Source: Chitinophaga pinensis (GTDB lineage: Bacteria; Bacteroidota; Bacteroidia; UBA4408). From it: 48,549 nt of DNA. How positions within the stretch are numbered: the stretch's first letter is position 1; every line of letters begins with the position of its first letter. The position numbers and the translations under genes are program-made. This document shows positions 1 through 48,549 of the stretch, one piece after another. Location: assembly GCA_945872355.1 (NCBI GenBank), contig CAMBZU010000017.1, positions 1 to 48,549 on the forward strand. Direction: 5' to 3'. The notes beneath the pieces were generated by a model. That model was not told where the DNA came from, searched no databases, and saw only the letters and a list, made by a program, of their open reading frames with translations.

Positions 1-823
1 CATTAAAGCTGTATGATAATTTCTTTATTGTATGATGAATATAAGCACCACTGCCAATTAAATTATTATTGTGTTGATATTCATTTAAAATTTTGCCATG
101 CATTCCTTTTAAAGTTGTATCAGCAAATTGCGGAATAAAACTCACTACACCAGCCACAGCATCTGAACCATACATCAAACTTGCTGGACCTTTAATCACT
201 TCAATACTTTGTATACCATAGGCATCTACTTCCAAGCCATGCTCATCGCCCCATTGTTGTCCTTCTTGCCTGATACCATCAAATAAAGTTAATACACGAT
301 TGTAACCTAAACCTCTTATAAAAGGCTTCGAAATATTAGGTCCAGTTTTTAACATGCTCACTCCAGTGCTGTTTTTTTGCAACACATCCATAATATTACT
401 TTCATTACTTTGTTCGATACTTTTTATTCCTACACTACTTATTGATAGCGGGTTTTCTTTAATGCGTGTGGCTTTACTAACACCTGTAATTACAAGTTCA
501 TTCAGTTTTATTTCTAGCAATTCTAATTCAAAATTGATAATAAGGTTTTTTTTAAGTTGTATTTTTTTTTCTAACTTTTTATACCCAATAGATGAAACGC
601 TTATTGTATAACTTCCTTTTGGTATATCTTTTAATTTATAAATGCCAACATCATTACATGTTACACCAACCTGAATTTTTTCAATAATTACATTGGCAAA
701 TGGCACAAATTCATCGTTGCACGTAATCTTACCTTCAATTTCATACAATTGTGCAAAAACCGATTTTGCGCCAATGCAGGTTGTCAAAAATAGTGATAAG
801 GTAATATATTTAAATAAATTCAA
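1..823 (-). CDS. TonB-dependent receptor, N-terminal part (runs off the left edge)
   Basis: Outer-membrane receptor that takes up a ligand with energy from TonB. I translated the minus strand: a TTG codon at 823-821 follows an in-frame stop a few codons upstream and opens a typical signal peptide ending ...AKSVFA, then QLYEIEG. Residues about 27-105 form a carboxypeptidase-regulatory-like beta-sandwich (SVSSIGYKKLEKKIQL, ELVITG). The plug domain follows, with RGLGYNRVLTLFDGIR and GPASLMYGSDAVAGVVSF. About 274 codons are present; the rest of the plug and the barrel lie outside the window. It is divergent from an MntR-type regulator 90 bp away, so a metal or metal complex is a reasonable guess for the ligand (inference). 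No SusD-like partner is visible. The family assignment is firm; the substrate is not. Confidence 0.9.
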   Translation of the reverse strand, partial: MNLFKYITLSLFLTTCIGAKSVFAQLYEIEGKITCNDEFVPFANVIIEKIQVGVTCNDVGIYKLKDIPKGSYTISVSSIGYKKLEKKIQLKKNLIINFELELLEIKLNELVITGVSKATRIKENPLSISSVGIKSIEQSNESNIMDVLQKNSTGVSMLKTGPNISKPFIRGLGYNRVLTLFDGIRQEGQQWGDEHGLEVDAYGIQSIEVIKGPASLMYGSDAVAGVVSFIPQFADTTLKGMHGKILNEYQHNNNLIGSGAYIHHTIKKLSYSFN

Positions 824-901
824 TAGGTCTAAAAATTAAAATAAGGTATGTAAAAGTATAAAAGTTAGATAAGCAAAACAAAACATTTCGATTATATTTA
901 T

Positions 902-909
902 TATTTTTG
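902..909 (+). promoter_or_regulatory. Bacteroidota -7 box (TATTTTTG) for the mntR-like gene
   Basis: TATTTTTG matches TAnnTTTG and ends only four bases before the ATG at 914. If the box is centred near -7, transcription would start at or next to the A of the ATG, giving a leaderless or nearly leaderless mRNA. No convincing -33 TTTG is seen upstream. Confidence 0.5.
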
Positions 910-913
910 TAAA

Positions 914-1570
914 ATGTTATCATTTACAGAAGAAAATTACCTAAAAGCACTTCTCAAACTAAATTTAGCCAGTGGACAATCGGAAGTAGGCACTAATGAA
1001 TTGGCTAGTATGCTGTCGTTAAGACCAGCAACAGTGAACGATATGATTAAAAAACTGAAGGAAAAGAAATTGGTTAATTTTGAACGATATGGTAAAATTA
1101 CCCTAACACGTGATGGAAAAAAAAGAGCCATAGATGTACTTAGAAAACATCGATTATGGGAAACATTTTTATATGAAAAGCTATCATTTACATGGGATGA
1201 AGTGCATGAGGTGGCTGAACAGTTAGAGCATATTCAATCTGCAAAATTAGTCGACCGTATTGATGAGTTGCTGGGTTTTCCTGAATTTGACCCTCATGGA
1301 GATGCCATTCCCAATGCGAAAGGTGAAATCAAAACCAGAATTCAAAAAACATTAGATGAAATTGAACCTGGTAAATCTTGTAAAATGGTTGCAGTGAAAG
1401 ATAATTCAACTCCTTTTTTACAATATGTTGTAAAAGTTGGCTTGGGCATTAGTAGCAAAATAAAAGTTGTTTCGAAACAGGCCTATGATGCCATCCTTGT
1501 GATAGAAGTAAAAGGAGTTAAGCACACAGTGAGTCATAAGTTTGCACAAAATATTTTTGTGGTCACTTAA
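914..1570 (+). CDS. mntR: MntR/DtxR-family metal-dependent transcriptional regulator
   Basis: Cytoplasmic metal-sensing repressor of 218 aa. Residues 1-62 are the winged helix-turn-helix (TEENYLKAL, SMLSLRPATVNDMIKKLKEK). Residues about 65-140 are the metal-binding dimerisation domain. Residues about 145-218 are a FeoA/SH3-like C-terminal domain. The ligand pattern is H79, E83, H98, E102, E105, H106, which coincides with DtxR numbering. Position 102 is Glu rather than the Cys of iron-sensing DtxR, so the EQLEH motif resembles the manganese sensor MntR. It is divergent from a TonB-dependent receptor, which is a plausible target. Its stop is one base from the convergent EamA gene. Family certain; the metal (Mn, Fe or Zn) is inferred from one residue. 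Confidence 0.92.
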   Translation: MLSFTEENYLKALLKLNLASGQSEVGTNELASMLSLRPATVNDMIKKLKEKKLVNFERYGKITLTRDGKKRAIDVLRKHRLWETFLYEKLSFTWDEVHEVAEQLEHIQSAKLVDRIDELLGFPEFDPHGDAIPNAKGEIKTRIQKTLDEIEPGKSCKMVAVKDNSTPFLQYVVKVGLGISSKIKVVSKQAYDAILVIEVKGVKHTVSHKFAQNIFVVT

Positions 1571-1571
1571 A

Positions 1572-2504
1572 TTAAGGGCTTATAAAATCTATAATATTAT
1601 TTCTCCAAATCAATACCATTACTCCAGTAATAGCAATCAATGCACCAAAGATTATTGAGCCTGTAATTTTTTCTTTATGAAATACATAAGCTAAGGGAAT
1701 AGCAAAAACTGGTACCAAAGAAAAAATGGTTTGTGCCACTGCAGAGTCGATAGTTGATATAGTTTGCATAGCAAAGGTTAATCCTAACACAGTGCCTGAT
1801 AGTGTACCGAGAGCTAAATAAATAAGCCCTTTTTTGTTTTCTTGTTTCACCAAATTTCTGGCGATAGGTTTTATTTGTTTACTGAACAACGCGAAAACAA
1901 GTAACACAATTACACTTGCCATAATTCTAAGCCATGCTGCATGAAAAGGTGCAATTTCAATCAAATTATTTTCGTAAGCTTTTTTTGCTAACACTAATCC
2001 TGCTCCTTGGCAGAGCGCTGCACCAATGGCATGTCCCATACCAACCAAACTCATTTTACTTTGATTGTCTTTTTTTTGTAAACTAATATATATTATTCCC
2101 GAAATAGTTATTAAAATCCCCGTAATGCCGATTAAATTAATTTGTTCTCCTAGCATCAAAAAACCGAAAATAATTGCAGTGCCAGGAGCCAGTGTTGAAA
2201 ATATACTTGAATTACGCGCGCCTATTGCTTTGAATGCCGAAAAAGAAAAATAATCACCCAAAGCCAATCCAACCACACCAGATAAGCCTAACCAAAGCCA
2301 ATTTTGATAACCTGGAAATAAAAATAAATTAGAAAATGATATGTTTTCTTTTAGAATAATAAAAGGACAAAGTAAAACCAATGCTAATAACAAACGCATG
2401 AGGTTAATATGCGTTGCCTGAAAATAGCGGGTGCTCATGGTAAATGGAAAAATGCCAACTGCCCAACATAGTGCAGTTATAATACCAAAATATTCACCCC
2501 TCAT
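1572..2504 (-). CDS. EamA/DMT-family inner-membrane transporter
   Basis: Drug/metabolite transporter superfamily protein of 310 aa, close to the usual family length, with about ten hydrophobic segments in two EamA halves. The first half contains GLSGVVGLALGDYFSFSAFKAIGARNSS; the second contains GTLSGTVLGLTFAMQ and TIFSLVPVFAIPLAYVFHKEKI. These proteins export or import small metabolites; the substrate cannot be read from sequence. It starts with ATG nine bases after the yggS stop, so it is probably the last gene of a rho-yggS-eamA transcription unit. Family assignment is strong; specific function unknown. Confidence 0.9.
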   Translation of the reverse strand: MRGEYFGIITALCWAVGIFPFTMSTRYFQATHINLMRLLLALVLLCPFIILKENISFSNLFLFPGYQNWLWLGLSGVVGLALGDYFSFSAFKAIGARNSSIFSTLAPGTAIIFGFLMLGEQINLIGITGILITISGIIYISLQKKDNQSKMSLVGMGHAIGAALCQGAGLVLAKKAYENNLIEIAPFHAAWLRIMASVIVLLVFALFSKQIKPIARNLVKQENKKGLIYLALGTLSGTVLGLTFAMQTISTIDSAVAQTIFSLVPVFAIPLAYVFHKEKITGSIIFGALIAITGVMVLIWRNNIIDFISP

Positions 2505-2513
2505 TGCTTTGTA

Positions 2514-3176
2514 TTATCTGTTGCCAAAAATAGAGCTACCTATTCTAACCATGTTACTGCCACAATCAATGGCCAGCGAATAATCGTTGCTCATACCCAT
2601 ACTTAAAATACTAAAATTACAATGGGCAATGGTGTTATCTTTTTTCAATTCTTGATAAAAATTTTCTAGTTGAGTAAATTCTTTTTTTACAATTGATTGG
2701 TCATCTGTGTTCGTTGCCATACCCATTAATCCAACAATATTAATATGTTCTAGTGCAATAAATTCTGGGGAATGCAAAATTGAAATTGCTTCATCAACAT
2801 CGAGCCCAAATTTACTTTCCTCTTTGGCAATGTAAATTTGTAATAAACAATTAATTACGCGCTTATTCTTTTGTGCTTGTTTATTAATTTCCTGCAAAAG
2901 TTTTAAACTATCAACGGCATGAATAAGCGCAACAAATGGAGCAATGTATTTTACTTTATTACTTTGTAAATGTCCTATTAAATGCCATTCAATATCTTTA
3001 GGCATCGATTCAAATTTGCTGCACAATTCCTGAACTTTGTTTTCACCAAAAATTCTTTGGCCACATTGATAAATACTTAAAATATCATCAACAGGTTTTG
3101 TTTTAGAAACTGCCACCAATGTTACTTTTGGTGGCAGTGTTTTTTTTATCTCAAAATAAATGCTGGTGTTAAGCAA
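2514..3176 (-). CDS. yggS: YggS/PROSC-family pyridoxal-phosphate homeostasis protein
   Basis: Cytoplasmic PLP-binding, alanine-racemase-fold protein of 220 aa, involved in vitamin B6 and amino-acid/keto-acid homeostasis. The PLP lysine is expected to be K25 in VAVSKTKP. Other family motifs are FGENKVQEL, EWHLIGHLQSNK and the C-terminal SMGMSNDYSLAI...GSNMVRIGSSIFG. The start is TTG at 3176: no ATG or GTG lies in frame between it and the K25 motif or nearby upstream. The gene starts 20 bp after the rho stop and ends nine bases before the EamA gene, suggesting cotranscription. Family assignment is very secure. Confidence 0.95.
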   Translation of the reverse strand: MLNTSIYFEIKKTLPPKVTLVAVSKTKPVDDILSIYQCGQRIFGENKVQELCSKFESMPKDIEWHLIGHLQSNKVKYIAPFVALIHAVDSLKLLQEINKQAQKNKRVINCLLQIYIAKEESKFGLDVDEAISILHSPEFIALEHINIVGLMGMATNTDDQSIVKKEFTQLENFYQELKKDNTIAHCNFSILSMGMSNDYSLAIDCGSNMVRIGSSIFGNR

Positions 3177-3196
3177 ATTGCGTAAAGTTAGCGGTA

Positions 3197-4960
3197 TTAA
3201 CTATTCATTGAAAGTAAAAACTCATCATTGTTTTGTGTATTACGCATGCGCTCTTGCAAAAACTCCATGGCTTCTAATGGTGTCATGTCTGCTAAGTATT
3301 TTCTTAATATCCACAAGCGTTGTAATGTATCTTTATCTAATAATAAATCGTCTCTTCTTGTGCTTGAAGCAACAATATCAATAGAAGGGAACACGCGTTT
3401 ATTAGAAATTTTTCTATCTAATTGCAATTCGCTGTTGCCTGTTCCTTTGAACTCTTCAAAAATTACTTCATCCATTTTTGAACCAGTTTCGGTTAATGCA
3501 GTAGCAATAATGGTAAGCGAACCTCCATTCTCTATTTTTCTTGCCGATCCAAAGAATCTTTTTGGTTTGTGCAATGCGTTAGCATCTACACCACCGCTTA
3601 AAACCTTTCCTGAAGCTGGTTGTACAGTGTTATAAGCTCTTGCCAAACGTGTAATACTATCTAATAAAATAACTACATCATGTCCACATTCCACCATACG
3701 TTTTGCTTTCTCTAAAACGATATTTGCGATTTTTACATGCCGATCAGCCGGTTCATCAAAAGTTGAAGCAATTACTTCGGCCTTTACACTGCGCGCCATA
3801 TCGGTTACCTCTTCTGGCCTTTCATCAATTAACAATATAATTAAATAAACTTCAGGATGATTAGCTGCAATGGCGTTTGCAATATCTTTTAGTAAAACTG
3901 TTTTACCCGTTTTTGGTTGGGCTACAATTAAGGCTCTTTGTCCTTTTCCAATAGGGGTTACTAAGTCGAAAACACGTGTGCTCATATTATTTTGAGCGTG
4001 TCCTGTTAGTTTAAATTTTTCGTATGGAAAAAGAGGCGTAAGATAATCGAAAGGCACTCTATCTCTAATGTAAGATGGTTCTCTGCCATTAATACTATCA
4101 ACTTTTATTAAAGGAAAATACTTTTCTCCTTCTCTTGGAGGTCTAATGGCACCTTTTATTGTGTCACCAGTTTTCAAACCAAATAATTTTATTTGTGATT
4201 GAGAAACATAAATATCATCAGGAGAATTTAAATAATTGTAATCTGATGATCTCATAAATCCATAGCCATCAGGCATAATTTCGAGTACACCTTCGCTATT
4301 TACAATGCCATCAAAATTATAGGTATTTTCAGGTTTCCTTTCTTGTGAAGGAAATCTACGCGCAAAGTTATTTTCATTCCCTTTCTGGCGTGGTTCAAGG
4401 TTGCTATTTTCCTTGTTTTGATTACTATTTATGTTGTTTTGATCTTTAGCCTGTTCCTTTGGCTGCTCTTTATTTGGATCTCTAGGTTGTTCTCTAGGTT
4501 GATTAAATTCTTTTCTTGGAGGTCCGTTGGTAATAGGTTTAGCTTGTCTTGGTGCTTCTTTTTGTATATTTTCAGAAACGCCTTCTTCTTGAACTGTATT
4601 TTCTGTTTCTGATTGTGATTCAATTTTTGTTGGTTCTTCAACTTCATTTACAACATTTGATTCAGCGACTTTCTCAGCCATTGTTTCTTGTAAAAGTTCG
4701 TTTTCTCTTGCAAGTTCAAAGTCATTGTTTTCTTGAATTTCTATCAAAGGATCATCTTCCACTTTTACAGCTACTTTAGGTTTTCTTCCTCTCTTTTTAG
4801 GCGCTTCATCAGCATTTTTAGCAGGTATTGTTGTTTTTGTAATTATCAAATCTATAATTTCTTTTTTAGTTAGATTTTCTAGATTGTCGATTTTTAGTTT
4901 GGACGCCATAGTCTTTAGGTCGCCTACAAGCTTTTCACTTAATTCGTTTTCAGTATACAT
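3197..4960 (-). CDS. rho: Transcription termination factor Rho
   Basis: ATP-dependent RNA helicase that ends transcription; acts as a hexameric ring. At 587 aa it is much longer than E. coli Rho (about 420). Residues 5-40 are the Rho N-terminal helical domain. Residues about 45-210 are a hydrophilic, Gln/Asn/Glu/Lys/Pro-rich linker, a feature known from Bacteroidota Rho. An RNA-binding cold-shock-like domain follows (about 215-290; [20 protein letters not shown]). The RecA-type ATPase has Walker [10 protein letters not shown], Walker [17 protein letters not shown] and the C-terminal [18 protein letters not shown]. It starts with ATG and leads the rho-yggS-eamA group. The 346 bp upstream are non-coding. 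Confidence 0.97.
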
Positions 4961-5306
4961 GTAATAGTTTTAGTTAGCAGAAAAAGGGTGTGTTTTTTTT
5001 GAAATAAACAGCGATTGAATCAATAAATTAATTTGTTTTTTTGTGGTAATAACAAGCATAGAAAAATGCTTTGACAATAGAAATATTGCGATGCAATAAT
5101 ACAAATAATAATTATTAAACAAATTTTTAAATCACTTTTTTGATGGGGAATTAATTTTTTATCTTCAATAGCTCTTAAAACATCCTTTAAATATTAAAAA
5201 AAAGCGCATAAATTTAGACTGCCTAGTTTATTTAAATTCTAAATAAGATTTTTCTTAAATTTGTTCCTAATAAAAATAATTTAGTACTAATTATAAATAA
5301 AATAAA
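4961..5306. other. Intergenic region between rho and the Ycf48-like gene
   Basis: AT-rich spacer between divergent genes; no coding potential seen. It holds two small hairpins: AAGCAT/ATGCTT at 5054-5071 and ATTGC-gat-GCAAT near 5084. A -7 box for the rightward gene lies at 5256-5263. I found no good TAnnTTTG box for rho on the minus strand. Long leaders upstream of rho are common, and the hairpins could belong to one, but that is speculation. Confidence 0.5.
5256..5263 (+). promoter_or_regulatory. Bacteroidota -7 box (TAAATTTG)
   Basis: TAAATTTG is an exact TAnnTTTG match, 43 bp before the ATG at 5307, implying a leader of roughly 40 nt. The expected -33 TTTG is not clear. Confidence 0.5.
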
Positions 5307-8300
5307 ATGAAAAAATCAATTACTCAAGTAAAGTTGTTTGCCATAGCATTGTTAGCTGCAAGCACAACTTTAATTGCACAAACAGTTGTTACGCCAGATG
5401 GTCCTGTGACTTTTTGTGAGGGTGGCAATGTTAATTTAAACGCTACCGGTGGATCCAATTATCAGTGGTACAAAGATGGCATTTATGTGCCGGGTGCTAA
5501 TTCAGCTTCTTTAAATGTTACTCAAAGCGGTAACTATCAAGTTGCAGGTACTAGCGGCTGGGTAAAGCAATCGCCAAACGGAGGAACAACTAATTTAAAT
5601 GATGTTTACAGTATCAATACCCGTGTTTTTATTGTAGGAAATGACGGTTTTATGCGCAGATCATATAATAATGGCAATGTATACACTACATTAAATACAG
5701 GTACTACACAAAATTTAAATGCTGTTCACTTCATTGATACCTTAGCTGGATATGTTGTAGGTGATGGTGGTTTAATCATGTTCACTGCCGATAAAGGAAA
5801 CAACTGGACAACACAAACAAGTGGAACTGGTCAAAATTTAATGTCGGTTTACTTTGTTGATGCAAATACTGGTTATGCTTGTGGTGCTAATGGCACAATT
5901 TTAAGTACCATAAATGGAGGTTCAACCTGGACTTCTCAAACCAGCGGTACCGCAGAGCAATTAAATGAAATACAATTCAGCACAGGTGCAAACATAGCGC
6001 GTGGTTATGCAGTTGGAAATAATGGCGTTGTGTTGCGCTCAATAGATGCAGGAACAACTTGGACAGCACTAGTAAGTGGAACCACAGCCAATTTAAATGG
6101 ACTTGGAATTAACGGTGCCAACGTAGCAACAATTGTTGGTGATGGAGGAGTTATATTTAGAAAGAGTACTAATCTCGGTGCATTTGTGGCACAAAATAGT
6201 GGTACATCACAAAACTTAAGATCTTGCCAAATGCGTTTCAATGCAAGAATAAATATTGTTGGAGATGCTGGTGTAGTTTTACGTTCAACTGATTCAGGAA
6301 CTAATTATACGCAAATAGGCCCTGGAGGAACAGCCAATTATACAAGCGCCCATGCAAGAGCAAATAACATAATGGTTTTAGTAGGAGATGGGGGAGTAAC
6401 ATACCGCACAACAAATGCAGGTGTTACTTGGTCAAATCAAAATGCTGCAATTAATGCGAATGCTGCTAGTTTTTATAGCGCTGCGGCAGGCATTGCTGTA
6501 GGTAATATTGGAACCATTAACAAAACAACAAATAGTGGTATTGTTTGGTCAGCAAGAACGAGCGGAACAAGTGAAAACTTGAATGGTGTTTTTTGTTTTG
6601 ATGCAAATTCTTATTGGGCAGTAGGTAACAATGGTACAATTGTAAATTCAATTGATGGTGGTGCAACCTGGAACGCTCAAACCAGTGGTGTAACTGAAAG
6701 ATTGAATGGTGTATGGTTTTTTTCGGCTACCAATGGGGTTGCTGTAGGTGAAAATGGAAGCGTATTGACAACTACTAACAGCGGTGCTACTTGGAATGCA
6801 AGCACACAAGGAACCGAAAATTTAAATGCAATTACTTTTGTTAATTCAAGTAGAGGCTATATTGTAGGTAACAATGGAACAATTTTATTTTCAGCAGATG
6901 GTGGAATAACTTGGTTTGCTCAAAATTCTGCCCTTACTACAAATCTTTATGCTATCTCACTAAACTTATCTAACGGAATAGTTACAGGTGAAGGAGGAAA
7001 AGTACAATTAACAGCAGATGCAGGTATAACTTGGAATAACATAGGAAGTGTTGTTGGAGTAGATCTTTATGGAGCTATGATGGAGTCTGCTACTGCTGCC
7101 GTGGTTGCCGGTAATGGTGGAAATATCTTAAGAACAAACGATGGTGGTGTTAACTGGGTAAGTGTTTCAAGTGGAACTACTTCAGATATTAAATCATTAA
7201 ATTATTTTAACAATAACAATGGTTATGCAATGGGCAATGGATTTTGTTTGAAATACACCATACCAACATTAACTGCTATAACACAAGTAACAGTGCAAGC
7301 TAGTCCAACTGCAATAATTACAGCCAGTGGAGCTTTAACACAATGTCAGGGCAATGTTTTAACCTTAACATCTTCAGCTGTCTCAGGTAATTCATGGAGT
7401 ACCAGTGAAACAACAAATTCAATTACTGTTACAACTACTGGAAACTATTCAGTAATTGTAACATCGAATAATGGTTGCACCGCTTCTGCTTCTGTAAGTC
7501 CAGTGTTTTCAAGTTGTGTACCTGCAACGGCTTTAAGACCTCAAGATTGTGCAAATCAAGAACTTGCTTTAAATACAGCAATTTTTTGTTCCCCAATTAT
7601 TGGCGTTACAAGCTATGAATGGGAAATTTGGGATGCAGCAGGTGTAACTTTATTGAATACTAAAAATACAACTACAAACTATCTTTTAACAAATCAATTA
7701 TTGCCAACCATTCAATTTGGAACTCAATATAAAATAAGAATTAGAGCATTTATTAGTAATTTATTTAGTGATTATAGTGCTTTTTGTACGATAGGAACTT
7801 ATTGTAATCCTTCAATTTGTGGGGTTCCAAATACACAAGTGAGAAGTGTTGATTGCAATAAATTTACCTATAAGATTTCAACTGGTCGTTTGGTTGCAGA
7901 TTATATATTAGGAGCAATACAGTACGAATTTGAATTTAGAGATTTAACTACAGATGTGCTTGTTGCTTCTAAGGTTGTATCAAATCCTGCGGCAGTATAT
8001 TTTAACACAGTTGCTGGCTTAGTGGTTGGGCAATATAATGTTACCGTTAGAGCTAAAAGAGCTGCGGTTTGGGGTAATTTTGGTTCAGCTTGTGCAATTG
8101 GAATTAGCAGTATTGCTAAGGAAGATGGTTCGCAAGATGATGCAGCTTTTGATGAAGAAGGTAATTTATTACCTAATTTTAATGTTGTTGGATTAGAAAT
8201 GAATGCGATGCCAAACCCTTTCAGTGGGGAAACTAACATTGTGGTAAGTGCTTCTGGTAACGAAGATGTTCAAGTTAATATTTTTGATATGACAGGACGT

Positions 8301-8432
8301 TTAGTGAAAGAAATTAAAGCAGTAACCAACCAAAAATTTGTAGTTGGTGCTGAGTTAGAAAATGGTGTTTACATCATCAATGCAACTAATCAAGCTGGTG
8401 ATAAATCAGTTTTTAGATTGATAAAACAGTAA
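5307..8432 (+). CDS. T9SS-exported Ycf48/BNR-like repeat protein
   Basis: Large secreted protein of 1041 aa, function unknown. A signal peptide (about residues 1-24, ending LIAQ) precedes an Ig-like domain (about 27-83; SNYQWYKDG, SGNYQV). About 14 tandem units of about 42 residues run from about 84 to 650, each with a core like AVGNNGTIV and a turn like GGATWNAQTSG. This is the Ycf48/BNR pattern and suggests one or two beta-propellers. A second Ig-like domain (about 655-735; CQGNVLTL, SWSTSETTNSITV) and two fibronectin-like blocks (about 737-935; RPQDCANQ, YKIRIRAF, YEFEFRD) follow. A type-A sorting domain closes the protein (about 965-1041; PNPFSGETNI, FDMTGRLVKEI, NGVYIINATN). It is monocistronic, with its own promoter and a strong terminator. 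A surface or secreted binding role is inferred. Confidence 0.9.
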   Translation: MKKSITQVKLFAIALLAASTTLIAQTVVTPDGPVTFCEGGNVNLNATGGSNYQWYKDGIYVPGANSASLNVTQSGNYQVAGTSGWVKQSPNGGTTNLNDVYSINTRVFIVGNDGFMRRSYNNGNVYTTLNTGTTQNLNAVHFIDTLAGYVVGDGGLIMFTADKGNNWTTQTSGTGQNLMSVYFVDANTGYACGANGTILSTINGGSTWTSQTSGTAEQLNEIQFSTGANIARGYAVGNNGVVLRSIDAGTTWTALVSGTTANLNGLGINGANVATIVGDGGVIFRKSTNLGAFVAQNSGTSQNLRSCQMRFNARINIVGDAGVVLRSTDSGTNYTQIGPGGTANYTSAHARANNIMVLVGDGGVTYRTTNAGVTWSNQNAAINANAASFYSAAAGIAVGNIGTINKTTNSGIVWSARTSGTSENLNGVFCFDANSYWAVGNNGTIVNSIDGGATWNAQTSGVTERLNGVWFFSATNGVAVGENGSVLTTTNSGATWNASTQGTENLNAITFVNSSRGYIVGNNGTILFSADGGITWFAQNSALTTNLYAISLNLSNGIVTGEGGKVQLTADAGITWNNIGSVVGVDLYGAMMESATAAVVAGNGGNILRTNDGGVNWVSVSSGTTSDIKSLNYFNNNNGYAMGNGFCLKYTIPTLTAITQVTVQASPTAIITASGALTQCQGNVLTLTSSAVSGNSWSTSETTNSITVTTTGNYSVIVTSNNGCTASASVSPVFSSCVPATALRPQDCANQELALNTAIFCSPIIGVTSYEWEIWDAAGVTLLNTKNTTTNYLLTNQLLPTIQFGTQYKIRIRAFISNLFSDYSAFCTIGTYCNPSICGVPNTQVRSVDCNKFTYKISTGRLVADYILGAIQYEFEFRDLTTDVLVASKVVSNPAAVYFNTVAGLVVGQYNVTVRAKRAAVWGNFGSACAIGISSIAKEDGSQDDAAFDEEGNLLPNFNVVGLEMNAMPNPFSGETNIVVSASGNEDVQVNIFDMTGRLVKEIKAVTNQKFVVGAELENGVYIINATNQAGDKSVFRLIKQ

Positions 8433-8455
8433 TAAAAAATAATTTTATTATAGAC

Positions 8456-8491
8456 AAAAAGCGGCTACCTGCATCAGGTAGCCGCTTTTTT
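8456..8491 (+). terminator. Rho-independent terminator
   Basis: Perfect 11-bp GC-rich stem (8461-8471 with 8475-8485, loop cat), extended by five A-T pairs and followed by a T run. It lies 24 bp after the stop of the Ycf48-like gene and isolates it from der. Confidence 0.93.
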
Positions 8492-8567
8492 ATTGTGTAT
8501 AACATCATAACTTTGAAATTTTAACACCGCCAAAATGCAATTAATTACTAATCAATATTATATTGGT

Positions 8568-8575
8568 TACCTTTG
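8568..8575 (+). promoter_or_regulatory. Bacteroidota -7 box (TACCTTTG) that decides the der start
   Basis: TACCTTTG matches TAnnTTTG. It contains the in-frame TTG at 8573 that would otherwise extend Der by seven residues. Transcription should begin near 8579, after that TTG, so translation must start at the ATG at 8594 with a leader of about 15 nt. Confidence 0.6.
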
Positions 8576-8593
8576 CGCTCCAAAAAAAATAAC

Positions 8594-9904
8594 ATGAGTA
8601 ATATTGTTGCCATTGTAGGAAGACCAAATGTAGGAAAATCAACCTTGTTTAATAGATTAACAGGAAGTAGGCATGCCATTGTGGATGAAGTAAGCGGTGT
8701 TACGCGCGACAGACATTATGGTGTATGCGATTGGAATGGGAAGGAATTCAGCGTTATTGATACGGGAGGATACGTAATTGGAAGTGATGATGTATTTGAA
8801 GCAGAAATTAGAAAACAAGTTGAGTTAGCAATAAATGAATCGGCAATTATTGTATTTGTTGTAGATGTGGTTGATGGAATTCATGATTATGATCAAATTG
8901 TGGCACAATTGCTCAGAAAGTCAAAAAAGAAGGTGTTTGTGGTTGTAAATAAAGTTGATAATAGCGAACGTCACAACATGATTTCAGAGTTTTATAGCTT
9001 AGGGCTAGGTGAATTATTTCCAATTTCTTCAGCTAGCGGGTCGGGAACGGGTGATTTGTTAGATGAAGTAGTGAAAAATTTGAACCCCGATATTGCATTA
9101 GATAATGAGGAAGATCGCCTGCCTAAGTTTGCTATCATTGGTCGCCCAAATGTAGGTAAGTCATCACTGTTAAATGCTTTAATAGGAGAGGAAAGAAATA
9201 TTGTTACTGCTATTGCAGGTACTACCCGCGATACTATACATAAACGTTACCAATCTTTTGGACATGATTTTGTGCTGGTTGATACTGCCGGTGTGCGCAA
9301 GAAAGGAAAAGTTCACGAGGATTTAGAGTTTTATTCAGTAATGAGGTCTATTAGGGCCATTGAATCATCAGATGTTTGCTTGTTGATGATTGATGCACAG
9401 GAAGGATTTGAAGCGCAGGATGTAAATATTTTTCATTTGGCCGAAAGAAACCATAAAGGCATAGTTATTTTAGTAAATAAATGGGATTTAATAGAAAAGG
9501 ATAATCAATCTACAAAAGTATTTGAGCAGCAAATAAAAGAGAAAATTGCCCCATCTAAAGATGTGCCTATTGTTTTCGTGTCGGCTATTACTAAACAAAG
9601 AATTTTAAAAGCGCTAGAAACAGCTGTAGAAGTTCATAAAAATAGAATTCAAAAAATAGCAACGCGAAAATTGAACGATATCATGTTGCCAATTTTAGAA
9701 AACAATCCACCACCATCTTTTAAAGGAAAGTTTATTAAAGTCAAATTTATTACTCAACTTCCTACACATGCGCCAACTTTTGCTTTTTATTGCAATTTAC
9801 CGCAGTATATTAAAGAACCTTACAAGCGTTTTGTGGAAAATAAAATGAGAGAAAATTTCAACTTTAATGGTGTTCCTATTTTAATCTTTTTCCGCCAGAA
9901 ATAA
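8594..9904 (+). CDS. der: Ribosome-assembly GTPase Der (EngA)
   Basis: Essential GTPase with two tandem G domains, required for maturation of the 50S subunit. It is 436 aa from the ATG at 8594. The first G domain has [16 protein letters not shown] at its N-terminus, then DTGG and NKVD. The second has [16 protein letters not shown] at about residues 172-187, GTTRDT, DTAG and NKWD. The C-terminal KH-like domain spans about 345-436 and ends with [15 protein letters not shown], the usual family ending. A longer start at the TTG at 8573 is rejected because it overlaps the -7 box. No terminator is obvious after it. Confidence 0.97.
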
Positions 9905-10539
9905 TTCATTTTGTTGATAGCCCATCAGTTAGGACTAAGTACAATATTTAATTACTTCTTCTTGCTGCTTAATAAATAATTTATTTGTTCATCTTCATCA
10001 AATAGCTAATAATTTTCGAGCCAAAATTTATCCATCGGAAGCACTTATGTGCTAAGCGAACAAATTTTTGCGACTAATTCGGCCAAAGCTAATTCATTGC
10101 ATCGGTTCATGGGTTATAGTTTGAGTAAATTGTATTTGCCCTTACTATCGTTATTCCTCATTTCTAATGCGAATTTTTATTGGTTATAGCCTCTTGAAAA
10201 TTAATCGCAAAGCGTGTTTTTTATCAAAATGAAGTAAATATTGTAATGTTAAGTTTATGTGATTTTTATAAACTTAAAAAAATGCTTTTTATTGTTGTAA
10301 GTTATTTAATAACAATGTATTGTGTTTTTTTATCTATAAGTTAAAGTTCTTTTAATACAGATACGCTATTGTTTTTAACATAATAATAATTCGATTTGTC
10401 GATTTTATTTGATAGTTTTGTGTGTTTAACAAATTTAAAAGAATGATCAACCCTTGAAGAGCACTAAATCTTTAAAGTGTAGTTTAAATTTTATTTTAAA
10501 AATGCCATCCCAATGATTACCATTTTCAAAACAAGAAAC
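9905..10539. other. Long intergenic region before the giant T9SS gene
   Basis: About 635 bp without a credible gene on either strand; stops are frequent in all frames. It contains a small hairpin AGCAC-ttat-GTGCT at 10040-10053. It also contains a perfect 10-bp AT-rich stem (10249-10258 with 10268-10277, nine-base loop gtgattttt) without a T run. Base composition shifts from mixed (9905-10200) to very AT-rich (10200-10500). A -7 box lies at 10413-10420. No recognised RNA family. Confidence 0.45.
10413..10420 (+). promoter_or_regulatory. Bacteroidota -7 box (TAGTTTTG)
   Basis: TAGTTTTG matches TAnnTTTG. A TTTG at 10395-10398 sits 14 bp upstream, which is shorter than the usual gap of about 19 bp, so the -33 element is uncertain. 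It would give a leader of about 115 nt for the gene starting at 10540. Confidence 0.4.
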
Positions 10540-13500
10540 ATGAAAAATTATTTAAAAAAGGTTCTAACCTTAGCTGCATTAGCTGTTTTAACAGGTATTA
10601 ATGTGCAGGCAACCAATTATTACACTTTAACAAGTGGTGATTGGAGTAATGCATTAATTTGGACACAAGATCCAACAGGTATAACTTCAGTTGGCCCAGG
10701 AGTGCCAAGTGCAGCAGATGCCGTTTTTATTATCAATAATAAGAGCGTAACCAATACTGTTACTGCAAGAACCGTAATTTCTACATTTATTCAAGTGAAT
10801 GCATCATTAGATTTAGGAAATATTACAGGAAATACTTTAGGTTCAGTTTCTGGTGCAGGCTTATTGAGAATCAATTCGACAAATTTTCCCTCAGGAACCT
10901 TTACCGCTTTTGTTTCTTCTACTGGAGGTACAATTGAGTTTTATGATGTTGCAGGTACCTTGCCAGCTGTTGATACCTATAATAATCTGATTGTTTCAAA
11001 CAGCACTGCAAGCGCTAATGTTTGTGTTTTTTCTAATGTAACTAATCCAACAAATTATACAATTAATGGTAGCTTAACCTTAAATAATACAGCTGCTGGT
11101 AGTTTGCAACTGATATTAGGCAATGCAGCTAGCAATGTAATTAATTTTACGATTAATAAAAATGTAACAATTTCTTCAGGTGTTACTTTTAAAGCTGGAA
11201 ATTTTAATGCTATTCATCAGATGGATGTACTTGGGAATTTTACCAATAATGGCTTGGTTCAGTTTTCAAATGCAACACAATTCACAGCAGCTGCAAATGG
11301 CGCTATTAATTTAACTTTTTCTGGTTTAACAAATACTTTTTTGGCATGCAATGCAGCTACTAATTTGTATACTTTAAAGCTAAATAAAGGTATAGATGCT
11401 GGAATAGCTTTACAAGTAACTTCTGCAAGTGCCGGCAATTTACAATTTTACACTAATGGCGATGCTCTTCAATTATTAAATGGAACACTTAGATTGGGTG
11501 TTAATAGCAATTTGACCCGCCTAAATGGTGGAACATTATTTCTAATACCATCTACAGCAAGATTATGGATTGATGGTGCATCTGTTCTGTTGAACGCCAC
11601 TGCTAGTGGGATTCAGGTTGATGGTGAGTTTAAAATTACTGCAGGTAATTTTTCAATTGGAAATGAAGGTTTAATAGTGGGCCTCAATGGTTTAATATCA
11701 ATAGATGGTGGCACAAATACTGTTGAGAAAATTCGTCCAGTTGTTTCTGTTGGAGTACAAGCAGGTACTTTCGCAATGACTGCTGGTGTGTTAAATGTTG
11801 ATGGTTCTACAGCTGGAACCGGTAGTTCAGATTTTCCGCGTTTTTGTTTACCTTATTCAGCACAAGGCTTCTACATGTCGGGAGGTATTTTAAATATTGC
11901 TAATCCAGAAACTGGAACTGCAGTTGATGGTGGTTTACTCTTAGGATCTTCAAACTATGATGTTACCGGGGGGACAATTAATTTAGCTATACCCGGTTCA
12001 TCTGCTAATTTTACAGTAAATTCTACTGTACCTTTATTTAATGTTTATATAAACAAATCAGGATCAGGTAGCGGCAAATTAATATTAGCCAATCAGGTTA
12101 TTGGGGCAGGTATTGCCCTTTCTTCTCCTATTTCAGCTAATCCACTAGTTATTAATCAGGATTTTGTAATTGTAACAGGTAATAACCCTGTATTTCAGAC
12201 CAATAATAATAATGTTTCAGTGAAAAGAAATTTTTCGATAAATATTGGTACAACTTATACCCCAGGTTTAAACACCACAATTTTAAATGGTGCTACCACG
12301 CAGTACTTAACCCTAAATGGCACTGTTACGAGTGGATTTTATAACCTTAGTGTTTTTAAACCTACTTCAGCAGCTTGTTTTTTAGCTGGCGCTGCAACTT
12401 CAATAACTATATTAAATGACTTAAATGTTATAGCAGGAGCCTTTAATGATGTGAATAGAAAAATTAATCTTCATGGTAATGCTTATATTGTTGGACTAAT
12501 TAATGGTTTAGGTGGATTATCACTTGTTGGAACTGGCGCACAAACGATTGGTGGTAATAATGCAGGAAGGGTAGAAGTTTTAAATATTAATAAGCCAAGC
12601 GGCACATCAACACTTGTTGCTAATTTGCAGGTTGAAATTGCTTTAAGATTAGCAAATGGTGTGCTTGATTTGGGTTTATTTACCTTGAACTTAACATCTA
12701 ATGCAAGAGTATATGATGCGCTTACTGGCACTGGAACTAGTTTCAATAGCACAAAAATGGTTAGAACAGATGGTATTGCATCAGCTGGAGGGATTAGAAA
12801 AAGATATAATACAACTAATGTTTCATTCCTTTATCCATTAGGAACAGCAGATAAATATACACCGGCTCGTATTAATATTGTAGGTACGCCAACAAGTTAT
12901 GGTTACATTAATATTAGGGCTATTAATAGCGAGCATCCAATTGTAACTGCGAGCAATCAGGCATTAAAATATCATTGGAAGACTTCAAGTACAGGATTTG
13001 ATTTAGGTGCGGCTTCGGTAGAGCATTGGTACACCTACGATGAAGTAGATTTAGTTACGGGGGTAGGGGTTGATGAGTCAGCTTATGTTGCGGCCTATTA
13101 TCAACCTGCAGATGTAACTTGGGTAACTGGTGATGTTACTGAAGTTGATGAAACAACCAATGAAATATTTATTGACCCTAATGTTTTTGGACAAATTATT
13201 GACGGTGAGTTTACAGCAGGTGATAGAGATCCAGCGGACCCTTTTGAAGCAGTTATTGCTTTTTATACCATCAGAAACGGGAATTGGGGAGATACAAATC
13301 CTGCGACTACACCTTGGTCAAATATCAGTCATTCTGGCACTGCAACGGCTTTAACACCAGGGCCAAAGAACCCAGTTTTTATTGGCGATGGAGTTAGTTT
13401 TTCACATGTTGTAACAGTAGCTGCAAATGGTGCTAAAGCAGGAAATCTTTTTATTGGAACCAATTCAACACTTGATGTAACTACAACAATTGGCCATAAC

Positions 13501-16500
13501 TTTTCAGTGCTTAATGGATTTGGAATTACAGGAACAGGTGTTTTAAAAATTTCCTCTTCAACTGCAACTGCAGTTTTCCCAGCAGGTGATTTCGGATTGT
13601 TTTTGAGTGCTACAGGAGGAACAGTTGAATATTATACAACAGGTGTTACAAGCTTTACCATTCCTACTGTAAGTGCTTTGCCTAGTGCTTTGGTGCTTAA
13701 TAGTTATAATTTTTTAAGTGTTATTCCATCGTCAGGAAAAAACATTACGATGCCAAATATTGATTTAACAGTTAACAGTATTCTTAAAATGGCAGGTGCT
13801 GGTGATTTAAACCTAAATAGCGCTAGTGCCAAAATATTAAATATTAAAGGAAGTTTTAATATGTTAAATGGAGATACACGCTTCAAAAATAATTTTGTAC
13901 AAACACTAAATATAAACGGTAATATAAATGTATCTACTGGCGCAGAATTTGAAGTTGATGATTCAGGAACTGCAGTTGATAATATCATCAATCATACAGG
14001 GAGCATTGGGAATAATGGAACAATTGATTGGAACGCAGGTAGTAACAGAGTTTGTAATTATTTTTCAACAGGAACCGGAAACCGATCCATTTCTGGCATT
14101 AATAATAGCGCCTTTACTGAATTAAATAAATTTACAATTAACCGCGGTGTAACTGCAGTTCATGAATATAACTTTGATGTTAGGGGAACGCTTGTTGCAC
14201 CATCCAACAATTGGCTAGTATTATTAAATGGTACGGTTAAATTTTCAAAGGCATATACTTTAACACTGACAGACCAAGCAGTAAATTACACAATTCCTGG
14301 CACAGCAAAATTGCAAGTAAGCAATACAGGATGCATTATTAATATAGGAGCAGCAAACAGTAACTTAGCTGACCTCATTTTAATTGGTAAATTGCAAATT
14401 GATGAAGGAACTGTGAATATAGGTTCAGCTGGTAATCCAGTAAATAATGATATTGAATATTCATCCATAGGCTCGCCTGAAATTGAAGTTAAGGGTAATG
14501 GAGCATTGTTTGTTAATGGTCAAATAAGAAGAAACACATCTGTATTAAATGGTGCATTAATTTACAAGCAACAAGATAATAGCTCAGTAATTATTAGTGG
14601 GTCAAATGCTGTTGCAACAAGGGCCAAATTAGAAATAACAAATTTTGGAAGTGTGTTCAATATGAGTGGTACTTCTACGCTACGTTTAATAAGAGGTGGG
14701 GGAACTTCATTTGGAGATTTATTTATTCAAGCCGCCTCTAATAATATCACGGGTGGTACTATACTTTGTCAACAAGGCGGTATTGGAACGTCAGAAACAT
14801 ATTCAATTAACTCACTTGTGCCCATCTATAATTTAACAGTGAATGGAAATTCAGCTTTAAATACAGCTACTGTTAGCCCAATTACTAATCCATTATCAAT
14901 TAAAGGAACATTGTTAATCAATAATGATTTTAGTAATTTTTATGCAAATGGAATTGATATTAATATACTTGGAAATTTAAACAATAAAAACAGTTCAAAT
15001 ACACTTGGAACAAATGCTGGCGGTTACCAAGTTGGAACAGACGCACAAATTACAACTTTTTCTTCTACCACGGGTAACCAAACTATTACAGGTGTGAGTG
15101 GTAACATTACAAATTTTGCGAATTTGAAAGTTAATAATACCTTTTTAACTGGTAGTGTTACTTTGGCTGCAAATACTAATATCCGTGTAAACGAAGATTT
15201 AATATTAACCCAAGGAACACTTAGTGATGGTGGTAATACCATTACAAGTATTGGTAATATTCAAAACAGTGCCACTCATGTTAGTGTTTCTGCGGGTAAA
15301 ATCATTTGTCAAGGTGCAGTGAAGCAATTTATTGGTGGTAATGGTTTTGGTAAGTTTGGTAACTTAACTATTGATAACATTGCTGGTGTATCAAACACAG
15401 CAAACCAAACAGTAAATAATATATTGAACTTAAATAATGGCTCCTTGTTTATTGATGCTTATGTGTTAAAGTTGGCAGAAGCTGCTTCGGTAACAGGCAC
15501 ATTTAGCGGTACTAGAATGATTCAAACAAACGGTTTATTGACTGATAGTGGTGTGGTGAAATCGTTTTCTTCAGGCGCTGGTAGTTTCTTATTTCCTGTT
15601 GGAAGTGATGTAGATTATATGCCTGCTCAATACAATGTAACATCTAACACGGCTAGCGGAAGTATTCGTGTAAACCCAGTTAAGACTGTACACCCAGCTA
15701 CAACTAATGCACTTAACTTAGAATTGAATTATTTTTGGGTTGTTAGAGCTACTGGATTTAGTGGTTTAACATTAACGCACACCTACAATTATCAAGATAT
15801 TTTTGTAAATGGAAATGAAGCTGATTATGTAACAGGAAGGTACATAAATCCACAATGGAACCCAACGGGAGGTATATCGGGTACGGTAAATCCATCGTCA
15901 AATACCATGACGCTAACCAACGTTAACTTTATAGATGGTGATTATACTTGTGGCGAAAGCTCAGAATTTAATTTTATTGGTACACTTTACAGTCGTAATG
16001 CTACTTCAGGTGGTGATTGGGAAGATGGAAATACATGGTCATTAGCAGGTCATGCAGGTGCTGCATCCGGCATTACACCTACTAACCAAATAGTTAAAAT
16101 AGCTGCTGGGCATACTGTTAACGTTACATCCAATGGAAGAACCTGTTCTGTATTAACAAATGATGGAACACTAGATTTGAATGACCACATATCAAATGTT
16201 TTTGGTTATGCTGATGGCACTGGTTTGTTGAAAATGAGCGCTGGCTTTAGTTTTGTTTTTCCATCCGGGAATTTTAATCCGTTTACTTCTAGCACAGGCG
16301 GAACAGTTGAATATTATGGAACTCAAGATGGTACTTTACTTCCACAATTAAACTACAATAATCTTGTGTTTTCAGGTAATAGCATTAAAACACTAAGTAA
16401 TCAAAATATTATTGTTAATGGTAATCTAACTATAAACGGCGGAGTAGTTGATAATAGTGTATTTAACAAGGATATCAGTTTAATTAAAAACTGGAATAAT

Positions 16501-18828
16501 AATGTAAACTCAAGTGCTTTTATACCTGGAATTTCAGATGTTAATTTTATTGGAGCTAATCAAATTATTGGAGGCGCTGCTTCTTCTACTTTCGATAATT
16601 TAAATATCAATAGTGCTGGAACTAAAACTTTAGATAAAGCAATTGTTGTGAATAGAAACCTAAGCATCAATAGCGGAACCTTAGATGTTTCTGCATCAAA
16701 CTATGCTATTGATTTAAAAGGCAATTTTACAAATAATGCCAGTTTTAATGCACGACAAGGTATAGTTACATTAAACGGAACGGCCGACCAGCAAATCATA
16801 GGTGGCTCAGCGAGCACTGATTTTTTTGATATAAATATGAATAATTCGCTTGGTTCAAAATTGAGCTCAAATCAAAGTTTATTAAATACATTAAACTGTA
16901 TCAATGGAACATTTGATTGTAATTCATATCGTTTAATATTGAAATCCTCATTAACAAGAACAGGCCGTATAGCAGCACTTTCAGCAGGTGATATTATTGG
17001 CGATATTACAATGCAAAGGCTTGTGCCAGGAGGTTTAACAGGTTGGGCTATTTTAGGAACGCCAGTTCAAAATGCTAAAATAAATCAGTGGACAGATAAT
17101 TTTGTAACCTCGGGATTTACGGGTTCAACGGGAGCTGCTGGCGGGTTTATATCAATATATAAATATCTTGAATTTGATTTAGCGCCGTTTGGCTCTGCAA
17201 CATCATACGCTCCAATAACAAATGCGAGCATTGATGCAATTACACCGGGTGCTGGTTTTTGGACATACTTAGGAACATCATACACCAATACATCAAACAT
17301 TTTAATTGATGTAACAGGGCCAACTACCAAAGGTAATTTTGATTTTGGTGTTACTTTTTCTTCCAGTGGAAGTATTGATGATGATGGATTTAATATGGTT
17401 GCGAACCCTTATCCTTCTACTATTGATTGGGACAGTCCAAGTTGGACCAAAACGAATGTTGATAATGCTATTTATATTTGGCAGGCAGATTTAGGTCAAT
17501 ATGCCACATATATTGGAGGTGTGAGTACGAATGGAGGTTCAAATTTAATCCCTTCTTCACAAGGTTTCTTTATGAAAACAAATGATATAGGTTGTGTATT
17601 AGAAGCTAACGAAAATATAAAGGTAGCAGGTAATCCAACATTTATTAAAAGCAGCAATTCATTATCAGCAGGCGATTTATTAAGGATTAAAGTATCAGGA
17701 AATAATTATGCTGATGAAGCTATTGTAAGGTTTGCAGCAACTGCTACAGTTAATTATGATGGCAATTTTGATGCAATGAAATTTTTCAGTAGTAATGCTG
17801 ATGTACCATCCATAAGCCTTGTTGCTTCCGATAAAGATTTAAGCATTAATACTTTCCCCACAGATGAGGCCAATTTATCAATTCCGTTAAGAGTTAAGGT
17901 GGGTGTATCAGGCAACTATAGCCTGAGCTTTGAAGGTTTAGCTATTTTTGACAATAAGACCTGTGTTGTTTTCGAAGATTTAAAAACGGGCAGTAAAACT
18001 GACATTAAAGATATGGGTACTTATCAGTTTTATATGAATTCATTCACAACTGCACCACGATTTATAATTCATATCTCTAAAAATCCTAGCTTGTTAGCTA
18101 GCAACGCCAGTTGTTCTAATGCTCATGATGGTGCAATTGAATTTGCAAACACGAATAATATTAGCAATTGGACTTATTTAATGAAGGATAATAATGGTGT
18201 AACAATAGCAGAAAACTCTGTTTCAAAGGGTGCTATTGCTAATTTAGCTGCAGGTAATTATCAAATTGTATACAATAGCAATTCAAATTGTACTTCTTTA
18301 AATGATCAAGTTGTTGTAAATTCTGAAATAAATATTAACACTAATTTAACTGCATCGGCACCATTAGAGGTAGCAGAGGGTATTAAAGTTGACTTTGCTG
18401 TTGCTCATGTACCTAATGCAAAACTTACTTGGAATTTTGGAGATGGAGAAATTGTTGAAGGTGCCGCTGCTATAAGTCATGTGTATAAATATGCTGGTAA
18501 TTATAATGTAACTTTAAAAGTAATTGACGGTAGTTGTGAGGATGAAATTGCTCAAACATTAAATCTAGTTTCTGACAAATTCAGCACTAAAAATTCGCCA
18601 ATAGTTACTAGGAATAACGAACAGTTTGTGATCAACTTTAATTTTGAAAGTTCAACTGCTGTTTCAGTTCAATTGTTTGATGTGCTTGGTAAAGAAGTAG
18701 GTGCAAGTATCAATAAAAATGTAGCTGCCGAAAAAATAAATTATAGTACAAGCCAATTAAGTGATGGTGTTTATTTTTTAAATATCAACTATAATGGTCA
18801 GGTTCAAAGCACTAAATTGATAAAGTAA
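10540..18828 (+). CDS. Giant modular T9SS surface/secreted protein
   Basis: Protein of 2762 aa. An ATG at 10513 is in frame, but the one at 10540 gives a clean signal peptide (MKNYLKKVL...INVQA, 24 aa). The bulk is beta-rich, Asn/Thr/Ser/Gly-rich sequence with many short LNLNNGTL-like strands, suggesting a beta-solenoid or adhesin. Similar modules open at about residues 27 (YTLTSGDWSNALIW), 907 (YTIRNGNWGD) and 1815 (LYSRNATSGGDWEDGNTW). The first two close with matching blocks (FLYPLGTADKYTPARINI; FLFPVGSDVDYMPAQYNV) followed by HP...YHW/YFW. Later regions include PGGLTGWAILGTPVQ (about 2165), a PKD domain (about 2607-2670; LTWNFGDGE, YKYAGNYNVTLKV) and a type-A sorting domain (SVQLFDVLGKEVG, LSDGVYFLNINYNG, STKLIK). 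Exact function unknown; adhesion or gliding matrix is only a guess. Confidence 0.9.
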   Translation: MKNYLKKVLTLAALAVLTGINVQATNYYTLTSGDWSNALIWTQDPTGITSVGPGVPSAADAVFIINNKSVTNTVTARTVISTFIQVNASLDLGNITGNTLGSVSGAGLLRINSTNFPSGTFTAFVSSTGGTIEFYDVAGTLPAVDTYNNLIVSNSTASANVCVFSNVTNPTNYTINGSLTLNNTAAGSLQLILGNAASNVINFTINKNVTISSGVTFKAGNFNAIHQMDVLGNFTNNGLVQFSNATQFTAAANGAINLTFSGLTNTFLACNAATNLYTLKLNKGIDAGIALQVTSASAGNLQFYTNGDALQLLNGTLRLGVNSNLTRLNGGTLFLIPSTARLWIDGASVLLNATASGIQVDGEFKITAGNFSIGNEGLIVGLNGLISIDGGTNTVEKIRPVVSVGVQAGTFAMTAGVLNVDGSTAGTGSSDFPRFCLPYSAQGFYMSGGILNIANPETGTAVDGGLLLGSSNYDVTGGTINLAIPGSSANFTVNSTVPLFNVYINKSGSGSGKLILANQVIGAGIALSSPISANPLVINQDFVIVTGNNPVFQTNNNNVSVKRNFSINIGTTYTPGLNTTILNGATTQYLTLNGTVTSGFYNLSVFKPTSAACFLAGAATSITILNDLNVIAGAFNDVNRKINLHGNAYIVGLINGLGGLSLVGTGAQTIGGNNAGRVEVLNINKPSGTSTLVANLQVEIALRLANGVLDLGLFTLNLTSNARVYDALTGTGTSFNSTKMVRTDGIASAGGIRKRYNTTNVSFLYPLGTADKYTPARINIVGTPTSYGYINIRAINSEHPIVTASNQALKYHWKTSSTGFDLGAASVEHWYTYDEVDLVTGVGVDESAYVAAYYQPADVTWVTGDVTEVDETTNEIFIDPNVFGQIIDGEFTAGDRDPADPFEAVIAFYTIRNGNWGDTNPATTPWSNISHSGTATALTPGPKNPVFIGDGVSFSHVVTVAANGAKAGNLFIGTNSTLDVTTTIGHNFSVLNGFGITGTGVLKISSSTATAVFPAGDFGLFLSATGGTVEYYTTGVTSFTIPTVSALPSALVLNSYNFLSVIPSSGKNITMPNIDLTVNSILKMAGAGDLNLNSASAKILNIKGSFNMLNGDTRFKNNFVQTLNINGNINVSTGAEFEVDDSGTAVDNIINHTGSIGNNGTIDWNAGSNRVCNYFSTGTGNRSISGINNSAFTELNKFTINRGVTAVHEYNFDVRGTLVAPSNNWLVLLNGTVKFSKAYTLTLTDQAVNYTIPGTAKLQVSNTGCIINIGAANSNLADLILIGKLQIDEGTVNIGSAGNPVNNDIEYSSIGSPEIEVKGNGALFVNGQIRRNTSVLNGALIYKQQDNSSVIISGSNAVATRAKLEITNFGSVFNMSGTSTLRLIRGGGTSFGDLFIQAASNNITGGTILCQQGGIGTSETYSINSLVPIYNLTVNGNSALNTATVSPITNPLSIKGTLLINNDFSNFYANGIDINILGNLNNKNSSNTLGTNAGGYQVGTDAQITTFSSTTGNQTITGVSGNITNFANLKVNNTFLTGSVTLAANTNIRVNEDLILTQGTLSDGGNTITSIGNIQNSATHVSVSAGKIICQGAVKQFIGGNGFGKFGNLTIDNIAGVSNTANQTVNNILNLNNGSLFIDAYVLKLAEAASVTGTFSGTRMIQTNGLLTDSGVVKSFSSGAGSFLFPVGSDVDYMPAQYNVTSNTASGSIRVNPVKTVHPATTNALNLELNYFWVVRATGFSGLTLTHTYNYQDIFVNGNEADYVTGRYINPQWNPTGGISGTVNPSSNTMTLTNVNFIDGDYTCGESSEFNFIGTLYSRNATSGGDWEDGNTWSLAGHAGAASGITPTNQIVKIAAGHTVNVTSNGRTCSVLTNDGTLDLNDHISNVFGYADGTGLLKMSAGFSFVFPSGNFNPFTSSTGGTVEYYGTQDGTLLPQLNYNNLVFSGNSIKTLSNQNIIVNGNLTINGGVVDNSVFNKDISLIKNWNNNVNSSAFIPGISDVNFIGANQIIGGAASSTFDNLNINSAGTKTLDKAIVVNRNLSINSGTLDVSASNYAIDLKGNFTNNASFNARQGIVTLNGTADQQIIGGSASTDFFDINMNNSLGSKLSSNQSLLNTLNCINGTFDCNSYRLILKSSLTRTGRIAALSAGDIIGDITMQRLVPGGLTGWAILGTPVQNAKINQWTDNFVTSGFTGSTGAAGGFISIYKYLEFDLAPFGSATSYAPITNASIDAITPGAGFWTYLGTSYTNTSNILIDVTGPTTKGNFDFGVTFSSSGSIDDDGFNMVANPYPSTIDWDSPSWTKTNVDNAIYIWQADLGQYATYIGGVSTNGGSNLIPSSQGFFMKTNDIGCVLEANENIKVAGNPTFIKSSNSLSAGDLLRIKVSGNNYADEAIVRFAATATVNYDGNFDAMKFFSSNADVPSISLVASDKDLSINTFPTDEANLSIPLRVKVGVSGNYSLSFEGLAIFDNKTCVVFEDLKTGSKTDIKDMGTYQFYMNSFTTAPRFIIHISKNPSLLASNASCSNAHDGAIEFANTNNISNWTYLMKDNNGVTIAENSVSKGAIANLAAGNYQIVYNSNSNCTSLNDQVVVNSEININTNLTASAPLEVAEGIKVDFAVAHVPNAKLTWNFGDGEIVEGAAAISHVYKYAGNYNVTLKVIDGSCEDEIAQTLNLVSDKFSTKNSPIVTRNNEQFVINFNFESSTAVSVQLFDVLGKEVGASINKNVAAEKINYSTSQLSDGVYFLNINYNGQVQSTKLIK

Positions 18829-18952
18829 TACCAATTGTATTTATTAAATAGCCCAAAGCTGTTTAATAAATTTACAATGGTTAATGCCGATACAACTTGA
18901 AAGTACAATAAGGCTTGGCCGCAATTGGACTAAATTGAAAGTGTAATCGGTA
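18829..18952. repeat. 124-bp intergenic element with terminal inverted repeats, copy A
   Basis: It begins directly after the stop codon of the giant gene with taccaattgta and ends with the near-inverse ...tgtaatcggta. Its length of 124 bp is the same as the copy at 33939-34062. Its centre carries ggttaatgccgat, matching ggtaaatgccgat in the other two copies. The ends are imperfect inverted repeats of about 25 bp. It lies between the gene and its terminator, so it would be transcribed as a folded 3' UTR. Confidence 0.65.
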
Positions 18953-18976
18953 TAAAATCACGCTTTAAATAAAATC

Positions 18977-19012
18977 AAAAGGAGGCTATTGTTTTAATAG
19001 CCTCCTTTTTTT
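18977..19012 (+). terminator. Rho-independent terminator
   Basis: Stem ggaggctatt / aatagcctcc (18981-18990 with 18996-19005) with loop gtttt, preceded by four A and followed by seven T. It terminates the giant T9SS gene downstream of repeat copy A. Confidence 0.92.
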
Positions 19013-19150
19013 ATAGACCAAAGTTAGGCTTAGATTATGTTTGAAATATTTGCTAAGGTATAATCACATTTAAAAGTTCATTTCTTCGGCAATTTGATTG
19101 TTATTAGTAATGATCATGTTGGGTTTATTTTTGGGAATTAATATCTTTCT

Positions 19151-19181
19151 TTTGTTTAATAAAGTTTTAAATATAAATTTG
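19151..19181 (+). promoter_or_regulatory. Complete Bacteroidota promoter: TTTG - 19 bp - TAAATTTG
   Basis: TTTG at 19151-19154 and TAAATTTG at 19174-19181 are separated by exactly 19 bp, the best promoter match in the window. Transcription should start near 19185, which places the start of the small gene at the ATG at 19209 rather than at an upstream ATG at 19098. Confidence 0.7.
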
Positions 19182-19208
19182 CCCCATAATCATTCGCAAA
19201 ATTTCTAT

Positions 19209-19373
19209 ATGAATAATTTTTTCCACGCAACAGCCGATTTTTTTGAATCAATTTTTCCTTTGCTTAAAGCAATGGGTAGGGGTGCAAACATTTTGTTTTC
19301 ATTGACCATATTTTTTGGCGCAATGATTTGGATATTTGGTGGCCCAAAATACAAAGAGCCAACAAAAAAGTAA
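19209..19373 (+). CDS. Small single-pass membrane protein (54 aa), unknown
   Basis: Predicted product: 54 aa with an amphipathic N-terminus (MNNFFHATADFFESIFPLLK), one membrane segment (about residues 27-44, ILFSLTIFFGAMIWIFGG) and a short basic tail (PKYKEPTKK). An upstream in-frame ATG would make it 91 aa, but it lies before the promoter, so the short form is preferred. It converges on purD with a single base between stops. Small membrane proteins beside purD are something I recall from other Bacteroidota (for example DUF6341), but similarity to that family is unverified. Real gene likely, because of the promoter and the compact fit; function unknown. Confidence 0.65.
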   Translation: MNNFFHATADFFESIFPLLKAMGRGANILFSLTIFFGAMIWIFGGPKYKEPTKK

Positions 19374-19374
19374 G

Positions 19375-20658
19375 CTATAGGTACTTTTCTAGATCTTTGC
19401 CTAAATCGCTTCTTTGATATTTTCCAGAGAATGTTATTTGAGCAGCTGTTTCATAACTTTTATTAAAGGCCTCCACAAGGTTTTTGCCTAAAGAGGTGAT
19501 GGCTAAAACTCTTCCGCCATTGCTTACCACTGCACCATTATTATCTTTTGTACCTGCATGATAAACGGTGCTTTCAAAAGTTTTATCTAAGCCATTTATT
19601 TCAATACCTTTTTGATAACCTTCAGGATAACCACCTGAAACAAGCATTATTGTAGCAGCAGTTTGATTATCTATTTCTAATTTTATTTCATTGAGTTTGC
19701 CTGTAGCAGCCTTATATAATAATTCAAGTAAATCGTTTTTAATGCGTGGCAAAACCACTTCTGTTTCAGGATCACCCATACGGCAGTTGTATTCAATAAC
19801 AAAAGGATTGCCATCTATATTCATTAAACCAATAAAAAGAAATCCTAAATAAGTAATGCCTTCCTTTTTTAGTCCATTAATTGATGGAATTACAATTTGA
19901 TCTTCGACCTTTTTCATGAAATTTGTATCGGCAAAAGGAACAGGAGAAACAGCTCCCATACCACCTGTATTTAATCCTGTGTCTCCATCGCCAATGCGCT
20001 TGTAGTCTTTAGCCTCAGGTAAAATTAAATAATTGTTGCCATCTGTTAAAACAAAGGTAGATAACTCTATACCGTTTAAAAATTCTTCAATTACTACACT
20101 TGAAGATGCATCACCAAATTTCAGGTTTTGTAACATCTCTGTTAGCTCATTTGACGCATGTTCTAAATTGCTACTTATAATTACGCCTTTGCCAGCAGCT
20201 AAGCCATCAGCTTTTAACACATAAGGCGGCTTTAATGTTTTTAAAAATGTGAGACCTTCCTTTAATTGCGCCTGTGTAAAGGTCTGATAGCGGGCAGTTG
20301 GTATATGATGCCGCATCATAAATTGCTTTGAAAAATCTTTGCTACCCTCTAACTGCGCACCTTTTTTAGATGGTCCAATGATTGGAATATTTTTTAGCAA
20401 GGGGTCATTTTCAAAAAAATCGACTATTCCATTTACCAAAGGATCTTCAGGACCAACAACAACAAGATTAATATGCAAAGAAACGGCGCAATTTCGAATT
20501 GCATCAAAGTCATTTAACGAAAGGTTTATATTTGTTCCACATAGCGCTGTTCCTGCGTTTCCAGGAGCTATAAAGAGTTTATTTAATAAATTACTTTTGG
20601 CTATTTGATGCGCAAAGGCATGCTCTCTTCCACCTGATCCTAAAATTAATACATTCAT
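19375..20658 (-). CDS. purD: Phosphoribosylamine-glycine ligase (GAR synthetase)
   Basis: Second step of de novo purine synthesis: joins phosphoribosylamine and glycine using ATP, in the cytoplasm. At 427 aa it has the normal length. The N-terminal Rossmann domain starts MNVLILGSGGREHAFAHQIA. The PurD landmark PYVLKADGLAAGKGVII is present, and the ATP-grasp domain includes VVIEEFLNGIELS and FVIEYNCRMGDPETEVVLPR. The C-terminal domain has the expected GYPEGYQKG and ALLN-like region (VSNGGRVLAITSLG). ATG start; divergent from pdhA with 125 bp between them. No other purine genes are in the window. Confidence 0.97.
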   Translation of the reverse strand: MNVLILGSGGREHAFAHQIAKSNLLNKLFIAPGNAGTALCGTNINLSLNDFDAIRNCAVSLHINLVVVGPEDPLVNGIVDFFENDPLLKNIPIIGPSKKGAQLEGSKDFSKQFMMRHHIPTARYQTFTQAQLKEGLTFLKTLKPPYVLKADGLAAGKGVIISSNLEHASNELTEMLQNLKFGDASSSVVIEEFLNGIELSTFVLTDGNNYLILPEAKDYKRIGDGDTGLNTGGMGAVSPVPFADTNFMKKVEDQIVIPSINGLKKEGITYLGFLFIGLMNIDGNPFVIEYNCRMGDPETEVVLPRIKNDLLELLYKAATGKLNEIKLEIDNQTAATIMLVSGGYPEGYQKGIEINGLDKTFESTVYHAGTKDNNGAVVSNGGRVLAITSLGKNLVEAFNKSYETAAQITFSGKYQRSDLGKDLEKYL

Positions 20659-20705
20659 TGCTTAAAGTTTACGGCTGCTAAATTAAGATTTTGTTGCATA
20701 AAAAT

Positions 20706-20738
20706 TTTGTTGTTTAACCAACGATTATGTTATTTTTG
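20706..20738 (+). promoter_or_regulatory. Promoter of the pdhA-pdhC unit
   Basis: The -7 box TATTTTTG is at 20731-20738, with TTTG at 20706-20709 (21-bp gap) or TTG at 20710-20712 (18-bp gap) as candidate -33 elements. Predicted leader for pdhA is about 42 nt. Confidence 0.55.
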
Positions 20739-20783
20739 CCCGCAGTATTTTAAACTTTATTATATAACCCCTGTTTACGAAGC

Positions 20784-21785
20784 ATGAAGAAAGTAAAATT
20801 TACCAAAGAAACCTACCTTAAATGGTATAATGATATGTTGCTAATGCGCAGGTTTGAAGAAAAAACTGGGCAGTTATATATTCAACAAAAAATAAGAGGT
20901 TTTTGTCATTTATATATTGGACAAGAGGCACTCGTAGCAGGTGCTGAAAGTGCTATAACGCCACAAGATAATATGATTACAGCTTATAGAGACCATGCAC
21001 ATCCTATAGGTCGTGGGATGCATCCAAAATATATTATGGCCGAGCTATATGCTAAAATTACCGGTTGTTCTAAAGGCAAGGGAGGATCAATGCATTTATT
21101 TAGTAAAGAGTTTAATTTCTTTGGAGGACATGGCATTGTTGGAGGTCAAATTCCTTTAGGTGCAGGAATTGCTTTTGCAGATAAATATAAAGGAAATAAT
21201 AATGTTACGCTATGTTATATGGGTGATGGGGCAGTGAGACAAGGTGCGCTCCACGAAGCATTCAACATGAGTATGTTGTGGAAGTTACCCGTGATTTTTA
21301 TTATTGAAAATAATAATTATGCGATGGGAACTTCAGTACAAAGAACAACCAATGTAATGGAATTATATAAGATTGGTTTATCTTATGAAATGCCTTCAAA
21401 ACAAGTTGATGGAATGAATTGTGAAACTGTGCATGAGGCTATTGCTGAAGCAGCAGCTCATTGCAGAGCAGGAAACGGACCTATGTTATTAGAAATGAAA
21501 ACATATCGTTACAGAGGGCATTCAATGAGTGATCCAGCAAAGTACAGATCAAAAGATGAGTTAGAAGAATACAAAGCAAAAGATCCAATTGAGCAAGTAT
21601 TGGATGTATTACAAAAAAATAAATGGATTGATGAAAAGGGTATTGAAGAAGCTGAAGAAAGGGTAAAAGCCCTGGTTGAAGAATCAGTTGAATTTGCAGA
21701 AAATTCTCCTTACCCTACAGTTGATGAACTTTATAAGGATGTTTACACGCAAAGTGATTATCCATATATTATGGATGGATTTTAG
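20784..21785 (+). CDS. pdhA: Pyruvate dehydrogenase E1 component, alpha subunit
   Basis: Thiamine-diphosphate enzyme that decarboxylates pyruvate and passes the acetyl group to E2 lipoyl arms. 333 aa, as expected for the alpha chain of an alpha2beta2 E1. Seen: RRFEEKTGQLYIQQKIRGFCHLYIGQEA near the N-terminus, the phosphorylation-loop-type segment YRYRGHSMSDPAKYRS, and the ThDP motif GDGAVRQGALHEAFNMS...ENNNYAMGTS. Followed after 38 bp by the E2 gene. The E1 beta and E3 genes are not next to it and must lie elsewhere. A branched-chain specificity cannot be fully excluded, but sequence style and context favour pyruvate. Confidence 0.93.
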   Translation: MKKVKFTKETYLKWYNDMLLMRRFEEKTGQLYIQQKIRGFCHLYIGQEALVAGAESAITPQDNMITAYRDHAHPIGRGMHPKYIMAELYAKITGCSKGKGGSMHLFSKEFNFFGGHGIVGGQIPLGAGIAFADKYKGNNNVTLCYMGDGAVRQGALHEAFNMSMLWKLPVIFIIENNNYAMGTSVQRTTNVMELYKIGLSYEMPSKQVDGMNCETVHEAIAEAAAHCRAGNGPMLLEMKTYRYRGHSMSDPAKYRSKDELEEYKAKDPIEQVLDVLQKNKWIDEKGIEEAEERVKALVEESVEFAENSPYPTVDELYKDVYTQSDYPYIMDGF

Positions 21786-21823
21786 AAACGTATTTAATTA
21801 TTACATATAACATTTGAATAGCA

Positions 21824-23041
21824 ATGGCTGAAATAGTAAGAATGCCCAAATTGAGTGATACCATGACAGATGGCGTGGTAGCGAAATGGCACAAAAAGGT
21901 TGGAGATAAAGTAAAGTCTGGTGAGTTGATAGCAGAAATTGAGACAGACAAAGCGACCATGGATTTTGAATCGTTTTTTGATGGAGTTATGCTTTACATA
22001 GGAATAGATGAAGGCAAAGGTGCGCCAGTAGATTCAATACTTGCAATAGTTGGGAAAGCAGATGAAGATATTTCTGCTGTGTTGAGTGGAGGTGCTGCAG
22101 CTAAAACAGAATCAGTTGTTGAAAATGCATTAGCTTCAACAACAATAGCTGCTCCTGTAGCTGCTCCTATGGCAGCTGCATCAAGCAATGATAGCCGATT
22201 AAAGGCATCGCCCTTAGCAAAGAAAATAGCCGAAGATAAAGGGATCGACTTAAGTCAAGTTCAGGGTAGTGGCGATGATGGAAGAATTGTAAAAAAGGAT
22301 GTTGAGAATTATACGCCGGCAAAGAAATCAGCAATGAGTGCAAGCACTTATACAGGAGTAGAAAGCTATACAGAAGAGCCAGTATCTCAAATGCGTAAAA
22401 CTATTGCTAGAAGGCTTGCTGAAAGTAAGTTTTCGGCGCCACACTTTTATTTAAAAATGGAAGTGGAAATGAGCAAAGCTATAGAGGCACGCAAAGCCAT
22501 CAACGATTTAGCACCTGTAAAAATATCATTTAATGATATGGTTGTGAAAGCCGTGGCCATTGCCTTACGTAGCAATCCAAAAATTAATTCATCATGGTTA
22601 GGCGATAAAATAAGGTATAACCAACACATCAATATTGGTGTGGCAATGGCTGTTGAAGATGGTTTATTGGTGCCAGTGGTTCGTTTTGCTGATAATAAAT
22701 CCTTGAGCCAAATAGCTTCAGAGGTTAAGGTATACAGTCAAAAAGCAAAAGATAAGAAATTACAACCTAACGATTGGGAAGGAAATACTTTTACAATTAG
22801 TAATTTAGGTATGTATGGTATTGATGATTTTACAGCCATTATCAATCCGCCAGATGCATGTATTTTGGCTGTTGGTGGTATTAAAGAAACACCGGTAGTA
22901 AAAGATGGACAACTAGTGGCAGGTAACATTATGAAATTAACCTTGTCATGCGATCACAGAGTTGTTGACGGTGCCACAGGAGCATCATTTTTGCAAACAC
23001 TAAAAAGTTTGTTAGAAAATCCAGTAACTATGTTGATATAA
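21824..23041 (+). CDS. pdhC: Dihydrolipoamide acetyltransferase (E2) of pyruvate dehydrogenase
   Basis: Forms the core of the pyruvate dehydrogenase complex and transfers acetyl from lipoamide to CoA. 405 aa. There is a single lipoyl domain (residues 1-78) with the lipoylated lysine K43 in ETDKATMDF. An Ala-rich linker follows (about 85-125, AAPVAAPMAAA). Next come the E1/E3-binding domain (about 128-165; ASPLAKKIAEDKGIDLSQVQGSG) and the catalytic domain (about 185-405) with the active site CDHRVVDG (H378, D382). Downstream of pdhA and probably cotranscribed. The family has one to three lipoyl domains; this is the one-domain form. Confidence 0.95.
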   Translation: MAEIVRMPKLSDTMTDGVVAKWHKKVGDKVKSGELIAEIETDKATMDFESFFDGVMLYIGIDEGKGAPVDSILAIVGKADEDISAVLSGGAAAKTESVVENALASTTIAAPVAAPMAAASSNDSRLKASPLAKKIAEDKGIDLSQVQGSGDDGRIVKKDVENYTPAKKSAMSASTYTGVESYTEEPVSQMRKTIARRLAESKFSAPHFYLKMEVEMSKAIEARKAINDLAPVKISFNDMVVKAVAIALRSNPKINSSWLGDKIRYNQHINIGVAMAVEDGLLVPVVRFADNKSLSQIASEVKVYSQKAKDKKLQPNDWEGNTFTISNLGMYGIDDFTAIINPPDACILAVGGIKETPVVKDGQLVAGNIMKLTLSCDHRVVDGATGASFLQTLKSLLENPVTMLI

Positions 23042-23113
23042 TAGCTGAACATTTAATGAACACCTGCGTAACACATGCAAAATAAATTGCTTTAATCAAT
23101 AAAAATAGAGCCT

Positions 23114-23776
23114 ATGTATGCGCGTGAACTGATTTCTGAAGATATACCACCACTAAAAACGAGTGATACTGGTGAAAGGGCGCTTGCATGGATGGATGAG
23201 TTTAGAGTATCTCATTTGCCTATTGTAAATAATGTTGATTTTCTTGGTCTTATCAGCGAAAGCGATATACTTGATTTTAATTCTGCAAGCGAACCAATAG
23301 GTGGACATCATTTGAATCTGATTCGTCCATACGTTTTCGATTATCAACACACTTATGATGTTTTGAAGGTGATGTCGTCATTAAAGTTAAGCGTAATTCC
23401 TGTGTTAAATGAGCAGGAACAATATTTAGGTTTGATACATTTAAGCACTTTGTTGCAGCATTTTGCTGAAATGGCAAGTATGAAAGAAAGTGGTGGTTTA
23501 TTGGTTTTAGAACTTAATATACACGATTATAGTTTGTCTGAAATTGCGCGTATTGTTGAATCTAACGATGCTAAAATTTTAAGTTTATATTTTTCATCTC
23601 ACATTGATTCAAATAAGTTAGAATTAACTGTTAAAATCAATAGAACAGATCTTTCGCCCATTATCCAAACTTTTAATAGATATAATTATACCATAAAAGC
23701 ATCTTTCCATCAAAGCGAATATGTAGATGATTTGAAAGACCGTTTTGATTCTTTTATGAGTTTTTTAAATATATAA
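23114..23776 (+). CDS. CBS-pair protein with a C-terminal ACT-like domain
   Basis: Cytoplasmic protein of 220 aa. Residues about 5-125 form two CBS motifs (VSHLPIVNNVDFLGLISESDIL and KLSVIPVLNEQEQYLGLIHLSTLL), which usually bind adenine nucleotides. Residues about 140-210 look like an ACT-type ligand-binding domain (GGLLVLELNIHDYSLSEIARIVE). No enzymatic domain. It starts 72 bp after the E2 stop and is followed after a short gap by an outer-membrane protein. A role as a nucleotide or metabolite sensor is inferred; whether it affects pyruvate dehydrogenase is unknown. Confidence 0.8.
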   Translation: MYARELISEDIPPLKTSDTGERALAWMDEFRVSHLPIVNNVDFLGLISESDILDFNSASEPIGGHHLNLIRPYVFDYQHTYDVLKVMSSLKLSVIPVLNEQEQYLGLIHLSTLLQHFAEMASMKESGGLLVLELNIHDYSLSEIARIVESNDAKILSLYFSSHIDSNKLELTVKINRTDLSPIIQTFNRYNYTIKASFHQSEYVDDLKDRFDSFMSFLNI

Positions 23777-23816
23777 ATTTTTATTCTTCGCATTATTTTA
23801 GGTTTCTTTGTCATTA

Positions 23817-25232
23817 ATGACAATGCGTATCAAACAAATCTTTGCCTTTATAATTTTAATTTTGCTTCAGTTCAGCCTATGGGCAAAGGGCACGCCTTAT
23901 GATACTGCCCTTGCAAAATTTCCTATTCAAAGAATTGATGTTATAGGCAATAAAGTGACCAAGTTTAGAATAATTGAAAGAGAGTTAACTTTTAAAGAAT
24001 GCGATTTTATTGATACAGCTGCGCTTGCAAAAGCCCTGGTGCAATCGCGTTTAAATCTTATGAATAGCACGCTTTTTAATTTTGTTGCTATTCACTATGT
24101 GTTAGATAGGGAAGAAATATACATCTATATCACTGTTACTGAGCGATGGTATGTTTGGCCTACACCAATACTTGAAATACCGGATCGGAATCCCAATATT
24201 TGGTTGCAACAACGCGATTTTACAAGGCTTAATTATGGCGCTTATGTTATTTGGAACAATTTTAGAGGAAGAAAGGAAACACTTCAATTCCTTATTCGAT
24301 TGGGCTATGCAGAGCGTTATGGCTTGGCTTATAATGTTCCTAATTTAGGTAAAAAGCAGCGCAGTGAACTTGGCCTTAGCTATGGCTATTCGCGCAACCA
24401 TGAAATTGGTTATAAAAGTTATAACAATGAATTATTATTTTTTAAAGATGAGAACAGGTATTCGAGACAAGAACAATTTACAAGATTACGATATACCTAC
24501 CGCAAAGTAATTTTTAATTCTCATGCATTTGAATTTAGATATAACCAAACTAAGGTTACCGATACTATTTTACAATTGGCGCCAACTTATACTTTTAATG
24601 GTAAGAATAATTTAGCATACTTTTCACTAAACTATTTTTTTGCAGCCGACCATCGTGATTATAAACCTTATCCTCTAAAAGGATGGATATACACTTTAGA
24701 TGCTACGCAAACAGGACTAGGTTTGTTAAGTGATGAGAATTTTTCATTTTTTAAACTAGAAAGTGGAGCACGCTTTTACAATCACTTTGGGGGCCGTTTT
24801 TATGGAGGCTATAGCATTAAAGGTAAATGGAGCAGCACTGCACAACAACCTTATTATGTGCAAAGAGGTTTAGGTTATAGCGATTATTTAAGAGGATATG
24901 AATATTATGTGCTGGATGGCCACAATTATACACAGTTTAAAACAAATTTGAAATATCAATTGATTAAACCCAATGTAATTGATTTTAATTATTTAAAGAA
25001 TGATCGCTTTTCCAAATTGTATTATGCTTTTTATTTGAATGCCTTTTTTGATGCAGGATATGTAAAGGATAATTTATATTTTCTTGAAAATTCACTCAAT
25101 AATAAGTGGCAATATAGTTATGGTGTTGGATTAGATTTTGTTGGGTATTATGATATGGTTTTTAGGTTTGAAGTTGCCAGAAATAAGATGAACGAAATAG
25201 GATTTTTTGTACATTATTTTGCACCAATTTAA
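23817..25232 (+). CDS. BamA/TamA-like outer-membrane beta-barrel protein
   Basis: About 471 aa. Signal peptide (RIKQIFAFIILILLQFSLWAKG). One POTRA-like domain at about residues 28-105 contains FPIQRIDVIGNKVTKFRIIEREL and the strand VLDREEIYIYITVTERWY. The C-terminal beta-barrel has alternating aromatic strands and a near-terminal RFEVARNKMNEIGFFVHYFAPI. This is the compact Omp85-like type common in Bacteroidota and smaller than BamA itself, which has five POTRA domains. Upstream TTG (23808) and downstream ATG (23823) are alternative starts. Client unknown; an assembly or transport role across the outer membrane is inferred from the fold. Confidence 0.8.
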   Translation: MTMRIKQIFAFIILILLQFSLWAKGTPYDTALAKFPIQRIDVIGNKVTKFRIIERELTFKECDFIDTAALAKALVQSRLNLMNSTLFNFVAIHYVLDREEIYIYITVTERWYVWPTPILEIPDRNPNIWLQQRDFTRLNYGAYVIWNNFRGRKETLQFLIRLGYAERYGLAYNVPNLGKKQRSELGLSYGYSRNHEIGYKSYNNELLFFKDENRYSRQEQFTRLRYTYRKVIFNSHAFEFRYNQTKVTDTILQLAPTYTFNGKNNLAYFSLNYFFAADHRDYKPYPLKGWIYTLDATQTGLGLLSDENFSFFKLESGARFYNHFGGRFYGGYSIKGKWSSTAQQPYYVQRGLGYSDYLRGYEYYVLDGHNYTQFKTNLKYQLIKPNVIDFNYLKNDRFSKLYYAFYLNAFFDAGYVKDNLYFLENSLNNKWQYSYGVGLDFVGYYDMVFRFEVARNKMNEIGFFVHYFAPI

Positions 25233-25304
25233 TTGCTTAATACAATTCATAAATCTGCTGAAATAATTGCCATGTGATTTTTATGGCGAAGCAATTTATC
25301 CTTT

Positions 25305-26159
25305 TTATTTACAGTCTTTGTTGGGTTCGCATACCTTTCCATCAACTATATTTAGTATTGCATTTGGATTGGCTTTTTTCCATTCAGCAAAAGATTTTTC
25401 CAATGAAGTTAGAAATACATTACTTTCTTGTGCTCCTGAAACGGCAAACTTTCTGTCAAAAACAAAGAACGGAACACCACGTACACCAACCTGTTGCGCC
25501 TCATAAATATCTTCTCTAACATCTTCCGCAAAAGCATCACTTTGCAAAGTTTTCACTAAATCGTCATGCAATAAACCAACTGATGTTCCAATACTGATAA
25601 GGGTGTTGATGTCATCGATATTTTTACCTAAAACAAAGTAAGCTTCAAACAGTTTTTCTTCTAATGCTAGTTGTTTGCCCATGCTTTTTGCAAAATGAGT
25701 TAAACGATGCGCGTTAAATGAATTGGCCGAAATCGTATTCTTCATGTTGTAATTCAGCCCTGATTTTTCAGCCATTTCAATAACGTATTTATGCATTTCC
25801 TCTGATTCTTGAAGGCTAATTCCCTTGTGTTCTGCAAGTGCTGCAATGCTATTTTTTGTTGTGTCAGTTTTCATGTCAGGATTTAATTGATAGCTTTTCC
25901 AAACCACCTGAATAGCAGCACTATCGGCAAATTGAGATAAAGCAGCTTCAAACTTTCTTTTTCCGATATAACAAAATGGACACATCACATCACTCCAAAT
26001 TTCTACTTGCATTTTAGCTGAGGTTTTAAGGTTTGTAATTTTATTTGATTTTACTGAAGTATTGTTTGATTTACTTACTTGGCACTTGTATATCACGATA
26101 ACTGTTGCTGCGCAAAGTATGACAAGGATTTTTTTTACAGCTATTTTCGAATACTTCAT
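25305..26159 (-). CDS. DsbA/FrnE-like thioredoxin-fold oxidoreductase with an N-terminal membrane anchor
   Basis: 284 aa. From about residue 50 it is a standard FrnE/DsbA-like protein: MQVEIWSDVMCPFCYIGKRKFE carries the redox pair C60 and C63, followed by the helical insertion (SANSFNAHRLTHFAKSMG) and the cis-Pro region GVRGVPFFVFDRKFAVSGAQ. Cytosolic homologues begin where M50 is. Here about 49 residues precede it, with a hydrophobic stretch (residues 9-24, KKILVILCAATVIVIY) that would anchor the domain facing the periplasm. The tail VCEPNKDCK adds two more cysteines. A -7 box just upstream of the 26159 ATG supports the long form. Confidence 0.85.
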   Translation of the reverse strand: MKYSKIAVKKILVILCAATVIVIYKCQVSKSNNTSVKSNKITNLKTSAKMQVEIWSDVMCPFCYIGKRKFEAALSQFADSAAIQVVWKSYQLNPDMKTDTTKNSIAALAEHKGISLQESEEMHKYVIEMAEKSGLNYNMKNTISANSFNAHRLTHFAKSMGKQLALEEKLFEAYFVLGKNIDDINTLISIGTSVGLLHDDLVKTLQSDAFAEDVREDIYEAQQVGVRGVPFFVFDRKFAVSGAQESNVFLTSLEKSFAEWKKANPNAILNIVDGKVCEPNKDCK

Positions 26160-26169
26160 TGTATTGCAA

Positions 26170-26177
26170 CAAAAATA
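26170..26177 (-). promoter_or_regulatory. Bacteroidota -7 box (TATTTTTG on the minus strand)
   Basis: CAAAAATA on the plus strand reads TATTTTTG on the minus strand. It lies between the rhlE stop and the ATG at 26159 and gives a predicted leader of under 10 nt. It supports independent transcription of the DsbA-like gene and its anchored start. Confidence 0.5.
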
Positions 26178-27425
26178 TTATTCTTTGGTGATCGGTTTTT
26201 GTGAAGGATATTTTTGGTCACTTTTCTTGTGAAAGTTTCGTTTTTTATTGCCTGTTGGTTTTGTTTTGTCTTTTTCGGGATTCCAAGCGGGCGCCTCACC
26301 AATATCCGTTGGCAATAATAATTTTGGAATTTCTTTTTCAATTAGCTTTTCAATTTTAGCGAATTTATACATGTCGCGCGGATTGATAAGTGTTATGGCT
26401 TCACCCTTTGTACTTGCTCTGGCAGTGCGCCCTACACGATGCACATAATCTTCGGCATCATGAGGCACATCATAATTTATAACCATATTAATTTCTTTCA
26501 CATCAATGCCTCTGCTCATGACATCTGTAGCCACTAAAATTCTAATTTTTTTGGACCTAAAATCTTGTAATACTTGTTCTCTTTTGTCTTGTTCTAAGTT
26601 TGATGAAATACCTTGTGCCTTAAATCCAGAACGGGAAAGCGAATGCACAATTTCATTTATTTTTAGTTTTGCAGAAGTGAAAATAATGATGCTATCATAG
26701 TGTTTTCTCTCGTTTAAAATGTGTGCCAATAATTTATCCTTTTGGGCATCATAAGCTAAATAGGCATTTTGTTCAACACCTTCAGCAGGTTTTGATATTG
26801 AAAGAATAATTTCCTCTGGTTGATTTAAAATTTTATTGGCCAATAATTTTATGCTGTTGGGCATTGTGGCGCTGAACATCAATGTTTGCCTTTCTTTTGG
26901 CAAGAAAGAAATAATTTGTTGTATATCATCAATAAAGCCCATGTCCAACATACGATCGGCTTCATCTAAAACCAAATGTTTTACCTTTTTAAAGTTTACA
27001 TAACCCATTTGTAAATGCGCTAATAATTTACCTGGTGTGGCTACAATAATATCTGCTCCATTTATTAGGGCTTCCTTTTGCAATATCCATTCTTTTCCAT
27101 CACCACCGCCGTAAACAGCCATAGAGCTTACTGAAATAAAATAAGATAAACCTTGTATCTGTTGTTCTATTTGAATGGCCAACTCGCGTGTTGGAACAAT
27201 AATAAGAGTGTCAGTATCTTGGTTATTTTTATCAATTAATTTATTGAGAATAGGCAATACAAACGCGCCTGTTTTGCCTGTTCCTGTTTGAGCGCAAGCA
27301 ATAAGATCTTTATTGTTAAGTATTATTGGAATAGCTCCTTCTTGTATGGGTGTTAAATTCTCGAAGCCCATGCATGCAATAGCTTCTTTTAGTTGATCGT
27401 GAATGTTTAATGCTGAAAATTTCAT
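26178..27425 (-). CDS. rhlE: DEAD-box RNA helicase, RhlE type
   Basis: ATP-dependent RNA helicase of 415 aa, involved in RNA structure remodelling, ribosome assembly or decay. The Q-motif region is LTPIQEGAIPIIL. Walker A AQTGTGKT has K51. Then PTRELAIQ, TPGKLL, DEAD at 154-157 (VLDEADRMLDMGF), SAT (MFSATMP), DVMSRGIDVKEI and HRVGRTAR follow. The C-terminal tail (about 375-415) is basic and Lys/Pro-rich (KTKPTGNKKRNFHKKSDQK), as in many RhlE proteins, and probably binds RNA. ATG start with a -7 box immediately upstream. Confidence 0.95.
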   Translation of the reverse strand: MKFSALNIHDQLKEAIACMGFENLTPIQEGAIPIILNNKDLIACAQTGTGKTGAFVLPILNKLIDKNNQDTDTLIIVPTRELAIQIEQQIQGLSYFISVSSMAVYGGGDGKEWILQKEALINGADIIVATPGKLLAHLQMGYVNFKKVKHLVLDEADRMLDMGFIDDIQQIISFLPKERQTLMFSATMPNSIKLLANKILNQPEEIILSISKPAEGVEQNAYLAYDAQKDKLLAHILNERKHYDSIIIFTSAKLKINEIVHSLSRSGFKAQGISSNLEQDKREQVLQDFRSKKIRILVATDVMSRGIDVKEINMVINYDVPHDAEDYVHRVGRTARASTKGEAITLINPRDMYKFAKIEKLIEKEIPKLLLPTDIGEAPAWNPEKDKTKPTGNKKRNFHKKSDQKYPSQKPITKE

Positions 27426-27432
27426 ATGACTT

Positions 27433-27440
27433 CAAATTTA
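27433..27440 (-). promoter_or_regulatory. Bacteroidota -7 box (TAAATTTG on the minus strand) for rhlE
   Basis: CAAATTTA on the plus strand is TAAATTTG on the minus strand, seven bases upstream of the rhlE ATG; predicted leader is only a few nucleotides. Confidence 0.5.
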
Positions 27441-27648
27441 CATAATTAAACTCAAATTCCGCATTACAAATGTAGAATCGCTATACAAACGGTAATTTAC
27501 TTTGATGCAAAATGTATTAAAACATTTGCTGTGGCTTTATTGACGCTTTAAAATCAATAGTTAAGCTTTGTTACTTGCGAATGATAAATTTGGGTTGATG
27601 TGAAAAATGAGCGCTAAGTTTAATATAAAAATAATATTCAATAGTAGT

Positions 27649-28737
27649 TTAAGCGCTGCTTTGAGGAGTGAATTTCGATGTAAGATATTTTCTAAATGGG
27701 AGTTCAAATAGATGGTAACTCAGCGCAGAAATTGCTATCAGTATGATGATATACAAATAAAATTGAGCTGTATTTAAATTGCCACAGTAATCTTTAATAA
27801 ATTCAGCAAAAAACAAATAAATAAAAAACTGCCATAAATAAAATCCATAACTAATTTCACCAAGCCAAACTAAGGGTTTAAAAGAAAGGATGCGCGCAAT
27901 AATTCCTTTATTTAGCGCTAATCCAACAATCAATAATAAGAATACAGGAATCATTCCGCCATTGGTTAAAAAACCTAAGGTTATTGGTTGTTTGATAAAT
28001 AAAATGTAAATTAAAATCAAACTTCCCAGCAGGAGAGAGTTGCTAAAAAACTTGACATATTTTGAAGGATTTAATACTTTGATAAATAACAATGCTGCTG
28101 CCGAACCTAATATAAAACTATTTAAGTGCCAAGGTGGAAAAAATGCAATAAATTGGCCAACATTAAAACGTTCTGGCGATGATAAATGCTTGGCCAACCA
28201 AACATGAAAACTTAAACTTAGCACCCAAAATGTAAAGGCTTGCAACAAAATAGTAACCAAAGATTTTTTTTGCCAATAGTTCAATAAGAAAGGGAATACC
28301 AAATAAAATAGCAATTCAACTGCTATTGACCAAGAAACATAATTTATTTCCATTGATATTCCTGGTTTCCATGCTTGTAAGCAAAGTCCTTGTAAAATTA
28401 TACTGATGCCCTTTGGTTTGCTATCATTAAAGATAAACATGGCAATGAGTACGCATAAAAAGCTTAAAAAATAGAGGGGGTAAATACGCGCAAAACGCGC
28501 CTTCCAAAATGCTTTTACATTAATTTTTTCAGTTGGTTGATAATAAGCATACATCATTATAAAACCAGAAAGTGCAAAAAAGTAACTTACCGCAAAGCCT
28601 CCATTTTGTATAAAAATATTGAGCGTGCCTGCGCTGAATGGCGTAGCTGTTTTTCCATAATGATAGGCAATAACGCAGAAGGCTGCAATAAACCTGGTAA
28701 AATGTAAGGCTGTTAATGTGTTTTTGTTTTTATTCAA
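27649..28737 (-). CDS. Acyltransferase-3 family membrane O-acyltransferase
   Basis: Integral inner-membrane protein of 362 aa with about ten hydrophobic segments, of the OafA/NodX-like family that acylates surface sugars or peptidoglycan. The N-terminal motif LHFTRFIAAFCVIAYHYGK contains the conserved Arg and His. The FFALSGFIM and RIYPLYFLSFLCVL regions follow as expected. The start must be the TTG at 28737: it comes three bases after the Sua5 stop, and the next Met lies beyond the first membrane helix. Probably translationally coupled to sua5. Acceptor substrate unknown. Confidence 0.88.
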   Translation of the reverse strand: MNKNKNTLTALHFTRFIAAFCVIAYHYGKTATPFSAGTLNIFIQNGGFAVSYFFALSGFIMMYAYYQPTEKINVKAFWKARFARIYPLYFLSFLCVLIAMFIFNDSKPKGISIILQGLCLQAWKPGISMEINYVSWSIAVELLFYLVFPFLLNYWQKKSLVTILLQAFTFWVLSLSFHVWLAKHLSSPERFNVGQFIAFFPPWHLNSFILGSAAALLFIKVLNPSKYVKFFSNSLLLGSLILIYILFIKQPITLGFLTNGGMIPVFLLLIVGLALNKGIIARILSFKPLVWLGEISYGFYLWQFFIYLFFAEFIKDYCGNLNTAQFYLYIIILIAISALSYHLFELPFRKYLTSKFTPQSSA

Positions 28738-28740
28738 AGC

Positions 28741-29706
28741 TTATGCTCTCTTAAATGATGCTCTTGTTAATCTATCGTTGATGGCCTTTCCTAGCCCTTC
28801 ATCAGGAAAAATTTCTGTTAAAATAATTTCAATATCACTATTATCTAAATTGCGCATAGCAGCAAATAATTGCTGGGCTGCTTCTCTTAAGCTACCATTA
28901 ACGGAAAGTGTGTAACAATATTTAGGCGCAATTTCAGAAAAGATAGTTTTAAAACTGATGATGCCCAATTTAGCGCCACTGTATTTTTTGATATTTTCAT
29001 GAATATTACCAATCACTATTTTTTTATTTGGAGCATAATGCGCACTGAGCATACCGGGTGCTGCAGGATTATCTCCCTGGTGAATATGAAGCATAACTTT
29101 TCCAACAACTACTTCTATAGATTCAATGCTTAAACCACCAATTCTAAAAACTGTAACAAGCCCATTATGCATGCCAACAATGGTTGATTCTATGCCAACA
29201 TTACATTCGCCACCATCTAAAATATAAGGTATTTTTCCTTGTAATTGTTGGTAAACATGTTTTGCAGAAGTTGGACTCACATAGCCAAAAGGATTTGCGC
29301 TAGGCGCTGCTAATGGAAAATTTAATTCGTTTAATAATTTTAAGGTATCAACTTGTTGAGGTATTCTTATTCCCACATTTGGCAATCCAGCAGTAACAAT
29401 ATCAGGAATGGAATTTTTTTTAGGCAACAATAAAGTGAGGGGTCCGGGCCAAAATTGTTTAGCTAATAAGGCCAGCTGAGGATGAATTTCAGTAACTAAT
29501 TTATACACTTCTTCAAGTGCATGTGTGTGCACAATTAAAGGATCAAAAAATGGTCTGCTTTTGGCTTCAAAAATCTTTGCAACAGCTTCGGCATCAAAGG
29601 CATTTCCTGCTAATCCATAAACTGTTTCAGTTGGAATAGCCACAACTTCTCCTGCATTTAAAAAATGAGCAGCTTGTTGAATGTTTTTATCAATGATTGT
29701 TTGCAC
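28741..29706 (-). CDS. sua5: L-threonylcarbamoyladenylate synthase, two-domain Sua5 type
   Basis: Makes threonylcarbamoyl-AMP from threonine, bicarbonate and ATP, the first step of the t6A37 tRNA modification. 321 aa. Residues about 8-200 are the YrdC/TsaC domain (GEVVAIPTETVYGLAGNAF, FWPGPLTLLLPKKN, PLAAPSANPFGYVSPTSA, DGGECNVGIESTIV). The linker APGMLSAHYAPNK joins the C-terminal Sua5 domain (about 225-321). The start is GTG at 29706; no ATG is available nearby. Followed after three bases by an acyltransferase gene. Assignment secure. Confidence 0.95.
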   Translation of the reverse strand: MQTIIDKNIQQAAHFLNAGEVVAIPTETVYGLAGNAFDAEAVAKIFEAKSRPFFDPLIVHTHALEEVYKLVTEIHPQLALLAKQFWPGPLTLLLPKKNSIPDIVTAGLPNVGIRIPQQVDTLKLLNELNFPLAAPSANPFGYVSPTSAKHVYQQLQGKIPYILDGGECNVGIESTIVGMHNGLVTVFRIGGLSIESIEVVVGKVMLHIHQGDNPAAPGMLSAHYAPNKKIVIGNIHENIKKYSGAKLGIISFKTIFSEIAPKYCYTLSVNGSLREAAQQLFAAMRNLDNSDIEIILTEIFPDEGLGKAINDRLTRASFKRA

Positions 29707-29761
29707 TAATGACTTAAAATTAGGCTACAATAATAACTACAAAAGTCCAATTTAAAACAAT

Positions 29762-32125
29762 TTAAAACTCTATGCGATATCCTCCAATAGGGAACAAACC
29801 AAATTGGTATTCAATTTTTAAACGGCCTAGTCTAGGGTCATAGTATTGTCGCAATACATTTTTTGTATTGAAAATGTTTTCTAAGCTAATATAAATACTT
29901 TGCGAAACTCGTTTTTGATTGATCTTAAATGAAAGTTTAATATCTGTTTTTTTGAAATTTTTAAAACGTTCATCAAAAGCTTTTTCGGCAATATAAACAG
30001 ATTTGCCAAGGGCTTGCGAAGCCTTTTCATCAATTGGCACATACCTGTTGCCACCTGCCATTGTAGATTTAAAGTCGAAGGCCAATTTGTATTTTCCATT
30101 TTTTAAAGGATATTCATAACCTGCTAAAATGTTGCCAACAAAGCCGCCACTAAAGGCTGTATGATGCCAAACTTGATCGCTTCCTTTATAGAAACTTTCA
30201 TAAATAGAGGTAGTGAACAGCACATAATAATTTTTATTAAATACTTTTTCAAGTGTTATTTCAACACCATAATTTTTACCAGCTCCTGTATTTACTAACG
30301 AATCAACAAGCTCTAATCCACCAATATCGCTGCCTTGGTTAAGCATGCTAAAATAATCGGGTCTTGCCCCATTTACAGGCACTTTTGATTGAGTTTGATA
30401 ATAGGTTTCAACTTTAAAGCGACAATATTCATTCAACATATTTTCATATCCTACAACATAATGATTGCTTTGTGTAAGGCCCATATTTCGGTTTGTTTGG
30501 GTGTATGAATTGTCATTAATATTATATGTTTTATAAAAATAATTAATGAGTGGTTGCATTTGATTGTGCATACCGTAAGCAGCATTCAAAGACTGCCCTT
30601 TACCTAATAACCACTTTAATCCAGCTCGAGGTTCAAGCGCTTTTGTATTGTTTAAAAACAATTGTTGAAAGTGAATTCCTGTATTGAAAATTAATTGGTT
30701 GTTCAGTTTAAATTGCCAGCTTAGTGAAGATTGCAGCAAACTTGTATGGCTATTTTCATTTAATAAATCCAAGAAAATGCCATAAACACGGCTGAATTGG
30801 CCCATGTTGTATTTAATATTCAATTGTGTAAAGGTGGTAGTAAAACGAATCAGGTTTCTATTATTGATTTTACTATTTATTAAATACTGTGCGTGGTATT
30901 GATTGTCGGTAGAATTGCTATTAAAAGTCCTGAACTTTTCTTTGGTTAATGAAATGGTATCAACAGTTGCTGTAAAAGAAGCGTTAGTGGCGCTCAATGA
31001 TAGTTTGCCAAAAGTTTTAGAATTGTAGTAGTGTGTATTTGAAACACCTGTAGCACCCATTTGCGATCCATAAACTAAATCAGTGCCTGAATTTGTAAAA
31101 GCCCAATCGCCTGTTTTTTTATCACTATCGAGCAAGGAAATATTTGAATTACCACCTATGCCCCAAAAATTAAAAGTCCCGAATTTAGCACTTGGTAAGT
31201 TTATTTTCCAAGATAGATCTTTGTAACGAGGTTGGCCAGACACGCCAAATTTTATTCCAAGGGCTGTAAATGCATCTAAAGTTGAATAGCGATAGTTTAC
31301 TAAATAACTGCCGTTGTAATCTTTCTTAAAAGGTCCTTCTGCGCCTAGTTCAAATCCATTAATACCTATTTGCCCCGTGAATTCTCTTTTTTCGTTGTTT
31401 CCATTTCTTAATTTTAAATCAAAAACAGCAGCACTTTTGTTGCCATAATCGGCAGGCCATGCGCCTGTATAAAAATCGGAATTGGCTAAGAGGTTGTTGT
31501 TTAAAATACTAATTGGTCCGCCAGTAGCGCCTTGAGCCGAAAAATGATTTGGATTTGGAATGTCAATATTTTCTAAACGCCACAGCACGCCAAGTGGAGA
31601 ATTTCCTCTCACAATAATATCATTTCTTGCATCGTTGCCCGAAGATACACCTGCTGTTGAAGCAGCCATTTTACTTGGGTCGCCGCGGCTGCCTGCATAT
31701 CGATTGGTTTCTTCGCTATTGAAATTTCTCACACTTAAAGTGGCCATTTCATTGTTAGGTCTGTTGCGCTCTTTTGTTGCACTTATTTCAACTGTTTTAG
31801 TTTCAAATACTTTTTCGGTGAGCTCAATGTTAAGCAGCACTTCTTTTCCAGAAGTAACTTCAATGTTATTTACAGTTCTGCCATTATATCCCAAATAAGT
31901 GAATTGAAATCCTTGCCTACCTACAGGAATATTCAACAATTTAAAAATACCTTTGGCATCTGAAGTAGCAGCTATTAAAGGGTTTCCGGCAAGCACAATA
32001 GCAACACCTTCTAAAGGTTGTTTGCTGTCGGCATCAGTAATTGTTCCTCTGATGGTTTGGGTAATTTGCTGCCCAAAAATTTGAAAGTTGATGAATAATA
32101 GTGCGTAGAGCAGGGTTTGCTTCAT
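29762..32125 (-). CDS. TonB-dependent receptor with carboxypeptidase-like N-terminal domain
   Basis: Outer-membrane active transporter of 787 aa. Signal peptide 1-18 (MKQTLLYALLFINFQIFG). The carboxypeptidase-regulatory-like domain at about 22-105 contains IRGTITDADSKQPLEGVAIVL and FTYLGYNGRTVNNI. The plug at about 110-225 contains SRGDPSKMAASTAGVSS and DIIVRGNSPLGVLWRLENIDI. The barrel runs to the terminal phenylalanine (GGYRIEF), the usual signal for BAM insertion. No SusD-like lipoprotein is next to it, which argues against a glycan SusCD pair. 55 bp separate it from sua5. Substrate unknown. Confidence 0.92.
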   Translation of the reverse strand: MKQTLLYALLFINFQIFGQQITQTIRGTITDADSKQPLEGVAIVLAGNPLIAATSDAKGIFKLLNIPVGRQGFQFTYLGYNGRTVNNIEVTSGKEVLLNIELTEKVFETKTVEISATKERNRPNNEMATLSVRNFNSEETNRYAGSRGDPSKMAASTAGVSSGNDARNDIIVRGNSPLGVLWRLENIDIPNPNHFSAQGATGGPISILNNNLLANSDFYTGAWPADYGNKSAAVFDLKLRNGNNEKREFTGQIGINGFELGAEGPFKKDYNGSYLVNYRYSTLDAFTALGIKFGVSGQPRYKDLSWKINLPSAKFGTFNFWGIGGNSNISLLDSDKKTGDWAFTNSGTDLVYGSQMGATGVSNTHYYNSKTFGKLSLSATNASFTATVDTISLTKEKFRTFNSNSTDNQYHAQYLINSKINNRNLIRFTTTFTQLNIKYNMGQFSRVYGIFLDLLNENSHTSLLQSSLSWQFKLNNQLIFNTGIHFQQLFLNNTKALEPRAGLKWLLGKGQSLNAAYGMHNQMQPLINYFYKTYNINDNSYTQTNRNMGLTQSNHYVVGYENMLNEYCRFKVETYYQTQSKVPVNGARPDYFSMLNQGSDIGGLELVDSLVNTGAGKNYGVEITLEKVFNKNYYVLFTTSIYESFYKGSDQVWHHTAFSGGFVGNILAGYEYPLKNGKYKLAFDFKSTMAGGNRYVPIDEKASQALGKSVYIAEKAFDERFKNFKKTDIKLSFKINQKRVSQSIYISLENIFNTKNVLRQYYDPRLGRLKIEYQFGLFPIGGYRIEF

Positions 32126-32263
32126 GCTGCAAATATCAAAAAAGGTTTTTAGTTTTATTTAAAATTATTTATAAAATTATTGGAGCCATAAAATTGAGTG
32201 TATTTATTTTTCAATACTATACTTGTCATTCAATTGTAAGCCCTCAAAGTTAAATAAGGCTGG

Positions 32264-32427
32264 TACAATTAAAATTAAGCCCAATACTGAAAAACGTATT
32301 CATCTTCTGCAAAAGGACGCTTGAATAAAGATCCATAAAAAGCTTACATTGGTAAATGCCGATCGGAAAAAAGTTTGGGACAAATGCCGTGAAACAAATT
32401 TGGGCCATTACTTATTTCACATCAGTA
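32264..32427. repeat. Intergenic element with terminal inverted repeats, copy B (longer, diverged 5' half)
   Basis: The right half (about 32343-32428) is almost identical to 33978-34063, including cggaaaaaagtttgggac and atttcacatc. The left end is judged by similarity to copy A (tacaatt...ttaagccca) and is uncertain; about 40-50 extra bp lie between the ends. It sits between the divergent TonB-receptor and mqnA genes. A short open frame across it is not considered a gene. Confidence 0.6.
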
Positions 32428-32469
32428 TAATTTTTACATTCATTCACACGCGCATTACAACAATAAGTT

Positions 32470-32477
32470 TAAGTTTG
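32470..32477 (+). promoter_or_regulatory. Bacteroidota -7 box (TAAGTTTG) for mqnA
   Basis: TAAGTTTG matches TAnnTTTG, 13 bp before the mqnA ATG at 32491, giving a leader of about 10 nt. It lies outside repeat copy B. No good -33 element. Confidence 0.5.
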
Positions 32478-32490
32478 TTGTTTCAAAATC

Positions 32491-33243
32491 ATGGAAGAAA
32501 AAATAAGAGTTTCGATAGTTTGTTATTTGAATGCACAGCCATTTATTTATGGTTTAGAACATCATGTAATTACTAATAAATTAAGTATTTCAAAAGATAT
32601 ACCATCAGAATGCGCGCGTAAATTATTGAATAATGAAGCTGATATTGGTTTGGTTCCAGTGGCTGTAATACCTCAATTAAAAGACTTTGAAATTATAGGG
32701 AATACTTGTATTGGTGCAATCGGTAAAGTTGCTTCAGTATTGCTTTGCAGCGATGTTCCTTTAAATGAAATAGAACAAGTTTTTTTAGATTTTCATTCGC
32801 GCACTTCTGTTACTTTGGTGCAAGTATTGAGCAAGCATTTTTGGGGAATTAATCCTCATTTTATACAAGCACCAGCTGATTACATAAATCATATTCAAGA
32901 TAAAACGGCTGGTGTTATCATTGGCGATAGAGCCTTTAATATGCGTAAAGATTTCAATTATATTTATGATTTATCAGCAGAGTGGCAAAAGTTTACAGGT
33001 TTACCTTTTGTATTTGCAGCCTGGGTGGGTCGTAAAGGAATGGATTTAAAAGTATTAAAAGATTTTGAAGAAGCCTTGCAATTTGGATTAAAAGAAAAGA
33101 ATATGGTAATTAAAGATTGCCAACGTTTATTTGGTAATTCATTTGATGTAGCACATTATTTAAATGTGAATATTCAATATGAATTAGATGAGGAAAAAAT
33201 GAAGGGATTGCGTTTGTTTTATGAATATTTAAAAAGCTTGTAA
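32491..33243 (+). CDS. mqnA: Chorismate dehydratase MqnA (futalosine menaquinone pathway)
   Basis: Dehydrates chorismate to 3-enolpyruvylbenzoate, the first step of the futalosine route to menaquinone. 250 aa. Periplasmic-binding-protein-like fold with RVSIVCYLNAQPFIYGLEHH at the N-terminus, then ECARKLLNNEADIGLVPVAVIPQL, the substrate-pocket segment DFHSRTSVTLVQVLSKHFWG and VIIGDRAFNM. The family signature is SYLNxxPL; here it reads CYLNAQPF. No other mqn genes are in the window. Confident as MqnA rather than the related MqnD because of the N-terminal motif and length. Confidence 0.9.
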   Translation: MEEKIRVSIVCYLNAQPFIYGLEHHVITNKLSISKDIPSECARKLLNNEADIGLVPVAVIPQLKDFEIIGNTCIGAIGKVASVLLCSDVPLNEIEQVFLDFHSRTSVTLVQVLSKHFWGINPHFIQAPADYINHIQDKTAGVIIGDRAFNMRKDFNYIYDLSAEWQKFTGLPFVFAAWVGRKGMDLKVLKDFEEALQFGLKEKNMVIKDCQRLFGNSFDVAHYLNVNIQYELDEEKMKGLRLFYEYLKSL

Positions 33244-33267
33244 TCTCGATTGATTTTTTGAGTTAAA

Positions 33268-33882
33268 CTACTTTAAATATTCATTAGAATTTAAATAAGT
33301 AAGTGAAGTGTTATTGCTAATAATAGTAAAAAGTAATTGCTCAACCAATTCAGTTCCGTTCATGAGTTTGTTCATTAAAATGGAATAACCTAAAATTTCT
33401 TTATTCATACTCATTGTTACTTCATTAATGGTCCATTTTTCATAAAATTTTACTTTCAATAAGTTGGAAATATCTAGGAAGTTATTTTGAAATACTTTAA
33501 TTGAAGTTATTCCAGTTTTGTTATTTTCTATCTTAACAGTATCGTAAGAGAGGTAACAATTTTCAAAATCTATTTTTTTTTCTACCCTTTTGTTTTTTGA
33601 GTTCAATATTATAACATCAGTAAAATTATGAATACCAGAAAGGTAATCTAAAAGTATTTTTTGTTCAGTTGGAGTTAGAAAATGATTTTTTGTGTTTGAC
33701 TGTAGCTCATCTTTTTTTGCGCTAGTATTTTCATTATTTGGCTTATTAAACCTTGTGTCATCATAAAGTAAAACATCATATGTTGTTAGTTTACTAATTT
33801 CACTGTTGCTTTTAGTTTGAGCAATATTTTTATTTAATAGTGCGCCTAGTAATAAGCATGATATTAAAAATGATGTTTTCAT
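33268..33882 (-). CDS. Secreted protein of unknown function (204 aa)
   Basis: I do not recognise this protein. Signal peptide about 1-21 (MKTSFLISCLLLGALLNKNIAQ), then a hydrophilic Lys/Asn-rich segment, then a mixed alpha/beta region with FLTPTEQKILLDYLSGIHNFTDVIIL and YEKWTINEVTMSMNKEILGYSILMNKLMNG. No cysteines in the mature part except one in FENCYLSYD. It has no T9SS sorting domain. It is convergent with mqnA, and repeat copies B and C lie on either side within about 1.5 kb. Very AT-rich. Coding is likely because of the signal peptide and length. Confidence 0.7.
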   Translation of the reverse strand: MKTSFLISCLLLGALLNKNIAQTKSNSEISKLTTYDVLLYDDTRFNKPNNENTSAKKDELQSNTKNHFLTPTEQKILLDYLSGIHNFTDVIILNSKNKRVEKKIDFENCYLSYDTVKIENNKTGITSIKVFQNNFLDISNLLKVKFYEKWTINEVTMSMNKEILGYSILMNKLMNGTELVEQLLFTIISNNTSLTYLNSNEYLK

Positions 33883-33938
33883 AGGGAAAGTGTTTTTATA
33901 ATACTTGAATATTAATAATTTAAATGAGTTAATAGTTA

Positions 33939-34062
33939 TACCAATGTGATTTATAAATTAGGCCAATAATTTAAAATCTTATATTGGTAAATGCCGATCG
34001 GAAAAAAGTTTGGGACAAATGCCGTGAAACAAATTTGGACCATTACTTATTTCACATCGGTA
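33939..34062. repeat. 124-bp intergenic element with terminal inverted repeats, copy C
   Basis: It starts taccaatgtga and ends tcacatcggta, which are inverse complements with one mismatch; the similarity of the arms continues for about 26 bp. The centre contains the palindrome ccgatcgg. The right half is nearly identical to copy B; length and ends match copy A. Located between the orphan secreted gene and the dnaA terminator. Confidence 0.72.
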
Positions 34063-34126
34063 TTAGCATTGATTATTTAAGTATAACAACTTTTTATCAG
34101 GTTTATTTCAAATTCATTAACTAAAG

Positions 34127-34154
34127 AAAGCGACTCAATTGAGTCGCTTTTTTT
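34127..34154. terminator. Palindromic (probably bidirectional) terminator after dnaA
   Basis: Perfect palindrome aaagcgactcaattgagtcgcttt (34127-34150) with T runs on both sides. It lies 17-44 bp past the dnaA stop on the minus strand. The T run is stronger on the plus strand, so it can stop transcription in both directions. Confidence 0.85.
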
Positions 34155-34170
34155 AGTTAATTTACTGCAA

Positions 34171-35649
34171 TTAAATCACGCTAATTTTCTTTTCTAATTC
34201 TTCGATATAACTTCTGAATTTTTTATCTGTGTCCATTAAGTTGTTTACCGTGCGGCAAGCATGCAAAACGGTTGCATGGTCTTTTCCTCCACAATGCATT
34301 CCAATGTTAGCTAATGATGATTTGGTTAAGCTTTTGCTAAAATACATAGCAATTTGACGCGCTTGAACCACTTCACGCTTACGTGTTTTAGATTTCATCA
34401 AATCAATTGGTAAATCAAAATAATCTGATACAACTTTTTGAATAAAGTCGATAGAGACTTCACGCGTGGTGTTTTTCACAAACTTATCAATCATGCTTTT
34501 TGCCAAATCTAAATTAATGGCTTTTTTGTTTAAAGTTGATTGCGCAAGCAAAGAAGTTAAAGCACCTTCTAGTTCTCTAATATTGTTTGTAATGCTGTAT
34601 GCAAGATATTCAATTACATCTTTTGGAATATCAATACCATCAACATATAATTTCTTTTCTAAGATAGCTATTCTGGTTTCTAAGTCTGGTGCTTGTAAAT
34701 CAGCTGCAAGGCCCCATTTGAAGCGACTTAATAATCTTGGCTCAATACCAATCATTTCAACAGGAGGTTTATCAGAAGTTAATACCAATTGTTTTCCTGA
34801 TTGATGCAAGTGATTGAAGATATGGAAAAAAACATCTTGTGTTTTTTCTTTCCCTGATAAAAATTGAATATCATCAATAATCAACACATCTATCATTTGA
34901 TAAAAATGTATGAAATCATTTTGATCATTGTTTCTAACTGAATCAATGTATTGCGTCATAAAGCGATCGGCGCTTACATATAAAACTGTTTTATTAGGGA
35001 ATTGGTTTTTTACTTGAATCCCAATAGACTGTGCTAAATGTGATTTACCTAATCCAACACCACCATAAATTAATAAAGGATTAAAAGCTGTTCCTCCGGG
35101 TTTGTTAGCTACAGCATAACCAGCAGAGCGTGCTAAACGATTGCAATCGCCTTCTATAAAATTTTCAAAAGAATATGCTGGGTTTAATTGCGACTCCACA
35201 TTTACTTTCTTTAATCCTGGTATTACAAAAGGATTTCTGATGGCATTGGAACTAATATCCAATGGCATTGAGATAGAAGGATTAGATAATGATTTTTTGC
35301 TATTGGTAGGAATCTTTACTGTGTAGGGTTTTGATGAGTTGGCGTTATTTTCCATAATAATGGAATATTCTAAACGTCCATCAATACCTAATTCATTTTT
35401 AAGTGTTTTTCTAAGTAAGGTGATGTAATGTTCTTCTAACCATTCGTAAAAGAATTGACTTGGCACCTGAATGGTTAAAACATTATTTTGTAATTTAATT
35501 GGTTTGATAGGTTCAAACCATGTTTTGAAACTTTGAGAACTTACGTTATCTTTAATGATGCGTAAACAATTTTCCCAAACCTTTTCAAAACCATTTTCTT
35601 CTGGAGCAGCATGCTCATTAACTTGTTGATTTGATTTTGATGCTTTCAA
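34171..35649 (-). CDS. dnaA: Chromosomal replication initiator DnaA
   Basis: Binds DnaA boxes at oriC and opens the origin. 492 aa. Domain I is at about 18-95 (FEKVWENCLRIIKDNVSSQSFKTWFEPIKP). A linker (about 100-150) leads into the AAA+ domain with Walker A GGVGLGKSHLAQSIG, Walker B VLIIDDIQFLSGKEKTQ and sensor LSRFKWGLAADLQAPD. Domain IV ends with the DNA-binding signature CGGKDHATVLHACRT. The start is TTG at 35649, because an in-frame TAA lies five codons upstream and no ATG is available near the conserved domain I. The 244 bp upstream are AT-rich with one near-consensus DnaA box (TTATCAACA at 35811-35819); I do not call an origin from one box. Confidence 0.97.
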   Translation of the reverse strand: MKASKSNQQVNEHAAPEENGFEKVWENCLRIIKDNVSSQSFKTWFEPIKPIKLQNNVLTIQVPSQFFYEWLEEHYITLLRKTLKNELGIDGRLEYSIIMENNANSSKPYTVKIPTNSKKSLSNPSISMPLDISSNAIRNPFVIPGLKKVNVESQLNPAYSFENFIEGDCNRLARSAGYAVANKPGGTAFNPLLIYGGVGLGKSHLAQSIGIQVKNQFPNKTVLYVSADRFMTQYIDSVRNNDQNDFIHFYQMIDVLIIDDIQFLSGKEKTQDVFFHIFNHLHQSGKQLVLTSDKPPVEMIGIEPRLLSRFKWGLAADLQAPDLETRIAILEKKLYVDGIDIPKDVIEYLAYSITNNIRELEGALTSLLAQSTLNKKAINLDLAKSMIDKFVKNTTREVSIDFIQKVVSDYFDLPIDLMKSKTRKREVVQARQIAMYFSKSLTKSSLANIGMHCGGKDHATVLHACRTVNNLMDTDKKFRSYIEELEKKISVI

Positions 35650-35893
35650 GGTGTAATTATTTTAGATTCGTTTGTGTTTTTTTCTTTGGGAGGACAAAAG
35701 TGTTTATAAAAAAGTGTAAAAAAAAATTTTTCAGACTTGATTTTTTGAAAACTACTTAAATGCTTTTTTATGAGCTTGTTACGTTTTTTTATTTTGTTCA
35801 AAAGCGTCATTTATCAACATTTTGAGCACTTTTATTTGTAAAAAATGATTAATTTAAACGTTTAAAATTTTATTTCTCATTTCTCATTTTTTT

Positions 35894-36844
35894 TTAGGCT
35901 ATGTCAAAAATATTTGTAAGTGTATGGGCACTTCCTTCCATTTTCTTTTTACCGGTGTGTTTATCTAAGTAAATATCTATTCTTCCAAGTTTAATTCCTG
36001 CCCATCCAACTTGGGCCACACATACAGCTGCACCATCTCTATTTGTGCTCACTAGTGGCTTGTCAAGAAAGGTGTGTGTGTGCCCGCCAATAATCAAATC
36101 AATATATCGCGATTGCTTGGCAAATTCAACATCTGATATCTTTTTCTCAGCATATTTAAAACCCAAATGCGATAAGCATATAATTACATCACATTTTTTT
36201 TCTTTCTTCAGGTGAAGCGCTGTTTCAGCAGCCTTTACCATAGGGTCGAGGTATTTAGTGGCACCATAATTTTTCTTATCAACTAAACCTTCCAGCTCAA
36301 TACCTAAACCAAATACACCAATTTTTACACCTTCCTTTTCAAATATTTTATAAGCACTAGTTTTGCCATTCATAACCGTATCGCTAAAGTCATAATTAGC
36401 GCATAAAAATGGAAAATTTGCGAATTGTAATTTACTTACTATGCCATCCAAACCATTGTCAAAATCGTGATTGCCAACAGTGCTGGCATCATAACCCATT
36501 TGACTCATAATTTTTAATTCAAGTTCACCACCATACTTATTAAAGTAGTAAGTGCCTTGGTATATATCTCCGGCATCTAAAAGGAGTACATTTTTTTCTT
36601 CGCTTCTTATCTTTTTTACAAGTGCCGCTCTTCTTGCAGCGCCTCCCAATCCTGGATATTTAGGGTCATTGTCAGGAAATGGATCAATATGGCTATGCAC
36701 ATCATTGGTGTGCAAAATTGTAATTTTTGTTGCTTCTTTTTTTGCAAAAGCTTGCAACTGACTCAGTCCAATTACAGAAATAGTTCCGTAAACAGATTGC
36801 TTTATAAAACTCCTGCGTTGGTTATTTGTTTTTAATTCTTCCAT
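35894..36844 (-). CDS. UshA-like 5'-nucleotidase, metallophosphatase half with Tat signal
   Basis: Calcineurin-like phosphoesterase of 316 aa covering only the N-terminal catalytic domain of a UshA/5'-nucleotidase. The N-terminus has a twin-arginine signal (R10-R11 in QRRSFIKQ, then a hydrophobic stretch to QAFA). Metal-site motifs: LHTNDVHSH (D48, H50), AGDIYQG (D93), GNHDFDNG (N125, H126) and GGHTHTFLD near the C-terminus. The substrate-binding C-terminal domain is missing here and is supplied by the upstream gene, whose end overlaps this start by 23 bp in another frame. Expected to release phosphate from nucleotides in the periplasm. Confidence 0.9.
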   Translation of the reverse strand: MEELKTNNQRRSFIKQSVYGTISVIGLSQLQAFAKKEATKITILHTNDVHSHIDPFPDNDPKYPGLGGAARRAALVKKIRSEEKNVLLLDAGDIYQGTYYFNKYGGELELKIMSQMGYDASTVGNHDFDNGLDGIVSKLQFANFPFLCANYDFSDTVMNGKTSAYKIFEKEGVKIGVFGLGIELEGLVDKKNYGATKYLDPMVKAAETALHLKKEKKCDVIICLSHLGFKYAEKKISDVEFAKQSRYIDLIIGGHTHTFLDKPLVSTNRDGAAVCVAQVGWAGIKLGRIDIYLDKHTGKKKMEGSAHTLTNIFDIA

Positions 36845-37571
36845 CAGTCTTTGGATTTAAGGTATTGCCTTTTTTATTTTCTATTCTCATATAATTCATA
36901 ATACCATCTCTTAATTTTACATTTAAGACTTGATAAGCTATTGGCGCTGAAAAAAATCTCATTTTATCACCACCACCTGCCAGGTAATCAGAAGTTACAA
37001 CACGGTATGTTTTAGTAGCATCGAATGCTGTTCCTCCAATTAAAATATTTTCAGGTTTTTCATCTTTAATTTCCAAAGTTGCTCCTGCAAGCGGCTGGCC
37101 GTTTGATTTAGCAATATAACTAAGAAGTCCTAAAGCTTTTTCTCCACTTAAAGTTAATACTACCATTTCATTTTCAAAAGGCATTAACTCAAATATTTTG
37201 CCCACAGTAATTTTACCTTCAGGAAGCGAAGTTCTTAAACCTCCATTGTTTAGCATACATAGATCTGCCAAGGGTAAATTTTTTGATTGTAAAATTCTGT
37301 TTGATTCGGCCAAAGTGATGTCAGCAATTAAATTACCTAGCGTGCTTTCTGGTTGTCCTTTAACAGCTTCAGCAGTGCTAGAAATAAGTACTTCATTCAT
37401 TTCATTTTCTAACACACTTTTGTATGGTTCAATCAATGCACTAATGCTTGTATCTGTGGGTGAGCTATTGTTTAATTGTATGCTCGAAGGTTGAATAGTA
37501 GTAACCTGCATTTTATTGCTGCATCCACTCAATAGCAGCATGAATACAAATAGGTAATTGTAATTTTTCAA
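36822..37571 (-). CDS. 5'-nucleotidase C-terminal domain as a separate lipoprotein
   Basis: 249 aa. Lipoprotein signal with lipobox LLSGC (lipidated C17). The rest is the 5'-nucleotidase C-terminal domain: STAEAVKGQPESTLGNLIADITL, LPLADLCMLNNGGLRTSLPEGKITVGKIFELMPFENEMVVLTLSG and YRVVTSDYLAGGGDKM. The start is TTG at 37571. It overlaps the catalytic-domain gene by 23 bp, so translation is probably coupled. The two products most likely form one enzyme, with this part tethered to a membrane and supplying the nucleotide-binding domain. Split arrangements of this kind occur in Bacteroidota. Confidence 0.9.
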   Translation of the reverse strand: MKNYNYLFVFMLLLSGCSNKMQVTTIQPSSIQLNNSSPTDTSISALIEPYKSVLENEMNEVLISSTAEAVKGQPESTLGNLIADITLAESNRILQSKNLPLADLCMLNNGGLRTSLPEGKITVGKIFELMPFENEMVVLTLSGEKALGLLSYIAKSNGQPLAGATLEIKDEKPENILIGGTAFDATKTYRVVTSDYLAGGGDKMRFFSAPIAYQVLNVKLRDGIMNYMRIENKKGNTLNPKTDGRIKNK

Positions 37572-37796
37572 AATAGGGTTTTGTTTAGAAGAGCATAAAA
37601 GTAATAATAAGACTTTATGTTTAAATATTTTTAATTAAAAAAAATATCAGATTAAAATTGGGAGATGAAAGCCCTGATAATGCAGCCTTTAATTAATTTT
37701 TTATTTTTAGCTTTCACATGGTAATTTTCATAAAAAATGTGCTTTGATGTTGAGAAATGCTAATAAAATTTATGGCCTTAATTGTAAATAGCTTGT

Positions 37797-37804
37797 TACT
37801 TTTG
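37797..37804 (+). promoter_or_regulatory. Bacteroidota -7 box (TACTTTTG) for the six-gene operon
   Basis: TACTTTTG matches TAnnTTTG, 11 bp before the ATG at 37816, with a predicted leader of about 8 nt. No clear -33 at 19 bp. Confidence 0.55.
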
Positions 37805-37815
37805 AAAAAAATATT

Positions 37816-38229
37816 ATGTTTAAAAGCGAAACAAGTTTAAGAGTAAGATACGCCGAAACCGACAGAATGGGCTATGTTTACTATGGAAATTATGCTGGTT
37901 ATTACGAAGTGGGTAGGGTAGAAGCCCTGCGTTCCTTAGGTATGAGTTACCGAGAAATGGAAGATTCAGGGATTATGCTTCCTGTGTTGAATTATAGTAT
38001 AAAATACTATAAACCCTCCTTTTATGATGATTTGCTCACTATTCAAACTACAATTCCTGAGCTTCCAACCACAAGAATTAAGTTCTTATATAAAATGTAT
38101 AATACTGAAAACGTATTGCTTAATGAAGGAGAAACAACGCTTGTTTTTGTGAATATCAAAACAGGTAAACCATGCCATGCTCCTGCTGATTTTATTGAGA
38201 AAATGACTCCTTTTTTTACTTCAAAATAA
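37816..38229 (+). CDS. Acyl-CoA thioesterase, YbgC/4-hydroxybenzoyl-CoA type
   Basis: Hot-dog-fold thioesterase of 137 aa, the usual length. The N-terminal active-site region reads RYAETDRMGYVYYGNYAGYYEVGRVEAL, the family pattern ETDxxGxVYxxxY...R with the catalytic Asp. Then SYREMEDSGIMLPVLNYSIKYYKPSFYDD and the strand TTRIKFLYKMYN. It hydrolyses an acyl-CoA; chain preference unknown. First gene of an operon that continues 12 bp later with a peptidase gene. Confidence 0.92.
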   Translation: MFKSETSLRVRYAETDRMGYVYYGNYAGYYEVGRVEALRSLGMSYREMEDSGIMLPVLNYSIKYYKPSFYDDLLTIQTTIPELPTTRIKFLYKMYNTENVLLNEGETTLVFVNIKTGKPCHAPADFIEKMTPFFTSK

Positions 38230-38241
38230 TTTTAATATAAT

Positions 38242-40662
38242 ATGAAAAACAATTTCTTATTACTCGCTTTTGTATTTGTATCATTCAATGCCATGGCGCA
38301 AAATAAAACCCAAACCTATGCTTGGGATGATGAAAAATATGCAAGAGAACGTTTTATAGACATGGAAAGAATGGTGGTAGATGTTTCTTTTGATCCTGCT
38401 GCAGGTATTGTAAAAGGACAGGTTTCTCACTATTTTAAACCGCTAAGAAAAACGCTTGACTCTGTTTTTTTTGATGCACCTGGCATTGATATAAAAGTTA
38501 TTTTTCTTAACGGTAAAAAAGTAAAGTTTAACACAAATGAGGCTGGTGTTACTGTGTATTGCGAAAAAGCATTGGCATGGGAAACTAGCGATAGTATTAG
38601 AATTCAATACGAAGCTAAACCTAAAAAAGGCATTTATTTTATAGGCTGGAACGATAAAAATAATTTGAGTAAAAAGCAAATTTGGACGCAAGGGCAAGGT
38701 ACTGATAACCGCTATTGGATACCTATGTGGGATGATTTGAACGACAAAATGATTACTGAAACAATTGTTCGTTTTGACCAAAAATACAAAGTGCTAAGCA
38801 ATGGCACTAAAGCCATGGAGCGCGTGAATAAAGATGGTACAAAAACTTGGCATTATAAAATGACTAAACCGCATGCCTCTTATTTATTAATGTTAGGCAT
38901 TGGCGATTATGAAATTAAAGAAGTAAAGAGTAAATCGGGTGTGCCTTTAAGAATGTATTATTATCCCGAGCATGCCGACCGGGTTGATATTATTTACAAA
39001 CACACCAGCGATATCATGAACTTTTTTGAAAACGAAATAGGTGTGCCTTATCCTTGGGAAAGTTATTCGCAAATACCAGTACAAGATTTTATGTATGGTG
39101 CCATGGAAAATACTACTGCAACTGTTTATGGTGATTTCTTTTGTGCTGATAAAAGAAGTTTTAATGACAGGAATTATGTAGGCGTTAATGCGCATGAAAT
39201 GGCGCATCAATGGTTTGGTGATATGGTAACTGCAAAATGCGAACCTCACCATTGGTTGCAAGAAAGTTTTGCAACATACTATAATATGCAAGCAGAAAAA
39301 GAAGTATTTGGTCAAGATCATTTCGATTGGGCCCGAAGAAATTCGCAAAATGCTGCATTAGATGCCGATAGTAAAGATTTATATCCTGTGGCCTCTAGCA
39401 AAGGCGGCAGCACTCGTTTTTATCCTAAAGGTGCCATTGTACTTAATACACTTAAATACATTACAGGAAGAGAAGAATATAACAAAGCCATCAAATATTA
39501 TTTATTAAAGCATGGCTTTAAAAATGTTGATTCACATGATTTATTAATTACCTTTGAAGAAGCATTAGGTATGTCATTAGGCTGGTTTTGGGAAGAGTGG
39601 ATTTACAAAGCTGGCGAGCCTGAATACAAGGTCGCTTTTTTTAATGCCATCAATACAAATGGAGAACAAGAACATCATTTTACAGTGGCACAAACACAAG
39701 AAATTAACGACTATAATAGTTTGTTTAAAATGCCTCTTGTTTTTGAAATTCATTATAAAGATGGAAGTGTAAAATCAGAAAAAAAATGGATAGAAAATTA
39801 CTTTCAAGACATTGTAATTTCTAATATTGAAAAGAAGGAAGTTGATTATGTTTTGTTTGATCCAAATGCACAAATTCCAAAGAAAATTGCTTTCGAAAAA
39901 TCTATTGATATGCTGTTAAGTCAAGCTCAAAAAGCCCCTTGTATGATTGATCGTTATGACGCTTGGGTCTTGTTGAGAAATGTAGATATAGCTTCTAAAA
40001 GAGAGGCGTTAATTAAACAATATCGTTTAGAGCAATTTCATGGCATTAAATCGGAAATTATTTCTCAATTGTTGTATGATGAAAATGCAAATTCAAAAGA
40101 AATAATTAAACTTGCTTTTGCCGATAAAAGTGCGGATGTTAAAAAAGGGTTAATCGCTAAAATGCCTATCATTCCTGTAGCATTTAAAACTAACTATGAA
40201 ACTTTTTTACAAGATAGTTCTTATGATATTGTTGCATCTTCTTTAGAAAAATTATGTAATCAATTCCCCGATAAAACAAAGCAATATTTAGAAGCAACTA
40301 AGGGTATCATAGGAGTTAGAAATAGAAATGTTGAATTGAAATGGATTGAAATAAGTTTGGGCCAAGCAGGCAATCAAGAGCTTTTTAATAAATTGGTAAA
40401 TTACACCTCCAATTCTTACGAATTTCAAACAAGAATTAATGCAATGGCTGTGCTCAAAAAGTTTAATTATTTTGATGCTTATTTTATGGATAATTGTTTT
40501 GATGCCATGTTCAATCCGAATAGTCGTTTGGCAAATCCAGCCATTGATATGTTGAAGTATTTTAAAACACAATTCACATTCAAACAAATGATTGAAGACC
40601 GCATAGCTGAGCTTAACCAAGATGCGTATCAAAAAGAAATTATCAAAAAGAATTTATACTAA
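38242..40662 (+). CDS. M1-family zinc aminopeptidase, secreted
   Basis: 806 aa. Signal peptide 1-19 (MKNNFLLLAFVFVSFNAMA). The N-terminal beta domain spans about 25-225. The catalytic domain has the substrate-anchoring GAMEN motif at 286-290 and the zinc site HEMAH (H318, E319, H322) plus E341, exactly 18 residues on. From about 560 to the end it is an alpha-helical, HEAT-like domain (KREALIKQYRLEQFHGIKSEII). No T9SS sorting domain, so periplasmic or outer-membrane-associated by another route. Removes N-terminal amino acids from peptides. 18 bp before the MFS gene. Confidence 0.94.
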   Translation: MKNNFLLLAFVFVSFNAMAQNKTQTYAWDDEKYARERFIDMERMVVDVSFDPAAGIVKGQVSHYFKPLRKTLDSVFFDAPGIDIKVIFLNGKKVKFNTNEAGVTVYCEKALAWETSDSIRIQYEAKPKKGIYFIGWNDKNNLSKKQIWTQGQGTDNRYWIPMWDDLNDKMITETIVRFDQKYKVLSNGTKAMERVNKDGTKTWHYKMTKPHASYLLMLGIGDYEIKEVKSKSGVPLRMYYYPEHADRVDIIYKHTSDIMNFFENEIGVPYPWESYSQIPVQDFMYGAMENTTATVYGDFFCADKRSFNDRNYVGVNAHEMAHQWFGDMVTAKCEPHHWLQESFATYYNMQAEKEVFGQDHFDWARRNSQNAALDADSKDLYPVASSKGGSTRFYPKGAIVLNTLKYITGREEYNKAIKYYLLKHGFKNVDSHDLLITFEEALGMSLGWFWEEWIYKAGEPEYKVAFFNAINTNGEQEHHFTVAQTQEINDYNSLFKMPLVFEIHYKDGSVKSEKKWIENYFQDIVISNIEKKEVDYVLFDPNAQIPKKIAFEKSIDMLLSQAQKAPCMIDRYDAWVLLRNVDIASKREALIKQYRLEQFHGIKSEIISQLLYDENANSKEIIKLAFADKSADVKKGLIAKMPIIPVAFKTNYETFLQDSSYDIVASSLEKLCNQFPDKTKQYLEATKGIIGVRNRNVELKWIEISLGQAGNQELFNKLVNYTSNSYEFQTRINAMAVLKKFNYFDAYFMDNCFDAMFNPNSRLANPAIDMLKYFKTQFTFKQMIEDRIAELNQDAYQKEIIKKNLY

Positions 40663-40680
40663 TGAATTTAACCAAAAGCG

Positions 40681-41913
40681 ATGTCAGAAAATACAGCTAA
40701 GAACACAAATTTACTAGTGCTTATTGCAGCACTGGGCTATTTTGTAGATATATATGATTTAGTGCTTTTTAGTGTAGAGCGAATTGATAGTTTAAAAGAA
40801 ATATTAGGCGCGGCAGCTTCAGAAGAAGAAATTAAAAATGTAGGTATGCAACTCCTAAATTGGCAAATGGGAGGGATGTTGGTAGGTGGCATTGTATGGG
40901 GAATTTATGGCGATAAAAAAGGAAGATTATCCGTTTTATTTGGCTCTATTTTAATGTATTCAATTGCAAATATTGCGAATGGTTTTGTTCAAAATGTTGA
41001 ACAATATGCTTTTTTGCGTTTTATATCTGGTTTTGGATTGGCGGGTGAATTAGGCGCTGGCATTACTTTGGTAAGTGAAACTATGAGTAAAGAAAAAAGA
41101 GGTATAGGAACAATGATTGTTGCTACCGTTGGTGTATTTGGTGCAGTGGTGGCAGGTTTTATGGGCGATGTAATTACCAATTGGCGTTATTCCTTTTTCT
41201 TAGGAGGTGCCATGGGATTGGTTTTACTGATCATGCGTATAGGTGTTTTTGAATCGGGAATGTTCAAATCTGTGAAAGCATCGAAAGTGCAAAAAGGAAA
41301 TTTATTGGTGCTTTTACAATCAAAAACAAATTTAGTAAAATACATAGGTATTATCTTAATTGCCGTTCCGGTGTGGTATGTAATGGGTATATTAATTACT
41401 TTTTCGCCAGAAATGATGAAATCATTAGGGGTAACTGCCTTCACCCCAGATCCAGGGAAGGCAATTATGTTTGCTTATATAGGCATTACTGTGGGTGATT
41501 TTTTAAGTGGCATGCTGAGTCAATTATTAAAAAGCAGAAAGAAGGTATTGACCTTGTTTTTGGTTCTCACAATTATTAGTGTGGCTTGCTATTTTACTTT
41601 GGCTATAAAATCAGCATTTATGTTTTATGCCACAATCACTTTTGTAGGTGTTGCAACTGGCTACTGGGCTGTATTTATGAGTACTGCAGCCGAATTATTT
41701 GGCACTAACATAAGGGCTACCGTAACCACTACCGCACCTAATTTTGTAAGAGGTTCTGTCATTTTTTTAACACTAGGATTTCGATACCTTGAAAATTATC
41801 TGAGCGCAATTAACGCAGCAGTTGCTATTGGAATGCTAACTTTTGCCTTGGCCTTTATAGCGCTTTATAAAATGGAAGAAACATTTCACAAAGATTTAAA
41901 TTATGTTGAGTAA
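40681..41913 (+). CDS. Major facilitator superfamily transporter
   Basis: Inner-membrane transporter of 410 aa with about 12 hydrophobic segments. The loop 2-3 signature is YGDKKGRLSVLFGS, and another conserved loop reads GFGLAGELGAGITLVSETMSKEKRG, typical of the metabolite:H+ / sugar-type MFS. The end contains the second-half motif AAELFGTNIRATVTTTAPNFVRG. Substrate unknown; location in an operon with a peptidase could suggest peptide or amino-acid breakdown products, but that is speculation. The stop overlaps the next gene by 11 bp. Confidence 0.9.
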   Translation: MSENTAKNTNLLVLIAALGYFVDIYDLVLFSVERIDSLKEILGAAASEEEIKNVGMQLLNWQMGGMLVGGIVWGIYGDKKGRLSVLFGSILMYSIANIANGFVQNVEQYAFLRFISGFGLAGELGAGITLVSETMSKEKRGIGTMIVATVGVFGAVVAGFMGDVITNWRYSFFLGGAMGLVLLIMRIGVFESGMFKSVKASKVQKGNLLVLLQSKTNLVKYIGIILIAVPVWYVMGILITFSPEMMKSLGVTAFTPDPGKAIMFAYIGITVGDFLSGMLSQLLKSRKKVLTLFLVLTIISVACYFTLAIKSAFMFYATITFVGVATGYWAVFMSTAAELFGTNIRATVTTTAPNFVRGSVIFLTLGFRYLENYLSAINAAVAIGMLTFALAFIALYKMEETFHKDLNYVE

Positions 41914-42271
41914 TAAAAAAACTTTAATTATTGGCGCAAGCGAAAATCCTGAAAGGTATGCTAATAAAGCGTTTCATAGTTTAATTCGTTATGGACACAC
42001 GGTGGTGATGTTGGGCAATAAAGCTGGTGAAATTGAAGGTGAAATAATTCAAACAGGTACGCCAAAATTTGAAGCGATTGATACAGTTACTTTATATATC
42101 AATCCTAAAAACCAAGAGCCTTATTACGATTATATTTTAGCTTTAAAACCTAAACGTATTATATTTAATCCGGGTACTGAAAATCCAATTTTAACGCAAT
42201 TGGCCGAACAAAATGGGATTGAAGCAACCGTAGCTTGTACGCTTGTATTATTATCTATTGGTGCATATTAA
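41903..42271 (+). CDS. CoA-binding-domain protein (YccU-like)
   Basis: Single Rossmann-fold CoA_binding domain of 122 aa. The nucleotide-binding segment is KTLIIGASENPERYANKAFHSLIRYGHTV; the later strand is RIIFNPGTENP, and the C-terminal segment is GIEATVACTLVLLS. Related to the N-terminal part of succinyl-CoA synthetase alpha chains; cellular role of stand-alone forms is not established. It starts inside the end of the MFS gene and its TAA overlaps the ATG of the MOSC gene (TAATG), so translation is coupled. Confidence 0.88.
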   Translation: MLSNKKTLIIGASENPERYANKAFHSLIRYGHTVVMLGNKAGEIEGEIIQTGTPKFEAIDTVTLYINPKNQEPYYDYILALKPKRIIFNPGTENPILTQLAEQNGIEATVACTLVLLSIGAY

Positions 42272-43071
42272 TGGATCAAAATTATACCATTTCTCAACTG
42301 TTTATTTATCCTGTTAAAGGCATGGCAGGCATTGCTATTGATGCATCTTTTGTTACACAAAGAGGTTTGCAATTTGATAGACGATGGATGCTTGTTGATG
42401 AAAATAATCAATTTATTTCGCAACGCAGTTTTGCAATTTTATGTTTGTTTAAACTAGATATGTGCAATACTGGTTTTAAAATATCATACCAGCATAGCAG
42501 TTTAATAATTCCATTTTACCTCGATAAAGGCCAATCAATACAGGTGAAAATTTGGGATGATGAAGTTACAGCACTTATTGCCAATGCGCAGATAAATGAA
42601 TTTTTTAGCCAACATCTATCCACAAGTTGTAGGTTGGTTTACATGCCCGAAACAACCTTTCGTTTGGTTGATAAAGATGTTGTGCAAGATGATTATTCGG
42701 TGAGTTTTGCTGATGGTTATCCTATTTTAATTATTGGGCAGGCATCTTTAAATTTATTAAATAGTAAATTAAATATAAGTATCAACATCAACAGGTTTAG
42801 GCCTAACATTGTTTTTACAGGAGGTCAAGCGCATCAAGAAGATGCTTGGTATAATTTTAAAATTGAACAAGTGCAATTATTAGGCGTAAAAGCTTGCGCC
42901 AGATGTCAGGTGCCTGGCATTGATCAAGATACTGCAATAAGTGCCAAAGAACCACTAAAAACATTAGCAACATATAGGACTCAAAAAAATAAAATTAACT
43001 TTGGCCAAAATGTGATTGCAAAAAACGAAGGCCTAATTAGGATAGGAGATAAAATAGAAATAGAAAACTGA
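42271..43071 (+). CDS. MOSC-domain protein with N-terminal MOSC beta-barrel (mARC/YcbX-like)
   Basis: 266 aa. MOSC_N domain at about 1-115 (SQLFIYPVKGMAGIAID, GLQFDRRWMLVDENNQFISQR) and MOSC domain at about 130-266. Expected molybdenum-cofactor features are N174-R175-F176-R177-P178-N179 and the cysteines C209 and C212 in CARCQVPGIDQDT; one of these Cys normally binds Mo. Such proteins reduce N-hydroxylated compounds. The ATG overlaps the preceding stop (TAATG), preferred over an in-frame upstream ATG at 42235 that lies inside the previous gene. No electron-transfer ferredoxin domain is fused. Confidence 0.9.
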   Translation: MDQNYTISQLFIYPVKGMAGIAIDASFVTQRGLQFDRRWMLVDENNQFISQRSFAILCLFKLDMCNTGFKISYQHSSLIIPFYLDKGQSIQVKIWDDEVTALIANAQINEFFSQHLSTSCRLVYMPETTFRLVDKDVVQDDYSVSFADGYPILIIGQASLNLLNSKLNISININRFRPNIVFTGGQAHQEDAWYNFKIEQVQLLGVKACARCQVPGIDQDTAISAKEPLKTLATYRTQKNKINFGQNVIAKNEGLIRIGDKIEIEN

Positions 43072-43072
43072 A

Positions 43073-43300
43073 ATGATAGAACCCGGAATATACAAACATT
43101 ACAAAGGCAATTTGTATGAAGTAATGTTTATGGCAAACCATAGCGAATCTTTAGAAGAAATGGTAGTTTATAAAGCACTCTATACAACGCAATTTGGCAA
43201 TAATTCTATTTGGGTGCGCCCGGCCACCATGTTTATAGAAATGGTAGCTGTTGATGGTGTATCAGTAAAGCGCTTCGAGAAATTAAAAACAAAAGAATAA
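43073..43300 (+). CDS. DUF1653 family protein
   Basis: 75-aa cytoplasmic protein matching the DUF1653 pattern: GIYKHYKGNLYEVMFMANHSE, EEMVVYKALY and IWVRPATMFIEMV. Small SH3-like beta fold; biochemical role unknown. One base separates its ATG from the MOSC stop, and it is the last gene of the operon. Confidence 0.88.
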   Translation: MIEPGIYKHYKGNLYEVMFMANHSESLEEMVVYKALYTTQFGNNSIWVRPATMFIEMVAVDGVSVKRFEKLKTKE

Positions 43301-43322
43301 ACTACAGTTTTTTTTATTGAAT

Positions 43323-43351
43323 TTGAGCTTCAAATTTGAACTCAATTTTTT
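43323..43351 (+). terminator. Possible terminator of the six-gene operon
   Basis: Hairpin TTGAG-c-TTCA / TGAA-CTCAA followed by six T, 22 bp after the DUF1653 stop. AT-rich and with one bulged base, so moderate strength. Its T run overlaps the 3' end of the convergent T9SS gene. Confidence 0.5.
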
Positions 43352-44886
43352 ATAAACTTCTGCGGAATGTTTCCATTTAAAGCATTTGTACGAATAAAGT
43401 AAATGCCCGCATTTAAATTGGAAACATCAATTTTTTGAATTGTATTTAATGCGCTTTTTTCCTCCAACACAAGCTTTCCAGTAATATCAGTAACTTGAAT
43501 CACAGCGCAGCTTTTTAGGTTGATGTTGTGTGTTACATAAATAAAATCATCAGCGGGTGAAGGGTAAATTTTAAAGCTTTCGGAGAAGTCATTTTCAGTT
43601 AAAGCATTCACAGTACTTTGGTAAAAATTTTGAACAACATCAGCCGCAATGCCTAATTCAGGCAAACCATTTGTGCTGCTGCCTCTGGCATAAATATAGG
43701 CTACATCAATAGTAATATAACCGTTAGGTGCAATTGTAAAAGGACCTGCACTTGCAATTATGCGATAATCGATGGGCGTTGTTGCTACCCAGTTTTGTGT
43801 AAAATTGGGATCGGTAACACCGCTAAAGCAAAAATTGGTATTTCCCAAACCAGTTTGATAACCGTCTAATCCAAAATTAAGTGGCGTATCATCTTTCCAA
43901 ACCGACCTTAAATAATTATAGTAATGATTTGCACTGCTTGGATTATTTCCATAAAAAGAAGCACCTGCGTTATTATAAAACATCGCATTATGCAATGGTT
44001 GATTTAATATTTTCATCCCAATTGCTGGTGGATTCAAACCGTATATTGCATCACTGTCAGTGGCGTTATATCCATAAACCATATTTCTATTGATATCAGT
44101 GCCAATAAAATCATCAACATAGTCGCCAATTTCAAAGTCATTCCAAATGCCAACATAAAAATTGCTATAGGTATTTAATTGCGATCTATTTCTTATTCTA
44201 TGCCTAACAAAAACTGTATGGTCAATAATATTACTACCGGTTGAATTATAAGCATATACAGTGCTATAAACTTCTGCTTCTATAGGTATTGCACCACTTT
44301 CGCCATGTGCAGCGTATTTATCATTATACATTACATAGATGGCCTCATCTCCTAAAACATTGGGATAATCTCCATAAGCAGGGTCATAAATGCCATTGTT
44401 ATTTATATCTACAAAAGGGGCAAAAATTTGACTTACGCCATTAAAAGAACTTCCCGGCCAATCGATAATATCTTGTGGTAACTGGTAGCCTTGTGTGTTA
44501 TAATTTGCAATATGGTTGTTAATTGCACTGCGGTCAATATGCCAAATTTTATTCCAAGTGCTTGGTGGTAATGTTACGCCATTGCTGGTTAATGGGGCCG
44601 GCCAATAATCTGTTCCACTTTGTTTATAGGTTTGTGCAGCTAAGTGTAAAATGCCATTTTGATCTAAACCTCCCATCCAAAGATTAGAGGCATAAATACA
44701 ATTTTTACCCGAAAATTTGGGCACTTCAAAATGCGCATTGGTGTTAATATTATTAAATAAAAAACCATCGGCTTCTATTGGCGCACTAATATTATTTGGA
44801 TCAATATTTTGAACTTCCCACTGTGCTTTGGCAATAAAACATTGAAATAAAAAGGCACTATAAATTAAGGTAATTGTAGTTTTCAT
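43342..44886 (-). CDS. T9SS-exported protein, last gene of an ECF sigma operon
   Basis: 514 aa, function unknown. Signal peptide about 1-21 (ending IAKAQ). The body has many aromatic and Asn residues with repeated Asp-rich turns such as FVDINNNGIYDPAYGDYPN and FIGTDINRNMVYGYN, resembling calcium-binding loops. A type-A sorting domain closes it (about 440-514; IYPSPADDFIYV, VTDITGKLVLEEKS, LNAGIYFIRTN, QKFIKN). It starts three bases after the stop of the trans-envelope protein, so it is almost certainly cotranscribed with that and the sigma gene and may be the exported output or ligand of the system. Confidence 0.88.
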   Translation of the reverse strand: MKTTITLIYSAFLFQCFIAKAQWEVQNIDPNNISAPIEADGFLFNNINTNAHFEVPKFSGKNCIYASNLWMGGLDQNGILHLAAQTYKQSGTDYWPAPLTSNGVTLPPSTWNKIWHIDRSAINNHIANYNTQGYQLPQDIIDWPGSSFNGVSQIFAPFVDINNNGIYDPAYGDYPNVLGDEAIYVMYNDKYAAHGESGAIPIEAEVYSTVYAYNSTGSNIIDHTVFVRHRIRNRSQLNTYSNFYVGIWNDFEIGDYVDDFIGTDINRNMVYGYNATDSDAIYGLNPPAIGMKILNQPLHNAMFYNNAGASFYGNNPSSANHYYNYLRSVWKDDTPLNFGLDGYQTGLGNTNFCFSGVTDPNFTQNWVATTPIDYRIIASAGPFTIAPNGYITIDVAYIYARGSSTNGLPELGIAADVVQNFYQSTVNALTENDFSESFKIYPSPADDFIYVTHNINLKSCAVIQVTDITGKLVLEEKSALNTIQKIDVSNLNAGIYFIRTNALNGNIPQKFIKN

Positions 44887-44889
44887 TGC

Positions 44890-46512
44890 TTATAATTTTA
44901 GTCTAAGGCCTATATTTAAACCATAGGTAAATAACTTTTGTTGCACAGGATAATCAGCATTTGTAATTGATTTTAGAATATAGCTGCTGTGTGGTTCTAT
45001 TAATAAATCAAGTTTATCATTCAATCTGTAATTTGTTGAAATGCCAGCCGACAAACTCAAACCTGCGCGCTTTTTAAATGGATTTTGATTGTTATTACTT
45101 ACATCATTTGCAGCATAATTATAATTGGCAACTGTGCCTTTTTGCTTAAATAATAAATTGTAAATCACACCAGCTTGCAGCGCAATACCGCTGCGTTTGC
45201 CCAGCCACTTGTAACCAATCATGGCAGGAATAGCTATAAAAGTCATGCGCACATCATGCGTAATGGTATCTTTATGTGTTGTAACATAATCAAGGGTATC
45301 GTAAGTTTTATAAATAATATTTCCTTCAAAAGGATCAATGTATGTTACAAACTTTGTCGAGTCTATATAGTCTTCATGGCTTTGCCATTTATAGGCTATA
45401 GAGAACTTTTCTTGGCGTTGAGAAAAACTAATACCTGTATGAATAAAAATATTTTTAGTTACAAATAAATTAATCCGCATTAGCGCGCTATAAGCCAAAC
45501 GCAAACTTTCAGCACTATCTCTTCTTGAAATGTAATTTAGAGCTTGTTCATTTGTTCCTTTTAAGCGCCTCCCGGCAAATTCAGGAGATAGAAGCGCATC
45601 AAAAGCAATATAACCTTTAAATTTCTTTTGGCCATAAACAGTGTCAAAAGCGATAGGTGTTGCTTCACTATTCATAGCAGTTGCTTCAATGGATGCTGCG
45701 CTTTGCCCTGTATTTTCTTGCGTTGTATTATTCTTTTGATTACTATTTTCAACTTTTACAATGTTATTTTCAATTTGCTTGTCGCTTTCTTTTTGTGCTT
45801 TGGCCAAAGCTTTTTGTTCAGCTTTTAAAACTTTTTTCGATTTAGATAATACAAGAGTTGCAGTTAAAAATACAGGGTTTTCCATGCGATCATTAATTTG
45901 AATGTCATTATTTAAATCAAATAAAATGGCATTTACATCATGTGGCTTAATGCTTGCAAAGGCAAACAATGGTTTTTCTGTTGCTTTGTTTGTTGTATTT
46001 TCATGAATGGGGTAGATAGTTCCATTGTTTTCTTCGGCCCTTGTTTTTGTTGTTACAGCTGTATTTACTTTAGTTTCTGCAACAGCTGATTTTAATGCAA
46101 AAATGCTTGCTTGTTTTTGTTTAGCAAAACTATTTGCTGAGTTAATTATCGCATCATTATTTATTTTTTGATTCTTTTTTATTTCATTATTTTTAGTTTG
46201 CTTTAGCGCTTCATCATCATTAACAGCAATCTTTTTATAAGGTGTTTCAACATGCTTGTTTTTAAAAATAGCATGCAATTGATGAGCAGCTTGAACTTCA
46301 TTTTTTTTCAACATGCTAAATGCTGTAAGGCCACAAAAAATAAAAATATCTAATGCTATAAATAAATTAAAGCAATGTTTGAACCATATAAAAACTTCGC
46401 GCTTTTTGCGTTTCTTTTCTATACCAGCCCAAACCGAATCACTTACCTCTATGGTATGATCTTCTAATTTAGATCTTAGAAATTCTTCAAAATTATTTTC
46501 TCCGTTATTCAT
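44890..46512 (-). CDS. Dual-membrane-spanning anti-sigma-like protein with C-terminal outer-membrane beta-barrel
   Basis: 540 aa. Residues 1-45 are cytoplasmic and highly charged (EEFLRSKLEDHTIEVSDSVWAGIEKKRKKR). Residues about 46-68 are a membrane helix (HCFNLFIALDIFIFCGLTAFSML). About 70-300 is a Lys/Asn/Ala/Gln-rich, probably disordered periplasmic stretch. About 305-540 is a beta-barrel (FKGYIAFDALLSPEF, LMRINLFVTKNIFIHTGISFSQR, GIALQAGVIYNLL, ending YGLNIGLRLKL). The gene overlaps the sigma-factor gene by eight bases. This layout matches the dual membrane-spanning anti-sigma factors (Dma) described in Bacteroides thetaiotaomicron. Sequence relationship to those is unverified; sigma binding is inferred. 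Confidence 0.8.
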   Translation of the reverse strand: MNNGENNFEEFLRSKLEDHTIEVSDSVWAGIEKKRKKREVFIWFKHCFNLFIALDIFIFCGLTAFSMLKKNEVQAAHQLHAIFKNKHVETPYKKIAVNDDEALKQTKNNEIKKNQKINNDAIINSANSFAKQKQASIFALKSAVAETKVNTAVTTKTRAEENNGTIYPIHENTTNKATEKPLFAFASIKPHDVNAILFDLNNDIQINDRMENPVFLTATLVLSKSKKVLKAEQKALAKAQKESDKQIENNIVKVENSNQKNNTTQENTGQSAASIEATAMNSEATPIAFDTVYGQKKFKGYIAFDALLSPEFAGRRLKGTNEQALNYISRRDSAESLRLAYSALMRINLFVTKNIFIHTGISFSQRQEKFSIAYKWQSHEDYIDSTKFVTYIDPFEGNIIYKTYDTLDYVTTHKDTITHDVRMTFIAIPAMIGYKWLGKRSGIALQAGVIYNLLFKQKGTVANYNYAANDVSNNNQNPFKKRAGLSLSAGISTNYRLNDKLDLLIEPHSSYILKSITNADYPVQQKLFTYGLNIGLRLKL

Positions 46513-47050
46513 GGGTAACTTTCATTATTTGCTTACTAATAAATTTTTCTTTTAATGCATTTCTTGCTTTTAAAAACTGTGTTCTCGAAGTGCTTTCAGT
46601 AATATTTAGCATTTCTGCAATTTCCTTGTGGCTATATCCTTCAATAGCAAACAAGTTAAAAACAACACGGTAACCTTTTGGTAAAGTGCTAATCATTTCA
46701 ACTATTTCTTGCGCCCCTATTTTAGCTAACACACTTGGCGCAACTTGCGAATGATTTTGATGATGATCATTGGTGTCAGAAAATTTCAATTGCTTTACCC
46801 TTAAGGCCGATAAAGCCGTATTCACAAATATTCTGCGCATCCAACCTTCAAAAGAACCTTCGTTTCTAAAATGAATGATATTTGCAAAAATCTTTATAAA
46901 ACCTTCTTGTAAAACATCTTCAGCCTCGGCCTTGTCATTGATATAACGCATGCATACCGACAGCATTTTTCCTGCATAGGTATCATACAGCAGCTTTTGG
47001 CTTGCTGCCTGTTGTTTTTGACAATTGTATATTATTTCAGCCTCAGTCAT
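46505..47050 (-). CDS. ECF RNA polymerase sigma factor
   Basis: 181 aa. Region sigma-2 (about 14-85): LLYDTYAGKMLSVCMRYINDKAEAEDVLQEGFIKIF, with the typical helical core. Region sigma-4 (about 115-170): STLPKGYRVVFNLFAIEGYSHKEIAEMLNITESTSRTQFLKARNALK, the helix-turn-helix that reads the -35 element. It is the first gene of a three-gene unit with an anti-sigma-like trans-envelope protein and a T9SS cargo. The promoter upstream is unclear; autoregulation is typical of such systems but not shown here. Confidence 0.95.
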   Translation of the reverse strand: MTEAEIIYNCQKQQAASQKLLYDTYAGKMLSVCMRYINDKAEAEDVLQEGFIKIFANIIHFRNEGSFEGWMRRIFVNTALSALRVKQLKFSDTNDHHQNHSQVAPSVLAKIGAQEIVEMISTLPKGYRVVFNLFAIEGYSHKEIAEMLNITESTSRTQFLKARNALKEKFISKQIMKVTHE

Positions 47051-47271
47051 TAATTACATCGCCATAGTAATTGCTCATTCATTAGCTTAAAGATACCAAA
47101 AAGATAATTAATGTTGCCTGCAATTTATTTTTTTTGCCATCCTTAATTTATTCACAATGGTAAAACCATGCAAGCTAATGCCTATTGAGATGTTTTAACT
47201 CAATAAAAAGCAATCAAAATAGGCAATGAAATTAATTTTAACTGAAGCTGAAAACAAAAACAAAAACAAAA

Positions 47272-48243
47272 TCAATGCGCAGCGAGTTCATTTTCCTGCA
47301 TTTTTGCGAGGTAACTTTCTAGCTCAAAAAGTGAAGCAATGGCCACTTGTGAATAGTTTTGCGAACAGTTCTGAAAACCACCAGCATTGGTATTCCATAA
47401 TTGCATAATCATGGCCATATTGCCTACTTCGGGTTGCATTACATTTAGCGCTTTAGCCACATTTCCAGCGCCAGCGTGGTATACGTGCAATACAAGCAGT
47501 CTGTACCACAAATCAGTTTCACAATAAGCAATATTGTATTTTTCTAAAATTCTGTTGGTATAGGGCACACAAATGCTCGAAATAAGTTTGCAGGCAGCCA
47601 CAGCGCTTTTTTCTAAATTGCCTCTTTCATCAACTTTTCCATTAATTTTTAAACCATATTTTAAACCAACACTTTTCATTAATTGAAAAGGACCATAAGC
47701 ACCAACCGTTGATTTAGCCAATTTACCCGGGCTTTCAATCAATAAAATAGCTTGAGCATAAAAAGGATCAACGCCTTGTTTTTTAAAAATCACATTGCTT
47801 TTTTCAATATCAGAAACTACGCTACTTACATTGTAAAAATGGTTGCGCCCCATGGCATACATCACGCGCTTATCGCAAGTAAATCCTTGGCTAACTCTTA
47901 AACTATCTTTAAAATTATCTTTTTGTATATCGCTGTATTGCTCATAAGTTGAGGCAGGCAGCGTGCCAAGTATAACTTTTTCAGGCGAAGCATAAAATAC
48001 AAAAGTGTCTTTCGAGGTGTTCATCAGTTTTCTCCAAAAAATTGTTCTGGCAACCGTATCAAGTCTTTCAGCTTGTAATTCGTGGCAATAAACAAAACTG
48101 CTATTGCGCCTTACATCCTTCAGCTTAGCCTCATTATTAATGGCTTTTTCAGATGTATTGATGTTGCTACTGCCGTTAAACAAAAACAAAGTGAAAGTAA
48201 ATAAACAGGTAATTTTTATAAACTGAAATATATTGCGCAACAT
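47272..48243 (-). CDS. Lytic-transglycosylase-like SLT-domain protein
   Basis: 323 aa. Membrane/secretion signal at about 8-24 (FIKITCLFTFTLFLFNG). A first domain of unclear relation (about 50-125) is followed by an SLT/lysozyme-like domain (about 150-290). The likely catalytic Glu is E170 in AILLIESPGK, followed by the VGAYGPFQLM motif (usual form VGLMQLM). Then comes a region with HVYHAGAGNVAKALN matching the end of the fold. It would cleave peptidoglycan between MurNAc and GlcNAc. The motif differs from classical SLT, so activity needs proof. A -7 box lies just upstream of its ATG. Confidence 0.75.
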   Translation of the reverse strand: MLRNIFQFIKITCLFTFTLFLFNGSSNINTSEKAINNEAKLKDVRRNSSFVYCHELQAERLDTVARTIFWRKLMNTSKDTFVFYASPEKVILGTLPASTYEQYSDIQKDNFKDSLRVSQGFTCDKRVMYAMGRNHFYNVSSVVSDIEKSNVIFKKQGVDPFYAQAILLIESPGKLAKSTVGAYGPFQLMKSVGLKYGLKINGKVDERGNLEKSAVAACKLISSICVPYTNRILEKYNIAYCETDLWYRLLVLHVYHAGAGNVAKALNVMQPEVGNMAMIMQLWNTNAGGFQNCSQNYSQVAIASLFELESYLAKMQENELAAH

Positions 48244-48263
48244 GAGGTTATTTTTAATTTATT

Positions 48264-48271
48264 CAAACCTA
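48264..48271 (-). promoter_or_regulatory. Bacteroidota -7 box (TAGGTTTG on the minus strand)
   Basis: CAAACCTA on the plus strand reads TAGGTTTG on the minus strand, 20 bp upstream of the ATG at 48243. A TTG (plus CAA at 48293-48295) 21 bp further upstream could be the -33 element. Predicted leader about 17 nt. Confidence 0.55.
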
Positions 48272-48396
48272 AAAGTAAGGCGCAGGGTTACACAATTGCA
48301 GGTTTAGCTAATATGTTATTAACTATTATTAGTGAATTAATAAAAAAGTAACAATTTTATTTTGGGCAAATCAATTGATTCAACCAAGGCTTTGGT

Positions 48397-48549
48397 TGTA
48401 TCGTAACCCTCCCCAAAATTTGGACAGTTTAAAATTAGAAAATTATTAACTTTAAACTAAAAAACAGAATGAAAAAGCAAAAATTTAGCGAGGCACAAAT
48501 TTTAAAAGCCCTAAAAGAGTATGAAGCGGGAAAAAATGTGATGGATATT
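48397..48549 (+). mobile_element. Left end of an IS3-family-like insertion sequence (continues past the window)
   Basis: A probable left terminal region reads gtaaccctccccaaaatttg, about 65 bp before a transposase OrfA start. The exact boundary is uncertain (48397-48405) because the right end and target duplication are outside the window. A hairpin CAACCAA-ggct-TTGGTTG (48381-48398) abuts the edge. Confidence 0.6.
48469..48549 (+). CDS. IS3-family transposase OrfA, N-terminal 27 residues
   Basis: The ATG at 48469 opens MKKQKFSEAQILKALKEYEAG followed by KNVMDI, where the window ends. This is the start of the IS3/IS911-type OrfA helix-turn-helix (pattern MKKxRFSExQIxxALKExExG). Normally a second frame, OrfB with the integrase core, follows by -1 frameshifting; that is not visible here. 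Confidence 0.8.
   Translation, partial: MKKQKFSEAQILKALKEYEAGKNVMDI

Follow-up and report, generated by a model that had tools for sequence, protein, structure and literature searches.

A Dma-like ECF sigma/anti-sigma pair in a conserved operon with a predicted T9SS cargo gene

Anti-sigma factors that carry a beta-barrel are known from gut Bacteroides, and to our knowledge the signals that they sense are not known. The closest described systems are the Dma1/Das1 and Dma2/Das2 pairs of Bacteroides thetaiotaomicron. According to PMC13088901, which cites a PNAS 2024 paper on Dma1, the Dma proteins have a four-part layout, with a sigma-binding N-terminus, a transmembrane helix, a disordered tether, and a C-terminal beta-barrel, and are encoded beside an ECF sigma gene. 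The dma2 operon has a third gene, BT_1557, which encodes a DUF4943 protein, and deletion of dma2 raises the expression of BT_1557 and das2 (log2 fold 6.0 and 4.5, respectively; PMC13088901). The locus described here resembles these systems in all four parts of its 540-aa anti-sigma protein, in the adjoining ECF sigma gene, and in the presence of a third gene, which, however, encodes a predicted T9SS cargo with a conserved body; the likeness is one of architecture.

Three further systems share parts of this arrangement. EcfO-Reo of Bacteroides fragilis and Phocaeicola vulgatus (PMC9308784, PMC13114119) likewise comprises an ECF sigma factor, an anti-sigma factor that spans to an outer-membrane barrel, and surface-exposed products, but these are NigD lipoproteins (PMC13114119), which reach the surface as lipoproteins and not through the T9SS, and the regulon is larger, extending beyond the system's own operon. 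In the PorA-PorXY-SigP system of Porphyromonas gingivalis (PMC7712824), a T9SS C-terminal domain protein is also genetically tied to ECF sigma activity; however, this is a two-component system without a barrel anti-sigma factor, and it regulates the T9SS machinery. Cell-surface signalling of the FecA-FecR-FecI type (PMC9249621) also leads from an outer-membrane barrel through an inner-membrane anti-sigma factor to an ECF sigma factor, but there the barrel (a TonB-dependent receptor) and the anti-sigma factor are separate, whereas here one polypeptide carries both and the barrel is 8-stranded. A literature search, subscription journals aside, turned up no paper linking an anti-sigma factor to a T9SS cargo partner apart from the work on PorA. 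The outside-to-inside wire is of a known kind, and the fixed, predicted T9SS surface partner is new; it would tie ECF signalling to the T9SS outside the PorXY-SigP case.

The three genes and their products

The window, that is, the whole stretch of 48,549 nucleotides of Chitinophaga pinensis that was analysed, contains on its minus strand the consecutive genes for an ECF sigma factor of 181 aa (46505-47050), a predicted Dma-like trans-envelope anti-sigma factor of 540 aa (44890-46512), and a predicted T9SS type-A cargo of 514 aa (43342-44886). The first two genes overlap by 8 bp (46505-46512) and the last two are separated by a 3-bp gap (44887-44889), so that the open reading frame coordinates agree exactly with the packing of the three leftward genes given in an earlier, sequence-only reading. 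The upstream neighbour on the same strand is a transglycosylase SLT domain gene (47272-48243), 221 bp away, and the genes downstream of the triad are convergent. Scans for sigma-70-type promoters and terminators across the operon yielded no excess over shuffled sequences.

The sigma protein matches Pfam Sigma70_r2 (2e-14) and Sigma70_r4_2 (3.6e-15) as well as NCBIfam sigma70-ECF (1e-26, above the cut-off), and nothing but the general ECF assignment exceeded the NCBIfam cut-off. It is 80% identical in the congener G002, and its matches include relatives in genomes of Tannerellaceae, Dysgonomonas, and Parabacteroides.

For the middle protein, the sequence-only reading had proposed a Dma architecture, with a charged N-terminus, a single inner-membrane helix, about 230 low-complexity residues, and a C-terminal barrel. 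The AlphaFold2 model, which was based on an alignment with 43 relatives, and the hydropathy profile support this architecture, and the result agrees with the four-part description in PMC13088901 as well as with the accounts of Reo (PMC9308784, PMC13114119). Residues 1-44 (46381-46512) form the predicted cytoplasmic domain. AlphaFold2 places helices at residues 7-16 and 25-84; the domain contains the motif F-x(3)-LRxKL...VWxxI, the W28 of which is invariant in 10 sequences and nearly invariant in 43, and an N-terminal profile (DMAN) is common to 117 ORFs that adjoin sigma factors of the same clade. Residues 1-44 are predicted to bind the ECF sigma factor. The inner-membrane helix (about residues 45-67; 46312-46380) lies within the long helix, where a hydrophobic stretch at about 50-68 includes the only strong hydrophobic window of the protein (mean hydropathy 2.24, from residue 50), and it is directly preceded by KKRKKR, in accordance with an inside-positive orientation.

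The disordered periplasmic tether comprises residues 68-295 (45628-46311), that is, 228 residues, with pLDDT values below 50 at 92-226 and 258-295 and a helix at 225-258. Identity to the congener G002 amounts to 23/44 residues in the cytoplasmic part, 53/222 aligned residues in the tether, and 147/243 in the barrel; both ends are thus conserved while the middle drifts, a pattern that fits a tether. The C-terminal outer-membrane beta-barrel (residues 298-540; 44893-45621) was modelled with eight confident strands (301-319, 339-350, 355-380, 409-436, 441-458, 483-496, 501-512, and 523-539; pLDDT mostly 92-98). Structure alignment matched it to OmpA, OprF, NspA, and OmpW with Z scores of 17-20, and Pfam OMP_b-brl_2 (PF13568) was found at residues 330-496 (3.1e-8).

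The 514-aa protein has a Por_Secre_tail sorting domain (PF18962, 4.5e-14) at residues 440-512, with no other Pfam domain, and matches TIGR04183 above its cut-off (3.4e-12). Its start, MKTTITLIYSAFLFQCFIAKAQ, is hydrophobic and, judged by inspection, signal-peptide-like. Since the genome encodes a full-length SprA (2646.8 bits versus a cut-off of 200) and has at least 150 sorting-domain matches in 3.4 Mb, export of the protein is possible, and we predict that it reaches the cell surface. The fold of its body is a lead only: the model is weak (mean pLDDT 59, alignment of 5 sequences), and while a second aligner alone gave Z scores of 14-15 between residues ~34-432 and the N-terminal super-beta-sandwich of GH15/65/94/116 enzymes, Foldseek on the same model gave TMq values of only 0.2-0.3. 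The catalytic (alpha/alpha)6 part of such enzymes is absent from the 514 aa, and the match suggests that the body may be a carbohydrate-related surface domain.

Conservation of the triad

Loci were collected by sigma similarity alone, with a sigma model built from five sigma factors, four of them in triads, so that the frequencies given here are not class-wide rates. Next to 149 of 153 distinct sigma factors of the clade, the following ORF has the same anti-sigma N-terminus or a barrel, and in 89 cases the barrel is in the same ORF. The order sigma-Dma-T9SS is shared by 17 loci, which belong to at least 10 genera and 5 families (GTDB-type) and have the third-gene family, termed T9B, directly after the anti-sigma gene (the window, L059, L060, L061, L100, L111, L143, L209, L210, L212, L213, L214, L221, L237, L264, L278, and L282); in L172, it lies one gene further on. 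The refuting condition named in the sequence-only reading, that the three genes are never adjacent in homologous loci, is therefore contradicted. The reading's description of the T9SS protein as the addition to the Dma scheme has to be narrowed: the dma2 operon of B. thetaiotaomicron already has a third gene, so that the novelty lies in finding a conserved T9SS-cargo family in this place.

As sorting-domain genes are abundant in this genome, chance adjacency needed testing. In the sigma-only sample, T9B was found at position +2 in 13 of 140 surveyed loci, compared with 0 of 456 background genes (p 4e-9). When the C-termini of nearby +2 genes on the same strand were compared with Pfam, 23 of 89 had a T9SS sorting domain of either type (14 type-A, 9 type-B), versus 4 of 145 background genes (2 and 2), with a p value of 1e-7 that takes type-A and type-B members as non-overlapping. 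The loci are related: the presence of the triad can be explained on the sigma tree by about 3-4 changes, and the triads fall into five well-separated clusters, so that the number of independent triad events is small. In the tree of the T9B family, too, the members from triads group together (3 changes versus 13.5 in shuffles). Most Dma loci of the clade have no T9 protein, which is therefore not needed for the switch itself.

Among congeners, G002 has the triad and both flanks in collinear order, with the 3-bp gap retained, while G003 lacks the triad between the same flanks (the SLT gene on one side; the 75-aa, MOSC-like, and further genes on the other), and 245 bp separate its SLT gene from the next gene. 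The comparison of these two genomes shows that the three genes are gained or lost as a unit. In G001, the triad is absent and the context is rearranged.

Promoter motif and proposed circuit

Counts of spaced pairs in the regions that precede 160 sigma genes of the clade revealed, de novo, the motif GCAAC-17-CATC and close forms. GCAAC-N17-NRTC is present in 75 of the 160 upstream regions (shuffles: mean 0.66, maximum 3), in most cases at a distance of 30-70 bp from the start codon. In the window, an exact match, GCAAC-N17-TATCT (GCAACATTAATTATCTTTTTGGTATCT; 47091-47117, minus strand), lies 41 bp in front of the sigma start codon and is taken as the predicted operon promoter, and the matching site in G002, GGCAACGAAAATTATCTTTTTAGTATCT, is 32 bp from the start codon. 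The motif is seen in 7 of the 17 triad loci and missing from the stretch searched in the other 10, partly because the chosen ORF start may be too far upstream. Of the 11 matches to the strict motif genome-wide, nine lie within genes, another lies 208 bp from the start of a gene, and the last is at this operon. With the GGCAAC form and a spacing of 16-18, only the two triad operons have a match near a start in this genome (G000) and G002, the one other G002 match being 283 bp away, and C5 and C35, the further sigma/anti-sigma pairs in this genome, lack the motif. Such a placement upstream of the sigma gene would be expected of a sigma factor that transcribes its own operon. Because the strict forms have no other close promoter-placed match in the two genomes, the predicted regulon is the operon itself, although weaker targets beyond the strict motif could exist; an apparently one-operon regulon would provide a clean readout.

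The locus is probably an autoregulated Dma-type circuit, with a T9SS-exported surface beta-sandwich as its dedicated output and plausibly also as the surface partner of the barrel. The 540-aa protein would be anchored in both membranes, with the barrel in the outer membrane and the tether across the periplasm. By analogy with the published systems, its N-terminal part would hold the ECF sigma factor inactive until outer-membrane signals free it; such a signal might be a change at the barrel, caused by a bound ligand or by outer-membrane stress. The freed sigma factor would transcribe its own operon from the GCAAC-N17-TATCT promoter, resulting in more sigma factor, more anti-sigma factor, and the exported protein, which would plausibly work together with the barrel. 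The bacterium may thus control one surface protein through a self-contained outside-to-inside wire.

The main alternative, rather unlikely in itself, is that the T9SS protein serves chiefly as a sensed ligand or as a surface co-receptor, which would dock on the barrel loops and either hold the sigma factor or trigger its release, so that the circuit would report T9SS export or a glycan bound by the cargo. One cargo family is fixed one-to-one to the sigma/anti-sigma pair across at least 10 genera, its predicted fold occurs in glycan-active enzymes, and in P. gingivalis the CTD protein PorA acts upstream of PorXY-SigP (PMC7712824). In addition, 28 of 47 barrel-less anti-sigma factors beside sigma factors of the clade carry CHU_C, a T9SS type-B sorting domain (best E 1.6e-19), so that contact between this regulator family and the T9SS is recurrent. 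However, the type-B domain and the barrel are alternatives, the majority of Dma proteins in the clade do without a T9 protein, an output role accounts for the cotranscription equally well, and the promoter evidence favours the T9SS protein as output over ligand or partner. Nevertheless, with a dedicated and conserved surface partner predicted from the operon, there is a concrete candidate for what barrel anti-sigma factors sense.

A general outer-membrane stress response, in which the third gene would encode one of many induced envelope proteins and take no part in signalling, is unlikely. EcfO-Reo pairs, which have the same architecture, do react when cells are exposed to oxygen or to antibacterial toxins (PMC9308784, PMC13114119), but neither G000 nor G002 has another well-placed target for the strict motif, and the triad, unlike a core stress system, is absent from the congeners G001 and G003. 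That the third gene is a mere chance neighbour, as the high background of sorting domains in this genome might suggest, is extremely improbable: the conserved loci, the empty background sample, and the joint presence or absence of the three genes rule out chance adjacency, the gap is kept in G002, the same cargo family recurs in 5 GTDB-type families, and neither the tree nor the identities of 26-35% suggest one recent transfer as the source of the 17 loci.

Sister anti-sigma factors of the clade

In the 47 barrel-less anti-sigma factors scanned, NCBIfam detected the type-B domain in 27, and PKD domains are present in 19; the type-B domain and the barrel are not combined. Algoriphagus-type loci have an anti-sigma factor of 250-280 aa, with an OMP_b-brl_2 barrel encoded separately by the next gene. 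The anti-sigma factors of a single sigma clade would therefore be connected with the outer membrane through a fused barrel, through a T9SS domain, or perhaps through a barrel from the neighbouring gene, which supports a general theme of outer-membrane-to-sigma wiring with a recurrent T9SS link, and the sister proteins with sorting domains suggest a second route by which an anti-sigma factor could reach the outer membrane or the surface. A wider reading is possible, if doubtful: one ECF sigma lineage in T9SS-bearing Bacteroidota might be connected with the cell surface by means of T9SS products, through a barrel anti-sigma factor plus a dedicated cargo or through an anti-sigma factor that ends in a type-B domain, in which case export by the T9SS, or the ligand of the exported protein, would be what the regulator reads. 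Several of the CHU_C anti-sigma genes precede a gene for an adhesin-like protein of 700-1250 aa that has a CHU_C domain of its own.

Sorting domains in place of the barrel

Among the 47 scanned barrel-less anti-sigma factors that adjoin sigma factors of the same clade, 28 end in a T9SS type-B sorting domain (CHU_C), often accompanied by PKD, where a barrel would otherwise stand. One of these is encoded at L127:8548-9624, in one of the surveyed loci (here given L numbers); the further 27 (alignment A7) include those of L230, L249, L252, L260, L263 and L285.

A different arrangement is seen in L109, L114, L131, L134, L139, L142, L149 and L163, in which a short anti-sigma factor gene (about 235-280 aa) is followed by a separate gene, which in L109 encodes an OMP_b-brl_2 domain. 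It is possible that these gene pairs represent a split version of the Dma fusion.

Duplication and variation of the triad

The complete set of sigma factor, barrel anti-sigma factor and T9SS cargo is present twice in tandem at L136:7995-15506, and at L061:5497-10784 the sigma-Dma pair is flanked on both sides by T9SS proteins of the same family. In one genome, represented by L092:6498-9924 (surveyed genome G079) and L219, the pair stands without the T9SS gene, but two neighbouring copies of the family lie elsewhere, and these copies are sister to the triad copies of related genera. The division into two ORFs of the T9SS gene in L213 and of the anti-sigma gene in L105 is due to a frameshift or an assembly error.

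Neighbouring genes and further pairs

An additional same-strand gene lies 3' of the T9SS gene in L214, L221, L237, L264, L278, L282, L100 and L143. The eight products, of about 500-1500 aa as seen (several run off the locus end), share an N-terminal stretch, ATHMMGGDI/ASHMMGGDI, and the gene probably encodes a large adhesin.

The window's own genome contains two further sigma/anti-sigma pairs (L079:1662-6262 and L084:3085-8867, on contigs C5 and C35), both adjoining genes for T9SS cargo with PKD domains; the neighbouring products are a 715-aa protein upstream and, downstream, a 401-aa PKD protein and an 897-aa sorting-domain protein.
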